DNA from: Liolophura sinensis
Lineage: Eukaryota; Mollusca; Polyplacophora; Chitonida; Chitonidae
DNA length: 64,000 nucleotides
Direction of reading: 5' to 3'
NCBI RefSeq assembly: GCF_032854445.1
Contig: NC_088300.1
Coordinates: 3,970,001-4,034,000 of the forward strand
Under the pieces are notes generated by a model. The model ran no database searches and was not told the DNA's origin. It was given only the letters and a program-made list of their open reading frames with translations. The stretch's first letter is position 1; every line of letters starts with the position of its first letter. Both the position numbers and the translations under genes were made by a program. Shown one piece after another: positions 1 through 64,000 of this stretch.

Positions 1-1117
1 CCTAAAAGCGAAAAGGTGTAAAGAAACATGACGAACTCAATTATATATATATAATACTATTTCATGTCAGGTTAAATGACACGAACATTTGCAGTGTCTT
101 TGAAACCCTTGAATGGGAATTAAGCCGATGGAGGGGAGGGACTTTAATTGAAATATCCTTTCTTCAGCGGTAATTATAATCACAAAGGCGTCGTAAGTAA
201 AGTATCAGTTTCCTCAGAATGAGTCAGTAACGTACACACAACTTGTTTTCTAAACACTAACTTTTTCGAAAGCAAATTTGGTCTTCTCCCCCGCATTCTG
301 CTTTCCTGTGGTGCAGTTATTTACTTCAGCTCGATTTTCACATATTTACTTTAACTGGGCCCAGAATTTGATCTCAGTCAACCTTAGCGACCTTTGGCAA
401 GCCAAGCACCCAGCCTGAACCACAAGTTCCCTTCTGACTCCAGCGTTACACCCACCGGCAATAAAATCACTGTAAATAAAACTATCAATTATACTTGCAA
501 AGAACTCGCACAGGGGAAAAATGAGGTGGAGCAGAAGATCACCACATCACAAAGACTTCCCGACGTAATTAAAATGCGTATTTGTGTTTGAAACGATTTC
601 TCTGGCTGAATTTTGGTGTAGTTAGGCTATCAGCAGATACCCACAAAAGAATGATCTGATTTTGTGGCGAAATATAACTGGTTTACAGACAATGGAAGAG
701 TCAGAAAAATAAGCTCGTAAAAGAGGAAATGAATAAATCAATCCAGACTCAAGACCTGGCACAAGAACGAGTCACGATTATGGCACGGCAAGACTTAAAG
801 CTGAGAGGGACAAAAACTGCCTGATTAGCCGTGTGACATAAATCAACAACATAGTTGCAGACGGGAACTATACGTGGTAATGCGTGTCAAATGTAGGGTT
901 AAACCAACTCAATGCTCCTTGTTTTTAAACCGTAGGTATGGATACCGGGTGTCAGTTAAATAATAAATGGTGACTATCATTTACATTCAGCTGTGTCCTT
1001 TTAAGCAGGCTTTAAAACGCCTGGATGGCAAACACGTCATTTCTTTTAGAGGTGAATGATTGATGGAATGCTATGTAATTATGTCGTATACTGTAGCGGC
1101 TTTGTCACTCTCTTTAC
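1..1117. other. No gene seen; presumed first intron of the IGFBP-domain gene
   Basis: AT-rich unique sequence with no exon recognised on either strand. If the exon at 1118-1382 is real, this stretch is its first intron or part of it. A 65-codon open frame at 394-591 has no recognisable family features and no convincing splice context. Confidence 0.4.
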
Positions 1118-1382
1118 CTTTCTTGGTAGGACTGTCATGCCGAACACTGGGTTGGTAAACATCGGTAGAGCACACGTTACAGCAGCCACAGTGGTCCTTT
1201 ACTACCATGGCAACACAGTACTGAAGTGTCGGGCAGGCCTCTTCGTCACACTCCCCGCACTGCCCAACCTCACGCGCCTCCGCTACGCTATCCGCTTCAT
1301 CCGATAAGAAACGCGAGGTGAACGCCGAGGAAACTCCCAAACACACGGCCGCAAACACTAACAGGCTACTCCAGTTCGTCAT
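1118..1382 (-). CDS. First coding exon of a secreted IGFBP-domain protein (partial gene)
   Basis: The exon opens with an ATG and encodes a clear signal peptide (residues about 1-20: charged start, hydrophobic LLVFAAVCLGVSSA core). From about residue 41 there is a cysteine pattern C-x2-C-x4-C-x5-C-x8-C-x-C-C-x2-C containing the CGCCxxC signature of the insulin-like growth factor binding protein N-terminal domain. The frame runs on to 1071, but a good donor (AAAG/GTAAAG, GT at 1117-1116) suggests the exon ends at 1118, as is usual for IGFBP-type first exons. Later exons would lie to the left, outside the window. In molluscs such domains occur in perlustrin-like, single-IGFBP-domain, HtrA-like and Kazal-containing proteins; which one this is cannot be told from exon 1. 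The product is probably secreted and may bind insulin-like peptides. The domain call is solid; the gene identity is open. Confidence 0.72.
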
Positions 1383-4300
1383 CTTTAGGTTGGTAGTCCG
1401 TCCTTACGTCCATTCAAATATATCATTTCACAGAAACACAAACACGTAAATTCTCCCGTGTTATAGATGAAAACCAAAATCCATGAATAAGATAAACTTC
1501 ACTGTATAAGTAATTCGCTGTGTTAGTAATTCTCTAACAGCGAACTTTATGTCAAACTTTATATCCGGAAAGATATGGAAACCTTATTCCATCCCTGGGC
1601 TGTCACGGCAGCAGCGAGTTCGGTCTGTCCGATGCGAATGAATGGCTTCAGTCCGGGAAACTCCCACGGTTGTCCATTTCCCGGCGACACACGCCTCAGA
1701 CAGTCGCAACGGAGGCTGTGTGCGAATAGCGACCAGGGCCTTGCCTATAGCTGTCAGTTAACAACAGCAACTCTTAATTTTAACAAAACCACAAACATTC
1801 TTCCTCTGTCAAGCCCACCTTCCCACGTCACTCTATTCCAATCGCCACGTGCGACTCGCCATCAAAAGTGATTGGCATTCGGACTTCAGTCGATTGGCTC
1901 AAGTCGTGGGCGGGTCGATTTCCTTTTGGCGGGGAAACCTATTTCGACAGGGTTATTATACCCTTGGTTAATTACCACTCATTTGTCCTCAAGCTGTTAA
2001 ACATACAGAGCTTAAGCTTTTGCTAACAAAGCTTGTGCGTACACACAAATTATATCCTGGAAATCGAAAAGGCTTGCAAGACTGACCTGCCTGTGACCCC
2101 CATCTCACGGCGTTAAGTGGTCTGACCCACGTGAAGTCATCGTCACACGCACTGGGAAAGTTTCTGTAAGAAGCTGCCAAGTTTTTACCAAATGCAAGTC
2201 GGAACGGCATAACGTTCATATGAGCGGCGCGGAAAAGTGCTGGTTCCCTCAGTCCCGCATGTATACATGAACATTCAATACTGTCAAATACACTTGTTTA
2301 AGTGAAACCTATGTTCTACCTTTGTAAATTGCATGTTGTTGTTTTTTAATATATTAGTCTATGTAATGTATACTACTCATGCGAAAAATTCTATTGATAC
2401 GACATTTGCTCCATTTGCATAAAATAATCCTGAAATGAGCTGCATAAGATATATTATATGTCATTATTGTCAACATCATGTGATGTCATGGATCATTATA
2501 TCTGTTAAATGTTTAGTAAATGATTCATTATCTATACTTACCGCCATTTGTCAGCTATCCCAAAACCCTCCGACTTGAAGTCGCCGACAAACCGACCGTA
2601 GCTGTATTCGAGCACGCACCTCAGTGGTCAGTCTAGGGCCGATTGCATGCGTTTGTCTAGCCAGGGACGGATCGTAAATTTATGATTCATTTAGTGTGTC
2701 CTCCTAAGCCACTTAACAAATTGGGAAATCAATCAGGCAATATTAGTCCACCGGAACTGTCAAGCATTCCGTAGTTCATGTTCGATTGGGTACCTGTAGG
2801 CCTACATGTATATTCACCCTCCCAATCAAACATTCAGCTATTGCGACACCCTGTAAATCTGATACGGGCCCAGTCGGCTGTCATTTGCGAGTACACGGGT
2901 TAGTCGTGCTTGAAGACTGAGGTAACCTGTAACATAAAGCATTTTCACGCCTCTAGTGATATAAGCTAGAGATGATAGCCAGCGGTCAGGCTCTTTAATA
3001 ACTCTTGTCTAAGCGTTTTACAATGACAGCCCGAGGCTAATACGTAATCGATCCAATAGTCCTGTTGTCAATAGCTGTCAAGCGTGTAACATACATGTTT
3101 ATTACATCTTCATGCTATATAGAGAGGAGAGTGCTGAACAAACCCAGTGTTGAAAGGATCTGCTGTTCACACCATTGTTATCCCGCCGCTCGATCATGGG
3201 CAGATCGTATGAGAACCCTGTGTTTGTGTGCTTTCGTGGTTACAAAACGCTTTTACACAAGGCAAGAGTGAATCAAACGGCGTTAATTATAGCATTTGCA
3301 TACTTCCACAGCTCGGCCGCTACAAGAATAGCTGCCGCTAACGTGTGAAAACGCCCCAATTCTGCATGGTGTCGCCGAGTCGAACAGTACACCTGCATAT
3401 AAACTTACCCTTTAACACAGTCTTTTTTCTATTATGAAAGGATCTGGAACGTTGACGATTACGTGGCTCAGCTAAATTTTAATTAGAATGTTACACAACC
3501 CAAAGCGTAAAGACTTTTGTTGAATGGGGTTCAATCCCAGCTAGCTTGAGTCACGCTCAAAGCTTTCAAAATTGCTACTCGAGACTCTGTAGGGGCTTAA
3601 TGGTCGTCAGATGGGTTAAGGTGAGCACGCTCTGGCCGGTGTCAGTATAGGATTCTGGTTGAGTGGAGTGTCATGTCTGGTGTCGTACTTCGTCATGGCG
3701 TTCAATTCAAGCTGTGTAAAATAATAGTGTCAATAGTGTAAAATAAAACGGCCTTGGGTCGGGTCTGCCACAAGGAGACCTCCGGAACTTCAAATGATGA
3801 AAGCGGCTTTAAAGGACAAGACAGCACCTGGCTAAAAATATTTTAATTTCCAAAAAGTATCATACTTCATAATTTTAATGAGATTTGACCTAATAACATG
3901 TAGAACAAAATGACTATACTGCGGACAGACAAATTATTTGGTGCCCGTCAGCAGTACACTGAAGCCAGCAAGGGAAGTACAGAGGTGTTCAAGGTAACTT
4001 TACGGAACAAGACAGGGCTGTGATAGTATACGTAATCACAGCCCTACAGAGGTACGTCTCGGCCCAAACCGCATTCATTTCCCCAAATATATTTTTGTCG
4101 TTCATTTTACCGTTTAGTCAACAGTGTCTAAATAACAAATATCAGAGAGTGCAAAGTTCAGTACGGATGCCGAGGGTTTGTGGAAATGAGAAGACGGCAT
4201 CTCACCGGATAATGCTTAAAATTAATTAAATGAACTGCTTTCATCTTAAAGGCTACTGCTACAAAACTGAAGCATAAAATCCAGAGAATGTCGAATGTCT

Positions 4301-6590
4301 AGATCAGCCTAAGTGGTGCTTAGATGCATTTATTTCAGAATTGAGCATGAATCTAACTGTACAACAATCCTACTGTAATTTTGTAAACATTTAAAAGGGT
4401 CAAAATCACCAGCAAAACCTTTCCGGAGGCCACGAGCTGAACCAGGAAAACCTCGGCCGTGTGTCTGCAGTAAGGCTGTTTAAACACAGTTGCTGGAGAC
4501 CTTTGTGAATGAAATAGTAGGCCTATTGTATCAACAATCCAAGCAGTGGAAGAAATATTCTTCCAGTATGGCTATTTTACGAGAAAGCTGTATTTATCAC
4601 TTGGGCCACAACACATCGCCACATTTTTATCTGGCATAGACTACTGCTTAGACTATTATAGGGAAAATGCGTTCGACGTTAGAGAGCTAGAGTAAACGTG
4701 ATGTCACCTTTCTCTAGATAATGGAAACATGATAAAGCGGTGTCAAGAGGAAGTTTCATTAAACTTTTACTGGGTTGAAAAAAATCTAAAACAATATTTA
4801 ATTCCGGTTTAAGATACTTTGAGGGGTAGTCTTTCAGTAGACATAAACATTAGTCAGGTGCTGTATTTCACTTTAAAACCAGCTCTGAGAGCGACTGGCC
4901 ATGATCCGAGATTCACATCCACGCTGAATGCTCTGTATCTTTTTATTTTAAACATTACCGAAATTTATAAAGAAATTATAACCACCTTTTTCAAATTCTA
5001 GAAATGTTTTAACACTATATGAATACAGTATAGGTACAAGTCTGATATTTAGTAAAAGGCAATAATTTGAGCTGTTCGAGGCAAATACAGAAAACTGGAT
5101 CCGAGTTGCCCCAGTCGGTGTTTTGCCAACAATATCCTCTCTAACCGAAACCTGCTGTCGTAGCGCAGAGACATGCAGAGGACAAGACATCTAAAAAGAC
5201 AGTCCCTGGTTAATAAAGACAGTATACAAATCTATATTCTGAAGGAGTTACTGGAAATATCAGTACGTATCTCAGATGTACTATAAACTCTTCACAGTAA
5301 ACAAATTAGCAATATTGCAGCCTACATCAAATTTCAGAGTTATATACCACAGTTGCAATATGTAACTATTACCCGAGAAGCACAGCCACGAACGATACAA
5401 TGTGACACGCTTTCTAATATGTTGTCGTTAGCTAAACAATCCCATCATGGGCCGATTTCTTCAACTAAAAGCAACGGCTGTGTCCATAACTGTGACTGGT
5501 ATAGTTGCACATTTGTATTCGAGCACTTACCGCCAAGGAAATCCCATTCACAGGCTCACATTTTCTCGTCATATCCGTTTACTGAAAATTATCTGAATTT
5601 TTATCCCAGATTCCTCTGCAAATCTACCATTTTTTCGCAAGGTACTATACACTAGTTTTGCGACTACAGAGTACATCTGTATTTATGATATCCTGCTGAC
5701 GACAAGTCTCTGGCTATATCTAAAAACGAATTGTCTTCAGCGGCCGTATGTATATTTATTATGTATTAATTTAGTTATTAATTGAGCATTATTTTATTTA
5801 GTATATCTTTGCCATGATGAATGTAATGCGGCTATAAACGGTACCCTGTACCTGTTCACGCTGTCTAACCTTGCTAACGGCACAGAGGCATTGGTCAGAG
5901 GCTATGTGCAGTTGAACCATATTGCAAACTTAATACAGAGAAGTAATCGTACAATGAACTTCCTGGAAATGGCACCAAAAAAACATAAAACAAGGAATAT
6001 TGGTATAAAATGGTGGGTTTTGCTACCAGACAGATATATTGACTGCTTCTATCTAATTTCCTGGTTCACCGGGTAGTATGATATACGTCAGTAGGGTATT
6101 TGGACTGCATGGCCAGTCTGACCAGATGTCTCCTCTACGTCGGCCGCCTGACCAGTTTATTAGTTATTGATTTCGCACTGATAATGGACAAAAACAAACA
6201 TCCTTTATAACTGAATGTGGTCATGCAAAATGACGTAGCTATTAGTAGGCAATTAATATAGCCTATCAAACTAAATGAAAGATTATTGTATCCACTCCTT
6301 CAATGACATAGAGAACAGAACAAACTAAGCCTTTAATTAAAGTCCATTAAGGTCGTCTGGTATGGAAGTCCGGCTGTATGTTAAAAAAAAGACAAGACCA
6401 GACCAAACGTATATATCCATCGATAAAGTATCCCGCATGAACTTTAAAAAGCAGAACTTTTTTTTGTATTTTTGTGATGTTGCATAGCTGAGATATTGCA
6501 GGAAGAAAAATTGCGCTCATTGAGAAACCCGAGGGGGCGATTGTTGCCAATGAGGTCACGATGTCCCTGTTTTGCTTTTTAACCTTCTGA
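1383..6590. other. Noncoding unique DNA; 5' flank of the IGFBP-domain gene at its left end
   Basis: The first few hundred bases should contain the promoter of the minus-strand IGFBP-domain exon. Two ATTGG motifs (inverted CCAAT boxes, near 1872 and 1893) and a CACGTG E-box near 1845 lie there, about 450-500 bp upstream of the ATG. The rest is AT-rich with only short, featureless open frames. I see no exon, tRNA or repeat array in it. Confidence 0.4.
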
Positions 6591-6822
6591 GTGTGGGGAA
6601 GGAGTGATGGTCAGTACGGTTTCTCAAAGACGAGGTATGAATTCGTTAGTGTGGGGAAAGAGTTATGGTCAACATAGTTTCTCTAACATGGCGTATGAGT
6701 TCGTTAGTGTGGGGAACGAGTGATGGTCCATACGGTTTCTCTAACATGGCGTATGAATTCGTTAGTGTGGGGAACGAGTGATGGACCATACGGTTTCTCT
6801 AACATGGCGTATGAATTCGTTT
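6591..6822. repeat. 58-bp tandem repeat, 4 copies
   Basis: Units begin with GTGTGGGG at 6591, 6649, 6707 and 6765, exactly 58 bp apart, and differ by a few substitutions. Each copy carries GAGTGATGGTC and ends with GTATGAATTCGTTA or a near variant. The array lies about 150 bp before an unrelated 54-bp array. It is a minisatellite with no coding signal. Confidence 0.93.
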
Positions 6823-6974
6823 TAATTCCAGATTAAAAGTTAATTTATGAAGTGACCAAGTACATCAAAACAAAATGGATGTGCTCGTTTAGGTCTGTTT
6901 CCAATCGTCGCCGAAAAGCTATCTTTTGTGGTCCTTTAATTCTCCCGTTAGAATGACGATGACAAGATGTTGAT

Positions 6975-7822
6975 GATCCTAAGCCACTGCACCCTTACTG
7001 GGCACGGTGTCAGGTATGGATTCTTGATGTTCAGAAGCCACTGCACCCTTACTGGACACGGTGTCAGGTATGGATTCTTGATGTTCAGAAGTTACTGCAC
7101 CCTTACTGGGCACGGTGTCAGGTATGGATTCTTGATGTTCAGAAGTTACTGCACCCTTACTGGGCACGGTGTCAGGTATGGATTCTTGATGTTCAGAAGT
7201 TATTGCACCCTTACTAGGCACGGTGTCAGGTATGGATTCTTGATGTTCAGAAGTTACTGCACCCTTACTGGGCACGGTGTCAGGTATGGATTCTTGATGT
7301 TCAGAAGTTACTGCACCCTTACTGGGCACGGTGTCAGGTATGGATTCTTGATGTTCAGAAGTTATTGCACCCTTACTAGGCACGGTGTCAGGTATGGATT
7401 CTTGATATTCAGAAGTTACTGCACCCTTACTGGGCACGGTGTCAGGTATAGATTCTTGATGTTCAGAAGTTATTGCACCCTTACTAGGCACGGTGTCAGG
7501 TATGGATTCTTGATATTCAGAAGTTACTGCACCCTTACTGGGCACGTTATCACATATGGCTTCTTGATGTTCCGATGTTACTGCGCCATGACACTGGATG
7601 GTGTCATGTATGGCTTCTTGACGTTCACTGGGCCAACTGTCACGTATGTCTTTTTTGATATTTCGAAGTTAAGGCGACCTGGTTGGGAACGGTGTCACGT
7701 ATGGCTTCTTGATCTTCCTAAGTTACTGTCACCTAGTTGGGACGGTGTCATATATGGTTTCTTGATGTTTCGAAGTCCCTGCATCCTGATTGGGCGTAGT
7801 GCCATGTATGGCTTTTGATGTT
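6975..7822. repeat. 54-bp minisatellite, about 10 near-perfect and 5 degenerate copies
   Basis: Copies starting at 6981, 7035, 7089 and so on are exactly 54 bp apart and almost identical up to about 7550. From there to 7822 the copies decay, with substitutions and small indels, as is typical of an array edge. Because 54 is a multiple of 3, long frames stay open through the array on both strands (plus strand 6967-7818; minus strand about 7545-6979, an 18-residue repeat). Both frames being open argues for a by-product of periodicity rather than a protein. No flanking splice sites or conserved domain were seen. Confidence 0.93.
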
Positions 7823-9227
7823 CAACATAAGGAGGGCAAGACTAGATTCATCCGAAGTTACTGCGTTTTTTTGATGTTTCACTTGAAGAAGTTAATATCT
7901 GGTTGTGACTGATGTCAAGGCCTTGCAGTAAGACAAAAGTGCAAGGACTGAATTTGGGCGCTTGTGGGTGTTTTAAGTGTCGAGTGAATGTGTGTGGTTC
8001 CTGTGGGTATGCGTGCTTCAATCCAAGAGACAAGGGCATGTATGTGATGTGATCTGACGTCCTTACTGGTTGAAGGCTGGTATATGAATGTGTTTCGACG
8101 CATAGATTTAGGAATCTTTAATATCACGCAGACTGTGCTCACCAGGAATGTCGATTGCCAAATAAATATATCTTAGCTGTGGTTAAAAACAAAACCGAAA
8201 AAACAAAGAGATCAACTGAATTAGAAGTTATTAACTGCGTGGTAAGAGAACACAGCGGACATAATCAGGGTACCTCTTTATGTTTGTTCTCTTCCACCTT
8301 TACAAGTGTTCAATGTCCGTTCTGCAACAACATTAGGATATCCTCTGTCTGGACAGTTTGCAACTGTTAACTAAACACGCTCGATAGTTTGTCCTCCAAC
8401 AGCGAGTTAAGATAACCGAGAAGTTAAAATGTTTCAGCCAGGAAACAGCTGAGGGATGCCTGACTACTGTGTGGCCTTAAACAGCCCAACTGTTAGCGTC
8501 AGCGGCAGACTGGCGATAGGATAACACAGTAGCCGCGTGAAATAAGAGAGCATAATAAACAAAGCTGTGTCCAAGTCCCAGAACTGTTTGTTGCCATCTT
8601 ATGTTTGAGTATTACAACATGCTGGCTAAATCAGAAGTACACATACTATTCCCTCCAACCTGTAGGTTTTCTTTTACTGGATAGATGGGAAACGAAAACA
8701 GTGACGGTTAACATGACGTTCATCTTGTTATCTGTTAATCTGAAATATGCAATAGTGCCAAGTTTCCATCATACTGTCACGTGGCATTTGTCTACACATG
8801 CAGTTGGAGAGATTCCTTCTGACCACCATGGGGTCATAGAGTTAGAAGTCTGTAGCGGTCTGCTGGATTGCCCAGTTCAACGGCACAGACACGTTCAGTT
8901 GTTGTAACCGTCTTTATATAAAGGGGTAGTTTAAATGACATTATTGATGTATAATTGTAGTTAACATTAGATCTTACAGACAGAAAATGTACCAATCCTC
9001 TTCTAGTGCCGCTCACAGGAAACAGATTCTCAAAAATATTTACAGAATTATATCTGTTTCGAATTCATATTACTCTAAACAAAAATCTCATCATTTTAGT
9101 TGGTTTTCCTCGAATGCATCCTTTGATAAGAGAGTTATTTGTAGCTGTGTACACACGGATATTAAGCAGACTAAACAATTTACCGACTTACTTTGCATTA
9201 TATCGTCGCCTATATTTAGACCTTTAG
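7823..9227. other. Noncoding unique DNA
   Basis: No exon, RNA gene or array recognised. The open frames (for example 8605-8907) show no family features and overlap one another on both strands. Confidence 0.4.
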
Positions 9228-9575
9228 TGTTGATGCTTACCTTAGCACGGGAGCGGCGAGTACGAACCTTACAACGGGCACACGAGATGCAGGTTCAATC
9301 CCGGCATTGGACAGGTAATTTGTTAAGTTCCCTGCTCCCATTGTTCGTGGGAACTCGCACACTGACAATAAGCCGTCAGTGGCGTTTGTGTGACTGCTTA
9401 GGCAGTGCTGCGTTCTTCGAAGGCCATGCACTTGTCTTCCACCATGATGGTATTGCATGTCTGCCGGTGACACGTGGGAAATGTCGTCTGTCGTTTTTTT
9501 ACCCCAGGAACTTCGGGTTTATCCAAGCATAAAACTGTTCCTGAGTAAGATGTTAAACAACAATCAAAATAAAAT
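9228..9575 (+). mobile_element. tRNA-derived SINE, family C, full-length copy
   Basis: The 5' part resembles a tRNA and has a box-B-like GGTTCAATCCCGGCA near 9291. The body follows (GCATTGGACAGG, then the ACACGTGGGAAATGTCGTC segment). The 3' tail ends GATGTTAAACAACAATCAAAATAAA. The same order of segments recurs at 48956-49331 on the plus strand and, inverted, at 51690-51906, so it is a dispersed family. A long open frame crosses the element and should not be read as a gene. Target-site duplications were not identified. Confidence 0.75.
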
Positions 9576-10116
9576 GATATGGCGATACTAATATTAACAG
9601 TCTGATATCATTGAAAACCATAAGTAGTGTCAAAGATGTAAGGGTTAGAAAGTCTACTATAAAGAAGTGAGTATTCAGCCATAAACGCATGAGGAAAACC
9701 AAATTACTACATTTACATACATTTAAGCTCTATTTAGATGTTCAGTAATTGCTAAAATCCTTGTAAGTATTAATCGTGTAAATGACATTGAATTTTTCGG
9801 TTGCATTTCGTCGAGGTAGAAAAAACGAACTATAATCATACTAATAATTCTACAAGTTTTGCAATTACAGCGGTATGAAATGTATATCGTGCTGACTGTC
9901 GTTCTCTCTGTGGTGTAATAAGTTTAAAATAAAATTTCGGTTTAGCTGCCCAGGCACGCCACGTAAAGAGAAACATGACCTAATAAAGCGAAAATGCATT
10001 TTTGACAACAACTATGGCTTCCTGTTTCACAAAGCGATTTCAGAATTTCCTCTAAAAATGTAATCCAAATTAACCTTTTAAATATATGCATCAAAAACAA
10101 AACAATTACAGTCAAA
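9576..10116. other. Noncoding unique DNA
   Basis: AT-rich sequence between a SINE and a 32-bp array; nothing gene-like seen. Confidence 0.4.
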
Positions 10117-10430
10117 TACAATTTCAGCCAAATTGACTGTTGTGGTAGTACAATTTCAGCCAAATTGACCGCTGTGGTAGTACAATTTCAGCCATATTGA
10201 CCGCTGCAGTAGTACAATTTCGGCCAAATTGACCGCTGTAGTATTACAATTTCAGCCAAATTGACCGCTGTGGTAGTACAATTTCAGCCAAATTGACCGC
10301 TGTGGTAGTACAATTTCAGCCAAATTGACCGCTGTAGTAGTACAATTTCAGCCAAATTGACCGCTGTGGTAGTACAATTTCAGCCATATTGACCGTTGCG
10401 GTAGTACAATTTCAGCCATATTGACCGCTG
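10117..10430. repeat. 32-bp tandem repeat, 10 copies
   Basis: Units start with TACAATTTCAGCC at 10117 and every 32 bp to 10405. The copies are very similar; the main variants are AAATTG versus ATATTG, and GTGGTAG versus GTAGTAG or GCAGTAG. The unit length is not a multiple of 3, which argues against coding. Confidence 0.95.
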
Positions 10431-11651
10431 AATTTTTATATTTTTATATTCTCTGAAATAAGTATTCAGTCATCACATATTCCTCTGCCTATATCAGTTT
10501 AGACGTCACTCGAGGAACAGTCTTAATTTAAGGCGATCTTTCCTGCTTGAATGCTTTACTATCCAAGCAGCAGTACACGTGTTAACCCTAAAGATAACAT
10601 TTAAGCTGCAAGAGCCTTCATTAACCGGTAGAATAACGAGAACAAGTTGTGGGCAGTTGAAAAACAAGGCAAATATCATGTTAGGATCGTCAGAAAACAT
10701 GGGTAAACCGACCATAATAGGCCTGCACGTGTATTTTGCGTAACACCAGATTCTTCCGCATTCTCACAACACTTACATATGTATATGTCATTATCTCACA
10801 AAAATGCTGCCAGTACCCAATAAAACCGCTTTAATTGTCATAGCGAGTGTAATGCTAGCACTGAAAACTAACACATCGTGCTTCAGCTGGAAGCTCTCAG
10901 CTTTGAAGAACGCATGTTTATTAAGGACATCTGATAGTGTTTACGTATAACGTCTGTTAATTATATTTACTTGTTTTTGGTAAGATTTATGTCGGTGATG
11001 AATAGGTAGGCCATCAGCTGATATCAAGGAGATGTAAATTTCTAGTTGAATTTCTTGGAAGGAAAAAAATGACATGGTAAATTCATTTTAGCATAAATTG
11101 GTGTAACTTTTTCGATAAAAACCTTAAAATCCATTCAATTTACCACTCCTGTACAGTATAAGCGTATATCCCAGATTGGAAAGCTGTGGATACAAATAGG
11201 AGCTGTCAGCCCGCATACCATGCCCAGGGTATTGCTGTCAACTAATAAAACCGTCAAACAGCATTACTGTCTTCACTTTCTGTATCTGGTCACGTGAGTC
11301 ACATCCGGGTGCGTCTGCAGCCTCGACACGTGCAGATTCCATACCTCAGACTGGTTACCATGGCGAATTTAGCCGGGGTATATTCCTGCCTGAAAATCGG
11401 GTTGCTTACAAGATAACAAGCTACACATAAATAGACACAAATACAGGGTGAAAAAGAAGAGCCTAGACATGACATCTGTCCATGTGATAAAAGGTGAACT
11501 CACCGGAGAAGAGATGAAAAATGAGAAAAATTAAGCTGCAACCTGCAGAAGTCTAGTGCTTCTTTATACGATATTCACACACACTGCATAAACTTGACGG
11601 CAACTGAAAATCTTTGGGTAAAATATAAAAGCGCTAACATGCGCGTTTATT
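10431..11651. other. Noncoding unique DNA
   Basis: No convincing exon or repeat family. Short open frames only. Confidence 0.4.
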
Positions 11652-11677
11652 GAGAGAGAGAGAGAGAGAGAGAGAGG

Positions 11678-11738
<61 letters not shown>

Positions 11739-11744
11739 GAGAGA
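11652..11744. repeat. (GA)n microsatellite
   Basis: About 93 bp of nearly pure GA dinucleotide, interrupted by a GGGAGG and a GTGA. Poly-Ser/Leu open frames on the minus strand are simple-sequence artefacts. Confidence 0.98.
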
Positions 11745-11829
11745 ATAATTAACACATTCAGAGAAACGACGGTTTACCCTTTTACAGATGATGTCATACA
11801 CCGGATAAACCATCGGTACTTTATCAACA

Positions 11830-12760
11830 TACATTTAGACAAACCACCAATCTACATTCAGACAAACCATCAACGTTCACTTAGACAAATCATCAACAAT
11901 CACTTTTGACAAACCACTGACAATCACCCTTGACAAATCATCAGCATTCACTCTTGGCAAACCATCAACCTCCACTCTTTACAAACAATCAGCATTCACT
12001 CTTGGCTAACCGTGAACCTTCATTCTTGAGAAACCATCACATTCACTCTTGGCAAGCCATCAGCATTCACTCTTGGCAAACCACCAGCATTCACTTGGCA
12101 AACCACCAGCATTCACTCGTTGTCAAACCACCAGCATTCACTCTTGACAAGCCAGCAATATTCACTTAGACAAACCATCAACAATCAGACAAACCATCTG
12201 CATTTACTCAGCACAAATTATCTACACTCACTCTTGACAAACCACCAGCATTCACTCTTGGCAAACAATCAACCTTCACTCTTGACAAACCACGAGCATT
12301 CACTCTTGGGCAAACCATCAGCATTCACTCTTGGCAAATCACCAGCATTTACTCTGACAAGCCAGCAATATTCACTTAGACAAACCACCAACAATCAGAC
12401 AAACCATTGCATTTACTAAGACAAATTATCTACACTCACTCTTTTTAAACCATCAGCATTCACTCTTGGCAAACAATCAACCTTCACTCAGACAAATTAT
12501 TAACAAGCCATCAACAATCACTCTTGGTAAATTATCAGACTACATTCGGCCATCGACATTCTCTCTTCACAAACCTCCAGCATTCGCTCTTGACAAACCA
12601 TCAATATTCACTCAGACAAACCACCAACAATCACTCCTGACAAATCATCGCATTAACTCTTGGCAAACCATCAACAATCACTCAGGCAAATTATTAACAA
12701 CCATCACCATTCACTCTTGACAAACCATCAGCATTCACTCTTGGCAAACCACCAGGCCAC
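11830..12760. repeat. Diverged tandem array of about 24-bp units
   Basis: Some 38 copies of a unit close to CAAACCATCAGCATTCACTCTTGG. Common variants replace TTGGC with TTGACA or CAGACAA, and many copies have 1-4 base indels. The lower identity compared with the 32-bp and 54-bp arrays suggests an older array. Frames crossing it (11930-12169, 12120-12419, 12466-12720) are by-products. Confidence 0.9.
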
Positions 12761-14829
12761 ATTCGACCAAATGACATACCCCTCAGTCAGACGACACGTA
12801 CCCTCGGACAGATGACGGGCATTTACTCAAGCAAATCACCAGCATATGCCATACGCTCAAGAAAACGACAGTTTCCTTTCAGACAGATGATATCATACAT
12901 TCATACAGTCGGCCATCTGTGAACCTGTTCCATCTTTGTGTTGGTTACCATGGTAATCATGTCTATCTTGAATTTTCCTGGATATTGTATTTTAGGAAGT
13001 GTACTCAAGTTGGGCCTATTCATTTAATTTCTGTTCATAATTCTTGCTTTTTTAGTAGTTTCATTAATATTCTTTCATTTTAACATGCCATTTCACGTCA
13101 TTTGTTCCAATATATTCTTTGGCACATTCTCGTGCCACCAACTGCGGCCTACATCTACAGACGTTGCAGGCCTCCACACCTACAGTCTTTCGTGGGGGGT
13201 GGGGAGGGGGAGGGGTTGGAGGGGGAAGGAGGTATATGGTGGCTACTGTTGAAAGCGCCTGCTGCTGCCCTGCAATATCAACCGGCATATCGTCTGACGC
13301 CGAAGGTGATGCCGTATCCCCACTCCAGCAACAACAACACGTGGCCTCAACACGTCTCTCATTAAATCAATTCAGCAATATCCTCGTAACTCTCGTGTGA
13401 AAATGTGCCAAGTCCTCCCCCACCCACGGGAACCTGATAATACCACTACACAGTCGTATCGCTCTCTCCAGTCGTGGTAAATTACAACGAGATCAGATAC
13501 ACGGACTCCTCACAAAACAACCTTTGGTATGTAGTAACAGCAATGAAAGGTGTAATTTTATTGGCTCCTGAACTTGGACGTGATACATAATAAGTTGTTA
13601 CTACTTTCCGCACCTTTTATAAGTAATAGCATGTGCTTCCTATTTCATGTTTTCATTGCTTTTCGTCATTTTCTCTCCAAGCTGCAGCGCTTAGGACCCA
13701 CCCTACGAAACGTGGACAACGTGGCTTCATACGAAAGTGCCACACCAATGTATACTTTCAGCGGGCTCGTCATGTCAATTATATTTAAGGCGCAAATACC
13801 ACACGCTTCCTTAGTCAGGTTCCAGGCAGCTTTACGAATTGCGGCGTTATATAAACAGTACAAAATTTCAAATTTCAACGAGACTTGCGACCAAAGAAAA
13901 AAATAACTAATGACTAACTACACGATTTCTTGTTTTGGGTTTATACCGGCGCTTTCAATATAATTTCTATCATATCGCGGTGAGGTAGCAGGTCAGGGTC
14001 TTTAGTTCACTACATTTCAACATATTAAAGATTTCTAAATATAAGACGCTCTGTATGCTTTACTAAATTTGTGTTAGTATCAAGCTTTAAAACTGGCGTA
14101 GAGTTGATGAAAAAGTAAATTTAAAATCTCATTTCGTGACTCGCTGTTTGTTTAACACATCTAGTTATCTCAGAGGGCTGAGGAGAATATTCTTTCTCAT
14201 GCTTATAGGCTTTCTATCTTATTTTTGCAATTTATTTAGAAAAAATAATGACAAAAAGTATCGAATAAATTATAGTATAGTTGATGGAGTAATGAGTTGA
14301 TACAGCACCAGGAGGTGAGTTAATTTGATAACGTAATACCTTGATAGGCTATACCATTGAGAAGATGAGTTAAGACATAACGCGTTGATAACTGGGGAAA
14401 TGAACTGAGATAATAGTACATTTATATGGCATCGGACAAATGAATAGATAAAATATCCCACTCATGCGTGTAACACCTGGCAGATGTACTCATTTGTCTG
14501 CTGTATATACAACACCGTGCTCAAGAATGGTTCGCTTATATGACAGCAGCCGTGTTTAAAAGTGAAGGAAACCGAATGACCTTTCCCACGTACTTGAAAA
14601 ACCTACTGTCTTAAAGTTGTGACCGGAAAACAAGTGGACTTGAACGTACGACCTCACGTTCCAAGCTTCTAATTGTCACAACAAACCAGGACACTAACCA
14701 TCTTCATGAGCGATCGTGTTCCCCATCTGACAGATGAATTAATGAATTAATGCGCTGGTATACAGCACCAATGGGCAGATGACATATATATGTATAACGT
14801 TGTTGATATAGCTCAAACCAGAACATAGA
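12761..14829. other. Noncoding DNA with one G-rich tract
   Basis: Mostly unique AT-rich sequence. At 13194-13232 six G-runs of four to six bases lie close together on the plus strand, enough to form a G-quadruplex. No exon recognised. Confidence 0.45.
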
Positions 14830-14880
14830 TTTATTTATTTGATTGGTGTTTTACCCCGCCAGAATATGGAGCCCATGCAG
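14830..14880 (-). mobile_element. SINE family A, 3' tail fragment
   Basis: TTTATTTATTTGATTGGTGTTTTAC is the reverse complement of the family A 3' end. Only about 50 bp is preserved before the match is lost, so the copy is severely truncated. Confidence 0.6.
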
Positions 14881-17800
14881 ATGGAATGAAGGAAAGATGT
14901 CTTTACCAAAGAAATTTATATTTTTCACTTCCTCTTCGACTCTCAAAAATATTAGCGCCTGCAGTGTCTTCAATGGTATAAAACCGTACTGTGTGGGGGA
15001 AAAATAAAGAATACATTCTTAATTTATTAATGAGGAAGGCGCAGAGAAATGTGTTTTGTTTTCACGATATCCCTTGAATTGTTTTACGTACTTGCCAGTA
15101 ACAATAAATCCAGTTTGACAATTTAGACTGTGTTACGTGTATATGATCTATACATCCACATAGACAAAACTAAACGCTCATCTCACCCGTTTACCCATTG
15201 AACCAAGCCAGTTACTATCAGAGGTTTGTCTGTACACGCAGTTGAAGACAGGTACATGCAGGTCGTCTGGGTTTAGAGAGATGTTAAAAATCAAGTGAGA
15301 TGAGCGGTTTTATTTGACCAGCTGTATACATAGTTGTTTATAGGCAAGGTCGGCAGTACAACATGGGTGCGTCTACTTAGGCCTACCACAGGCGAAAACA
15401 GCCGGTGCGTGCATCCACGGGAGATGAATATCAACCAGTTTATACTGGCTTGATAATACGGCTGTTGTTCATGCATTTGGGTGGGGCTTGTTCACTTGGA
15501 CTTATTGTCGGTTTTATTAGTTGATCGTTACCAGCAAGAGAATCTTACATCATCTTTGTAGTTTAATCTAAGGGAGTGTCATGTAAAACAGATTAATGGT
15601 AGTTTTCCATACACGAATCAAATATTTCACAGCAACTTTGCACAGTGTAACTTACTATAACCGAAATGATATCAACACACTTAGTGTACTTGATTTACAT
15701 ATTTATTTCATTGATATGCACCACGTGACGAACATAATTCGATTTAAAAGACGGCATTCGGATTTGCTAATTGACAAAAACACACGTGACGCAATCAAAC
15801 CCACCTCGCTTTGTTTTCTCCAACTGATGCAGACAAGAGCTGCATTCGAACCCGCTACGTTATGGGTGAAACGGTATATAGTGGAATCGAACCAAACGAC
15901 TCTAGACTTTCCATCCTCCATTACAGAGTTCCGTCACACAAAGATTAAATGATTTCCACATATGGTTGTGTTTATTATGATTGCGGGAGATGGTTAAATT
16001 TGGTTTCAGTTGTAGAACCTCACATGATGCAAACACACAGCGAATGACGTAAACACACGCTGTACATGACGTAAGCACACAGCTTATGACGTAAACTTCT
16101 CAGTGGTGAACAATGTTGTATACTGACATTCGGAAAGAAAATGGGATACAAGCAGATTAACCAGGTTAAACTTCGGCTATACTTTTGCTACAAACCTCAA
16201 ACAACCCAGTAGGCCTACAAAATGTAGTATAACGACATTTACATCATCTACATGTGTTCGTTTTATTTTATGGCATTAAGGCGTCGAACATGTCCAGTTA
16301 ATCCAACACTAATTGCAGTCTGATTTGATGACCATGAATACTAGTAACTGAAAAATATAGGAAACATGGAAACTTCTGCTGAGAATTATGTTCCAATCTA
16401 TCCGATGTAGGTAATACAAACTGTTATACATTGAAAGACCTTACACACATCGAGGAGGTTAGCACAAATCTGTTTCTGCTCTCCTATATGTAATACTATA
16501 AAGATTGTTTGGTGCACTGAGCGAGTGCGTGACTGCTGTAGACCTGAACTTCCTCTCCACTGGTAATAAATCATTGGTTTATTTGCGGTTGTAAATCAGA
16601 TGCCATGTTGACATGTGACAGTGGCCGTGTCACGTCAGCATGACAAATGTCCTCTGACATCACGAATTTTCTCTCCCTTACCAAGCTGCATGAAGCAGTG
16701 ACCAGCGAACGCTATGGAGTATAAGTGGCAGTAGCAAAACATTGTACAAGAAACATAGAACGATAGCAAGGTACTTCAGACAGCAAATATTTGTTTATTT
16801 ATTAATTTATATATTTAGTTATAGTATCATCATACCCGAAGTCTTAGCCGGAAATGCACATTTATATGGTATATAAAATGAAATGGCCAAGTGTTAGTTA
16901 GTGCTACATGTATACACTTTTGGCAGGAAGACGCAGATGTGCTCTACTGTGGATTCGAACTTCTGACCCCTGCATGTAAAGATTAGATTCATTCAGCACA
17001 GGCAGAAATACAATCCGTTTAATTTCCTGGATGCAATGGCTTCTGAAGCTCACAGAGTCACCTCTGGTGTAGATTTGACTCAGTTCGCCACACGCTTTTT
17101 TCTGTGGGAAGGGATTTTCTCTCTAGCCGTCTCCAGACACCTTTACCTCATGTAAAACCAATTCTATTATCTTTTTTTTTTCACCGTGCTTTTTCCATTG
17201 CGTTTCCAGTAACACATGTGCCGGTATAAGTTATATGGAGGTATTCATGTTAATTTGCCAGAAAGCGCAAGATGTTTCTTAGCTATAGCAGCTGACATTC
17301 CATCGAAGACCTCCGGTTCGCCAAACTTAATTGGCCCCTACAAGTTCAGTTGAAGTGGATAAAAACGTGTTCTTTTTCAATAACACGTATGTGTGTAAAT
17401 CAGCGACGTCCACAGAGTCGCATATGGTGAGTCTCTGGGAATCCTAGATATTAAGAATACTGTTTATTCTGATCTTGGCCCATTATATCGTGCGTGTATA
17501 AGTATGCGACTCAACACATGGAAAGCAAGCAAAGCTAGAGGAGCCGGGAGCGAAGCCCACAGAGAGACCCAAATATAAACATGTATAAACATGTAGGCTT
17601 ACATCAAAGCAACAATTTGTATACAGGCAAAAGTATATTAACCTAACCTGTAATATACACTGAACTTCACGAAAAATTTTGGAGAAGTTTATCGAACTTA
17701 TATGCAGACTGTTCATACGTATTGAATTTTCATGGGGAAATTTCCCATTGAGTTGGAAGAATATATAATTCCAGTGGTTCCACGTCAGATGTATTTCCAT

Positions 17801-19436
17801 GAACAATAGTGATAAACAAAACTTCATGACTGAGATAAAATGTCAATGTCTCATTGGTTTCTGAGCAGATGCCAAATGTCACTTCGCCCGTTGCTGGTTT
17901 TGGGGTTTTCAGTACACTTCAACGGTTGGCTCATTTGAATGATCAGACACTTTATGCACTCCATTGCGACTGGTACTTGCAGAAATATTGATTTCTTAAA
18001 GCTAATGTCTTCCAACTATAATGAAACAACAAGTACAGATATTTTGTATCTTTGTCTAATTGATCAAACAGTACAACAAAAGGTAATGTAATCTAGTGTG
18101 TAGCTGGACCAATAAACGGTCAAGGAGGGTTTTGAAACTAAGGGCCTCGAAAACAGAAACAATAAAATGAAATTCTTCTAAATTTATTTTTAACCTTCAC
18201 TGTGCTTCGAAATAACCAATTAGCACAAGGTCAACCCATTAATACAAGGTCAAATTCTAATTCCAAGGAGGAAGCGTCCTTTTGAGCAAGCAGGCAATTA
18301 CAGCTATGAGAGAACTTGCCAAAGCCGGAGTTACAGAGATTCCAAGTCAGGTCCACCTGTAAGCTAGTCTCTCTTGGTGGTTTCTTCTATATGCTAACCG
18401 GCCACGTGGCATCTGCTTGATGAGCCAAAGGAAATCAAAAGGCTTGCCGACCTCCATATAGTCGGCGGCGAGATCAAAGAATTCAAAGTCGGAATTCGAA
18501 AAGCACTCGGGTTAGTCATGTCACTCGTAATACTTCGTCGTAGGATAGGGAGGTTTAACCCTAGCGCCGGGCATAAATCCAGAATCAATCTGACCAGCTG
18601 GTCTATAGCCCTGCTAACATCATACCGTGCTTATCAACTATAACGGTGCATTGGTTCCATTTGACACTGGCTAGACCTTCGCCCGAACCCCTTTGTTCCT
18701 TCGTAGATATTTAGATGTCTTCTCCCTTAAATCAAATCCATGCCTTTAATAATCGTCATTGCATCCCTTCTCACATTGTCCGATATGTCTTAAAATGACA
18801 GCCATAATTTAAAAGAAATAGATTTATTGATTTATGGATTTATTTATTTATTTATTTATCTTATTTGCCTTTTATAATTATATCTGCTTTTATTACGACT
18901 TACACAGTGTCATTGTTTTAGGGAGAGTCTGATAAGAGTCGCGATTACAACGGATATAACAAAAACATATGCCTTCAGTGTTAAATTATACCGTCAGATA
19001 TTGTCCACAATCATTGACAAAATGCTACCAAGTGACCCTGGGAATAGCCGGGACAGAATGATACGTATAGGGCTTCAAGCCATGTCTACCACAGAGTTCA
19101 ACACAAAACCTTCCCAAGGAGTCTGGCTATTAGCTCAGTGCCTGGGTAAATATTATGAGAGGCCGTCAGACGTCGTACTACGGATGTGCGGCCCCAGGAG
19201 AGCCCGACCCTCGGTGCTACCTATATCACCGTGGCTAAGACTCCATCAACATCCTCATCCAGATGGGTTTAGCGAGATCTCGTCTTAGAGCGAGGAACTA
19301 TCAGAGCAGCGCTAGGTTAAGGGAGCAAGTCTAGCCCTTGTGTAAGAGCAAGAAACCGAAAATGTTAGCGATTGGAGTCAAAACTCCGACGTGTATAATG
19401 TATCAACAATTTATCGATGGATATTCCCGCAGAAAA
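14881..19436. other. Noncoding DNA, includes a small TGACGTAA cluster
   Basis: No exon or RNA gene recognised. Three TGACGTAA sites lie at 16045, 16067 and 16087. TTTA/ATTT simple tracts occur near 18840. The segments at 18240-18620 and 19000-19330 are more GC-rich and look like decayed coding or mobile-element sequence, but I could not assign them to a family. Confidence 0.4.
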
Positions 19437-21190
19437 CAATGTTATCACCTCATATCCTACACTACCACCCAATGTCCTACACTACCACCTTATCCTACAC
19501 TACCACCCAATGTCCTACACTACCGCCTGATATCCTATTCTACTACCCAATATCCTGCACTACCACCTCATTATCTTACACTACCACCTCATCATCCTAT
19601 TCTACTACCGCTATCCTACACTACCACCTCACATCCTGCACTATCACCTGATTATCCTACACTACCACCTCATATCATACACTATCACGTCATTATCCTA
19701 CATTAATACCCTCATATCCTATGCTACCACCTCATATCCTACACTATCACCTCATATCCTATACTACCACCTCATGTCCCACACGACCACCTCATATCCT
19801 GAACTACCACCTCATATCCCATACTACCACCTCATATAATACGCTACCACTTCATATCCTATTCTACCACCTCACATCGTACACTACCACTTCATATCCC
19901 TATACTACCACCTCGTATCGTACACTACCACCTCGTATCGTACACTACCACCTCGTATCGTACACTACCACTTCATTGTCCTATTCATTATCCTATTCTA
20001 CTACCTCACTACCCACCTCATATCGTACACTACCACCTCATTACCCTATTCTACCACCTCATTACCCTATTCTAACCACCTCATATCATACACTAACCAC
20101 CTCACATCCTACACTACCACATCATATCCTGTACTACCACCTCGTATCGTACACTACCACTTCATTATCCTATTCTACTACCTCATATCTTAACACTACC
20201 ACCTCATATCGTACACTACCACCTGATTATCTACACTACCACCTCATATCCCACACTACACCTCATATCCTATTCTACTATCTCATACCCTGCACACCTC
20301 ATATCCTACACTAACCATCCTCGTATCGTACACTACCACTTCATTATCCTATTCTACTACCTCATATCTTACACTACCACCTCAATATCGTACACTACCA
20401 CCTGATTATCTACACTACCACCTCATATCTTACACTACCACCTCATATCGTACACTACCACCTGATTATCTACACTGCCACCTCTCATATCCCACACTAC
20501 ACCTCATATCCTATTCTACTATCGCCATACCCTGCACACCTCATATCCTACACTACCACCTCGTATCGTACACTACCACTTCATTATCCTATTCTACTAC
20601 CTCATATCTTACACTACCACCTCATATCGTACACTACCACCTGATTATCTACACTACCACCTCATATCCCACACTACCACCTCATATCCCACACAACCAC
20701 CTCATATCCTATTCTACTATTCATACCCTGCACACCTTATATCCTACACTACCACCTCATTAATCCTACACTACCATCTCATATCCTACACTACCACCTC
20801 ATTAATCCTACACTACCACCTCATTAATCCTACACTACCATCTCATATCCTACACTACCACCTCATTAATCCTACACTACCACTTCATATCCTACACTAC
20901 CACCTCATATCCTACACTACCACTTCATATCATATTCCAATACCTCATACGCTACACTAACATCTCATATCCTACACTACCTTCTCATATCCTACACTAC
21001 CACTTCATTATCCTATTCTGCTACCTTAATATCCTTCACTAGCACCTCATATCCTGCACTCGCACCTAATTATCGTATACTACCACCTCATCATCCTATT
21101 GTACTACCTCCTACCCTGCACTACCACCTCATATCCTACACTATTACCTCATATCTACACTATCACCTCATATCCTGCACTACTCATGAC
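19437..21190. repeat. Satellite-like array of about 20-bp units, 1.75 kb
   Basis: Roughly 85 copies of a unit near TCATATCCTACACTACCACC. Recurrent variants include CGTATCGTACAC, ATTATCCTATTCTACTACC and GATTATCTACAC. A block of nine such units beginning CTCGTATCG recurs at 20141, 20320 and 20560 with the same variant order, so part of the array has higher-order structure. Open frames rich in Tyr, Thr, His and Pro across the array are artefacts. Confidence 0.95.
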
Positions 21191-22945
21191 CCACTACCAT
21201 ATGTTTTTTCGCCTATCTTAGCTGCATTGAGACAGTCATAGCGTTAGTTTTCTGTCTATTTTATGATACTTGTTATCATACTTGGCATTGTCTCTGTGGG
21301 ATGACTAAGCATTTATGGCCTGTAGCCTAAAATCAGCGTCGACATGCAGAAATCATTGACTTACTTCGAATCACATTTATCAAACATAACTTGTAAACAT
21401 GAATCAGTGGAAAATGAAATGGAAAAACAAGAAAGATGATCGTATCATGACTGACGTCAAATAAGATAGCATTCAATAATGGCCGTCTGCATTTTTCATT
21501 TCGTTAGTAAAGATAATCACACTGCGTTAGATTCACTCTTACTGAAGAGAACAGAAGCAATCGGTGTCATGAATACCGAGAGGAGGGGGGAAATATTGCG
21601 GCATCCAAAACAAAATACATAAAAAAAAAATGCATATTCCACATTTCTATTCCTCGAAAATCGACAATTCAATAGTGAATGCAATGAAAGCAGCAACGTA
21701 ATTTGATGAGAATGAAGGCAGGCAGTCGGGAAAGACACGGCTTATGGCCTAGAAACTATGATATGTGGTTAGCCCGTGGATGCCATTAAGGGTATATATG
21801 GAATATACAAACAAGACAGTTGACGATAGTATCTGAGTCCATGGTGGTGAGGAGATAGTGGTGACACAACCGCTGTGTCTGTCATACTGTGGTGCTGTAA
21901 TCCCGCCTATCTCAGATGATATCTTCATTAGAATGAGAAGAAAGTTACCCCGGGTGGAAACGGGACTGGGCGGACGCGTCAGGGCGCTGAAGGATGGCTT
22001 TTTAAAATTGGACCTAATAGGCAATTTCTTTGTTAACTGGTCGGGAAGTGCAGAGTGCTTCTCTAACAGTGTGATCTATAAGCCTGGGTAATGGTAATCT
22101 ATGGGGATAATCTATGAGGCCAATTTGCTTCCCATTTAGCACCGTAATTGCAGTGTAGATTTCCAGTTCTGCAGGGGGTGTAATTAGGAGATGGGGGTCT
22201 TTCTACCTTAATCTAACCCCAGTATTATAGCGGTTCCATTCAAATTAACCCCCACCCATTTATCAGTGTATATTTCCTAAATTCAATCACCATTTCTGCT
22301 GATATCTGTTCTCTTATATCAAATGCAAGATTTATTATGAAAGTCGCCTGAATAGGTATTTGGCAGGTCTTTATTTTAAGAGCCGGAGATTGGGCATATT
22401 ATCGTAGATCAAGTCTTAACACACTGTATACATTTGCATGCGACTCCATCCATTCTGGTCATTACTACAAAATTAGCTTTTGTCCGGCAGTATTTTACAT
22501 ACTGTCAATAAACTGTGCACATTTACCACATTAGTAGCTGGGATAAAAACGAGGAAGAAGCGTAAAAATCTTCGGATAGATATTTAGAGTGAACATAACT
22601 CGATGATTTAGATATTGAATCTTGCCAAAATGTCCTTATTGTTTACGATGTAAATGCAATGAATACCACGAGCGTAGGGCCTTTGCACAATTTATCGTTC
22701 TGTATATTTTCGGTTTGTATTTTCATAAAAGCTAGGTTTTTACAAAAACTGTGAGAAGTCGAAAGAAGAAAATGATAACAGTGCGGTTTAGAACGAAATA
22801 GAGGAAAATCAGAAAGAAAGTGTACCAGCATATTTGTTTTATACAGATCAAATCTCAGTCTATTCTGCTATGTGACATCTTGACCCGATCTCAAGAACAA
22901 TACAGCATGGTTGCGGACTGTTGGAGAATAACTGAGAGTATTGTT
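21191..22945. other. Noncoding unique DNA
   Basis: No exon or repeat family recognised; short open frames only. Confidence 0.4.
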
Positions 22946-23452
22946 GCCGGATAAGGGTCATCATCGTACAATCGTTTCCATCGTCTGGCGATGGCACGAA
23001 ACGATAGCACGATGATGTGATGCGATGACACAAAGCGATGGTACAATAGCGCGAAGCGATGACACGATGCTAAACGCTTCGCACCATCGCTTCGTGCCAT
23101 CGCCGTGCCATCGACCTTATATAAGACCAATGACGTGGCGCATTACGCTACATACATTTTATGCCAGTCAATTTGCAAACTGTTGGACACGCATCAGTGC
23201 GGAAACAGAAAATAAAGTTCACGATCACGTGAGTATTCAAGTGATGACACGATGCCACGACGCGATGGCACGAAGCGGTGACACGATGGCACGTGCCATC
23301 ACTTCGTGCCTTCATGCCATCACTTTGTGCCATCGCTTCGTGCATTCATGCCATCGCTTCGCACCTTCGTGTCATCGCTTCACATCATTGTGCCATCGCT
23401 TCGTGCAGTCGCCGGGCGATGGAACGATTGTACGATGATGGCCTTATCCGGC
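22946..23452. mobile_element. Foldback-type element with about 50-bp terminal inverted repeats
   Basis: The left end begins GCCGGATAAGG at 22946 and the right end closes with CCTTATCCGGC at 23452. The ends remain near-identical inverted copies for about 50 bp (shared core CATCATCGTACAATCGT). Inside each arm a short motif related to CGATGGCACGAAGC is repeated many times, first direct and then inverted, so each arm also folds on itself. A central segment of about 130 bp (roughly 23105-23240) is unique. There is no transposase frame, so the element is non-autonomous. I could not identify a clear target-site duplication. Confidence 0.8.
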
Positions 23453-26435
23453 TTCCATAGCATTTAGTAAAAGTGAAACAGCGAATCTGAGGAATTACTT
23501 AATAAATCTGGAAAAAATGCGAGAACTTCTCTCAAGACGTTTGGTTTATTGAGCTAAATGTAAGCAGTTTGATACGATCGGCCTCACACTCAGGAGGTTC
23601 AAAATACAAATTCTCGATGAGAAATGCAAAATATTGAGAGTAAAAGTGACACTGTTAAACTAAGCACATCTTGAATAAAAAGGTAAACTTTTGATGTCTT
23701 CGATGTTTTAAAAGGACAAAATATCTGGAATATATATAAGTGTACAGACAGTATGCACGCTTGGTCCATATACAGTATTGAATGTATAAATACCTAAAGT
23801 TGATTTTTTCGACACAAATTTCAGTGAACTCCCATCTTTGCAGATTGTGATAAAATTGGATTCAGGAATAGTTTCACATTGGTACCTCCCATTTTAATAT
23901 TCCAGCTAGTAATCCAAATGAAATGAAAGTGTTTGTTGTTACATATACAATTTACCTTGAATTCATAAGCTTTCCATGCAGTCAACACTTTCAACCCGGT
24001 CCATAGGGATAAGTCGTGGAGTTTGTAGGTAAAAGTATAAATATTTCATTTTCCTACTTTACAATGTTACACATAGAGAATGACGTGGCTAACTGTCAGG
24101 TGTCGCACTAACTCTACATGTACACTGAAAAAAACGTTGCGTAAAATGAATTTTAAATAATGCTTCATTATTTTTTCATTATGATGAATGAATGATTGTT
24201 ACAACCTGGTGGCACCATTAGAACGTGAGGAAGAAAACCAGTGGCTCAAACGATGAGGCTATCTGCTGGTTAACATGCACATAGCCCTGGCTCTTGTGGA
24301 ATCTTCGGTGTAAATTAATAGTTTAAGCATCGGCCTGGAAGACTAGTTAAAATTTCCCCGAGTGTCACAGAAGTGTGGCAAATCTGGCCCGAGGGTTATG
24401 GACAATCTACAGAAGTTCAGGCTGAGCAAACAAGCTGTGGGGTTATTGATTAAGGTTGAACACTTGTCAGTGTATCAATGGATCTGTCGGCAGATCGTAC
24501 AAGCATTGGTCGGGGCAGCGAGAGGGGGACGGGAGGACGGGTGTTCAGATAACAAGTGGTAAAGCGAATAGCGCCAGACGTGTGGTGGAAAAGGGGCCAA
24601 ACCTAGGCCAGGCCAGCTTACCCCTCTTATATTGTCGTGAGAAAGTGATAGTGAATTTGAAAGCTTTCATGTTCGTTTTTTGTTAGCCTTGGAGCGAATA
24701 ATCAGAAAAGCAGCCAATTAGGGTGCAGAGTGGCCTGTGTGAAACCCTTTAAGAGACTCTCTTGGTCACAAGTGATGGAATTGTGGCTTCCCGAAATCCC
24801 CTGGGCACTGCGCCCCTTACAATCTCTGACCAATCCTTGATGGAGTTTTCATAAAGTACAATTTCTGTTTCAATCATATCTTGGCCAGATCTCTCCCAAT
24901 TTATCACGGTGCTTGCTTGTCCCGGCTCAACCACCATTCCGCTAACGCAGGCGGTGGAATCTCCTCCTGAGGTCCGCTGTTAGTTTTATGCTGCCCTGGT
25001 TTCAGTACAGATCAATAAATTTCAACCATAACCAAGCGGCCGGAGGAGAAATTGAGATCATAAGATCTCTCGCTCAGCCACTTTTTAAGCCTGTGGATAT
25101 TCCAGGTTTGATATTACGCAATCAAAACTCTGATATTAATCAGAAATTACTGCCACCCTCCTGAAATCGTAATTTGCTTCAGCCCAAAAAGTAGAAATTT
25201 ATTTCGACGGCGGGAGATTATTAAACCTCAAAACGTTCCTGAGAGAATTTACATCTCACAACTGAATGTCAATTAAGATACCGGATACATTTATTACCTA
25301 AATAAGCGCAGCTGTTCTAAACCTTTCGCCGACAGGTTCATACAAGCAGGCTGGAAAATCAATTTTACTCCATACCTCTCAAATGAACAAGAACTTTCAA
25401 ACTATGCCATGCACTTGATAAGTTGTTTGGTAAACGTTTCTTGCTGGGAAATTTCTATATAAGAAAAGCGTGTGTTAGCTTTATTTAGGTTAACTGTACC
25501 CAGTCTTTCTCATACATCTAACAATTGCTGAATTAACCCACGTATCAAATGGCTTTCTCCATGATTTGTTCCCCGCACTCAGTGTACAGAGGAATGTAAA
25601 CGACTGTTAAATGTATCGGCTTAACACCCTGATACTAACTGGACAGACACGTGCTCGGAATTAATTACTCGGCCGCCGGTAAAGCGTTCGCCCAATGGAG
25701 GTTACATTTTCTCCCGCCAATGTCCAGAGAGAGGCAGACTGCTGTAAAGCTTGGCAAACTGAAGGCAATAGCTTTTCTTCCGGGAGCTGTGCGTTATTAC
25801 AGTAAAACTTGTCTGGGTCACCGAATGTCCTGTGGGTGATGGTTTACTACCAGGTCACATTACTGTTTGCATAAAGCATTCGGACAGAACCCGGCTAGAC
25901 AAATAACGCCCTATCAGTAGGTTCGATTCTAACATATTCCCGATGTAGGTCGTTTTTTAACGGTTTATGAAATAAACTAAATTTCACAGTGAAGTTTAAT
26001 TAATAAAAACTATATACCGATATTTAACAAAATATTTCACTGTATTATTGACTACGGCATTCTCGATAACTTTCGGAAATAGAATTGCAGTAAGTTTTGA
26101 GTATAATGTTCAAATTGAAGTACTACAGCACTTAAAGTTATTATCATGGTTAGACTGGACAGGAATAAGCTGTTTACAATACGTTAACCTTTACACGTTG
26201 GTTCAGCATATAAACCGTTTGTTCTCACCATATGAGTGTAGAACGACCAGTGTCCATAGCGTTAAGTCCACATCACTCGTCCATTCATTTAGCACTTACA
26301 AAAATCATGTGCTAATTCCTTGTTCTTTATTCCATGATTTAGTCACTTATTATGGAGATCATTCCATACTTTGGCAATCACAGTAAAAAGGGTTTATTTA
26401 AATGACGATGATATCAGTAGAAAGTTTATGTCACA
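23453..26435. other. Noncoding unique DNA
   Basis: No exon, RNA gene or array recognised. The open frames are short and overlap on both strands. Confidence 0.4.
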
Positions 26436-26488
26436 CACACCCATAAGTATAGTTCAGCACGACGTTAAACCCCAAGCACTCACTCCAT
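26436..26488 (+). mobile_element. SINE family B, 3' tail fragment
   Basis: The CGACGTTAAACCCCAAGCACTCACTC motif is the reverse complement of the GAGTGAGTGCTTGGGGTTTAA start of the family B copy at 39345, so this is the tail of a plus-strand insertion. Confidence 0.6.
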
Positions 26489-27469
26489 AGGATCATGTAA
26501 AGAGAAACTCTCAACTGTTTACTTTTGATGAGGGAAAGACGCAAGCAAGGAATGTTCCAGGCCAAGAAATTAAATCACATATCCAAATCGTGTCAACGGT
26601 TAAAATATGTGTCTCATTTGACCTTTGATTTCATATCTCCAACGAGGCGATCATACTCAACACGTTGAATATACGGGCACTATAGCCCCGGTTTAAGTGG
26701 AATTAGACACAATTATAAGTTCCAGAGTCGAAGATTCCTTCTCGTTTACATGTTCTCAGCTTTATCTACTACAGTTTATATATGTACATATAAGACTTAT
26801 GACATATAAGAGTTATGAATTAACTTTCGGGTTTACAGTTCAGTTGTTAATTAGAGTAAAAATGAAGGACTACTTCGTGTAGGCTGTTGACGTGCACGGT
26901 GTGGGTATAGATAGTACCTTGACGCTGGTATGTCCGTCTGTTTGTACAGCTGAGTGCCGGTTGACGGGGCTTCACTCTGTTTATCCGCTCACTCAGCACA
27001 CAAGTGGGGATCATTAGTACTGACTAGCATGGTCATCACCCCCTCTCCATACTATGTTTTTACAACTGCCACTACGATAAAAGAGCTGATCAAGCCCGTC
27101 TCGACCCCTCACACTACCTGACCCTGGGGCCAGTGTGCGCCAGAGGGTAGCACTGAGGGCAACCTGAAGAGCCCTTGGGATTCGACACCTTTGTGAGAGA
27201 AATCCATCCCTGCGCAAAGGACCAGTGTATCCGGGGACGAGGAAATAAGGGCACTGTTGATCAGGCTTATCATCGAAGGGTCCATATTTCTTAAATAGAA
27301 GCTATTTGGTAGTAGGCTTGGAGGAGTGGGAGTGCGCAAGTAGAAAGGTCACAGCTTCTCTGGGACTGAACAGCGATCCGGAAGATAGCGGAGTATACAA
27401 AATAGTGTTAATGGAATAAAGTCACACTTCACGGTCACATCGAGCACATTAAATCTATACCAGTTATCA
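26489..27469. other. Noncoding unique DNA
   Basis: The segment at about 27050-27340 is more GC-rich and has an open frame on the minus strand, but no recognisable domain. Nothing else was seen. Confidence 0.4.
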
Positions 27470-28365
27470 GATTGTCATAGCTGCTTCATCGGTTCCGTCT
27501 CACGTCATTTAACACGTCATGGTTGTATCACCGGTTCTGTCTAACCAGACGACATTTATCACCTGTCGTGACAGATTCATCGGTTCTGTCTAACCAGACG
27601 ACATTTATCCCCTGTCGTGTCTGATTCACTGATTGTGAAACCAGGTCGCAGCTTTTACACTGTTGTCGCTACTTAATCGATTAAATCTCAGAAGTCTGTT
27701 GTCTCCTTGTAGTCACTGCTTAATCGAATCCCTCTGACCAGACATCAGTTACCACGCTGCTTCAGTGGCTGTACAAGACGCCATCTATCACACTTGTCGT
27801 TCCTTCAACGATTGTGTTACGCAGATTCCAGCTCTTCCACCGAATCGATTTTGTCTGTTCCGATACCAATTAGCACAATGTCGTCGCTTCTTCACCAGTA
27901 ATGTCCGAACAAGCACGAGTTATCATATTTTTTCGCTGCTTCACCAGTTCTGTCTGACCAGGCGCAAGTTATAACATTGCTGTCGTTGCTTCACCAGTTC
28001 TGTCTGTCCAGGCGCCAGTTATCACATTGCTGTCGCTTCTTCATCAGTTCTGTCTGACCAGGCGCAAGTTTTCACATTGTTGTCGCTGCTTCACCGGTTC
28101 TGTCTGATCAGGTGCAAGTTATCACATTGCTGTCACTGCTTCACCAGTTCTGTCTGACCAGGCACCTGTTATCACATTGACGTCGCTGCTTCATCAGCTC
28201 TGTCTGACCAGGCGCAAGTTGCCACACTATTATCGCTGCTTCATCAGTTCTGTCTGACCAGGCGCCAGTTATCACATTGTTGTCGCTGTTTCATCAGCTT
28301 TGTCTGACCAGGCGCCTGTTATCACATTGTTGTCGCTGCTTCGCCAGTTCTGTCTGACCATCACG
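27470..28365. repeat. 50-bp minisatellite, clean at the right end, degenerate at the left
   Basis: From about 27900 the motif CAGTTCTGTCTGACCAGGCGC recurs exactly every 50 bp (the GGCGC segment at 27961, 28011, 28061 and on to about 28311). To the left, diverged copies reach about 27470. It is the first of three arrays lying 3' of CRNKL1. Confidence 0.93.
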
Positions 28366-28719
28366 CTGGACTTGAACTCATCGCTGATATATAGAAGACG
28401 ATAGTTCAGTGGAACTATACTTTTTAATGATCAAGCACATAGATTTTCATATTCATACATATTTTCCCCACTAGGCATAACGAGGCAAAGCATAATAGAA
28501 TCATCACTGAAATTGAAATGGATATACCTTGTAGCGTAGGCCTTCATCTGACAATGTCTTTCGGAGTTACACACGTAAAACCTCAATCAATAAATCTTTA
28601 GTAGCTGCTTTCTTTGTCCACATTTTTCCCTAACACATGTCACAGCGTGCTCGATAGGGTTGACTGTGGTCTTAAGAAAGGAATGTAGTACCAGACAGCA
28701 GTTCCTGTAAACGCTTGAG

Positions 28720-29885
28720 TCAGGTACTGACATGCCTTCCATGTCAGACATCAGTCCCTGTTCTAGTCAGGCACTTAGCCTTTCATGTCAGACATCAGTC
28801 CCTGTTCTAGTCAGGCACTTAGCCTTTCATGTCAGACATCAGTCCCTGTTCTAGTCAGGCACTTAACCTTTCATGTCAGACATCAGTCCCTGTTCTAGTC
28901 AGGCACTTAGCCTTTCATGTCAGACATCAGTCCCTGTTCTAGTCAGGCACTTAGCCTTTCATGTCAGACATCAGTCCCTGTTTTAGTCAGGCACTTAGCC
29001 TTCCATGTCAGACATCAATCCCTGTTCTAGTCAGGACCGGTCTTTCACGCCAGGCAGCAATCAATGTTCTAGTCAGGAACGGTTTTTCACGCCAGGAAGC
29101 AATCAATGTCCTAGTCAGGATCGGTTTTTCACGCCAGACATCAGTCCCTGTCCTAGTGAGGCACTCAGCTTTCCCTGTTCTTGTCAGGTAAATAGCCTTC
29201 CATGTCAGACACCCGTCCCTGTTCTTGTCAGGCACACAGTCTTCCATGTCAGACATCAGTCCCTGTTCTTGTCAGGCAAATAGCCTTCCATGTCAGATAT
29301 CAGTCCCTGTTCTAATCAGGCACTTAGCCTTCCATGTCAGACATCAGTCCCTGTTCTTGTCAGATATATGTCCCTGTTCTTGTCAGGTAAACAGCCTTCC
29401 AAGTCAAATATCAGTCCCTGTTCTAGTCAGGCACTTGGCCTTCCATGTCAGACATCAGTCCCTGATTTAGTCAGGAACTTAGCCTTCCATGTCCCTGTTC
29501 TAGTCAGGCACTTGGCCTTCCATGTCAGACATCAGTCCCTCTTTTAGTCAGGCACTTGGCCTTCCATGTCAGACATAAGTCCCTGTACTAGTCAGGCACT
29601 TGGCCTTCCATGTCAGACATCAGTCCCTGATTTAGTCAGGAACTTAGCCTTCCATGTAGGACTCGAGTCGATGTTCTAGTCAGGCACTTAGCCTTCCATG
29701 TAGGACACCCGTCCCTGTTCTAGTCAGGAACTTGGCCTTCCATGTCAGACATCAGTCCCTCTTTTAGTCAGGCACTTAGCCTTCCATGTCAGACATAAGT
29801 CCCTGTTCTAGTCAGGCACTTAGCCCTCCATGCCAGACATCAGTCCCTGTTCTAGTCAGGAACAGTTCTTCACACCAGGCAGCAG
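28720..29885. repeat. 44-bp minisatellite, about 26 copies
   Basis: The unit reads close to ATGTCAGACATCAGTCCCTG followed by TTCTAGTCAGGCACTTAGCC and begins ATGTCAGACA at 28741, 28785 and so on. Several copies are truncated or replaced by a variant containing TTTCACGCCAGGCAGCAATC (29040-29130, and a related end at 29865-29885). Frames of about 80 residues in several phases are artefacts of the array. Confidence 0.95.
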
Positions 29886-29906
29886 ACACTGAACAGCAAC
29901 ACTTAA

Positions 29907-30031
29907 GTTGACTTGACCAACATGGACTACAGTTGACTTGACCAGCATGGGCAACAGTTGACTTGACCAGCATGAGCTACAGCTGACTTGACCAGCATGG
30001 GCTACAGTTGACTTGACCAGCCTGGGCTACA
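29907..30031. repeat. 25-bp tandem repeat, 5 copies
   Basis: GTTGACTTGACCAGCATGGG-type units start at 29907, 29932, 29957, 29982 and 30007. They directly follow the 44-bp array. Confidence 0.95.
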
Positions 30032-31124
30032 ATATGTTATCCAGATGGTTGAATTTAAGTCCACCTCCTATGTGTATGACCTTTCTCAGTCACTACATGA
30101 ACCTTTGCCACTCTCTACAACTGAAGAAATTCACCTACCTGTCAGTAAGTCTACAACGTCGTTTAACATAGTGAGACCTGAAAATATGTAGTGAAAAAAT
30201 TATTGATTTTTTTTATTTACACAATTTTACAAAATGGAAACATTCTGAAATAATGGTAGAGACTCAACCCAAAAAAATTCATACAAAAAATTCTGTTATG
30301 ATGGAAAATATACTAAGAGTTTCATTATCAAGAACAAAAACAAGGAATGCCTTGTGCCTCAGGGCTCACAGAGACATATGTAGATACAGCCTGTGAATGA
30401 GATGGTGGATGTGGAGTAGGAGTTGACATGAAAATATTAATCTGTCTAATGCTCTTGTATGGATGATCTATTTTCACAATTTGTGGAAATGACTTAAATC
30501 TACTAAAGTTACCAAGTATGTTTGAAGTTTTGGAGCATCAAGCACTATCTTCACACATAGATAATACGGTGGTCATACTGATTGGAATGGCCAAGAGAAA
30601 CTATATTTGTAACCTGAATAATTTGTCATTCTTGTACTGGGCTGTAAGTGTGATATTACACAGTGAATAATCGCAGCTGATGACAAGGTTGAATTCTGCT
30701 CTAGAACAGATCACATCTCACATTTATTTCAGCTGTCGTTCACTTCACAGGTGGTATAAATAAAGCTATACTGGAAAGATACTGGATGACTTTTTATGTT
30801 ATATCAATATCATTTTGATCACACGGATGGACATCTCATCCGGAATCAGCTTTGAACTTTACACATGACTCATGCAATAGACATACATGTAAGTGTTGGA
30901 CTCCACACTGATAGAAAAACCTCATACTGTACTGTGATAGATTTGACAGTCATACCCTAAACAGCATGAACAGGACTTAAGCTATGTGACTTGTGTTGAT
31001 CAGTATTTGGTATGGACATGACGGGTAACATGATGTGAGAGTGGTAACATGATGTGAGAGTGGCAACATGATGTCAGAGTGGCAACGATTATGTACATGT
31101 ATGTGTAACCCACAGGAGCTGATG
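30032..31124 (-). other. CRNKL1: CRNKL1 3' UTR and downstream region with candidate polyadenylation signals
   Basis: Reading on the minus strand past the CRNKL1 stop, AATAAA occurs at 30728-30723 and again at 30227-30222. Either could define the transcript end. A 19-bp unit (GTAACATGATGTGAGAGTG) is repeated three times at 31025-31081. No other gene is seen. Confidence 0.5.
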
Positions 31125-31877
31125 CTATGAGCGTTCACGGTCACTGTCTTCACCTGAACTACTACTGCTACTACTACTGTCACTACTGCTCCCACTGCTA
31201 CTGCTACTGCTACTACTGGACTTTCGTCTGCGCCGCTTTTGTCGCTTGCTATTTTCTTCTCGATGCCTGCTTTCCCCTGACCTTCTGTCTCTGGTATCCT
31301 GCTCTCCTCTCTTGCCCCTTCTCCTTCTATCCTCGTCATCCTCCTTCTCAGAATCTTCATCCTCACTGTCAGTTGTCTGCTTTGGATATTTTCTTGAATC
31401 TCTTCTTGATCCCACCTCGATCTCCTTTACTTTCTCTTGGTCAACTTTTGTAACACCGCTTCCATCCTTTCCCCTGTCCTGAGTGTCTTTTCCCTCAGGA
31501 TCCCCTGTTTTGCTTACTATTGAAACATCTACTCTTTCATCTTCTTCCTTAAAAGCAGAAACCCTGTTACTGGTGTCTTCACTTGTCGATTCAGCCTCCT
31601 GACTGTCATCGCTCTCACTGCTGCCTTTACTGCTTCCTCCTGTAGCATCCTCCGTTGTCTTCGCTTGCAGAGCATCCTGTGAAGAGCTTGGCTGCTCCTG
31701 AGAACTCTGCCCTGCCTTGTCATCCTCGTCATCATCTTCCTCATCCTCCTCCTCATCACTGCTCTGCTCCTGCTTCTCCTTCCACTTCTTGGCCATGGCC
31801 AGCAGTTTAAGGTTGGGCTGAGCGGCCTCCTCATCAGGGAAGATGTAGTCGTAGTACTCCTCCCAGCCAGCGTCAGT
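31125..31877 (-). CDS. CRNKL1: CRNKL1 exon 16 (last), long acidic/Ser/Arg tail
   Basis: Begins [16 protein letters not shown] and [18 protein letters not shown], where vertebrate proteins end soon after. It then continues about 190 residues: an acidic run ([15 protein letters not shown]), a Ser/Glu/Asp-rich middle, a basic-acidic stretch, and a poly-Ser block before RERS and a TAG stop at 31127-31125. The frame is open for 250 codons without a break, so I take the tail as real. Antisense frames over it are artefacts of the CT-rich sequence. Confidence 0.92.
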   Translation of the reverse strand, partial: TDAGWEEYYDYIFPDEEAAQPNLKLLAMAKKWKEKQEQSSDEEEDEEDDDEDDKAGQSSQEQPSSSQDALQAKTTEDATGGSSKGSSESDDSQEAESTSEDTSNRVSAFKEEDERVDVSIVSKTGDPEGKDTQDRGKDGSGVTKVDQEKVKEIEVGSRRDSRKYPKQTTDSEDEDSEKEDDEDRRRRGKRGEQDTRDRRSGESRHREENSKRQKRRRRKSSSSSSSSSGSSSDSSSSSSSSGEDSDRERS

Positions 31878-34800
31878 CTGAAACAACATCCCCATCAGAA
31901 TGGCCTTATTTCTGTCTTACCATATGTAAATACAGGTCTAAAGTTACTTTTACAATGGACATAATCAAACAGATCGATCTGGGTGACATTTTTAATCAGT
32001 ATCAACAAGACAATAGTATGTTTTCCACTTATTCTAAAACCTTCAGTTCTGCTTACTTCCTATCAGAAAAGTATTATTATTAGCAATTATCTAACTACAG
32101 GATTGCTGGTTTCATCAGATAAATTTGTGGCAACATCTTACTAAAACAATGGTTTCTAGGGTGGCCCACTTGTCTCAAAGACAATTTTCTTCCTTCAGTC
32201 TACTCTTCAGCATGCTGGAAAAAACACAAACAAGGGGAGAAAACTGTGACCTACCCCATCCTCAGTCTGGATCTTCCTTCTCTTCTTCACTTTTTGTGGC
32301 ATGAGTTTCTGTACTGTCTGAATACACTTCAAATCCCCAACCTCTTGCTGTTAGAATAGATAAAATAGAGAAACATTAAAAACAGAGAAAATTCATATCC
32401 ACAGAGCTTTACATACCTCCCCAGTACCTGACAATCCTAATCCAAGGCTCCTGCCCATACAACAAGGGCTTGATTTGAATTTATTTAATTATTTGTCTGG
32501 TGTTTTACAACGTACTCAAAAATATTTCACTTATACGACGGTGACCAGCAGGCTTGAATTGAATATTCCGCCAGATACTAAAGAGGTTAAAAAAAACTTC
32601 TTCAAGGGAGTTATAAGTACTAGTTTGGTACACCTTCCAGCGTTAAATGAGCAAAAAACATTCTGAAATTATTTGTGTAACTTTAAAATTCTTATTGTGT
32701 TTTACTGCATGTACTTGAAAATAGTTTGAACAAGACAGATATTATGGTCAAAAGTAAAAAAAGGAACATCAGATAAACTCCTATAACAAAGAGGATCTAC
32801 AGGTGTTAAATGAACAAAATAGCTGTGACGTTTTTATCAGAAAGCATGCCCACTGGCTACTGACCTCAAACTCTACCCAGGCCTCCAGTAACATTAGTCT
32901 CTCCTCTTTGTCTTCTAGAGATCTCAGTGACCTATGACCTTCACGGTAAACCTGCCGGGCATTGGCAATAGCATTGTCTTCCTCAGTGGAACGCTCAAAC
33001 TGGGCAAAGCTGACCCAAACCTGACCAATGGGAATGAACAATGGAAATTTGCTTCAAAAGAGCACCCATGAATCTTTGATGAATCCATATTACTGAATGT
33101 GGAAAGATAAATGTATACTCAGTATTTCAGTCAATATTTCTACAGCTACAGAACCTTTTAAATTTATTTTCACATTCTGGTTATTATGGTAAAGATTAGG
33201 GTTGTTTTAAACAGAGGTACACAAAGCTACACAATGTCCCCAAGAACATTATTGCTAAAGGGCTGCTCTATATACCTTGACATGTTGTGTCCTCTCAAGC
33301 AGGCGCCTGTACAAGGCACGAGTGTTCTCATACTCTTCCAAACCAATTTCAAAATCAATGAAGGCTTTCCACAGAACCTCAGGCATGTCCAGCTTAGGTT
33401 GGTTTATGGCCAGGTTATATATAGCACGGGCACGGTCAATGTCTCCCAGGATGGTCTCTAGCTCTGTATACTGTCACAAAAACAGCCCGTATTAAAGGTG
33501 TGTGTTTGGCAGAAGTTACCACATGAACCATGAACTGTATGGTAAATGTAAAATCTGAAAACCAGCTGTACAAATCTGTCAGTGACAATCATTTCAACAA
33601 ACAGATAACCATTTCATTTTTGTGAATAACACAAGATTCAATTGAAGTTTTAAATTCATGGCTAGGTTTGAATTAACCTGGCTGGTAATACACAGCTCAC
33701 TTTAGCAAAACTCATGAATACATTAAAATTGATACTATTTTTTTTCTTAATTCACTAGGTCTTTCAGCACTAAAACCCAGACAATGCCATTTGAGAAAAA
33801 AAAGTTACAGGAAAGATATGTACATTTGAGGGAAAGAACACATAGCCTACTTTCATCCATGTTGTACAATTCTCTGGGTTGAACTCCAGAAATTTCTCAT
33901 ACAGAATCCTACACCTCTCAAACTCTCGGAGCTGGATTTCTAGGTCAATGTAACCTCTGAACAGCTTGTTTTTGGGACATTTCCCAATGGCTGTGCCCTA
34001 GACAAAACAATCATCAAAAATTTCTACTGAAGAAATTCAAAAGTCAGATAAATATTTCACTTTGTACATGTACACAATGGTGTTTCATAGGTTATTGGGG
34101 GGATTATAGAGTACATGTACACAATGGTGTTTCATAGGTTAGTGGGGGGATTATAGAGTACATGTACACAATAGTGTTTCATAGGTTAGTGGGGGGGGGG
34201 ATTATAGAGTACATGTACACAATGGTGTTTCATAGGTTATTGGGGGAATAATAGAGTACATTTACACAATGGTGTTTCATAGGTTAGTGGGGGGGATTAT
34301 AGAGTACATTTACACAATGGTGTTTCATAGGTTAGTGGGGGGGGGGATTATAGAGTACATGTACACAATGGTGTTTCATAGGTTAGTGGGGGGATTATAG
34401 AGTACATGTACACAATGGTGATTCATAGGTTAGTGGGGGGGGGGAATATAGAGTACATGTACACAATGGTGATTCATAGGTTAGTGGGGGGGGATATAGA
34501 GTACATGTACACAATGGTGTTTCATAGGTTAGTGGGGGGAATATAGAGTACATGTACACAATGGTGATTCATAGGTTAGTGGGGGGGGGGGAATATAGAG
34601 TACATGTACACAATGGTGATTCATAGGTTAGTGGGGGGGAGGGAATATAGAGTACATGTACACAATGGTGTTTCATAGGTTAGTGGGGGGAATATAGAGT
34701 ACATGTACACAATGGTGATTCATAGGTTAGTGGGGGGGGAATATAGAGTACATGTACACAATGGTGATTCATAGGTTAGTGGGGGGGGGGGGAGGGAATA

Positions 34801-37800
34801 TAGAGTACATGTACACAATGGTGTTTCATAGGTTAGTGGGGGGAATATAGAGTACATGTACACAATGGTGATTCATAGGTTAGTGGGGGGAATATAGAGT
34901 ACATGTACACAATGGTGTTTCATAGGTTATTGGGGGGGAGGGGAATATAGAGTACATGTACACAATGGTGATTCATAGGTTAGTGGGGGGGGGATTATAG
35001 AGTACATGTACACAATGGTGTTTCATAGGTTAGTGGGGGGATTATAGAGTACATGTACACAATGGTGTTTCATAGGTTAGTGGGGGGATTATAGAGTACA
35101 TGTACACAATGGTGATTCATAGGTTAGTGGGGGGGAGGGAATATAGAGTACAAATATTCAACCTTCCATTTGTGCACAACTGACATGAAATATGTTCACA
35201 GTTCAGCCAGAATCTACATGAATGAAAACTGGAACAAATTTAAATCCTGTATGATTAAATAAAAGCTCCCTCTTTTATCTTCATCGTCAGGCAGTTGAAA
35301 AGAACTATATGAGCAGAATTGGGTAAAAATATGCAACCCTGATCACTTATACCATCATTTTTATTTCAGCTGCAGATGTTCATAAGTGAAAATTTAGACA
35401 CTTTTTAGACTTTTTGGGTCACATACTACAAAACAACCACAAAAATCATAATCAGAAGCTTACCAAAATTTTTCTGGCCTGTTGCAAATTTTTCTGCCGA
35501 ATTTCAAACTGAGCGAAGGAGAGCCAGATCTTGGCGAATGTAAACTTCTTGTGAGGTATAATATCGAGGCAAGCTTTATACACCTGGCGGGTTCTCTCCA
35601 TATCTTCTGCCTCTAACTCCTCAAAGAGAGCATAGTTAATCCACAAGTAGATGTAACGACGCCAATGACGCTTCTCCTGGATGACAACATACACAAGGCT
35701 GCTTTAGGACAGATGTTAGCGATAAAAACAGGTACTCATTCCATGACAGAAGAGTCCTTAATAAGCAAATCCTGAAGTCAGCTATCACATTAATGAATTT
35801 CACAAAAAATATATCATTAACTTAATGGTTGGGTGTTTGGTATAGACTTGGATGTTTATTCACATTTTGAATATAAAATAAATCATTTTAAACTATAAAA
35901 TTTGAAAGTTTAAAATGTTGTTTCATAAATATTCTTAAAAATGTAAAGGCTGTATGTTTTTCACCTCCATACTATAGTCTGAGGTTTGCCATTGTTTATA
36001 TAGACCTTCAGAAATTAAAGGCACTTACCTGTGTTGGAGGTAGATTTGCTATGGCTCTCTCGTAGGTGTCCCGAATCTGTTCTATGTCCTGTTCCGCCTC
36101 TAACAGTCGCAGAAAGTCAAACCAGGCATCATAGTTCATTGGGTTAGATTTCACCTCCTAGAGAGTAGAATACTTGAAAATGTACACAACTAATCAAGTT
36201 TCAAGGTGGTCTCTTGTAGACTTAATTAGCTTGCTCAGTTTGACACATAATCAAATATGAATGTAACAGTGTTTCATATCCCAATATTATTTGGCACATG
36301 TGAACTTGAACATAAAATTTTGGAATTGTATTCCACCAGTGAATAAATGAATAAGAGGACAGTTGATTGAATTTGTTGAAACTTGTGACTGGTCATGAAT
36401 GTATTAATAGTTAAGGCCTAAAGCTTTGAGAATATTTTCTTGGGCTAACATGCTGGTTTTTCATCCTTTCAGAAATTTCTAGCCAATTGTAAGGGTATGA
36501 ATGTCATTTAACAGCAACTGTTAGTGTATACAGACCTCCTCATATTGGAAACGTCTTTTGTTGACAATGACATCCTCAATGGCTGCCCGGCTCCCAAATT
36601 TCTTCTCGTGGACAGTGTAAAACCTGTAAATTTCCTGGCACAGTTCCTTGGGAAGGTGGTCTAATGCATACTTATAGATGACCCGCGCTCGATCATGCTA
36701 CAACAAAACAATCCATGATTTCTCTCAACCTCTATCAAAATAAGTTTTGTTTGGGTGTAAAAATACATTTTCTGGGATGCTCAACACATTTATTTATTTG
36801 ACAGCTTTATTTACACCAAAATAAAAATACTTGACAAATATCACAGAGGTAAGCCAGCTGGATGATTTGATTTATTTATTTATTTATTTGATTGGTGTTT
36901 TACACCATACTCAAAAATATTTCACTTATATGACTGCGGCCAGCATTATGGTGGGAGGAAACCGAGCAGAGCCCTGAGAGAAATCCACAACCATCAGCAG
37001 GGTGTCACAAGACCTTCCCACCTACTAATCACAGTAAAGGCAAGACTAGGAAAAATATTACTTTTGTGCAAATAAACACTTCCATTTACACGTTTCACAC
37101 TCTACATAAAACTGTATATTGTGATATGTAACTGAACTGTTTTGGAACCCCCTGTGTGTTTGTGTACAAACCTCTCTTTGGGTTTCCTCAAACTTCGCAA
37201 ACGCAATCAGCAGTTTCTCATCCATATTTTCCTCCCCAAAGAACTCCACAGCTCGTTCGTAGATCTTCCTGCTGCTGTTGATGTAGCCATTCTTCTCCTC
37301 AAACTTGGCATATTTTATCCAGTTTTTAATTTCAGGATGAGTTATAACAAGTCAGAAAAGTTAAGGACAAAGAGGAGAATTGTCACAATCATACACAAGG
37401 CAAATTAAGACTTTTTTTTACACATACATGTACATTTTTTATTCTCGGAACCACCTTTATTCCAAAGCAGTGTGTAAAGGATATATCGTTCATAGATTGA
37501 TCTGGCCCTGTCCAGTTCTTTGCAACGCAGTTCAAAGTTGATGTAAGAATGCCAGGCCTGTTCATGAGGTTCCCATTCCATCCAGCGCTCAAACACCTGC
37601 CGTGTACCTGAAGTAAACAAAAGTAATCTGTTTATACAATGAGTAAATGGTATGCCTAAGTACTTATATGGTTGACATATTTCAAGAAGCAATGATAATA
37701 TTAAACTGATTTCTCTGTTTGTTTAATTGGTTGATGTTTAAAGCAGAACTTACAAATCACAAAAACTTCCCCTTTAAGACCCTTGTCAGGTTTTTGGGTA

Positions 37801-40800
37801 CTCTCTAAACATACAGCTGAAGCAGCAGGCACTCAATTCAAAGATGCAGTCTCAAGGGTAAAGGGCTCGGTAGTTGCAGCGAGATAGTGCTTTACCCGTC
37901 TGAGCTTTCAGAAACTACAAAACTGATCAGTAATGTCTTTACCCATGGAGACCACAAGCAACCAGAGAGAGCTTGCTGGGGTGTAGGAACCACCTCCTCC
38001 CTAAGTTTCTTCCAGCTCACATGTCATGTAAGCTTCAGGGTGCAACAAGCCACCACTGCCGAGAGATAACAGAGGCAAGATTTTCTCCCGTACAATATAC
38101 GTGTACATACTAATTATTACAGAAAAATATCCCAGGCAATACTGCTGAAATCCTCTGCCACTGTTCTACCTGAAGAGGATGTCACCTTACCAACCTGTCT
38201 ATTATCAGATTATGTCCTAAAGCTTCAAAGAGATGAATGCATCTTGTCAGTCTCTGATCTCATTTTGGAGATATTCCTTGACAACACCACCTCCTGGTCT
38301 GTACAGAAGAAACCATGAACTGACCTGCGATGTTGCCCAACATCTCCTCCATGTAGGTGTACTTGTACCATAGCTGATTGGCTCGGGGTAAGATCGTCAC
38401 TGCTCTATCCCACAGGTTACGTGCGTGGTTGATCTGACGGTTCCTGCAAATTCACAAATTATTCAAACCACCACAATTGCAGTATCATTAGTTCTTTGCA
38501 AGGACTTTGGGAATAGAAGGCCACATGAACTAAAAATCTGCTCAATGCTGTCCTTCAACATTACAAATACAATTTTATCAACATTTTAATACAAATATAT
38601 GCTCATTATTTACAATGCATTATAGTTTAACCAGAATTTGCTGCAACCTTTAATATTTAATTATAATGAGACGTGATATCTCACTTCATCTCCATTTCAG
38701 CGTATTTGAGCCAGACAGTGATGTTTCTGTGGTCTACATCCAACGATCTCTCCCACACCGACCGAGCTCTGAAAAACAAAACAACACTTTACACTGCACA
38801 GTCACTTAACCCACTGATTGAATTATATTTTTATTGCAACCACTGGTCTTTGTTGCATCATTTGGCCACAGCTGAGATCAGGTGCTCAGGTCCAGCTTAG
38901 CTGGTATGGTGGTGGCTGTAAGGCAGGCCGTCAATCAGATACATGGCAAAGATCTTTGGGACTAGTGTCCCTTCAGTCATCCACTCATTGGCCTTACCAT
39001 TGCCATATAAGTGACATATAATATCCAATATTAAACATTAAAACCCAATCAAATAAATCATAGTGATTTACAGTTAATATGGTGATTTTCATAAATTATG
39101 GGAACTGCAAAATTCAAAGCATGTTAATGGTTATATCAATACAAAGTTACTAGACATAGTCAATGATGTGCACTTAATTAATAATTAATCTTGTCTGGCA
39201 CCAAAAATAGATTCTATTAATAGAAACCTTAAGTATAGATGTAATAAAATTGATACCTAGTAAGTAAAACTCGAAGTCTGTACACCGACTTTTCAACTGT
39301 TCAAATAAAAAACTGCCCTGTAAACCCAGACTAAACACGTAAGGGTGAGTGAGTGAGTGCTTGGGGTTTAATGTCGTACTCAACAATTTTTCAGTCATAT
39401 GACAACGAAGGAATCCTTAGGGTGCATGTACGTGTAATATGCCTCCTTGTTGCAGGACGGATTTCCACCGCTCTTTTATTTAGTGCTGCTTCACTGAGAC
39501 GACATACCGAAGGCAAGTAAGCCACCCCGCAAAACACATAAGGAGACAAGACTTTAAACAACTAGATAAAGGAACCATGCGATTGTCATGTTTAAGTACC
39601 TTTGGATCTCTTTCTGGCTCTCTTCCCATTGTGCATATTTAATCCAGTTTGTCATCAGACCACGATTTTTTCTGATGTTGTCTTCAAATGCCTTAAAAAA
39701 TCAACAGGATACATTAAATCCACTCATTCTTTACCAATGGTAAAGAGATTAAAAACTAACGATAAACAATCATTAAGACAGACCATAGAAATATCTTAAT
39801 TTTTTGACTGTATCCATAAGAAAAACACTTTTGTGTTGTTGGTTTTTTGAAACTTGAACTTTATGTTAGGACCTTTCAAAATTCATGTAATAATTTGTAT
39901 GCATGTATAAAGAAAGTAGTTTCCGCTTCTTGAAGTCCATTGTCTAAAGCAAACATCAGAAGGCTGTGACACCTGAATATTAACAGCTGTGATACAAGTA
40001 TCTGAACAAAAATGCTATACCTTTCTTTTTTTAAGACGGTAGTTTGCCAGCTCATCTGGATCAGAGATCTTCTGCTTTGGAGGCTGTGAAGAGAAATCAA
40101 TATTATGCATGTATATTCTTACTATCATCATACGTTACAATGGTAAATTTCATGTATTTCACTGAAAATGTCATTCTCAAGAATGCTTCACATATAACCT
40201 GGCTGTCAAGTTTATAGAAAGTAAAGCTGGCAGAGTGGAAAAAAAAAATTGAATCGCACTTAGTATCTCAGAAAACTTCCCAGCGTTTTAATGAAAAAAC
40301 TAAATTAATGAATTAATTATATCAATACATTGTTAAATTAATACTAAGCGTGAGATCCAGTAAATATTAGCACATTAGATACTGTAACCAAAATGCGGTT
40401 CTCTAACAACCTACCGGAGCTGCAAGTTCCAACTCTCTTTCTTTGGCTTCACGCAGTAATTGTTCTGCTGTAATCTGGACTGGAGCTGGCATTTTATTCT
40501 TCACCTGGTTTAGTGGTGTAAAAAAAATGGGTAAATACAGCAGCAATATACATATAGCGAATAAAATTGGTTTGATTTATTGGTCGCCTGTGCTGTACTC
40601 AAGGCCACTCACTATTTTTATGGGTGGAGGAAATTAGTATGCCTGGAATGTATCAATGGTCAAAGACAACTTATCCATGTCAAATTGCCAAAGCCCCCGT
40701 AAACCTACCTCACCCCACAAAAATAGGACAAGTATCTGTCCTTCAACAAAAGGAACCAATGCTAGCAGGTCTCTAAATAAGACTTGTAACTTTCAGTAAG

Positions 40801-43150
40801 TCTCTCTCAGTGATCATATGTAACATTCATTTTAGAATTGACTGGGAAGGCACTGTGTGATTTCACAGCTGACAAGAGAAAAACTTTTTAATCTGCATAA
40901 TGGAGCTTAAATCTCATCCACTGTCCTGGCAAGCAATAAGTGTAACTTAGCCTTGAGCTGTCCTAGATACAACTGAAATAACATGCATTTATTTGACTGG
41001 TATTTAATGCTGTACTCAAGAATATTTCACACACAACGGCGGCCAGCATTAGGTGATGAGGAAACTGAGCTGAGTGCAAGGGAAACCCATGACCATCCAG
41101 AAGATGCTGGCAGACCTTTCCACATACAACCCGAGAGGAAGCCAGCATGAGCTTGTCTCACAGCGACCGCATGGGTGAGAGGCTCCTGGGTCACGGTCCT
41201 ATGCTAGCACACACAGAGGGCCCTAGTTGCAATAACAGTCATACCTGACTGTGTTCCTACCATTTTACTATACTGATAGCTGTGGTATACTGACCACTGG
41301 AGAATTTACTCCACATTTCTTACTCCATTCATGCTCCAAGCAGAGCATCAATAAGTTGCGTTTTGTTGATACATGTAACTCAACACAGCCATAAAATTAA
41401 TTTTTACTTCGCTCACTCCTCACACCACTCAATAGCATGTAGGCTGTGGTTGTCTTTGCACATCAAATGGGGTTAAACATGGTGAAATGTGATGATTCGG
41501 GTCAAAGGCCACTTGGAGCACTGCCTTGGCTGTGTTTTACTCTAGACTTAAGCGTACCCACTATGAAGATTGCAGCCAAGACAAAAGGGACACTCATCCA
41601 GAATTTCAATATTGTGTTAATTACCTAGTTCCACTAAGTACCTTGTGGAATAGACCAATGGGATTTTTCAGTTCAGTAATTAAATGTTGAGGCAGGTAAG
41701 TATCAGAATTTGTTGAAAAATAGACCTCAAAACTTAATTAAATTGAAGTATCAATTACCCAGGCATTTGCTGGCGAACTTTGTGTAATCATGAATGTCAG
41801 GATTTTAAACAGCAAAATAAATAGCAGTAGACCTTAAATGTCTAATCAAACTTTGATCTGGTAAGTGGTGTAGGCCTTGGTCCTGTTCCAAAACCACCTA
41901 CCTCTTAACGACAGCAGTATGTGCCCAGGGTATCACCCAAAACACTGGTACTAGAGTAAAGCTGTAGTGGTACTGCTAATTTGAAATTCCCTGCCATATT
42001 GTTGTAGTTCGAGTACACTGAGTGTTGGTTGAGAAATATTCGGATACCCCATATCCATGGCTGCTCGAGAAAGTCGAGCAAGTTTGTCTCAATGGTGTGG
42101 CGTGGGTAGCGGCCCCAATAACCACTCCACCTTCCTCTAACAGCTTAAATTCATGTGTAACAAGTCCTCTTCCATTTGCCACACAAATTTTTTAAATGAT
42201 AATTCAATAAAGTATTATTTCAGGCATAAAACGCATCCAGGCCATGACTTACCATTGTGTTTTCAAGTTGGCGGCCAGGTATTTGAAATGGGTGAATACA
42301 ATTTTGGGAATGTATCCAAAACTATCTTAGTAATTTTTGCAGTGCAAGTTTTAATTTTGTGGAATTGGGTTATTTATAGTATAATAATTTGGCAATATCT
42401 TAAATGAAGTGAACTATGAATTATACAGTCCAGGAGTTACACTGATGTTGACCATTCAAGTGGTCACATGGCCCTGCCAAACTACGGGGGCAAAAGGCGG
42501 CCATATTGAAAACATGACGGTAGGTCATGGCCTGGAGGCATTTTACGCATGAAACAATACTTTACTGAAATGGAAGAGGACTTCTTGGATTTAAGCAGCC
42601 AGAGGTAGATGGAGTGGTTATTGGGGCTGCTACCAGTGCCACACCATTGAGACAAACTTGCTTCATTCTGACTGTGGTTGAGCAGCCATGAATATGTCGT
42701 ATCCGAATATTTCTCAACCAACAGTCAGTGTACTCTGACTAATATTGTGGGTGATAGAAGCATGATGTGTTCGGGTAAAAATTGCACTTTTAACTGTTTC
42801 AAAACATCAGCGTGAAATAGCGGTGGATTGTCATAACAGAAGAAAATGCCCCGCTTATCTGGCGTTATGGGCGATATATGGGCGCATGGTGCTGTTGTTG
42901 TTGAGAGGTAGGTGTTTTTGAAAAGGAAAAATATAACACGGCGACATGACTCTGTGTCAAGTCAGAACTATAAACCACAGAATCATATTATATAGGGCTA
43001 GTGTATGATAGGCTTTCCGTTGACTATGGTCCAGTTTTCGTAACATAACAAAACCATTATATAACTCGAACACAAGCTAATAAAGCAGAAAGGTTCACAT
43101 ACCTTAGCGACTTTAGGCATTTTTGCCTTTCCTTCGCTGTTAACCTCCAT
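31125..43150 (-). CDS. CRNKL1: Crooked neck-like protein 1 (spliceosomal HAT-repeat protein), complete gene, 16 coding exons
   Basis: This is the orthologue of human CRNKL1, fly crooked neck and yeast Clf1/Syf3, a scaffold of the Prp19-associated complex needed for spliceosome activation in the nucleus. Joined exons give about 881 residues. A short N-terminus ([27 protein letters not shown]) is followed by HAT repeats from about residue 75 to 620, with the recurring W-x2-Y/F-A-x-FE ... R-x-I/V-Y-E/K-R-A/F pattern ([36 protein letters not shown]). Then come [13 protein letters not shown] and [14 protein letters not shown], diagnostic of the family's C-terminus. Exon phases join without a break. 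All introns are GT-AG except intron 7 (37351-37484), which is AT-AC. The start at 43150 was chosen because it aligns with the vertebrate core start; an in-frame ATG at 43201 would add 17 residues. The gene is divergent from CFAP61. The unusual part is the Ser/Glu/Arg-rich tail of about 190 residues. Confidence 0.96.
32255..32347 (-). CDS. CRNKL1: CRNKL1 exon 15
   Basis: Residues 601-631: [20 protein letters not shown], a basic, probable nuclear-targeting segment conserved in the family. 31 whole codons, donor GTAGGT. Confidence 0.95.
32477..32552 (-). mobile_element. SINE family A, 3' fragment in CRNKL1 intron 14
   Basis: Contains the family A tail, TGGTGTTTTACAACGTACTC and AATATTTCACTTATACGACG on the plus strand, then loses similarity. 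Truncated at its 5' end. Confidence 0.7.
32865..33020 (-). CDS. CRNKL1: CRNKL1 exon 14
   Basis: Residues 549-600: VWVSFAQFE opens the last HAT repeat, followed by [20 protein letters not shown] and [11 protein letters not shown]. Intron 14 holds a short SINE family A piece. Confidence 0.96.
33276..33470 (-). CDS. CRNKL1: CRNKL1 exon 13
   Basis: Residues 484-548: [20 protein letters not shown], then [20 protein letters not shown] and [15 protein letters not shown]. 65 whole codons, donor GTATAT. Confidence 0.96.
33851..33997 (-). CDS. CRNKL1: CRNKL1 exon 12
   Basis: Residues 435-483: [20 protein letters not shown], then [18 protein letters not shown]. Intron 11 upstream of it is mostly a poly-G minisatellite. 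Confidence 0.96.
34064..35152. repeat. Poly-G minisatellite filling CRNKL1 intron 11 (about 50-bp unit, 22 copies)
   Basis: Each unit is TACATGTACACAATGGTG, then TTTCATAGGTTAGTG or ATTCATAGGTTAGTG, then a run of 6-12 G, then ATTATAGAG or AATATAGAG. The G-run length varies from copy to copy. The array takes up about 1.09 kb of the 1.47-kb intron. The CRNKL1 transcript would carry C-runs. Confidence 0.96.
35464..35676 (-). CDS. CRNKL1: CRNKL1 exon 11
   Basis: Residues 364-434: [20 protein letters not shown], then [20 protein letters not shown] and [13 protein letters not shown]. This is the best conserved stretch of the family. 71 whole codons. Confidence 0.97.
36029..36157 (-). CDS. CRNKL1: CRNKL1 exon 10
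   Basis: Residues 321-363: [20 protein letters not shown], then [15 protein letters not shown]. 43 whole codons, donor GTAAGT. Confidence 0.96.
36536..36697 (-). CDS. CRNKL1: CRNKL1 exon 9
   Basis: Residues 267-320: [18 protein letters not shown] and the [19 protein letters not shown] family block. 54 whole codons, donor GTCTGT. Confidence 0.96.
36869..37035 (-). mobile_element. SINE family A, 5'-truncated copy in CRNKL1 intron 8
   Basis: Tail (TTTA)n at 36870, then GATTGGTGTTTTACACC, ATATTTCACTTATATGACTG and GGTGGGAGGAAACC. Similarity stops before the tRNA-like head. On the minus strand this is the usual SINE orientation with an A-rich tail. Confidence 0.8.
37172..37350 (-). CDS. CRNKL1: CRNKL1 exon 8
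   Basis: Residues 207-266: [20 protein letters not shown], then the [14 protein letters not shown] and [17 protein letters not shown] helices. Acceptor is the AC of the minor intron; donor GTTTGT. Intron 8 holds a SINE family A fragment. Confidence 0.93.
37351..37484 (-). other. CRNKL1: U12-type (minor spliceosome) AT-AC intron 7 of CRNKL1
   Basis: The intron is 134 nt. On the minus strand it begins ATATCCTTT, a perfect U12 5' splice site, and ends in AC. TCCTTAAC, matching the U12 branch consensus in its last eight bases, lies at 37367-37360, with the branch adenosine about 10-11 nt before the AC, a normal distance for this class. There is no AG dinucleotide near the 3' end that would restore the frame. 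Confidence 0.9.
37485..37607 (-). CDS. CRNKL1: CRNKL1 exon 7, ends at an AT-AC donor
   Basis: About residues 166-206: [20 protein letters not shown] then [20 protein letters not shown]. No GT donor gives the conserved continuation. Splicing at ATATCCTTT restores [13 protein letters not shown] across the junction, as the family requires. Confidence 0.9.
38325..38443 (-). CDS. CRNKL1: CRNKL1 exon 6
   Basis: About residues 126-165, [20 protein letters not shown] then [16 protein letters not shown]. Donor GTCAGT, ends in phase 1. Confidence 0.95.
38685..38768 (-). CDS. CRNKL1: CRNKL1 exon 5
   Basis: Encodes [16 protein letters not shown] and [10 protein letters not shown], about residues 98-126, completing HAT 1 and opening HAT 2. 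Donor GTGAGA. Confidence 0.95.
39345..39532 (-). mobile_element. SINE family B copy in CRNKL1 intron 4
   Basis: Begins GTGAGTGAGTGAGTGCTTGG on the plus strand, then TCGTACTCAACAATTTTTCA, CATATGACAACGAAGGAATC, TTGCAGGACGGATTTCCACC and GCTGCTTCACTGAGACGACA. This is a separate family from A; a tail fragment of the same kind is at 26436. No intact tRNA-like head is seen. Confidence 0.7.
39600..39691 (-). CDS. CRNKL1: CRNKL1 exon 4
   Basis: Starts the first HAT repeat ([17 protein letters not shown]), about residues 68-98. Acceptor TTTAAG, donor GTACTT, ends in phase 2. Intron 4 downstream (38769-39599) holds a SINE family B copy. Confidence 0.95.
40021..40083 (-). CDS. CRNKL1: CRNKL1 exon 3
   Basis: Residues 47-67 ([21 protein letters not shown]), the link between the N-terminal motif and the first HAT repeat. 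21 whole codons, donor GTATAG. Confidence 0.95.
40415..40504 (-). CDS. CRNKL1: CRNKL1 exon 2
   Basis: Residues 17-46, containing [17 protein letters not shown], a nearly invariant family segment. Acceptor CAG, donor GTAGGT, 30 whole codons. Confidence 0.95.
40981..41226 (-). mobile_element. SINE family A, near full-length copy in CRNKL1 intron 1
   Basis: Shares its order of segments with 57354-57614: ATTTATTTGACTGG tail, ATTTCACACACAACGGCGGC, GAAACCCATGACCATCC, GAGAGGAAGCCAGCATGAGC and GTGAGAGGCTCCTGGGTCA. The head end is diverged. Confidence 0.8.
41883..42930. mobile_element. Long inverted duplication (foldback or MITE-like) in CRNKL1 intron 1
   Basis: The left arm (about 41883-42275) and right arm (about 42490-42930) are imperfect inverted copies. 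Shared blocks include GGTTGAGAAATATTCGGATA, CAAGTTTGTCTCAATGGTGT, CCAATAACCACTCCA and CACCTACCTCT. A spacer of about 215 bp separates them. Arm identity is moderate with indels, so the insertion is old. No coding frame is present. Confidence 0.75.
43103..43150 (-). CDS. CRNKL1: CRNKL1 exon 1
   Basis: Encodes residues 1-16, ending MPKVAK, and ends in donor AAG/GTATGT, phase 0. The ATG context has A at -3 and G at +4. Intron 1 (40505-43102) is the largest and carries a SINE and an inverted duplication. Confidence 0.9.
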
Positions 43151-43554
43151 TTTGATGTAACAGGTGCCCAATTTTACATCAAAATGTGTCAGTTTACGCA
43201 AATAATTTCGTCTGCACGTCGTTTTCCAAACCGGAAGCAGTCATGAACCCACCTGCACTGTCGACATATATAGCAGTTTTAAATTTCTAGTATTTTTATT
43301 AGGGAAAAGCACTAAATTTACACCACCGTTTTAATTTAAAGCACTTTTGCTGTACATAATTTTTACCAATCATTTAAGTAAAAAAAAATCACCTTGTTGC
43401 TAAGATACGTATTTCAAAATGGAGGAACAGGCGGGTAGTTGATTTTCACGAAGCTCCGGCCTATTTATCTATAGCGTTTCAAGGAATTAAGTGTTCAACT
43501 TCACCGTTAACATTGTTGTTGTCTATCTTTATATTTTATCGAATAACAGACCTG
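43151..43554. promoter_or_regulatory. Probable bidirectional CRNKL1/CFAP61 promoter with CFAP61 5' UTR exon
   Basis: This gap separates two divergent genes. A CCGGAAGC ETS-type site lies at 43231-43238 and a candidate RFX X-box-like sequence, GTTGCT-A-AGATAC, at 43396-43408. A strong donor, CCTG/GTAAGT, at 43554/43555 would end a noncoding first CFAP61 exon. Transcription start sites cannot be read from sequence. Motif calls are by eye and the X-box second half is imperfect. Confidence 0.5.
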
Positions 43555-44824
43555 GTAAGTTTACCATATATTTTGGGAACACTGTAAAGGTTCCTTGTCC
43601 CATAGGCAACTGGTTAAACACTTGGTTAAGCCTGTGACTTAGTCAGGATTGTTTAGAAGTTTCGTGAACTCAGGCTTTGACTTTTGCTTGCAAAAATGCA
43701 CCCTTATTGGAAGATCTGAATCATTTTGTTAAGAAACGTAATTGTAACGTTTTTAGCTGTTATGGTTTGCTATGGTCAAACCTTCATTTAATTTCAGAGT
43801 GCTAGTATGCTACTTTGGTACAAGGATTATGTTTAACATTAGTCTATAGGGGCCTATGAGAGATACGAGTTCTTGGGAGTTCTGCGTGAGGGTATACAGG
43901 AAGTTGGAGTTGGAATCCTGATGGTACATGGCCTTTTCTCATGAGCGTTAGGCGAATGGAACATTTTCTAACCCCAACTTCCGCCCCCCCGCGCAGAACT
44001 CCCGAGAGCTCGTATCTCTCACAGGCCATATATAACTTATTGGTTATTATCAGTGATTATTAGGATGTACAAGAAACTGAATAAGAGACCAAATTCGTAA
44101 ATAGGGCAAGTTTGTCTATTTTAGTCCAAGCATTGTGGCTATAGAAGGTTGAGAAACATTTGGATGTGCCATAATCATGACAGCCCAATCTCTATTCAGA
44201 GTTTTCAAGACAGCTGCCATACCATTATGTGGATGAAATAAATATTGGGAACGTGCCCATAAGCAGAGTTTTGTAGGTTTTCTTTATTAACAGTGATTTT
44301 TTTAGTCTCTTGGATTATATTTCCTACACATTTCTGAATTTTTTTAAAATTTAACTATTTACACATTCATACTTTCTCACTATCTAAGTCATCTACAAAT
44401 TATGGTGCCCAGGAGTTTTACTGCGGTTGACAGTTCAACTGCTCACGTGACCTGGTTTAGATAAGAAGGCAAATCTCTGTCGACAGTATATCGTGCAGGC
44501 TGAGAGAACCGCATACTTTAGTGGATTACCATTACAATAATGCATGTGGTGATTGAAAGGGAGATATTAAGATGTGGATTTGACTAACTAAAAACATAAC
44601 CTGAATTGTTTGTGTTGATTTACTGATATAAATTTTGATGAACAGCACTCAAAAAGTGGTGTCTGTTGGGTTTAACGGTTTTTCCCCCTTTTTCCTAACC
44701 ATAAATCAATAGATATCACCTGTAATGCTGAACAAGAACTCATCCAGCATCATGTTTGTTGTATCAGCAAGCTATGAGAGTATGTCTGCAGTATCTTTTT
44801 TTGTTTTGTTTTTTTGTTCCCCAG
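43555..44824 (+). other. Probable 5' UTR intron of CFAP61 with a diverged repeat copy
   Basis: Bounded by donor GTAAGT at 43555 and a pyrimidine-rich acceptor ending CCCCAG at 44824. About 44050-44470 is a diverged copy, colinear with the left arm and spacer of the 41883-42930 element (GGTTGAGAAACATTTGGATG; CCCAGGAGTTTTACTG). No coding sequence seen. Confidence 0.5.
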
Positions 44825-45044
44825 ATTAAATGCTTCTATGGTACATTAGGAGGACATATTGATTTACCCATTCAGCCTCTTGCTCTTATTGTGGAAGCAA
44901 AATGACGACAGTTGTGTCACCTGAGGGTGCATCGGATGTGATTAATGCACGACGCACCGAGTCACTGGATGCTCCAAGTATTCTTAGTCTGGTAACACCA
45001 GCCACAGAGTCTCTGTTTGGAAGAGTCAACGTTGTCAATTTAAT
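44825..45044 (+). CDS. CFAP61: CFAP61 first coding exon (coding part 44902-45044)
   Basis: The acceptor CCCCAG is followed by about 77 bases of leader, with a short upstream frame starting near 44830. The ATG at 44902 begins MTTVVSPEGASDVINARRTE. Donor GTAAGT after ...NLI, phase 2. Confidence 0.85.
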
Positions 45045-48000
45045 GTAAGTTTATTTCGTAATACTTTCAGTTTTCTCTTTTTACAGCTTTCTGTAAAAAC
45101 AAGAAGTGTGGGCATGAAGTTTCATCAATAGCTGCTGCGAAGTGTTCTGTACAGAATTTAGGACAATTAATTTCCAAATTTTTTTCCATGTACAGCTAAA
45201 TGAAAGCAAAGATTAAGCCCAAGTATATGGGAAAGAGTGCCATTATCATAGTATGGCTGTTAAAAACGAGAAAAATACTAGAAAACAAATTTCATTTTTC
45301 TTATCTATTTTTTGTTTGCATGGCAGTGAGAAGGCAGTACTTGCTGTCACCCTAAGTAATGATAAAGAAGAAATCCTGGGACATGCCGCTTTCTTTGACT
45401 ACCCAAGTTCTCCAGAGGTAGACCCAGCTGAGTGGGAGAGCTGGATGGTCCAAAACTACAACACAGAGGACTCTACTGCTTTAAACACTCTCTTTATGCA
45501 CTATTTTGTGGCAAAGAAGGAGTATGCCCATGGCTGTGCCAAAGAAATCATTCGCACAGTATTTAATGCTGTTCCTGATCTTCATTTCTGTTTCTTTATG
45601 GCACCTGCTGGAGTCTACCCAGGTAACATATGACTATATCTGTCAGTAGATGCAAAGGCTTTGAAATAAATAAGGTCAAATTGTAAACAATTTATAACTT
45701 TTGAAGAGTAATACGTGGTCAAAAAGGCTTGTATCAGAAACATCCTGTTCAGATAAATGTTTGAGAGGTATTTGACCAGTGAATAATGGTTTGTTTTTTA
45801 TTTACAGATCCATGCTTATCAGATATCTTTAAGATAGTCAACAAGGTGGTAGGAACCAAAGGAGCTGTAAACAGCAATGTGTTTGGCTGTTTTAGACATG
45901 ATCACGTCCCTGTTTTACACGTGAGACGAGCTAGGTAAGGGAATTTTACAGATATGTATGACTGCATCCTGTCAAGAAGTGTTTGGATGGACCATATTGT
46001 GATGTAGCGCCACACTAAAATTTTGTCCCTTAACTACATCTGGCCTAATAATGTGTGAGACAGGTTGCTGTATGTTGTTCATGTCTTGCCAGTCATGTTG
46101 CAGAGTGAACTGAAGCGCTGAATAAATTACTAGGCTGTGCTAGTCGAGAAACCTTTTTGCCCAGACAGCGTATACATAATAGTTGCCTGATAGTATCCCG
46201 AAACCTCAAACACCAATTCACCTACAGTAGAGAAGGAAAATACCTAAAAAAATCAAAGTAGTTATCACTAAATAGACCACTTAAAACTATGCTTAAATAT
46301 ACTTTCATTTAGTTTTTTAGATTTTCTGAAGAGGGTTAAAGGCGTTTGAATTGCAAGGATGGCTTTATGAACCATACTATCACAGTTTATTAACTCTGAC
46401 GTCACAGGAAGTTTTTTCAACTCTAATCACAACACTGGATGTTGGAATAGCTCTTTTTTAATCATGAGTAAAGATTACTGATAAAAGATTCCCCAAAATT
46501 CCTTCCTTCTGGTAAACATCAGGAAAAATGGTGATGTGACGTCAGAGTTCCAAGATATTGTCATTGTGGCTCATAAAGCCCACCATAGTATTGAAATATT
46601 TGAATGACTTTCTATAAAAAAAAACCTGCAAAAATAAATGAAAGTATTTTTACACAGTTTTCAGTTGTCTGTATGATGAACCTTATTTCACATTTTAGCT
46701 TTCTTTTACTTTAAAATCTTGTTTGGGGGTACTATAACAAACATGAATAATGTGTGGAGCATTGGCATATGAAACTGTCAACATTTAACTTTAGAGTTTA
46801 ACCCTGCATAGTGGTGTTTGTTGTGTAACCCGATATTGCTGAACCTTGTTTTGTACTGAATCAAAGCCCATTGTTGGATATTTAAGTCTATTCTACTCAA
46901 AAAAAATGAAGGAGATGTGAAAAAAAACTGCATATTTAATGCTGCCTTTCTGTTTTACTCCCTCCACAGCGGTCCTGCATTTTAGAGCAATCAACGGCAT
47001 GCTTAAGCCATAGCAGTTGACCTATATACGTCAGTGCTGCGTGTGTATGACGTCATCTCTTATTGTTGCAGGACATCATACCGCTGAGCTCAGATTGGAA
47101 CGTCTTCATACAAATATTTGTGTTTTCATGTTATGGCATCTGGGTGTAAAATATAAAACCTGTAAAAACAAAAGCAATATCTATTAACTGTGTGAAATAA
47201 CACGTTTATCACTGAAAGGAAATTCTGATAGTTCATCTTTATGTAAATCACAAAGCAAACCTTGCTTAATTAAACAAACTCAAATTCTTTTATTTTTAGA
47301 CATAAACAGCAAGAAATGACATAACTCGAGGAAACTATTGTGTTTTGCTTGACACCCATGATGTGATTTGAAAGGTCATATCTATTTAATATGTATATTT
47401 GAACACGGCACGCAAATTATAGCAGGGTAGAATCATGAATTATACCCCAAACCTGCAAGCACCAATTCATCTACCATGTTAAAATCTTGCTTTGGGTACT
47501 ATAACATGAGTAATGTATCGAACATTGACATTCCAAACTATCAATATGTTACTCGTGGATTATATCCCAAAGCCGCAATCACCAGTTGATCTCCCATGTT
47601 AAAATCCTGTTTGGCGTACCATAACACAAGTAATATATCGAGCATTGTCATTCCAAACTGTCTACATATTAGTCCCCTTTATGTAGTATGCCAAAGCAGC
47701 AAACAACAATTCACCTCTCCTATTAAAACCACGCTTGCATGGAGTACTCTATTGACAAGTAATATATAGAGTGTTGACTATTTAAGGGAGAACAAAGTTT
47801 AACTGTTTGTGGGCTACAGTGGCAGTCTTGGGCAATAGTGGTTGGGGATTAGGTGGCGATTCAGTGTGGACTATCCCTCAGTTCAGCCAAAATTTGTGCA
47901 ATGGTCCTCAAGGCCTAGTTAATAAAAGGAAATTTGAAGCTCATATGTGCCAGTCCTTTAAGACCTGGTACCTCAACAATACCCCTTTTTTCAATGTGAG

Positions 48001-51000
48001 ATTATTGCTCCAAGCATGCAAGCCACATTTGAAAAGCCTATGGCTCCTCTCCGCTCTCGATCCCTAAGGGATGTGCCCATTTTCGAATATGGTCACATCT
48101 GAGGTTCCCGACCTTCTCATGCAAACCACATTTGATAAGCAGCAGTTCTGTTGCCCTGACCCTGACTCCGGTTTCCACTACCCACAGACTTGACTGCCGT
48201 TATATAAGTGACAAATCACGGCAATAATCACAAATAAAATAAAATAATAAATCTATCCCACTAGGCTTCAACAGAGGGAGGATACTTTTGCCCGGCGAGA
48301 GTTCAGCTGGGTAGCATGAAGCAGAGCCTGATCTGTCTGATCAGTTACATTTTCATGGGGTGCCATATCATGATATTGCCTTTGGATGAAATATATTTTT
48401 GACTGGTGCTCTAAAACTGGTGCACAGAGAAACAAGAGTAACTCACATCTGCCAGATAGCGGACGGTGACAGTCCAAATAGAGCTAGATTCAAGCCTGTG
48501 ATCCACACTTGAGCCAAATAAGCCAATGAGGACCCTAGGAAACATCAGAAGATTGAATGCAAAATCTTTATATGTATAATGCTTTTTCCAGTGTAGATTA
48601 TGGAAATGTTAACAATGTATGGAGTTGATGCTTTGACCCCTGTGTTAAACACAAATCAAATAAATGAATGAAATAATGTCATGGAGAAGCAAATGGCTTG
48701 TCTTCTCACTCGTTTTCATTATATTTCAAGGTTACTTAGAGACTTTCTTCATCTCTGTTTGACTTGTTATATCACATGTATGTGCATTGACAGGATTGAA
48801 GACCATGATGATCTGACCCCCATCTTTAACCGTCAGAGTGACATGCTGAGTCGTACTTACGGTGACTTCTTCCTGGGAGAGTTGATTGACGCTCAAGATG
48901 AGCACATGCATTGTTTGGTGGCAGAGGTAAAGTATCGTGTGTGATCACTGATATTTGTGTGGTGGTATGTCAGTGGTTAGAGGTGCCCTTAGGAGTGGTC
49001 GTTAGGGCTCACAAGGAGTTGTTTAAAAGTCTGCATTGGACAGGGAGTTAGTAGATTTCCCTGTTCTCACTGCTTATGGGCATTGTTGACAATAAACTGT
49101 TGATGATTCTAAAATGGCCATTCAACACGTGCAATCCAACATTCGTGGACACCACTTCACCAGTATAAGTCCATATCTGTACGTCACATGTGGGAAAGTT
49201 CGTCAGTAACCGTCCAAAGGTCAGTGGTTTTTGCCGGTCACTCCAGTTTCCTCCACCCATAAAAATATCTGCCATCATATAAGTGAAAAATTTGAGTATG
49301 GGGTAGCAACAATCCAAAAAAATTTTAAAAATGTGATTGAGGTCAAGGTTTGGTTGATCCTGGGTTGCCACATAATCATTGGCAGTATTTATCACATATA
49401 TTGTGGTGATTGTGACTATGGTTGAAAAGCTTCTACCATGTCTTTTTCTATAAGTTTGAACTTGGACATGAAGGTTTTGCTATTGATTACTTGACATGTG
49501 CCTTTAGACAATTAAATGTGAATGAAATGGTTTCGATTTTAAATGTGATGTGAAAATGCGTCTTTGTAACATTTTTACTTGGTACCATAAAGCATTTGAT
49601 GTGTTACAGGTTGATGGGACAGCTATTGGGTTCATGAGTATGAGTGATGATGTGAACGTCAACTTGCTAAATGAATGTTTTGAGCTGGCACCTTTCCATG
49701 GACTGAGGAAGCCGCACCCAGAAGATATGGATTCAGCAGATAAAACCTTCACAGCTACACCACCCACACTGGAAAATCAAGGTGAACACATAGTACTCTA
49801 TGTACAGTTTAATTGTTCACAGAATTAACGCTCTAAAAATTAGTACAATTACCTCGGCATCTCTTTGCCATTGATACAGTTCTTCATCCTCATCAGAATA
49901 TAAAACAGGACCTGGTTTCATAAAACTTCATCATACAATAGCATGATGGACGTTTTCTGTTAAGAGACATTTCATGTTGGGCTTGGCAAAACCAACCAAC
50001 AAGCAATGTACTGGACTTTTGTGAAACAGCGCTGAGTTATTGGAAAGCATAGTGTCATTATTGTACATATTTTGTATATATTTCAGCTGGATGTGTGAAA
50101 TGTCTTTGTAGTGTCTCAGCCAAGTGATAGACCAACATGTGGAGAATCTTCTAAATCCGAAGGTTCTAAAGCTTCTGGAGTCAGCTGCCAGTCAGCTGAT
50201 GAGAGTAAAGAGAGAGAGAAGAAAGCTGATGTGGCCCAGGAGGAACAAGTGCCACAGGATGAGGCCACGGGCAAGCTGCCAGGACATAAAAGCCCACAGG
50301 GTATGCCAATGTGTAAAAGTAATTACGAAAACAAGGATTGAATTGTGCATGCAGCTAAACACCAATATGCAAGACATTGTTGGGGTTAAATTTATTCACT
50401 TCTTCCTATTAGGATATATATCTTAATATATCTTTCATCTTTTCCGCCTGCTACACCTTAAAATAAGCATATTATGTTTCACCATATTGAAATGGACAAG
50501 GAGTTTAACTGGATATGCTGAGTGGTTAGCGTCCTAGCGCACCTCCGGAGTCTCTCCCCAATGCGATTGCTGTGAGTTCAAGTCCAGCTCATGCTGGCTC
50601 TATGTGGTTTTCTCCCACTGCAATGCAGGCTGCCCTCCTATGAGTCAAGTATTTTTGAGTAGGGCGCAAAACACCAATCAAATAAATGACTTGTTATGTT
50701 TCTAAACATAGAATGTCTGTATTGACTTTAATTGCTCAGAGTATACACATTTTGAATGCTTGCCAAGTATAGAAGCTTGATGGCACTGTCTTTTTTCCTG
50801 TTCCATGTTACACTTGGGTGCATATGTAAGTAATAGGTGATACTGTTTCAGCGGATGAGGAGGTGAAGGTTTCTCCCAAGCTGAGTGATGCTAACATGGG
50901 AGGGAGTGCTGCCTCTCTGATCAGTGAGGGCAGTGAGGTGGGCTCGGAAAAATCAGCTGGCTGTCACACCCCTCCTCCATCCAAGAACTCCAGGCCAGGG

Positions 51001-51430
51001 ATTGAGGTCAGTTCACTGCCTAAGGTTATAAAATTTGGGTGGGTTGTTTTACTTAAAGCTTTCAGTAATGTTAATCATTTATTAAGTTCAAATATGGTTG
51101 ATAGACTGTCACAGTAAGGGCGAAATTATCAAGATCAAATGACAAGTCAAGTAAAAAGTAAATCGTAAATCCTGACTAATGAAATGACCTAGCATTGTGG
51201 GTTTACTTGTGGAAAAAAAAGGAACTGGTATTAATGCTGTCCTAAACCTATATATGGTGAGAAGTCTTTGTACCAATTTGCTTGGAGCTGTCCCCCCTTA
51301 ATGATTCAGTTGTATTAGGTATTTCCACTTGTATATGTTAATGTATTATTTTGAAATTTACTCCAATAATAAATCTGTCTGTAACAGTATATATAATATG
51401 TCTCATTTATGACATGGTGCTAATTTTACA

Positions 51431-51517
<87 letters not shown>

Positions 51518-54500
51518 TCACCAAGATTACTAGCAAGGGAAGGTGATTTTCCCAGGCTATTCCTGCTTTCTCCCACCCATGAACCAGACCATTGGATAGG
51601 AGTAAAACACCTGTCAAAGTAGTGAATGAATAATTGATTTTCATGCCAGTATTAACTAAGAAGAGTAAGTGAATCAATTAATCAGTTTTATGGGCAACGA
51701 AACACGATTGCCGGAAGTAAACCATCAACCTTTGGCAAATAAGTGACAAAGCTTTCCCCTCATATAGATATATGTGAAAGACAATGGAGAACAGTGGATG
51801 ACCTGGGGAAATCTTGATGATTCCCTGTCTAAGGCTGGGATTGAGCCAGCGCCTTGTGCGTCCTAGTGATTGAAAATCAGTGATCATAACCACTCTGCCT
51901 CAAGCTCCACTCCCTCATATATGTGGGATACATGCCAATTTACTAAGGAATGTTATGTAAGCAAAATTTCTTGCAGTCTGGCAGCCCAAGGATTCTCAGT
52001 GCAAACCCAGAGACGGCCAAAGCTCAGCTGCCAAAGAGATTTGTACCTGTGTACAAGGGTGGCAATAATGCCTTCTGTGTCCAGCTGTTTTGTGTGGATG
52101 AACGATACGAAATGAGGTAAAGCACCTTCTGCTTCATTTTCAGCTTCCGTATGACCATATATATAACGTATATCAGTACTTCTAAATTCTCATGTGTTGT
52201 ATTAAATTGAAAAACTTGAATTTGTTACTGTCCACACCAAAAGCCAGCTGGAATGGAGATTTTTCTTAATGCTGTCTGGGTTTTTTCAGAGAGCATATAA
52301 TTTATTAGCAGCTGCTATGTTTGTCCATCATTTTTCTATGGAAGGATTACAGTTATAAAGACACAGTTTTAATATTTGATGGGCAGAGATATTTTTCAGA
52401 CATCTGTCATGTGCCAGATGCATTTGTTGAGAGACATGAGGAGTAATTTTATGATTACAAAGCCTGTATTAAGAAATGAAGGGCCAGGAACTTAGTGGCC
52501 ATAGCCTTTATGAATGATTGTAACATTTTACATACTGTAAACTGTAAATTACTGCTTCAGTCAAACTGACATGTATTACAAACTCACTAATAACAGATGT
52601 CACTGCAGGTAGTCATATCAGCACTGAAAAAAAAACACATACACATTTGAGCTGTTTTGGTGGGTTTTAAGTGCATTTTGGCATTTGGGCTGAACGTAGC
52701 CGAATCACCTGAAGATCGTGGTGTGGATCGCAAGAGGTCACAAATATATAGCTGATCACATACTAATGAAGGATCATAGGTTTCGTCTGGATGAGTCGGT
52801 ATTTGGTCCGTTGATTGAATAAAAAACTCAATAACTGGTTATATTTATTCAATTTGAGAACTATTCAAACTTTTATGTAAACTCAATTTGAACATATCCA
52901 AAGTTCTGCAAAGCAGCCTGTTGGGTTATGAGTTATCTCCCTTTTACAGAAATCATTATGATCGTCTGCATTGATTAGATTTAGAAAGGCAATTTTTGGA
53001 AGCAGAAGGCATATGAAACAGGACACATAGTAAGCTTCTTTGATCTCTGCCAAATTGGCCCTCACAAATAATTTGACCTACTTGAACGTCCGATCGTTCT
53101 GTTATTGACATTAGTGTAACACGTGTGACTGCAAGTGAGCGCATGCGGTCTTCCTGGTTTCCTCCCCCTGACGTCAGGTGGCGCTAATATATTCAGCTCC
53201 CTTCAAGGAAAGCATGCAGTTTGCCAGTAGGTTTCGTTTTTAGGAGTCTGAAGATAGACAAATCGCTTATAGGAACGAAATTTAAAACCTTGTTTGCCAG
53301 ATATGAACATTTACCATTGACATTGATTCCAAATAAAAGAACATGGAGAATTGTGCGAGAAAGGACTTCAGCACTTCCGGCTGTTGAGGACCAGCCGTAT
53401 TCGTGACAAGTGACAGTTCATTGATACAAGTAGCAGTGTTTTTTTATCTCTCTAAATATGTAATATTTAATATCGTAGTTAATAGTCAATGGAGTAAATC
53501 ACAATTTGTGGATCTCTTAATTTTCTCATTACTGGTGGCTGATGTTTGCTATAAATTTCATGTGATTAGTAACCTGTCATATCAGACTTCTTTTAGTGAT
53601 TGAAATCTTCGTTCATTTCGACAAGTAAGTCTAATATTTCAAGAGAGTATAGACAATGCACAGAGCATTCATCTGGATGCACAGTTCAGGTTAGATTCTC
53701 GTATACATGTAAGGTGTTGCTTGATTTTTGATTTTCTCAAATGTTTTTTTTTTCCTTTAATAGATCATTTTTGACATGTCCTTTTACAGACTTAGAGTGA
53801 CAACCACATATTCCATAAGCCATAAATGCATGACTATTCTTTCTTGATTCACGACTATTGAATGTTTCTCAAAAGTGATGTCAAGACCAATTGCTCATGT
53901 GAGTCTCTGTCAATCAAGTGACGCTCTAGGTTGTTAGCTTTCTGGGCAGGTCTTCACTGGACTGGTATCCTGAAATACATGTAACAATAACTGCAATGTG
54001 TGCCAATTATCAGTTTGCAGTATCATTTAGGAGGCCAGCTTGAGTTCATATATAGGTAGTGTTATTTACTTAAATCAATGAATTATAGTAATGTACAAAA
54101 ATATTAGATGTTAGTTTCTTGAATGGTCAGTCGAAACAGGAAAAATCTCAATTTCAGTTGAAAGAAAAACTCAGTCTCACCCAGAAAATGGTGGTCGGTA
54201 TGTGGAAAATGGCTTCTATGAATCCCGTGAATGACATCTATATATTGTGGCACAGCATAACTCAACTTATAGTACCCAAAAACCTATGATATTCCATTAC
54301 ACTGAAGGATTGTCTTTCAGGAAAATATATTTTTGGAACTTTAATTCTCTCCTGTGTGTTATTTCAGCCAGATTGAAAAAAATGTATGCTGACGAACACT
54401 AACTTGCATTAGTGCTCAAATAAAGTTCTTAAATGCTTTATGTGCCCTAAAATCACCATTAACCATAAGGCCTTACTGTGACTTTCACTTCATCTCAGGT

Positions 54501-57500
54501 GTTACCTGTTCAATCTTTGGAAAGTCATGGTGCTAAGAAGGGTTGAAGAAAAAGGAGCATGTCTCCACTTTCCTGAACATTTTTCTCAAGTTATATTAAG
54601 TTATTATGGCTCAATTTTCTTTGTTGCACACTAGGCATGTATTTATGTTTTATTTTTATAAAATGCAGTAAAATTATACCAGTGACAAGTGCTGTGTATC
54701 TAAATTCTAAATCATTCTTGAAACTTATCTCGTACCTTAATCAAGTCGATGTTTATGTGTTTTAGATCAGCGGATTTCCTGGAGAAGGCTTTCTCTCTGT
54801 ACCCTGATAAAGAGTTCTGTGTTATCACTGTCCCTCATCTGGTACCAGTATTTCCTCTCCTTCAGAGCTTTGTGGTAAGTTCCTTAGTTTCTGCTTCTAA
54901 TGAAATATGCATCGTGTGCAGTTGTAAGTTTTCTTGCACATAATTTTTTTGTCACAATAACTCGATGGATAATTATATGGGTATTGATAGAAGCATATGA
55001 TAACATGTAAACACTTTGACAGGTAAGAAACATTTTCAGTCCATGCTGTCTTGTACTCTTTATATTCAGTGATGTAATGTGCTCCAGCACACTGTCATGC
55101 TCTCACTCATGTGTTAAAATTTAAGTTGTAAGAATACGTTAGTGACATTAGCATTGCACAAAACACAGTTCTGCCTTGTTTTGTATTCCTGCATGATTTA
55201 GCATTAAGGAAACGTGTCGGTAAAAGATAAACTTTTATACTACTCTTGTTTCACTGGTGATTATGATCTCCACACTCTAAGATCAAATTGCATTTTTTTG
55301 TTTTATTTATTACCATATGTAGCAGAATTTTTCATTTGTATATGAAGATTTTCAGGTTTATTGGTGGCACAAACATTGCAGGACCTTGGAGGTAATCCCA
55401 CAAGATAAACATAATATAATACAATACAAAACATTATATACAGCGAATTATATGGACAGCGAAGCAAAACATGTATTTGTTTTTGATTAGGTTAGGTCTA
55501 TGATTGTACTAGTGCCGTATTTTGTATTCACAGAGAGTAACACCAAGATGTCCTAGTACATTGCCACAGGAGCTCTATGTTTTCAACAGATATGGATTGT
55601 TAAAGTACGTATATAAAACTGAAACACTACTCAGCCATAAGTATGCTGACTTGCAGTTGTCAGTGATGCATGCAAAGTGTGGATCCAAATTTATTTCATA
55701 AGGTCACTTTCATATTTCTTGTGATTTTTATGGTAAAATCTGTTGTGCAAGCTGTTGCACTGTATAGGCGGGCCCATATCTGTAATGATGTTATGATAGT
55801 TTTTATCAACTATTTTTTACTCTGTAAATGTTGCTTCAGAATACACCTTCCTGGCAGAGAGAAAGTCAAATGTATAAATCTGTCATTCATACTGAAAGAA
55901 ATGAAATATTCTTAAGAATATGCTGTATTTAATTTCAGGAATTTCACAGTACGTAGAGCCTGCACTGCAGATTATGAAGGAGTTGAAAAACTTGTGAAGA
56001 CTATTGATTTGCATGAAAATCTCCTGAAAGATTTACAACAGTTTAACAGAGCAAGACGTGATCAGGTAAGAATTACATTTACAGAACAGTGAAAACTTGT
56101 TGCCAGTTGTATTCATGAATCTTGTATTGGGTAGACTGGTATTGATGATGAAAGAATGCTAACTGCGTTCTTCTGAGAAGATAAAGGGTCTTAAACAATC
56201 TAGTTTTTTGATGAATGGTGAATTTGTACAGGAACATAAAGATTTGCTCTTAAAAGCCAGTGGAATAGATTGATGGCAACAACAAAGACAATTAGGAACA
56301 GTGGTTATAGTTTGTGAGGTTGATGGAATGAAATAATTGCACTGTGGAATCATAACTTAAGTCTGCTTTGTTTTTCAGGATGGAACAGAAATCCAGGCAT
56401 TTGTTGCTGAGTGTCAGAAACAGATTGTTGGCATAGCTATCATTAGAAGAGAGGAGGTAAATGCTGTTGTTTTAATGAGGACTTTTACTTTGGGTTCATT
56501 GTACCAATTTGTTCCAGCATAGCATCGACAAATTATCGTTTGTTATGTATTGTACAGTGGTATTTCCTGCACTGGATTTAATGTACATTATGTCTCTTCA
56601 GTCCACACAACCAGTGCAATATTTAGACAACCTGTGTTGAAAATCTAGGCAGATTCCCTACCGAGTAAGTTAAATCCCTGTGATTTCTACAGGCTTATGT
56701 GATTGGTCAGATACCAACAAGCTCTTGTCTCATGATTGGACAAAAACAGTTATTGTCAAGTGTTGTGGGAGGGGGGGAGGTGGCAGTCACTTTGAGCGTG
56801 ATAGATTTGACCTCCCTTTGCATAACGGATTAGAGCTGTGTCACTGAATGTGTTGGTAGTAGAGGGAAAGAACGTAGGCTATATATCCACTGTACTATGG
56901 GGTAACAGTGGTACTGTATTTATATACAGGAGACACCAGTATATATGTCATGAGCTTACAGTTAGTGTATGTGCTTTGAATTGTTCCATGTACCATTCTT
57001 TTTAAGATGCCTTTTTTTTTTCAAATGGCTTACAATAGTAAATGTGCAATGACACTGTTGTATTTGGTGATGTAAATTAATTTTCATTATTAGGATATAG
57101 AGTACATCCGCTCTCATTACAACATTGAGGACTTCATCTACTATAATCACCACAAGAGGGAAGAACATGGACATCTCCACCACTATGCTCTCAGTCCTAT
57201 ATTTCAGCATCTGTCCAAGCATTTCCTCAAGGTAATCCGTCTCAAATAAATACCGGTATAGCGTATGTTGCTGTGGGTCCCTCACTGCCTCAGTGGCCAT
57301 TTTCTTGCCAGTGACATGTGATGGGTACAAGTCAGCTGCAACTGCTAGAAGCTTATTTATTTATTTCTTTGATTGGTGTTTTATGCTGTACTCAAGAATA
57401 TTTCACTTATACGACGGCAGCCAGCATTAAGGTGGGAGGAAATCGTTTGGGGGAAACCCACGACCATCCGCAAGTTGCTGGCGGACCTTCTCACATACGG

Positions 57501-60500
57501 CCGGAGAGGAAGCCAGCATGAGTTGGACTTGAACTCACAGTGACTGCATTGGTGAGAGGCTTCTGGGTCATTACGCTGCGCTAGCACGCTAACTAAATGA
57601 TCCATGGAAGCCCCGCATTAAAACTTAACATTAACATTCTGTGTATTGGATATTCAGAAAGTTGTTGTTTTCTATATGCATAGCTTCACTGTCTTACAAG
57701 TATTTCTTGTACATTACATGCAAATACAAAAAGAAGGCATCAAATCAAATCAAACATTATTATTATTATATTGTATATATCATCAGTACCTATGTCCCTT
57801 TTACCCAAAAAGTGAATTTGATAGTTTTGAACCCGTATGACTGGATATGTCAATGTTGTGTCTGAGAATAGGAGGTGCTGCGTCGTGGCCACAAGACTTG
57901 TCTCTACTACCCACTCTACCCAGCCTATTCCTCTAAAGAGGTGAGTCAGGATGCCTACTGTGTATATATATATTAATCAGCTTGCTTCACGTTGAGAAAA
58001 GTGAGTTAACACTATCCTATTTTTGTTCTCATTTTGGGAAGGTAAAGATAATCATTTTACCTGTATTATGCCATACAGGTTCATTATATGAGGAAAAATA
58101 ACTTTTGGAGCAAATTCTGTTATTTATGAAAAAATCCTTTATGATGATTATATTTATGAAATTTTTTATATGCTGACTGAGAAAAAAAAGTTTAGTGTGA
58201 AAGTTTTACATGTATGAATATTGCCTTATTTTGTGTCAAGGCATTATGCTGTATCAAGAGACACATGTATCTGTACATCACATAGAATGCCATTTTGTGC
58301 ACATGCTGGGCAGTTAACTTTTCCATTCTGACTGATGTAAAGTAGCTTAGTACTTGGCCTGTTTCACATAACGCATGTTGCGTTATGTTCACGCAACAAT
58401 GTAATACCTATGGTACTGGTAACCATGGAAGTTTAGTGCATGTAACGTTACGTGCACTTTGTGAAACGGGTCCCTGGGCTTTAATGCTTTAGTAGAGGCT
58501 TGTGATTTGAACTGGATAATTAAAAATGTTACATATGAAGAATTAACTATATCTGCATTTTCATATGACCTGGTTGTAGACAGTGGAACAGCATTCTCTG
58601 GTGTCCGCTCTCCACGATATGGTTCCTGTCCGCTCACGAAGGCAAATCATCTATCCTTTGGAAGAATTAGGAGAAAATGCTCCATCAAAGAGAGTGTTGG
58701 CAGAGAGAGAGTCTTACGCCCTCAACCACATCAACAGAAAACTGGTTCTTGAACCAAAGGTAAAAATTGCCCATAATCACAAGGGGCGCTGCGTCGCATC
58801 TCAAATTTGAATTTTTTTTTGGCACTCTTTTATTGCACGGATTTGTGATGTCTTGTCCTGGCTTGGTTTTAATAATTACCATATTTCATCTACATATAAT
58901 TATATGTAATTGTAAAAGATGTTAATATTATATCTATATTATACTCGTCCTGTAATGTGGTGTTACCAGAGAACTTGTGGGATTTAGAATGAATTTAAGC
59001 CCTAGTAAAAATCATTATCGAAACTTAAGGATTTTAACTTCAGGATGTTTCCTTGATTTGATAGTTTAGTTTACCTTTAAATTATTAAACACATATTCTC
59101 TGACACTACATGTAATATTAGTCCTGCTGGTTTCTGTGAGAACTGACGTGGAGTGCACAAAGTCATTTTAAATTTATATGAAAACTTAAAACCTGCAGTG
59201 CACAGTTCATGTCCTCCAGTGTTCAAATTTTTATATTTGTCTGAACCTAACATTTGCTGAGTGTTCCCAATTTTAACCTGTATGGTACTTAAGTTTTTAA
59301 AACATTTTTTTACTTAGTTAGAACTGTCTTCCGTGTGGAATCCACAAAGTTCTTTATTCTTTTCCTTACAGTGTGTGTAAAGAAACGCTTTAGCAGCTAA
59401 TCCCACTTGTATAGTTTGTTCTAAGCTCTACACTATAATTATTCTTCTGTCAGAGCATACTAAAGATTCATGCACTTTGATTACATGTAAGTCTTGTCTC
59501 ATTTTTGAAAGGTTTCTAACTTTAAATATATGAGGGTAACTGATTCGTCCGTGTGTGGATTCATATGTTATGCTTGATATGTACATCTACAAATTAATAC
59601 ATAACTACATTATACATTTGTAAGTCTCTGCGCTAAATATTTTATAACTGTAAATAAAGGATTAAAGAAAATAAAAACGTTTCACTCTGAGAACCTTTAG
59701 AACATAATGTGAAGGAAGTAAAACAGAAGCTTATATAATTACATACCTGTAAGCTTTTCTGAGGATTGTTTCGTGATTTAGAATAATTTGTTACATTCAG
59801 GAAAGGGATGAGATGGAAATTTAAGGTCCTTGTGAGGGGCTAAGTGTATGTCCCCATTTCAGAGATAAAGACATGCCACTGGTGACATATTTATGAAATT
59901 TATTTATGGAAATCAAATATTCGTTAATGAATAATTAATCTTTTCAAAGAGTAAGCTTGTATTGATTTACAACTACCTCAGATACTTTCTCCTGTCCTTT
60001 GTTGGGTAAGTGTTGCATTGCATGACATCATATTCTGTGAGATCAAATACGTAACCGTCATGTATTTTCATCTTATTGGGCATTGAGATGCACATAGCAT
60101 TAATTGTCTAGAGCTTTATGGATGAGAATGGCATGCAAGATATCTGTTTGGATGAAACTGTCAGAAAAGAAAGAAAGTTATACATGCAACCACAATCAAC
60201 ATAAAGTTGGCAGTTAATCTCTGAGACAACAAAGTTAATGGGGAAGTAAACAGCTGTCATTTGTCTGAGCATGTCACAAATATCAAGTTCATAAGTGCAC
60301 GTTAATTAAACTTCACATACTTGTATTATAACAGTATTAACAACTGGACTTACACAGATATTATAAAATTTGTGCAACTGCTTAAACATGATTAGAGCTG
60401 ACAGACATGTTGTCATGTGTACAAGAGCTAATGTTGTTGGTAGCCTCTTTGACCTCAGGAAGAATTTATCCCAGAGTCATCTGTGTAATGATCTAAATTT

Positions 60501-60882
60501 TCTGTTTCACTGCATAGATCACAATACATTTGACAGAATCTTTAAAATTTTCCAAGAAATAAAAGCTTGTGACATTTTTTACCAGTTTTACCAAGGGTCT
60601 AATAATTACAAATGTTAAAATGTAAATATTTAAGAAAGAGGCCGTAACAAAGTCTTGAAGATAATCTAATCTGATCTGATGTGACAGGATAAAAACTCTT
60701 TTTTTTGTGTAAGCAGTGTGTACCCGTAACTTTATATCATACTATCTATATGTCTTCAGGGAGCAGTTGACTTGGTGATCAAGTATTTGTTTTTGTGTTA
60801 AACAGGTGATCATTAATGCTCGCATTGTTGTTGTGGGAGCCTCAGATGTTGGGATTGCCTTTTTGGAGACTCTGGCGTATTG
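44902..60882 (+). CDS. CFAP61: Cilia- and flagella-associated protein 61, 5' two-thirds (gene continues past the right edge)
   Basis: Joined exons give about 734 residues that follow vertebrate CFAP61 (C20orf26) block by block: INARRTESLDAPSILSLV, VTLSNDKEEILGHAAFFDYP, LNTLFMHYFVAKKEY, RIEDHDDLTPIF, VDGTAIGFMS, FCVQLFCVDERYE, DIEYIRSHYNIEDFIYYNHH, KTCLYYPLYP and IVVVGASDVGI. Residues 1-290 form the CFAP61 N-terminal, GNAT-like region. Residues about 291-405 are a low-complexity Ser/Glu/Lys linker. A Rossmann-like nucleotide-binding fold begins at about 713. The family's protein belongs to the calmodulin- and spoke-associated complex at the base of axonemal radial spokes. Vertebrate proteins are about 1240 residues, so roughly 500 residues lie beyond 64000. 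ATG at 44902 follows an acceptor at 44824 and a short upstream frame. Confidence 0.95.
45327..45622 (+). CDS. CFAP61: CFAP61 coding exon 2
   Basis: About residues 48-146: LAVTLSNDKEEILGHAAFFD, then TALNTLFMHYFVAKKEYAHG and KEIIRTVFNAVPDLHFCFFM. This is the most diagnostic stretch of the N-terminal domain. Donor GTAACA. Confidence 0.95.
45808..45934 (+). CDS. CFAP61: CFAP61 coding exon 3
   Basis: About residues 147-189, ending RHDHVPVLHVRRA just before the RxEDHDDL motif. Acceptor TTACAG, donor GTAAGG. Intron 3 (45935-48793) is repeat-rich. Confidence 0.92.
46265..46676. mobile_element. MITE-like inverted-repeat element in CFAP61 intron 3
   Basis: The two halves are imperfect inverted copies over about 200 bp. 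ACTTTCATTT, GGCTTTATGA and CTCTGACGTCAC in the left half reappear inverted in the right half. The ends read GACCACTTAAAACT and AGTTTTCAGTTGTC, and TA is present at or next to each end. No transposase frame. Confidence 0.65.
47440..47795. repeat. 120-bp tandem repeat, 3 copies, in CFAP61 intron 3
   Basis: ACCAATTCATCTACCATGTT at 47461 recurs as ACCAGTTGATCTCCCATGTT at 47581 and, more diverged, near 47704. Pieces of the same unit also flank the MITE-like element (ACCAATTCACCTAC near 46211; TTAAAATCTTGTTTGGGGGT near 46711). Confidence 0.85.
48794..48926 (+). CDS. CFAP61: CFAP61 coding exon 4
   Basis: About residues 189-233: RIEDHDDLTPIFNRQSDMLS, then TYGDFFLGELIDAQDEHMHC. Ends in phase 0 at donor GTAAAG. 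Confidence 0.95.
48956..49331 (+). mobile_element. SINE family C copy in CFAP61 intron 4
   Basis: Colinear with 9228-9575: tRNA-like head with GTCAGTGGTTAGAG, GCATTGGACAGGGAGTTAG, GACAATAAACTGT, CACATGTGGGAAAGTTCGTC, GTCCAAAGGTCAGTGG, and a tail GAGTATGGGGTAGCAACAAT. Diverged, with indels. Confidence 0.7.
49610..49781 (+). CDS. CFAP61: CFAP61 coding exon 5
   Basis: About residues 234-291: VDGTAIGFMSMSDDVNVNLL and CFELAPFHGLRKPHPED, the end of the GNAT-like region. Donor GTGAAC. Confidence 0.95.
50112..50300 (+). CDS. CFAP61: CFAP61 coding exon 6 (low-complexity linker)
   Basis: About residues 291-353, rich in Ser, Glu, Lys and Gln. The acceptor TTGTAG at 50111 keeps the frame open; an upstream CAG at 50087 would run into a stop. 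Poorly conserved in the family, so identification rests on the phase joining cleanly on both sides. Confidence 0.8.
50511..50688 (+). mobile_element. SINE family A copy, plus strand, in CFAP61 intron 6
   Basis: tRNA-like head (GATATGCTGAGTGGTTAGCG), box-B-like GTGAGTTCAAGTCCAGC, then TCATGCTGGC, a shortened body and the tail ACACCAATCAAATAAATGA. It shows the sense orientation of the family directly. Confidence 0.8.
50852..51006 (+). CDS. CFAP61: CFAP61 coding exon 7 (low-complexity linker)
   Basis: About residues 354-405: acidic/Ser-rich with SAASLISEGSEVGSEKS and CHTPPPSKNSRPGIE. Acceptor TTTCAG, donor GTCAGT, phase 0 at the end. Confidence 0.82.
51429..51515. repeat. (TA)n microsatellite in CFAP61 intron 7
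   Basis: About 87 bp of TA dinucleotide with one ACA interruption. Confidence 0.98.
51516..51640 (+). mobile_element. SINE 3' fragment (family A/C type)
   Basis: CTTTCTCCCACCCATGAACC followed by GGAGTAAAACACCTGTCAAA is the body-to-tail part shared by families A and C. The 5' side is replaced by the (TA)n tract. It lies tail to tail with the SINE at 51690-51906. Confidence 0.55.
51690..51906 (-). mobile_element. SINE family C copy, minus strand, in CFAP61 intron 7
   Basis: On the minus strand the head reads GAGGCAGAGTGGTTATGATC with a box-B-like GGCTCAATCCCAGCC, then TTAGACAGGGAATC and CAAAGGTTGATGG. The tail is missing. Confidence 0.68.
51977..52116 (+). CDS. CFAP61: CFAP61 coding exon 8
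   Basis: About residues 406-451: LPKRFVPVYKGGNNAFCVQL and FCVDERYEMR, strongly matching the family. Acceptor TTGCAG, donor GTAAAG. Intron 8 (52117-54765) shows no feature I can name. Confidence 0.95.
54766..54874 (+). CDS. CFAP61: CFAP61 coding exon 9
   Basis: About residues 452-488: RSADFLEKAFSLYPDKEFCV, then ITVPHLVPVFPLLQSFV. Donor GTAAGT. Confidence 0.95.
55534..55604 (+). CDS. CFAP61: CFAP61 coding exon 10
   Basis: About residues 489-511: RVTPRCPSTLPQELYVFNRY, then GLLK; the LYVFxRxGLL motif is conserved. Donor GTACGT. Confidence 0.93.
55939..56065 (+). CDS. CFAP61: CFAP61 coding exon 11
   Basis: About residues 512-554: NFTVRRACTADYEGVEKLVK, then LKDLQQFNRARRDQ, a second GNAT-like start. 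Ends in phase 0. Confidence 0.95.
56379..56456 (+). CDS. CFAP61: CFAP61 coding exon 12
   Basis: Residues 555-580: DGTEIQAFVAECQKQIVGIA then IIRREE, the beta-strand core of the second acetyltransferase-like unit. 26 whole codons. Confidence 0.94.
57094..57231 (+). CDS. CFAP61: CFAP61 coding exon 13
   Basis: Residues 581-626: DIEYIRSHYNIEDFIYYNHH, then REEHGHLHHYALSPIFQH. The most conserved block of the protein; 46 whole codons. Confidence 0.97.
57354..57614 (-). mobile_element. SINE family A, full-length copy in CFAP61 intron 13
   Basis: The best copy in the window. Reading the minus strand: tRNA-like head with GCTAGCGCAGCGTAATGACC, box-B-like TGAGTTCAAGTCC, body, and tail CACCAATCAAAGAAATAAAT. 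About 261 bp. Internal RNA polymerase III promoter boxes are expected in the head. Confidence 0.88.
57872..57940 (+). CDS. CFAP61: CFAP61 coding exon 14
   Basis: Residues 627-649: EVLRRGHKTCLYYPLYPAYS. 23 whole codons; donor GTGAGT. Confidence 0.95.
58580..58759 (+). CDS. CFAP61: CFAP61 coding exon 15
   Basis: Residues 650-709: SALHDMVPVRSRRQIIYPLE, then APSKRVLAERESYALNHINR and KLVLEPK. 60 whole codons. Intron 15 (58760-60805) shows no named feature. Confidence 0.96.
60806..60882 (+). CDS. CFAP61: CFAP61 coding exon 16 (last one seen)
   Basis: About residues 710-735: VIINARIVVVGASDVGIAFL then ETLAYW, the first beta-alpha unit of a Rossmann-like fold. Donor TG/GTATGT, phase 2. No later exon in this phase was found up to 64000. 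Confidence 0.93.
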
Positions 60883-60964
60883 GTATGTAGACTTACCTTT
60901 ATAGATAGCTTCATTATTTACAGTATGTGATGGATACATTGTGAACCTAATTCAGCCCAAAGAT

Positions 60965-61142
60965 CTAGGAGCCTCAGACCAATGTGGTCACTGACCACTT
61001 GAGTTCACTGTGAGTTCAAGTCCAGGTCATGTGTTGGAAGGTCTGTCACTAACCTGTGGATGGTTATGATTTCCCTAGAACCTGGTGTCATACCCTTGCA
61101 GTGCCTACCGTTGTTGTATAAATGAGTACAACATAAAACACT
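60965..61142 (+). mobile_element. SINE family A, diverged plus-strand copy
   Basis: CACTGTGAGTTCAAGTCCAG, GGAAGGTCTGTCACTAACCT and a tail near GAGTACAACATAAAACACTG follow the family A order. The head is poorly preserved. Confidence 0.6.
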
Positions 61143-63713
61143 GTTATTAACAGCACAAATGTCTTCTCGCCAAGAAAATTTGTCTCACAAAATAAATTCA
61201 ACTCGTTCTGCATTTTTCAGATTTTGTCCTCTGGCCTAAATGTGAAGTTATTTACATATTTTTTTTTTTTTGAAAAACAAATAATCTTTGCCTCATCACT
61301 TTGCTCACTGGGCATGTGACATTGCTTAGTTATGATAGAACATCACCAGTTTCAATTTCAGGGATGGGATGGACTCAAGAAGACACAGTATATATACACA
61401 CACGTAATGACTCTTCATTATCATATGACTTAAAAAATTGTTAAGTATGACATTAAAGCCTAAGTATACGTGCATACATATACGAAGATCTGTGGACGCT
61501 TTCACATATTTTCTAGTACAGGTGGTCGTTCAACAAAAATCACATTTAAAGGATACACCCCCTTACTTGACACTCCTACACCCTCCTCCATTCGGTCTGT
61601 TTCCCACACCCCAGTTTCCATTTGGCCAGACCCATTCAATCTGTCCCCCACAGATCAGTTCTTCTTTATCATTGATGTTACCTCTGCAAGGTACTTAATT
61701 TCTGCAATGACCACTGGAGCCTTAAGAAAACTGTACCTTGAGGCCATTTTTATCCCCCTCCCCCAAAGCGAAATTTGATAAATTTGCGTGCACTGTTGTA
61801 TGTTATTATACATCATAATCTTCACATTAAGAAACAAAACCAAAGAATTTCGTGTAACGTTTGAAAACAGACTGAAGATTAAGCATAAGTTGATATAAAA
61901 ATGCTGTTTACTCCCTTTCACTTTCTGATTTTTGATAGCTTGTCTTTACAATTTTGAAATTTGGAGCTTAAATTTCATTTAAGCTGACAGATCAGGCATT
62001 TGACAAGCATTTCATACCAGCACACATTAATGTCATTCACGTTGACCTGAGTGTTTTAAATGCATTGATTTCACACCATGCAGTATACTATAGGCTTCCA
62101 TTCCTGAAGTTTTAATTTTTGAAGTGATCAAATCAGCACTGGAAGCAGCTAGGCTCTGGAGTTAAAGGGTTAATATGACTGTAGTTGTCATACATTTCCA
62201 GCAACAAATCTATTTTTAACTGCTAAGACAAACCACTCCTTGGATTAAAACATGAAAGAAATATTAATGGCTCACATTGTGTTATTGATCATATTACAAA
62301 TCAATAATGTCCTCTTTGCTGGCTGCCAAAGAGATGCCTTTAGCTTAAGTTTGAAATTACTGTAAGAAACAGTCGTTTGTATCAGTTTTCTGGGCTACCT
62401 GAGGCCAGGAGCATATAAACCATGTTGCATGAGCTTCTTGAGGCGTACAGCGAATAATCCATATTACCTACTCACTTTATGCATGTGTAACTCCTAAATC
62501 CTTTGGAGAGTTTCAGTTAACTTTAATGTTTTGGTTGAGCCATTTCCTGCCACTGAAGCATTATGTGAAGATTGGGATTTAACTTTTCCCTGTCATCCTG
62601 TAGGGTTTTTTTTTGTGCCACATACACTTTCTAGTGCCCATGGCTGTCCATTCTAATTATTGTCATTAAGCTGTCTTGCCTCATCTTGTGGAAGTCTGAG
62701 TTAATATGATGCTGTATGAGGCCCTCAAAGTGATGGTGGGATACTGTAATTCTTCAGCCTTTTCACGTGTTTGCAAGATTTGCAGTCACAGCAATGTAGT
62801 TTTGTCTTCATACTCGGATTAAAACGGGGCAGAAATTACACTGAAAGTTGTTTTTTCATATTTGAAAAGTGTGAGGAATTAGGGTAACCAAACTTATATT
62901 TTTTTATTTTTCTCTGGCAGTTTAGGCCCATGTGTGACAAATTGATGGTAAAGAGAATGTTTAATCATACTGTAAGGATGTGAAGTGATGACCTGTTGGT
63001 TAGTTTCCTGTCTGTTGTACTTATTGCAATACATGCTTGGTCTGATTACAGTATCCCACACCTCAAAATACACTGAACAACAACAGTCAGATGATAATTA
63101 ACACAGCAAATGTTGACCCTACATTTGAAATGTCTGCCACATATATGATAATTGACTTTTCCGTTTTCTAACAGAGAAGATTCATACTCTGTATTTTTAA
63201 GGATTTCTCATATAAATATTGATTATATGGTCTGTAAGTGCCTGGTAATTTTTTTATTCGTGTTGTTATGTTGGAGTGGATACAACTACATGTATAATGA
63301 AGTGGACACAGCTTTTGGAGTTTGCATTAGGATACATGTGAGTCTGAAGGCAGATTTTGTATGGTAATGCTATTGATTTGCCTGACTTTTGATGCTTAAT
63401 GCATGAACCAGAGCGCCGCGATGTATGCATAAAAACTGTACTGTTTTGTGCCCGGCACTATCTTATATGTCCAGCAGCATAAACCTGGCTAGTCTTAAAA
63501 TTTTAGTGTATTTTTATCAGCTATTAAAGTATATGATATACATTAACTTTTTACCTTTTGTAATTTCAAATGTGCCCTGAAAGTGTTATCATTGAAGTAC
63601 AACAGCCAACTTGTGGGGAATTGCTCAATCTTAGGGCTCATGTGTTGTGAAATGTTTCTTTGATGTTTCGTTGAGGCCCTACTTGTGCCTACGAGTATTA
63701 ATATAGCTTTATT

Positions 63714-63800
63714 GAGCTGGTTGTCCAGGTGAGAAATTAAAAGCTTCCTTGATTGCTGAGCTGGTTGTCCAGGTGAGAAATGAAAAGCTTCCTTGATCGT
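63714..63800. repeat. 44-bp direct duplication, 2 copies
   Basis: GAGCTGGTTGTCCAGGTGAG starts at 63714 and 63758, and the copies differ at only a few bases. A recent local duplication. Confidence 0.93.
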
Positions 63801-64000
63801 ATGAGGCAATCAGTACTAACAGAATGGTTTAATTGGTTACAGCTTCCCAAGAGATTGGCACCCTTTTACCATTAAATGCTGAATTCTATTAGAATGAAGC
63901 AGATTCTATTGTTTCCTTTGAAAGCAGACTCAGCTAGTAATACTACTGAGGTGCACAGATGGTCACATGAAGTGCAGTTGATCATACACTTGGTTTAGCA

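Follow-up and report, generated by a model that had tools for sequence, protein, structure and literature searches.

Sequence signals of a very probable U12-type AT-AC intron in the CRNKL1 gene of Liolophura sinensis

The CRNKL1 gene of Liolophura sinensis, found in the 64-kb stretch of DNA analysed here (the window), very probably carries a genuine and ordinary minor-class intron of the U12-type, AT-AC subtype (Table 1). Read on the minus strand from 37484 to 37351, the order of its signals is donor ATATCCTTT, branch TCCTTAAC and terminal TTTTCTGAC, and the sequence around the two junctions is ...TCAATCTATGAACGAT (exon) / ATATCCTTTACAC...CTCTTTGTCCTTAACTTTTCTGAC (intron) / TTGTTATAACTCATCCTGAAATTAAAAACTGG... 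(exon). The U12-type donor pattern ATATCCTT(T) is present at 37484–37476, a TCCTTAAC-type branch site is found near the 3′ splice site at 37367–37360, and the 3′ terminus is AC. The consensus base preceding a U12 branch motif is T, and the CRNKL1 intron has G before TCCTTAAC. The original prediction had placed an AT-AC U12-type intron in CRNKL1 at exactly these coordinates, with donor, branch and AC all present, and had put the branch about 10 nt ahead of the AC, which agrees with its location 9 nt before the intron end. Both the host gene and the U12-type AT-AC class are strongly supported by the sequence, and a dependence of the intron on the minor spliceosome would follow from its signals. 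AT-AC introns had in addition been described as a small minority of the U12 class. They are a minority, but the wording is somewhat strong, as the excerpts available give their share as 24% of minor introns (PMC8280824) and about 26% of human minor introns (PMC10639083).

Table 1. Positions in the window of the CRNKL1 intron, its signals and the adjoining coding features
Feature	Position	Strand	Remarks
Probable AT-AC U12-type intron in CRNKL1	37351..37484	minus	134 nt, phase 1 (after first base of codon)
U12-type 5′ splice site ATATCCTTT	37476..37484	minus	pairing of UCCUUU with the 5′ regions of U11 and U6atac possible
U12-type branch site TCCTTAAC	37360..37367	minus	intron end 9 nt downstream
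AC acceptor dinucleotide	37351..37352	minus	
Upstream CRNKL1 exon (6 in model)	37485..37607	minus	ends ...SIYER plus first base of F codon
Downstream CRNKL1 exon (7 in model)	37172..37350	minus	starts with last two bases of F codon
In-frame TAA under retention	37405..37407	minus	26 residues past ER
CRNKL1 coding region	31125..40492	minus	15 exons and 14 introns, modelled on peptide anchors

When the two flanking exons are joined, the resulting 68-residue query aligns with solved protein chains, with crooked neck-like protein 1 at the top and 68/68 residues aligned without gaps. The best matches are 8c6j_S (E-value = 2.5e-53) and 5mqf_O (E-value = 2.4e-52), both presumably the human chains. Chains of cwf4, crooked neck protein and CLF1 are among those that follow. 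At E-values of 0.001 or below there are 21 distinct sequences in total, and the weaker matches are HAT-repeat relatives, e.g. SYF1 and PRP6. In PMC12256911, as far as the excerpt goes, 8C6J serves as the human CRNKL1 structure. The HAT repeat (PF02184) is complete across the junction once the exons are joined (positions 1–32 of 32, 69.6 bits) and is partial in the unjoined genome (positions 14–32, 35.7 bits). The exon pair is single-copy in the 609-Mb genome, where the two matches are its own two exons at 37172..37350 and 37485..37607; a second copy is rejected, since the genome search returns one place. Pattern matches to the exon pair were also obtained in viral contigs (5) and in prokaryote genomes (31), and none of either set was confirmed as a relative.

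The CRNKL1 model begins at the exon that contains MPAPVQIT, and its 3′ end is an open frame that is unrefined. Thirteen of the 14 modelled introns admit a GT-AG solution; at the 37484/37351 junction AT-AC is the sole solution among GT-AG, GC-AG and AT-AC. An AT-AC join is found as an alternative at three other CRNKL1 junctions, without U12-like donors. The exons that flank the intron had been labelled 7 and 8 by the original prediction. The present model counts them 6 and 7 from the MPAPVQIT exon, and an extra upstream exon could restore the earlier labels.

The surroundings of the gene show several other features. CFAP61 exons are found at plus-strand positions 45300–49800, upstream of CRNKL1, which runs from 40492 to 31125 on the minus strand, and the two genes form a head-to-head pair. 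CFAP61 is supported by Pfam CFAP61_N matches (E-values = 6.3e-31, 8.7e-13 and 4.9e-10) and by solved CFAP61 chains (E-value = 1.8e-15). Human CRNKL1 and CFAP61 also adjoin, and the arrangement would thus represent a very old microsynteny. A 47-bp minisatellite of about 22 copies, with periods of 197 and 244 likewise called, lies at 34064–35152 and occupies much of the CRNKL1 intron at 35463–33998. Downstream of CRNKL1, adjoining tandem arrays with periods of e.g. 49, 50, 44 and 25 are found at 27528–30031 and give rise to repetitive open frames; by eye they appear to be non-coding. Another tandem array, consisting of about 86 copies of a 20-bp unit, is located at 19446–21183.

All joins between the two exons were enumerated for donors at about 37540–37441 and acceptors at about 37420–37290, with the frame kept and stops excluded, and were scored against a reference protein sequence that is in part approximate. 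Among the 1991 in-frame stop-free joins of this stretch there are no GT-AG joins, 4 GC-AG, 8 AT-AC, 8 AT-AG and 3 GT-AC. The top score of 441 belongs to the AT-AC join 37484/37351. The next seven listed joins score 439 or 438 and are length-keeping shifts without recognised termini. Fifteen joins preserve the length and leave both SIYER and HPEIKNW untouched; the sole one of them with AT-AC, GT-AG or GC-AG termini is again 37484/37351. Only the AT-AC join fits because a TGA two codons ahead of GTT closes the frame of the downstream exon, and because AG is absent between that TGA and the KYAK located after HPEIKNW. The earlier claim that in-frame joining with the conserved segment needs an AT-AC pair is thus borne out by the absence of GT-AG joins and by the best score of the AT-AC join.

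Other forms of the junction do not fit the sequence. A GT-AG junction is rejected in the tested stretch, there being no such join among those enumerated. A GC-AG junction is also rejected, as the three listed of the four such joins delete at least 23 residues. A contiguous unspliced exon is rejected in turn, since read-through hits an early stop (TAA, 26 residues). Reads spliced with a GT-AG pair and an unspliced exon were the two outcomes that the original prediction had named as refuting it, and in the tested stretch the sequence contains neither an in-frame GT-AG join nor an open read-through.

Single motifs of this kind are not rare in 64 kb and prove nothing alone. In the window, ATATCCTTT is observed 2 times vs 0.70 expected and TCCTTAAC 1 time vs 2.49 expected. 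First-order modelling of the gene region gives the donor word a probability of 8.2e-6 and the branch word one of 1.9e-5, and the joint chance of both motifs at the right spacing, with 15 length-keeping joins and 13 branch positions, is about 3e-8 (2.2e-8 when 11 joins are assumed instead of 15). The strict U12 AT-AC pattern is found genome-wide at 7 distinct places (9 rows) vs 1 for the reversed control. None of the six other places shows clear coding on both sides, as judged by eye over 210 nt of each flank and for the first AC only, and the place with the longest open flanks (L007) gives no Pfam match (0 families). As these six places are without clear two-sided coding, the strict pattern does not on its own identify an AT-AC intron, and it yields no further intron of this type that could serve as a positive control.

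A search of the genome with Rfam models showed 5 matches for U12 (4 of these over the cut-off), 2 for U6atac, 2 for U11 and 1 for U4atac. Two strong and two weak U12 snRNA matches are grouped on one contig, and one strong match is found on another; the local group includes L001 and L002 (G000 C1:65318678-65336263). Pairing was sought within the 5′-terminal 60 nt of a single copy per snRNA, and 3000 gene words served as random controls. The branch sequence UCCUUACUU, with one A bulged, pairs 9/9 with U12 positions 16–24, which is equalled by 28/3000 of the random words; the unbulged pairing is 8/11. The donor segment UCCUUU forms six consecutive pairs (G-U counted) with U11 positions 3–8, equalled by 760/3000 random words, and six consecutive pairs (G-U counted) with U6atac positions 11–16, equalled by 911/3000. 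The donor pairing is non-discriminating, as 25 to 30% of random words match it, and adds little.

The CCDC84/CENATAC family (PF14968) gives four matches at one locus of the genome, one of them containing TAG. With the patterns applied, this locus displays five donor-like sites and zero branch-like sites. The sole site of the five that was read further, a ATATCCTT site, is unsupported as a U12 donor and lies past a stop in the frame of the exon.

With the general mechanism of minor splicing (U11/U12 di-snRNP, U6atac exchange) as a framework, U11 would bind to the donor and U12 to the branch site of the CRNKL1 intron, the two bound as a di-snRNP, and U11 at the donor would then be exchanged for U6atac. 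The bulged branch A would attack the 5′-terminal base of the intron, and exon ligation would follow at the AC. Human CENATAC promotes A-type minor introns, and the CENATAC relative in this genome would be expected to aid removal of the A-type intron of CRNKL1. In an excerpt of PMC8280824, CENATAC depletion in human cells affected 92% of A-type minor introns, and a section heading describes the splicing of A-type introns as less efficient. By analogy, the CRNKL1 intron may be expected to be equally sensitive to CENATAC depletion. A retained intron meets a stop after 26 residues, and failed splicing would thus lead to a truncated protein or to degradation of the mRNA.

The intron could also be read as a regulatory switch, in which slow removal sets CRNKL1 output and the activity of the minor spliceosome tunes the major one. 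Such a switch is unlikely, although several observations are consistent with it. Retention of the intron yields an early stop, A-type minor introns show relatively high basal retention (PMC8280824), and CRNKL1 depletion increases intron retention in human cells (PMC12256911). SRSF10, RNPC3 and SNRNP48 are reported to be regulated via minor splicing, and such regulation is also suggested for CENATAC (PMC8329584). However, the retention outcome is common to any frame-disrupting minor intron. In addition, no repeats are found in the intron and its RNA fold is ordinary (z = 0.56), 138/200 shuffles folding equally well; the intron as a repetitive or strongly folded element is thus rejected.

Comparison with known switches argues in the same direction. 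As in the SRSF10 and prospero switches, the CRNKL1 intron is an AT-AC minor intron, and SRSF10 is likewise a splicing-regulator gene (PMC8329584). Those switches, however, nest a U2-type intron inside the AT-AC intron, whereas the tested stretch of CRNKL1 is without an in-frame GT-AG join; among the in-frame stop-free joins of that stretch no usable U2-type sites for a nested minor/major switch were found. As in the USSE autoregulation of RNPC3 and SNRNP48, a splicing-factor gene is tied to minor splicing (PMC8329584), but CRNKL1 is without a second exact U12 donor. The donor word RTATCCTT has 4 matches in the 64-kb window, and only the intron's own is in the gene. Regulation of CRNKL1 output through the AT-AC intron, which the original prediction had raised as a possible link, is conceivable and unsupported. 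It also seems distinctly unlikely that CRNKL1 is rate-limited by the intron in this lineage, with the activity of the minor spliceosome (and of CENATAC) setting the level of a core major-splicing protein.

Excision of the AT-AC intron by the major (U2) spliceosome is very improbable. An excerpt of PMC8280824 mentions 85 human major AT-AC introns or related subtypes, but the donor ATATCCTTT, the branch TCCTTAAC near the 3′ end and the bulged-A pairing of 9/9 with U12 all argue against this route for CRNKL1. It is scarcely credible that there is no intron of this form, i.e. that an assembly error masks a GT-AG junction or that the locus is a non-working gene: the bases do rest on a single assembly, but the exon pair is single-copy, the anchored exons have open frames, each of the other 13 junctions admits GT-AG, and both U12 motifs with correct spacing would be an unexpected product of an assembly error.

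The U12-type AT-AC intron of CRNKL1 belongs to an already known kind of introns. Like the animal U12-type AT-AC introns, it has a ATATCCTTT donor, a near-end TCCTTAAC branch, an AC acceptor and a phase other than 0. It is also the one minor intron in a gene whose other modelled introns fit GT-AG, in a genome that has all four minor snRNAs. It differs from the described animal introns of this type in its host gene, which is CRNKL1. A search of an open literature library for a minor intron found co-mentions only for CRNKL1 and SYF3 and no papers for crooked neck; a prior listing in supplementary gene lists is quite possible. The available excerpts of PMC12256911 and PMC545797 contain no mention of a CRNKL1 minor intron. 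The functions of zebrafish minor-intron genes include RNA processing (PMC9501576, in excerpt), so that a minor intron in a gene for a splicing protein is no surprise.

If the intron were rate-limiting for CRNKL1, this would represent a standing dependency of the major spliceosome on the minor one. Microcephaly is named for CRNKL1 variants (PMC12256911), for CENATAC (PMC8280824) and for U4atac (PMC9881141) in the excerpts of these papers. If the intron is conserved, it might bear on phenotypes common to minor-spliceosome and CRNKL1 disorders, and CRNKL1 would serve as a clean reporter, read at a single junction, of the extent to which the major spliceosome depends on the minor one. If it is instead lineage-specific, it would provide one extra data point on how U12 introns are gained, lost and converted.
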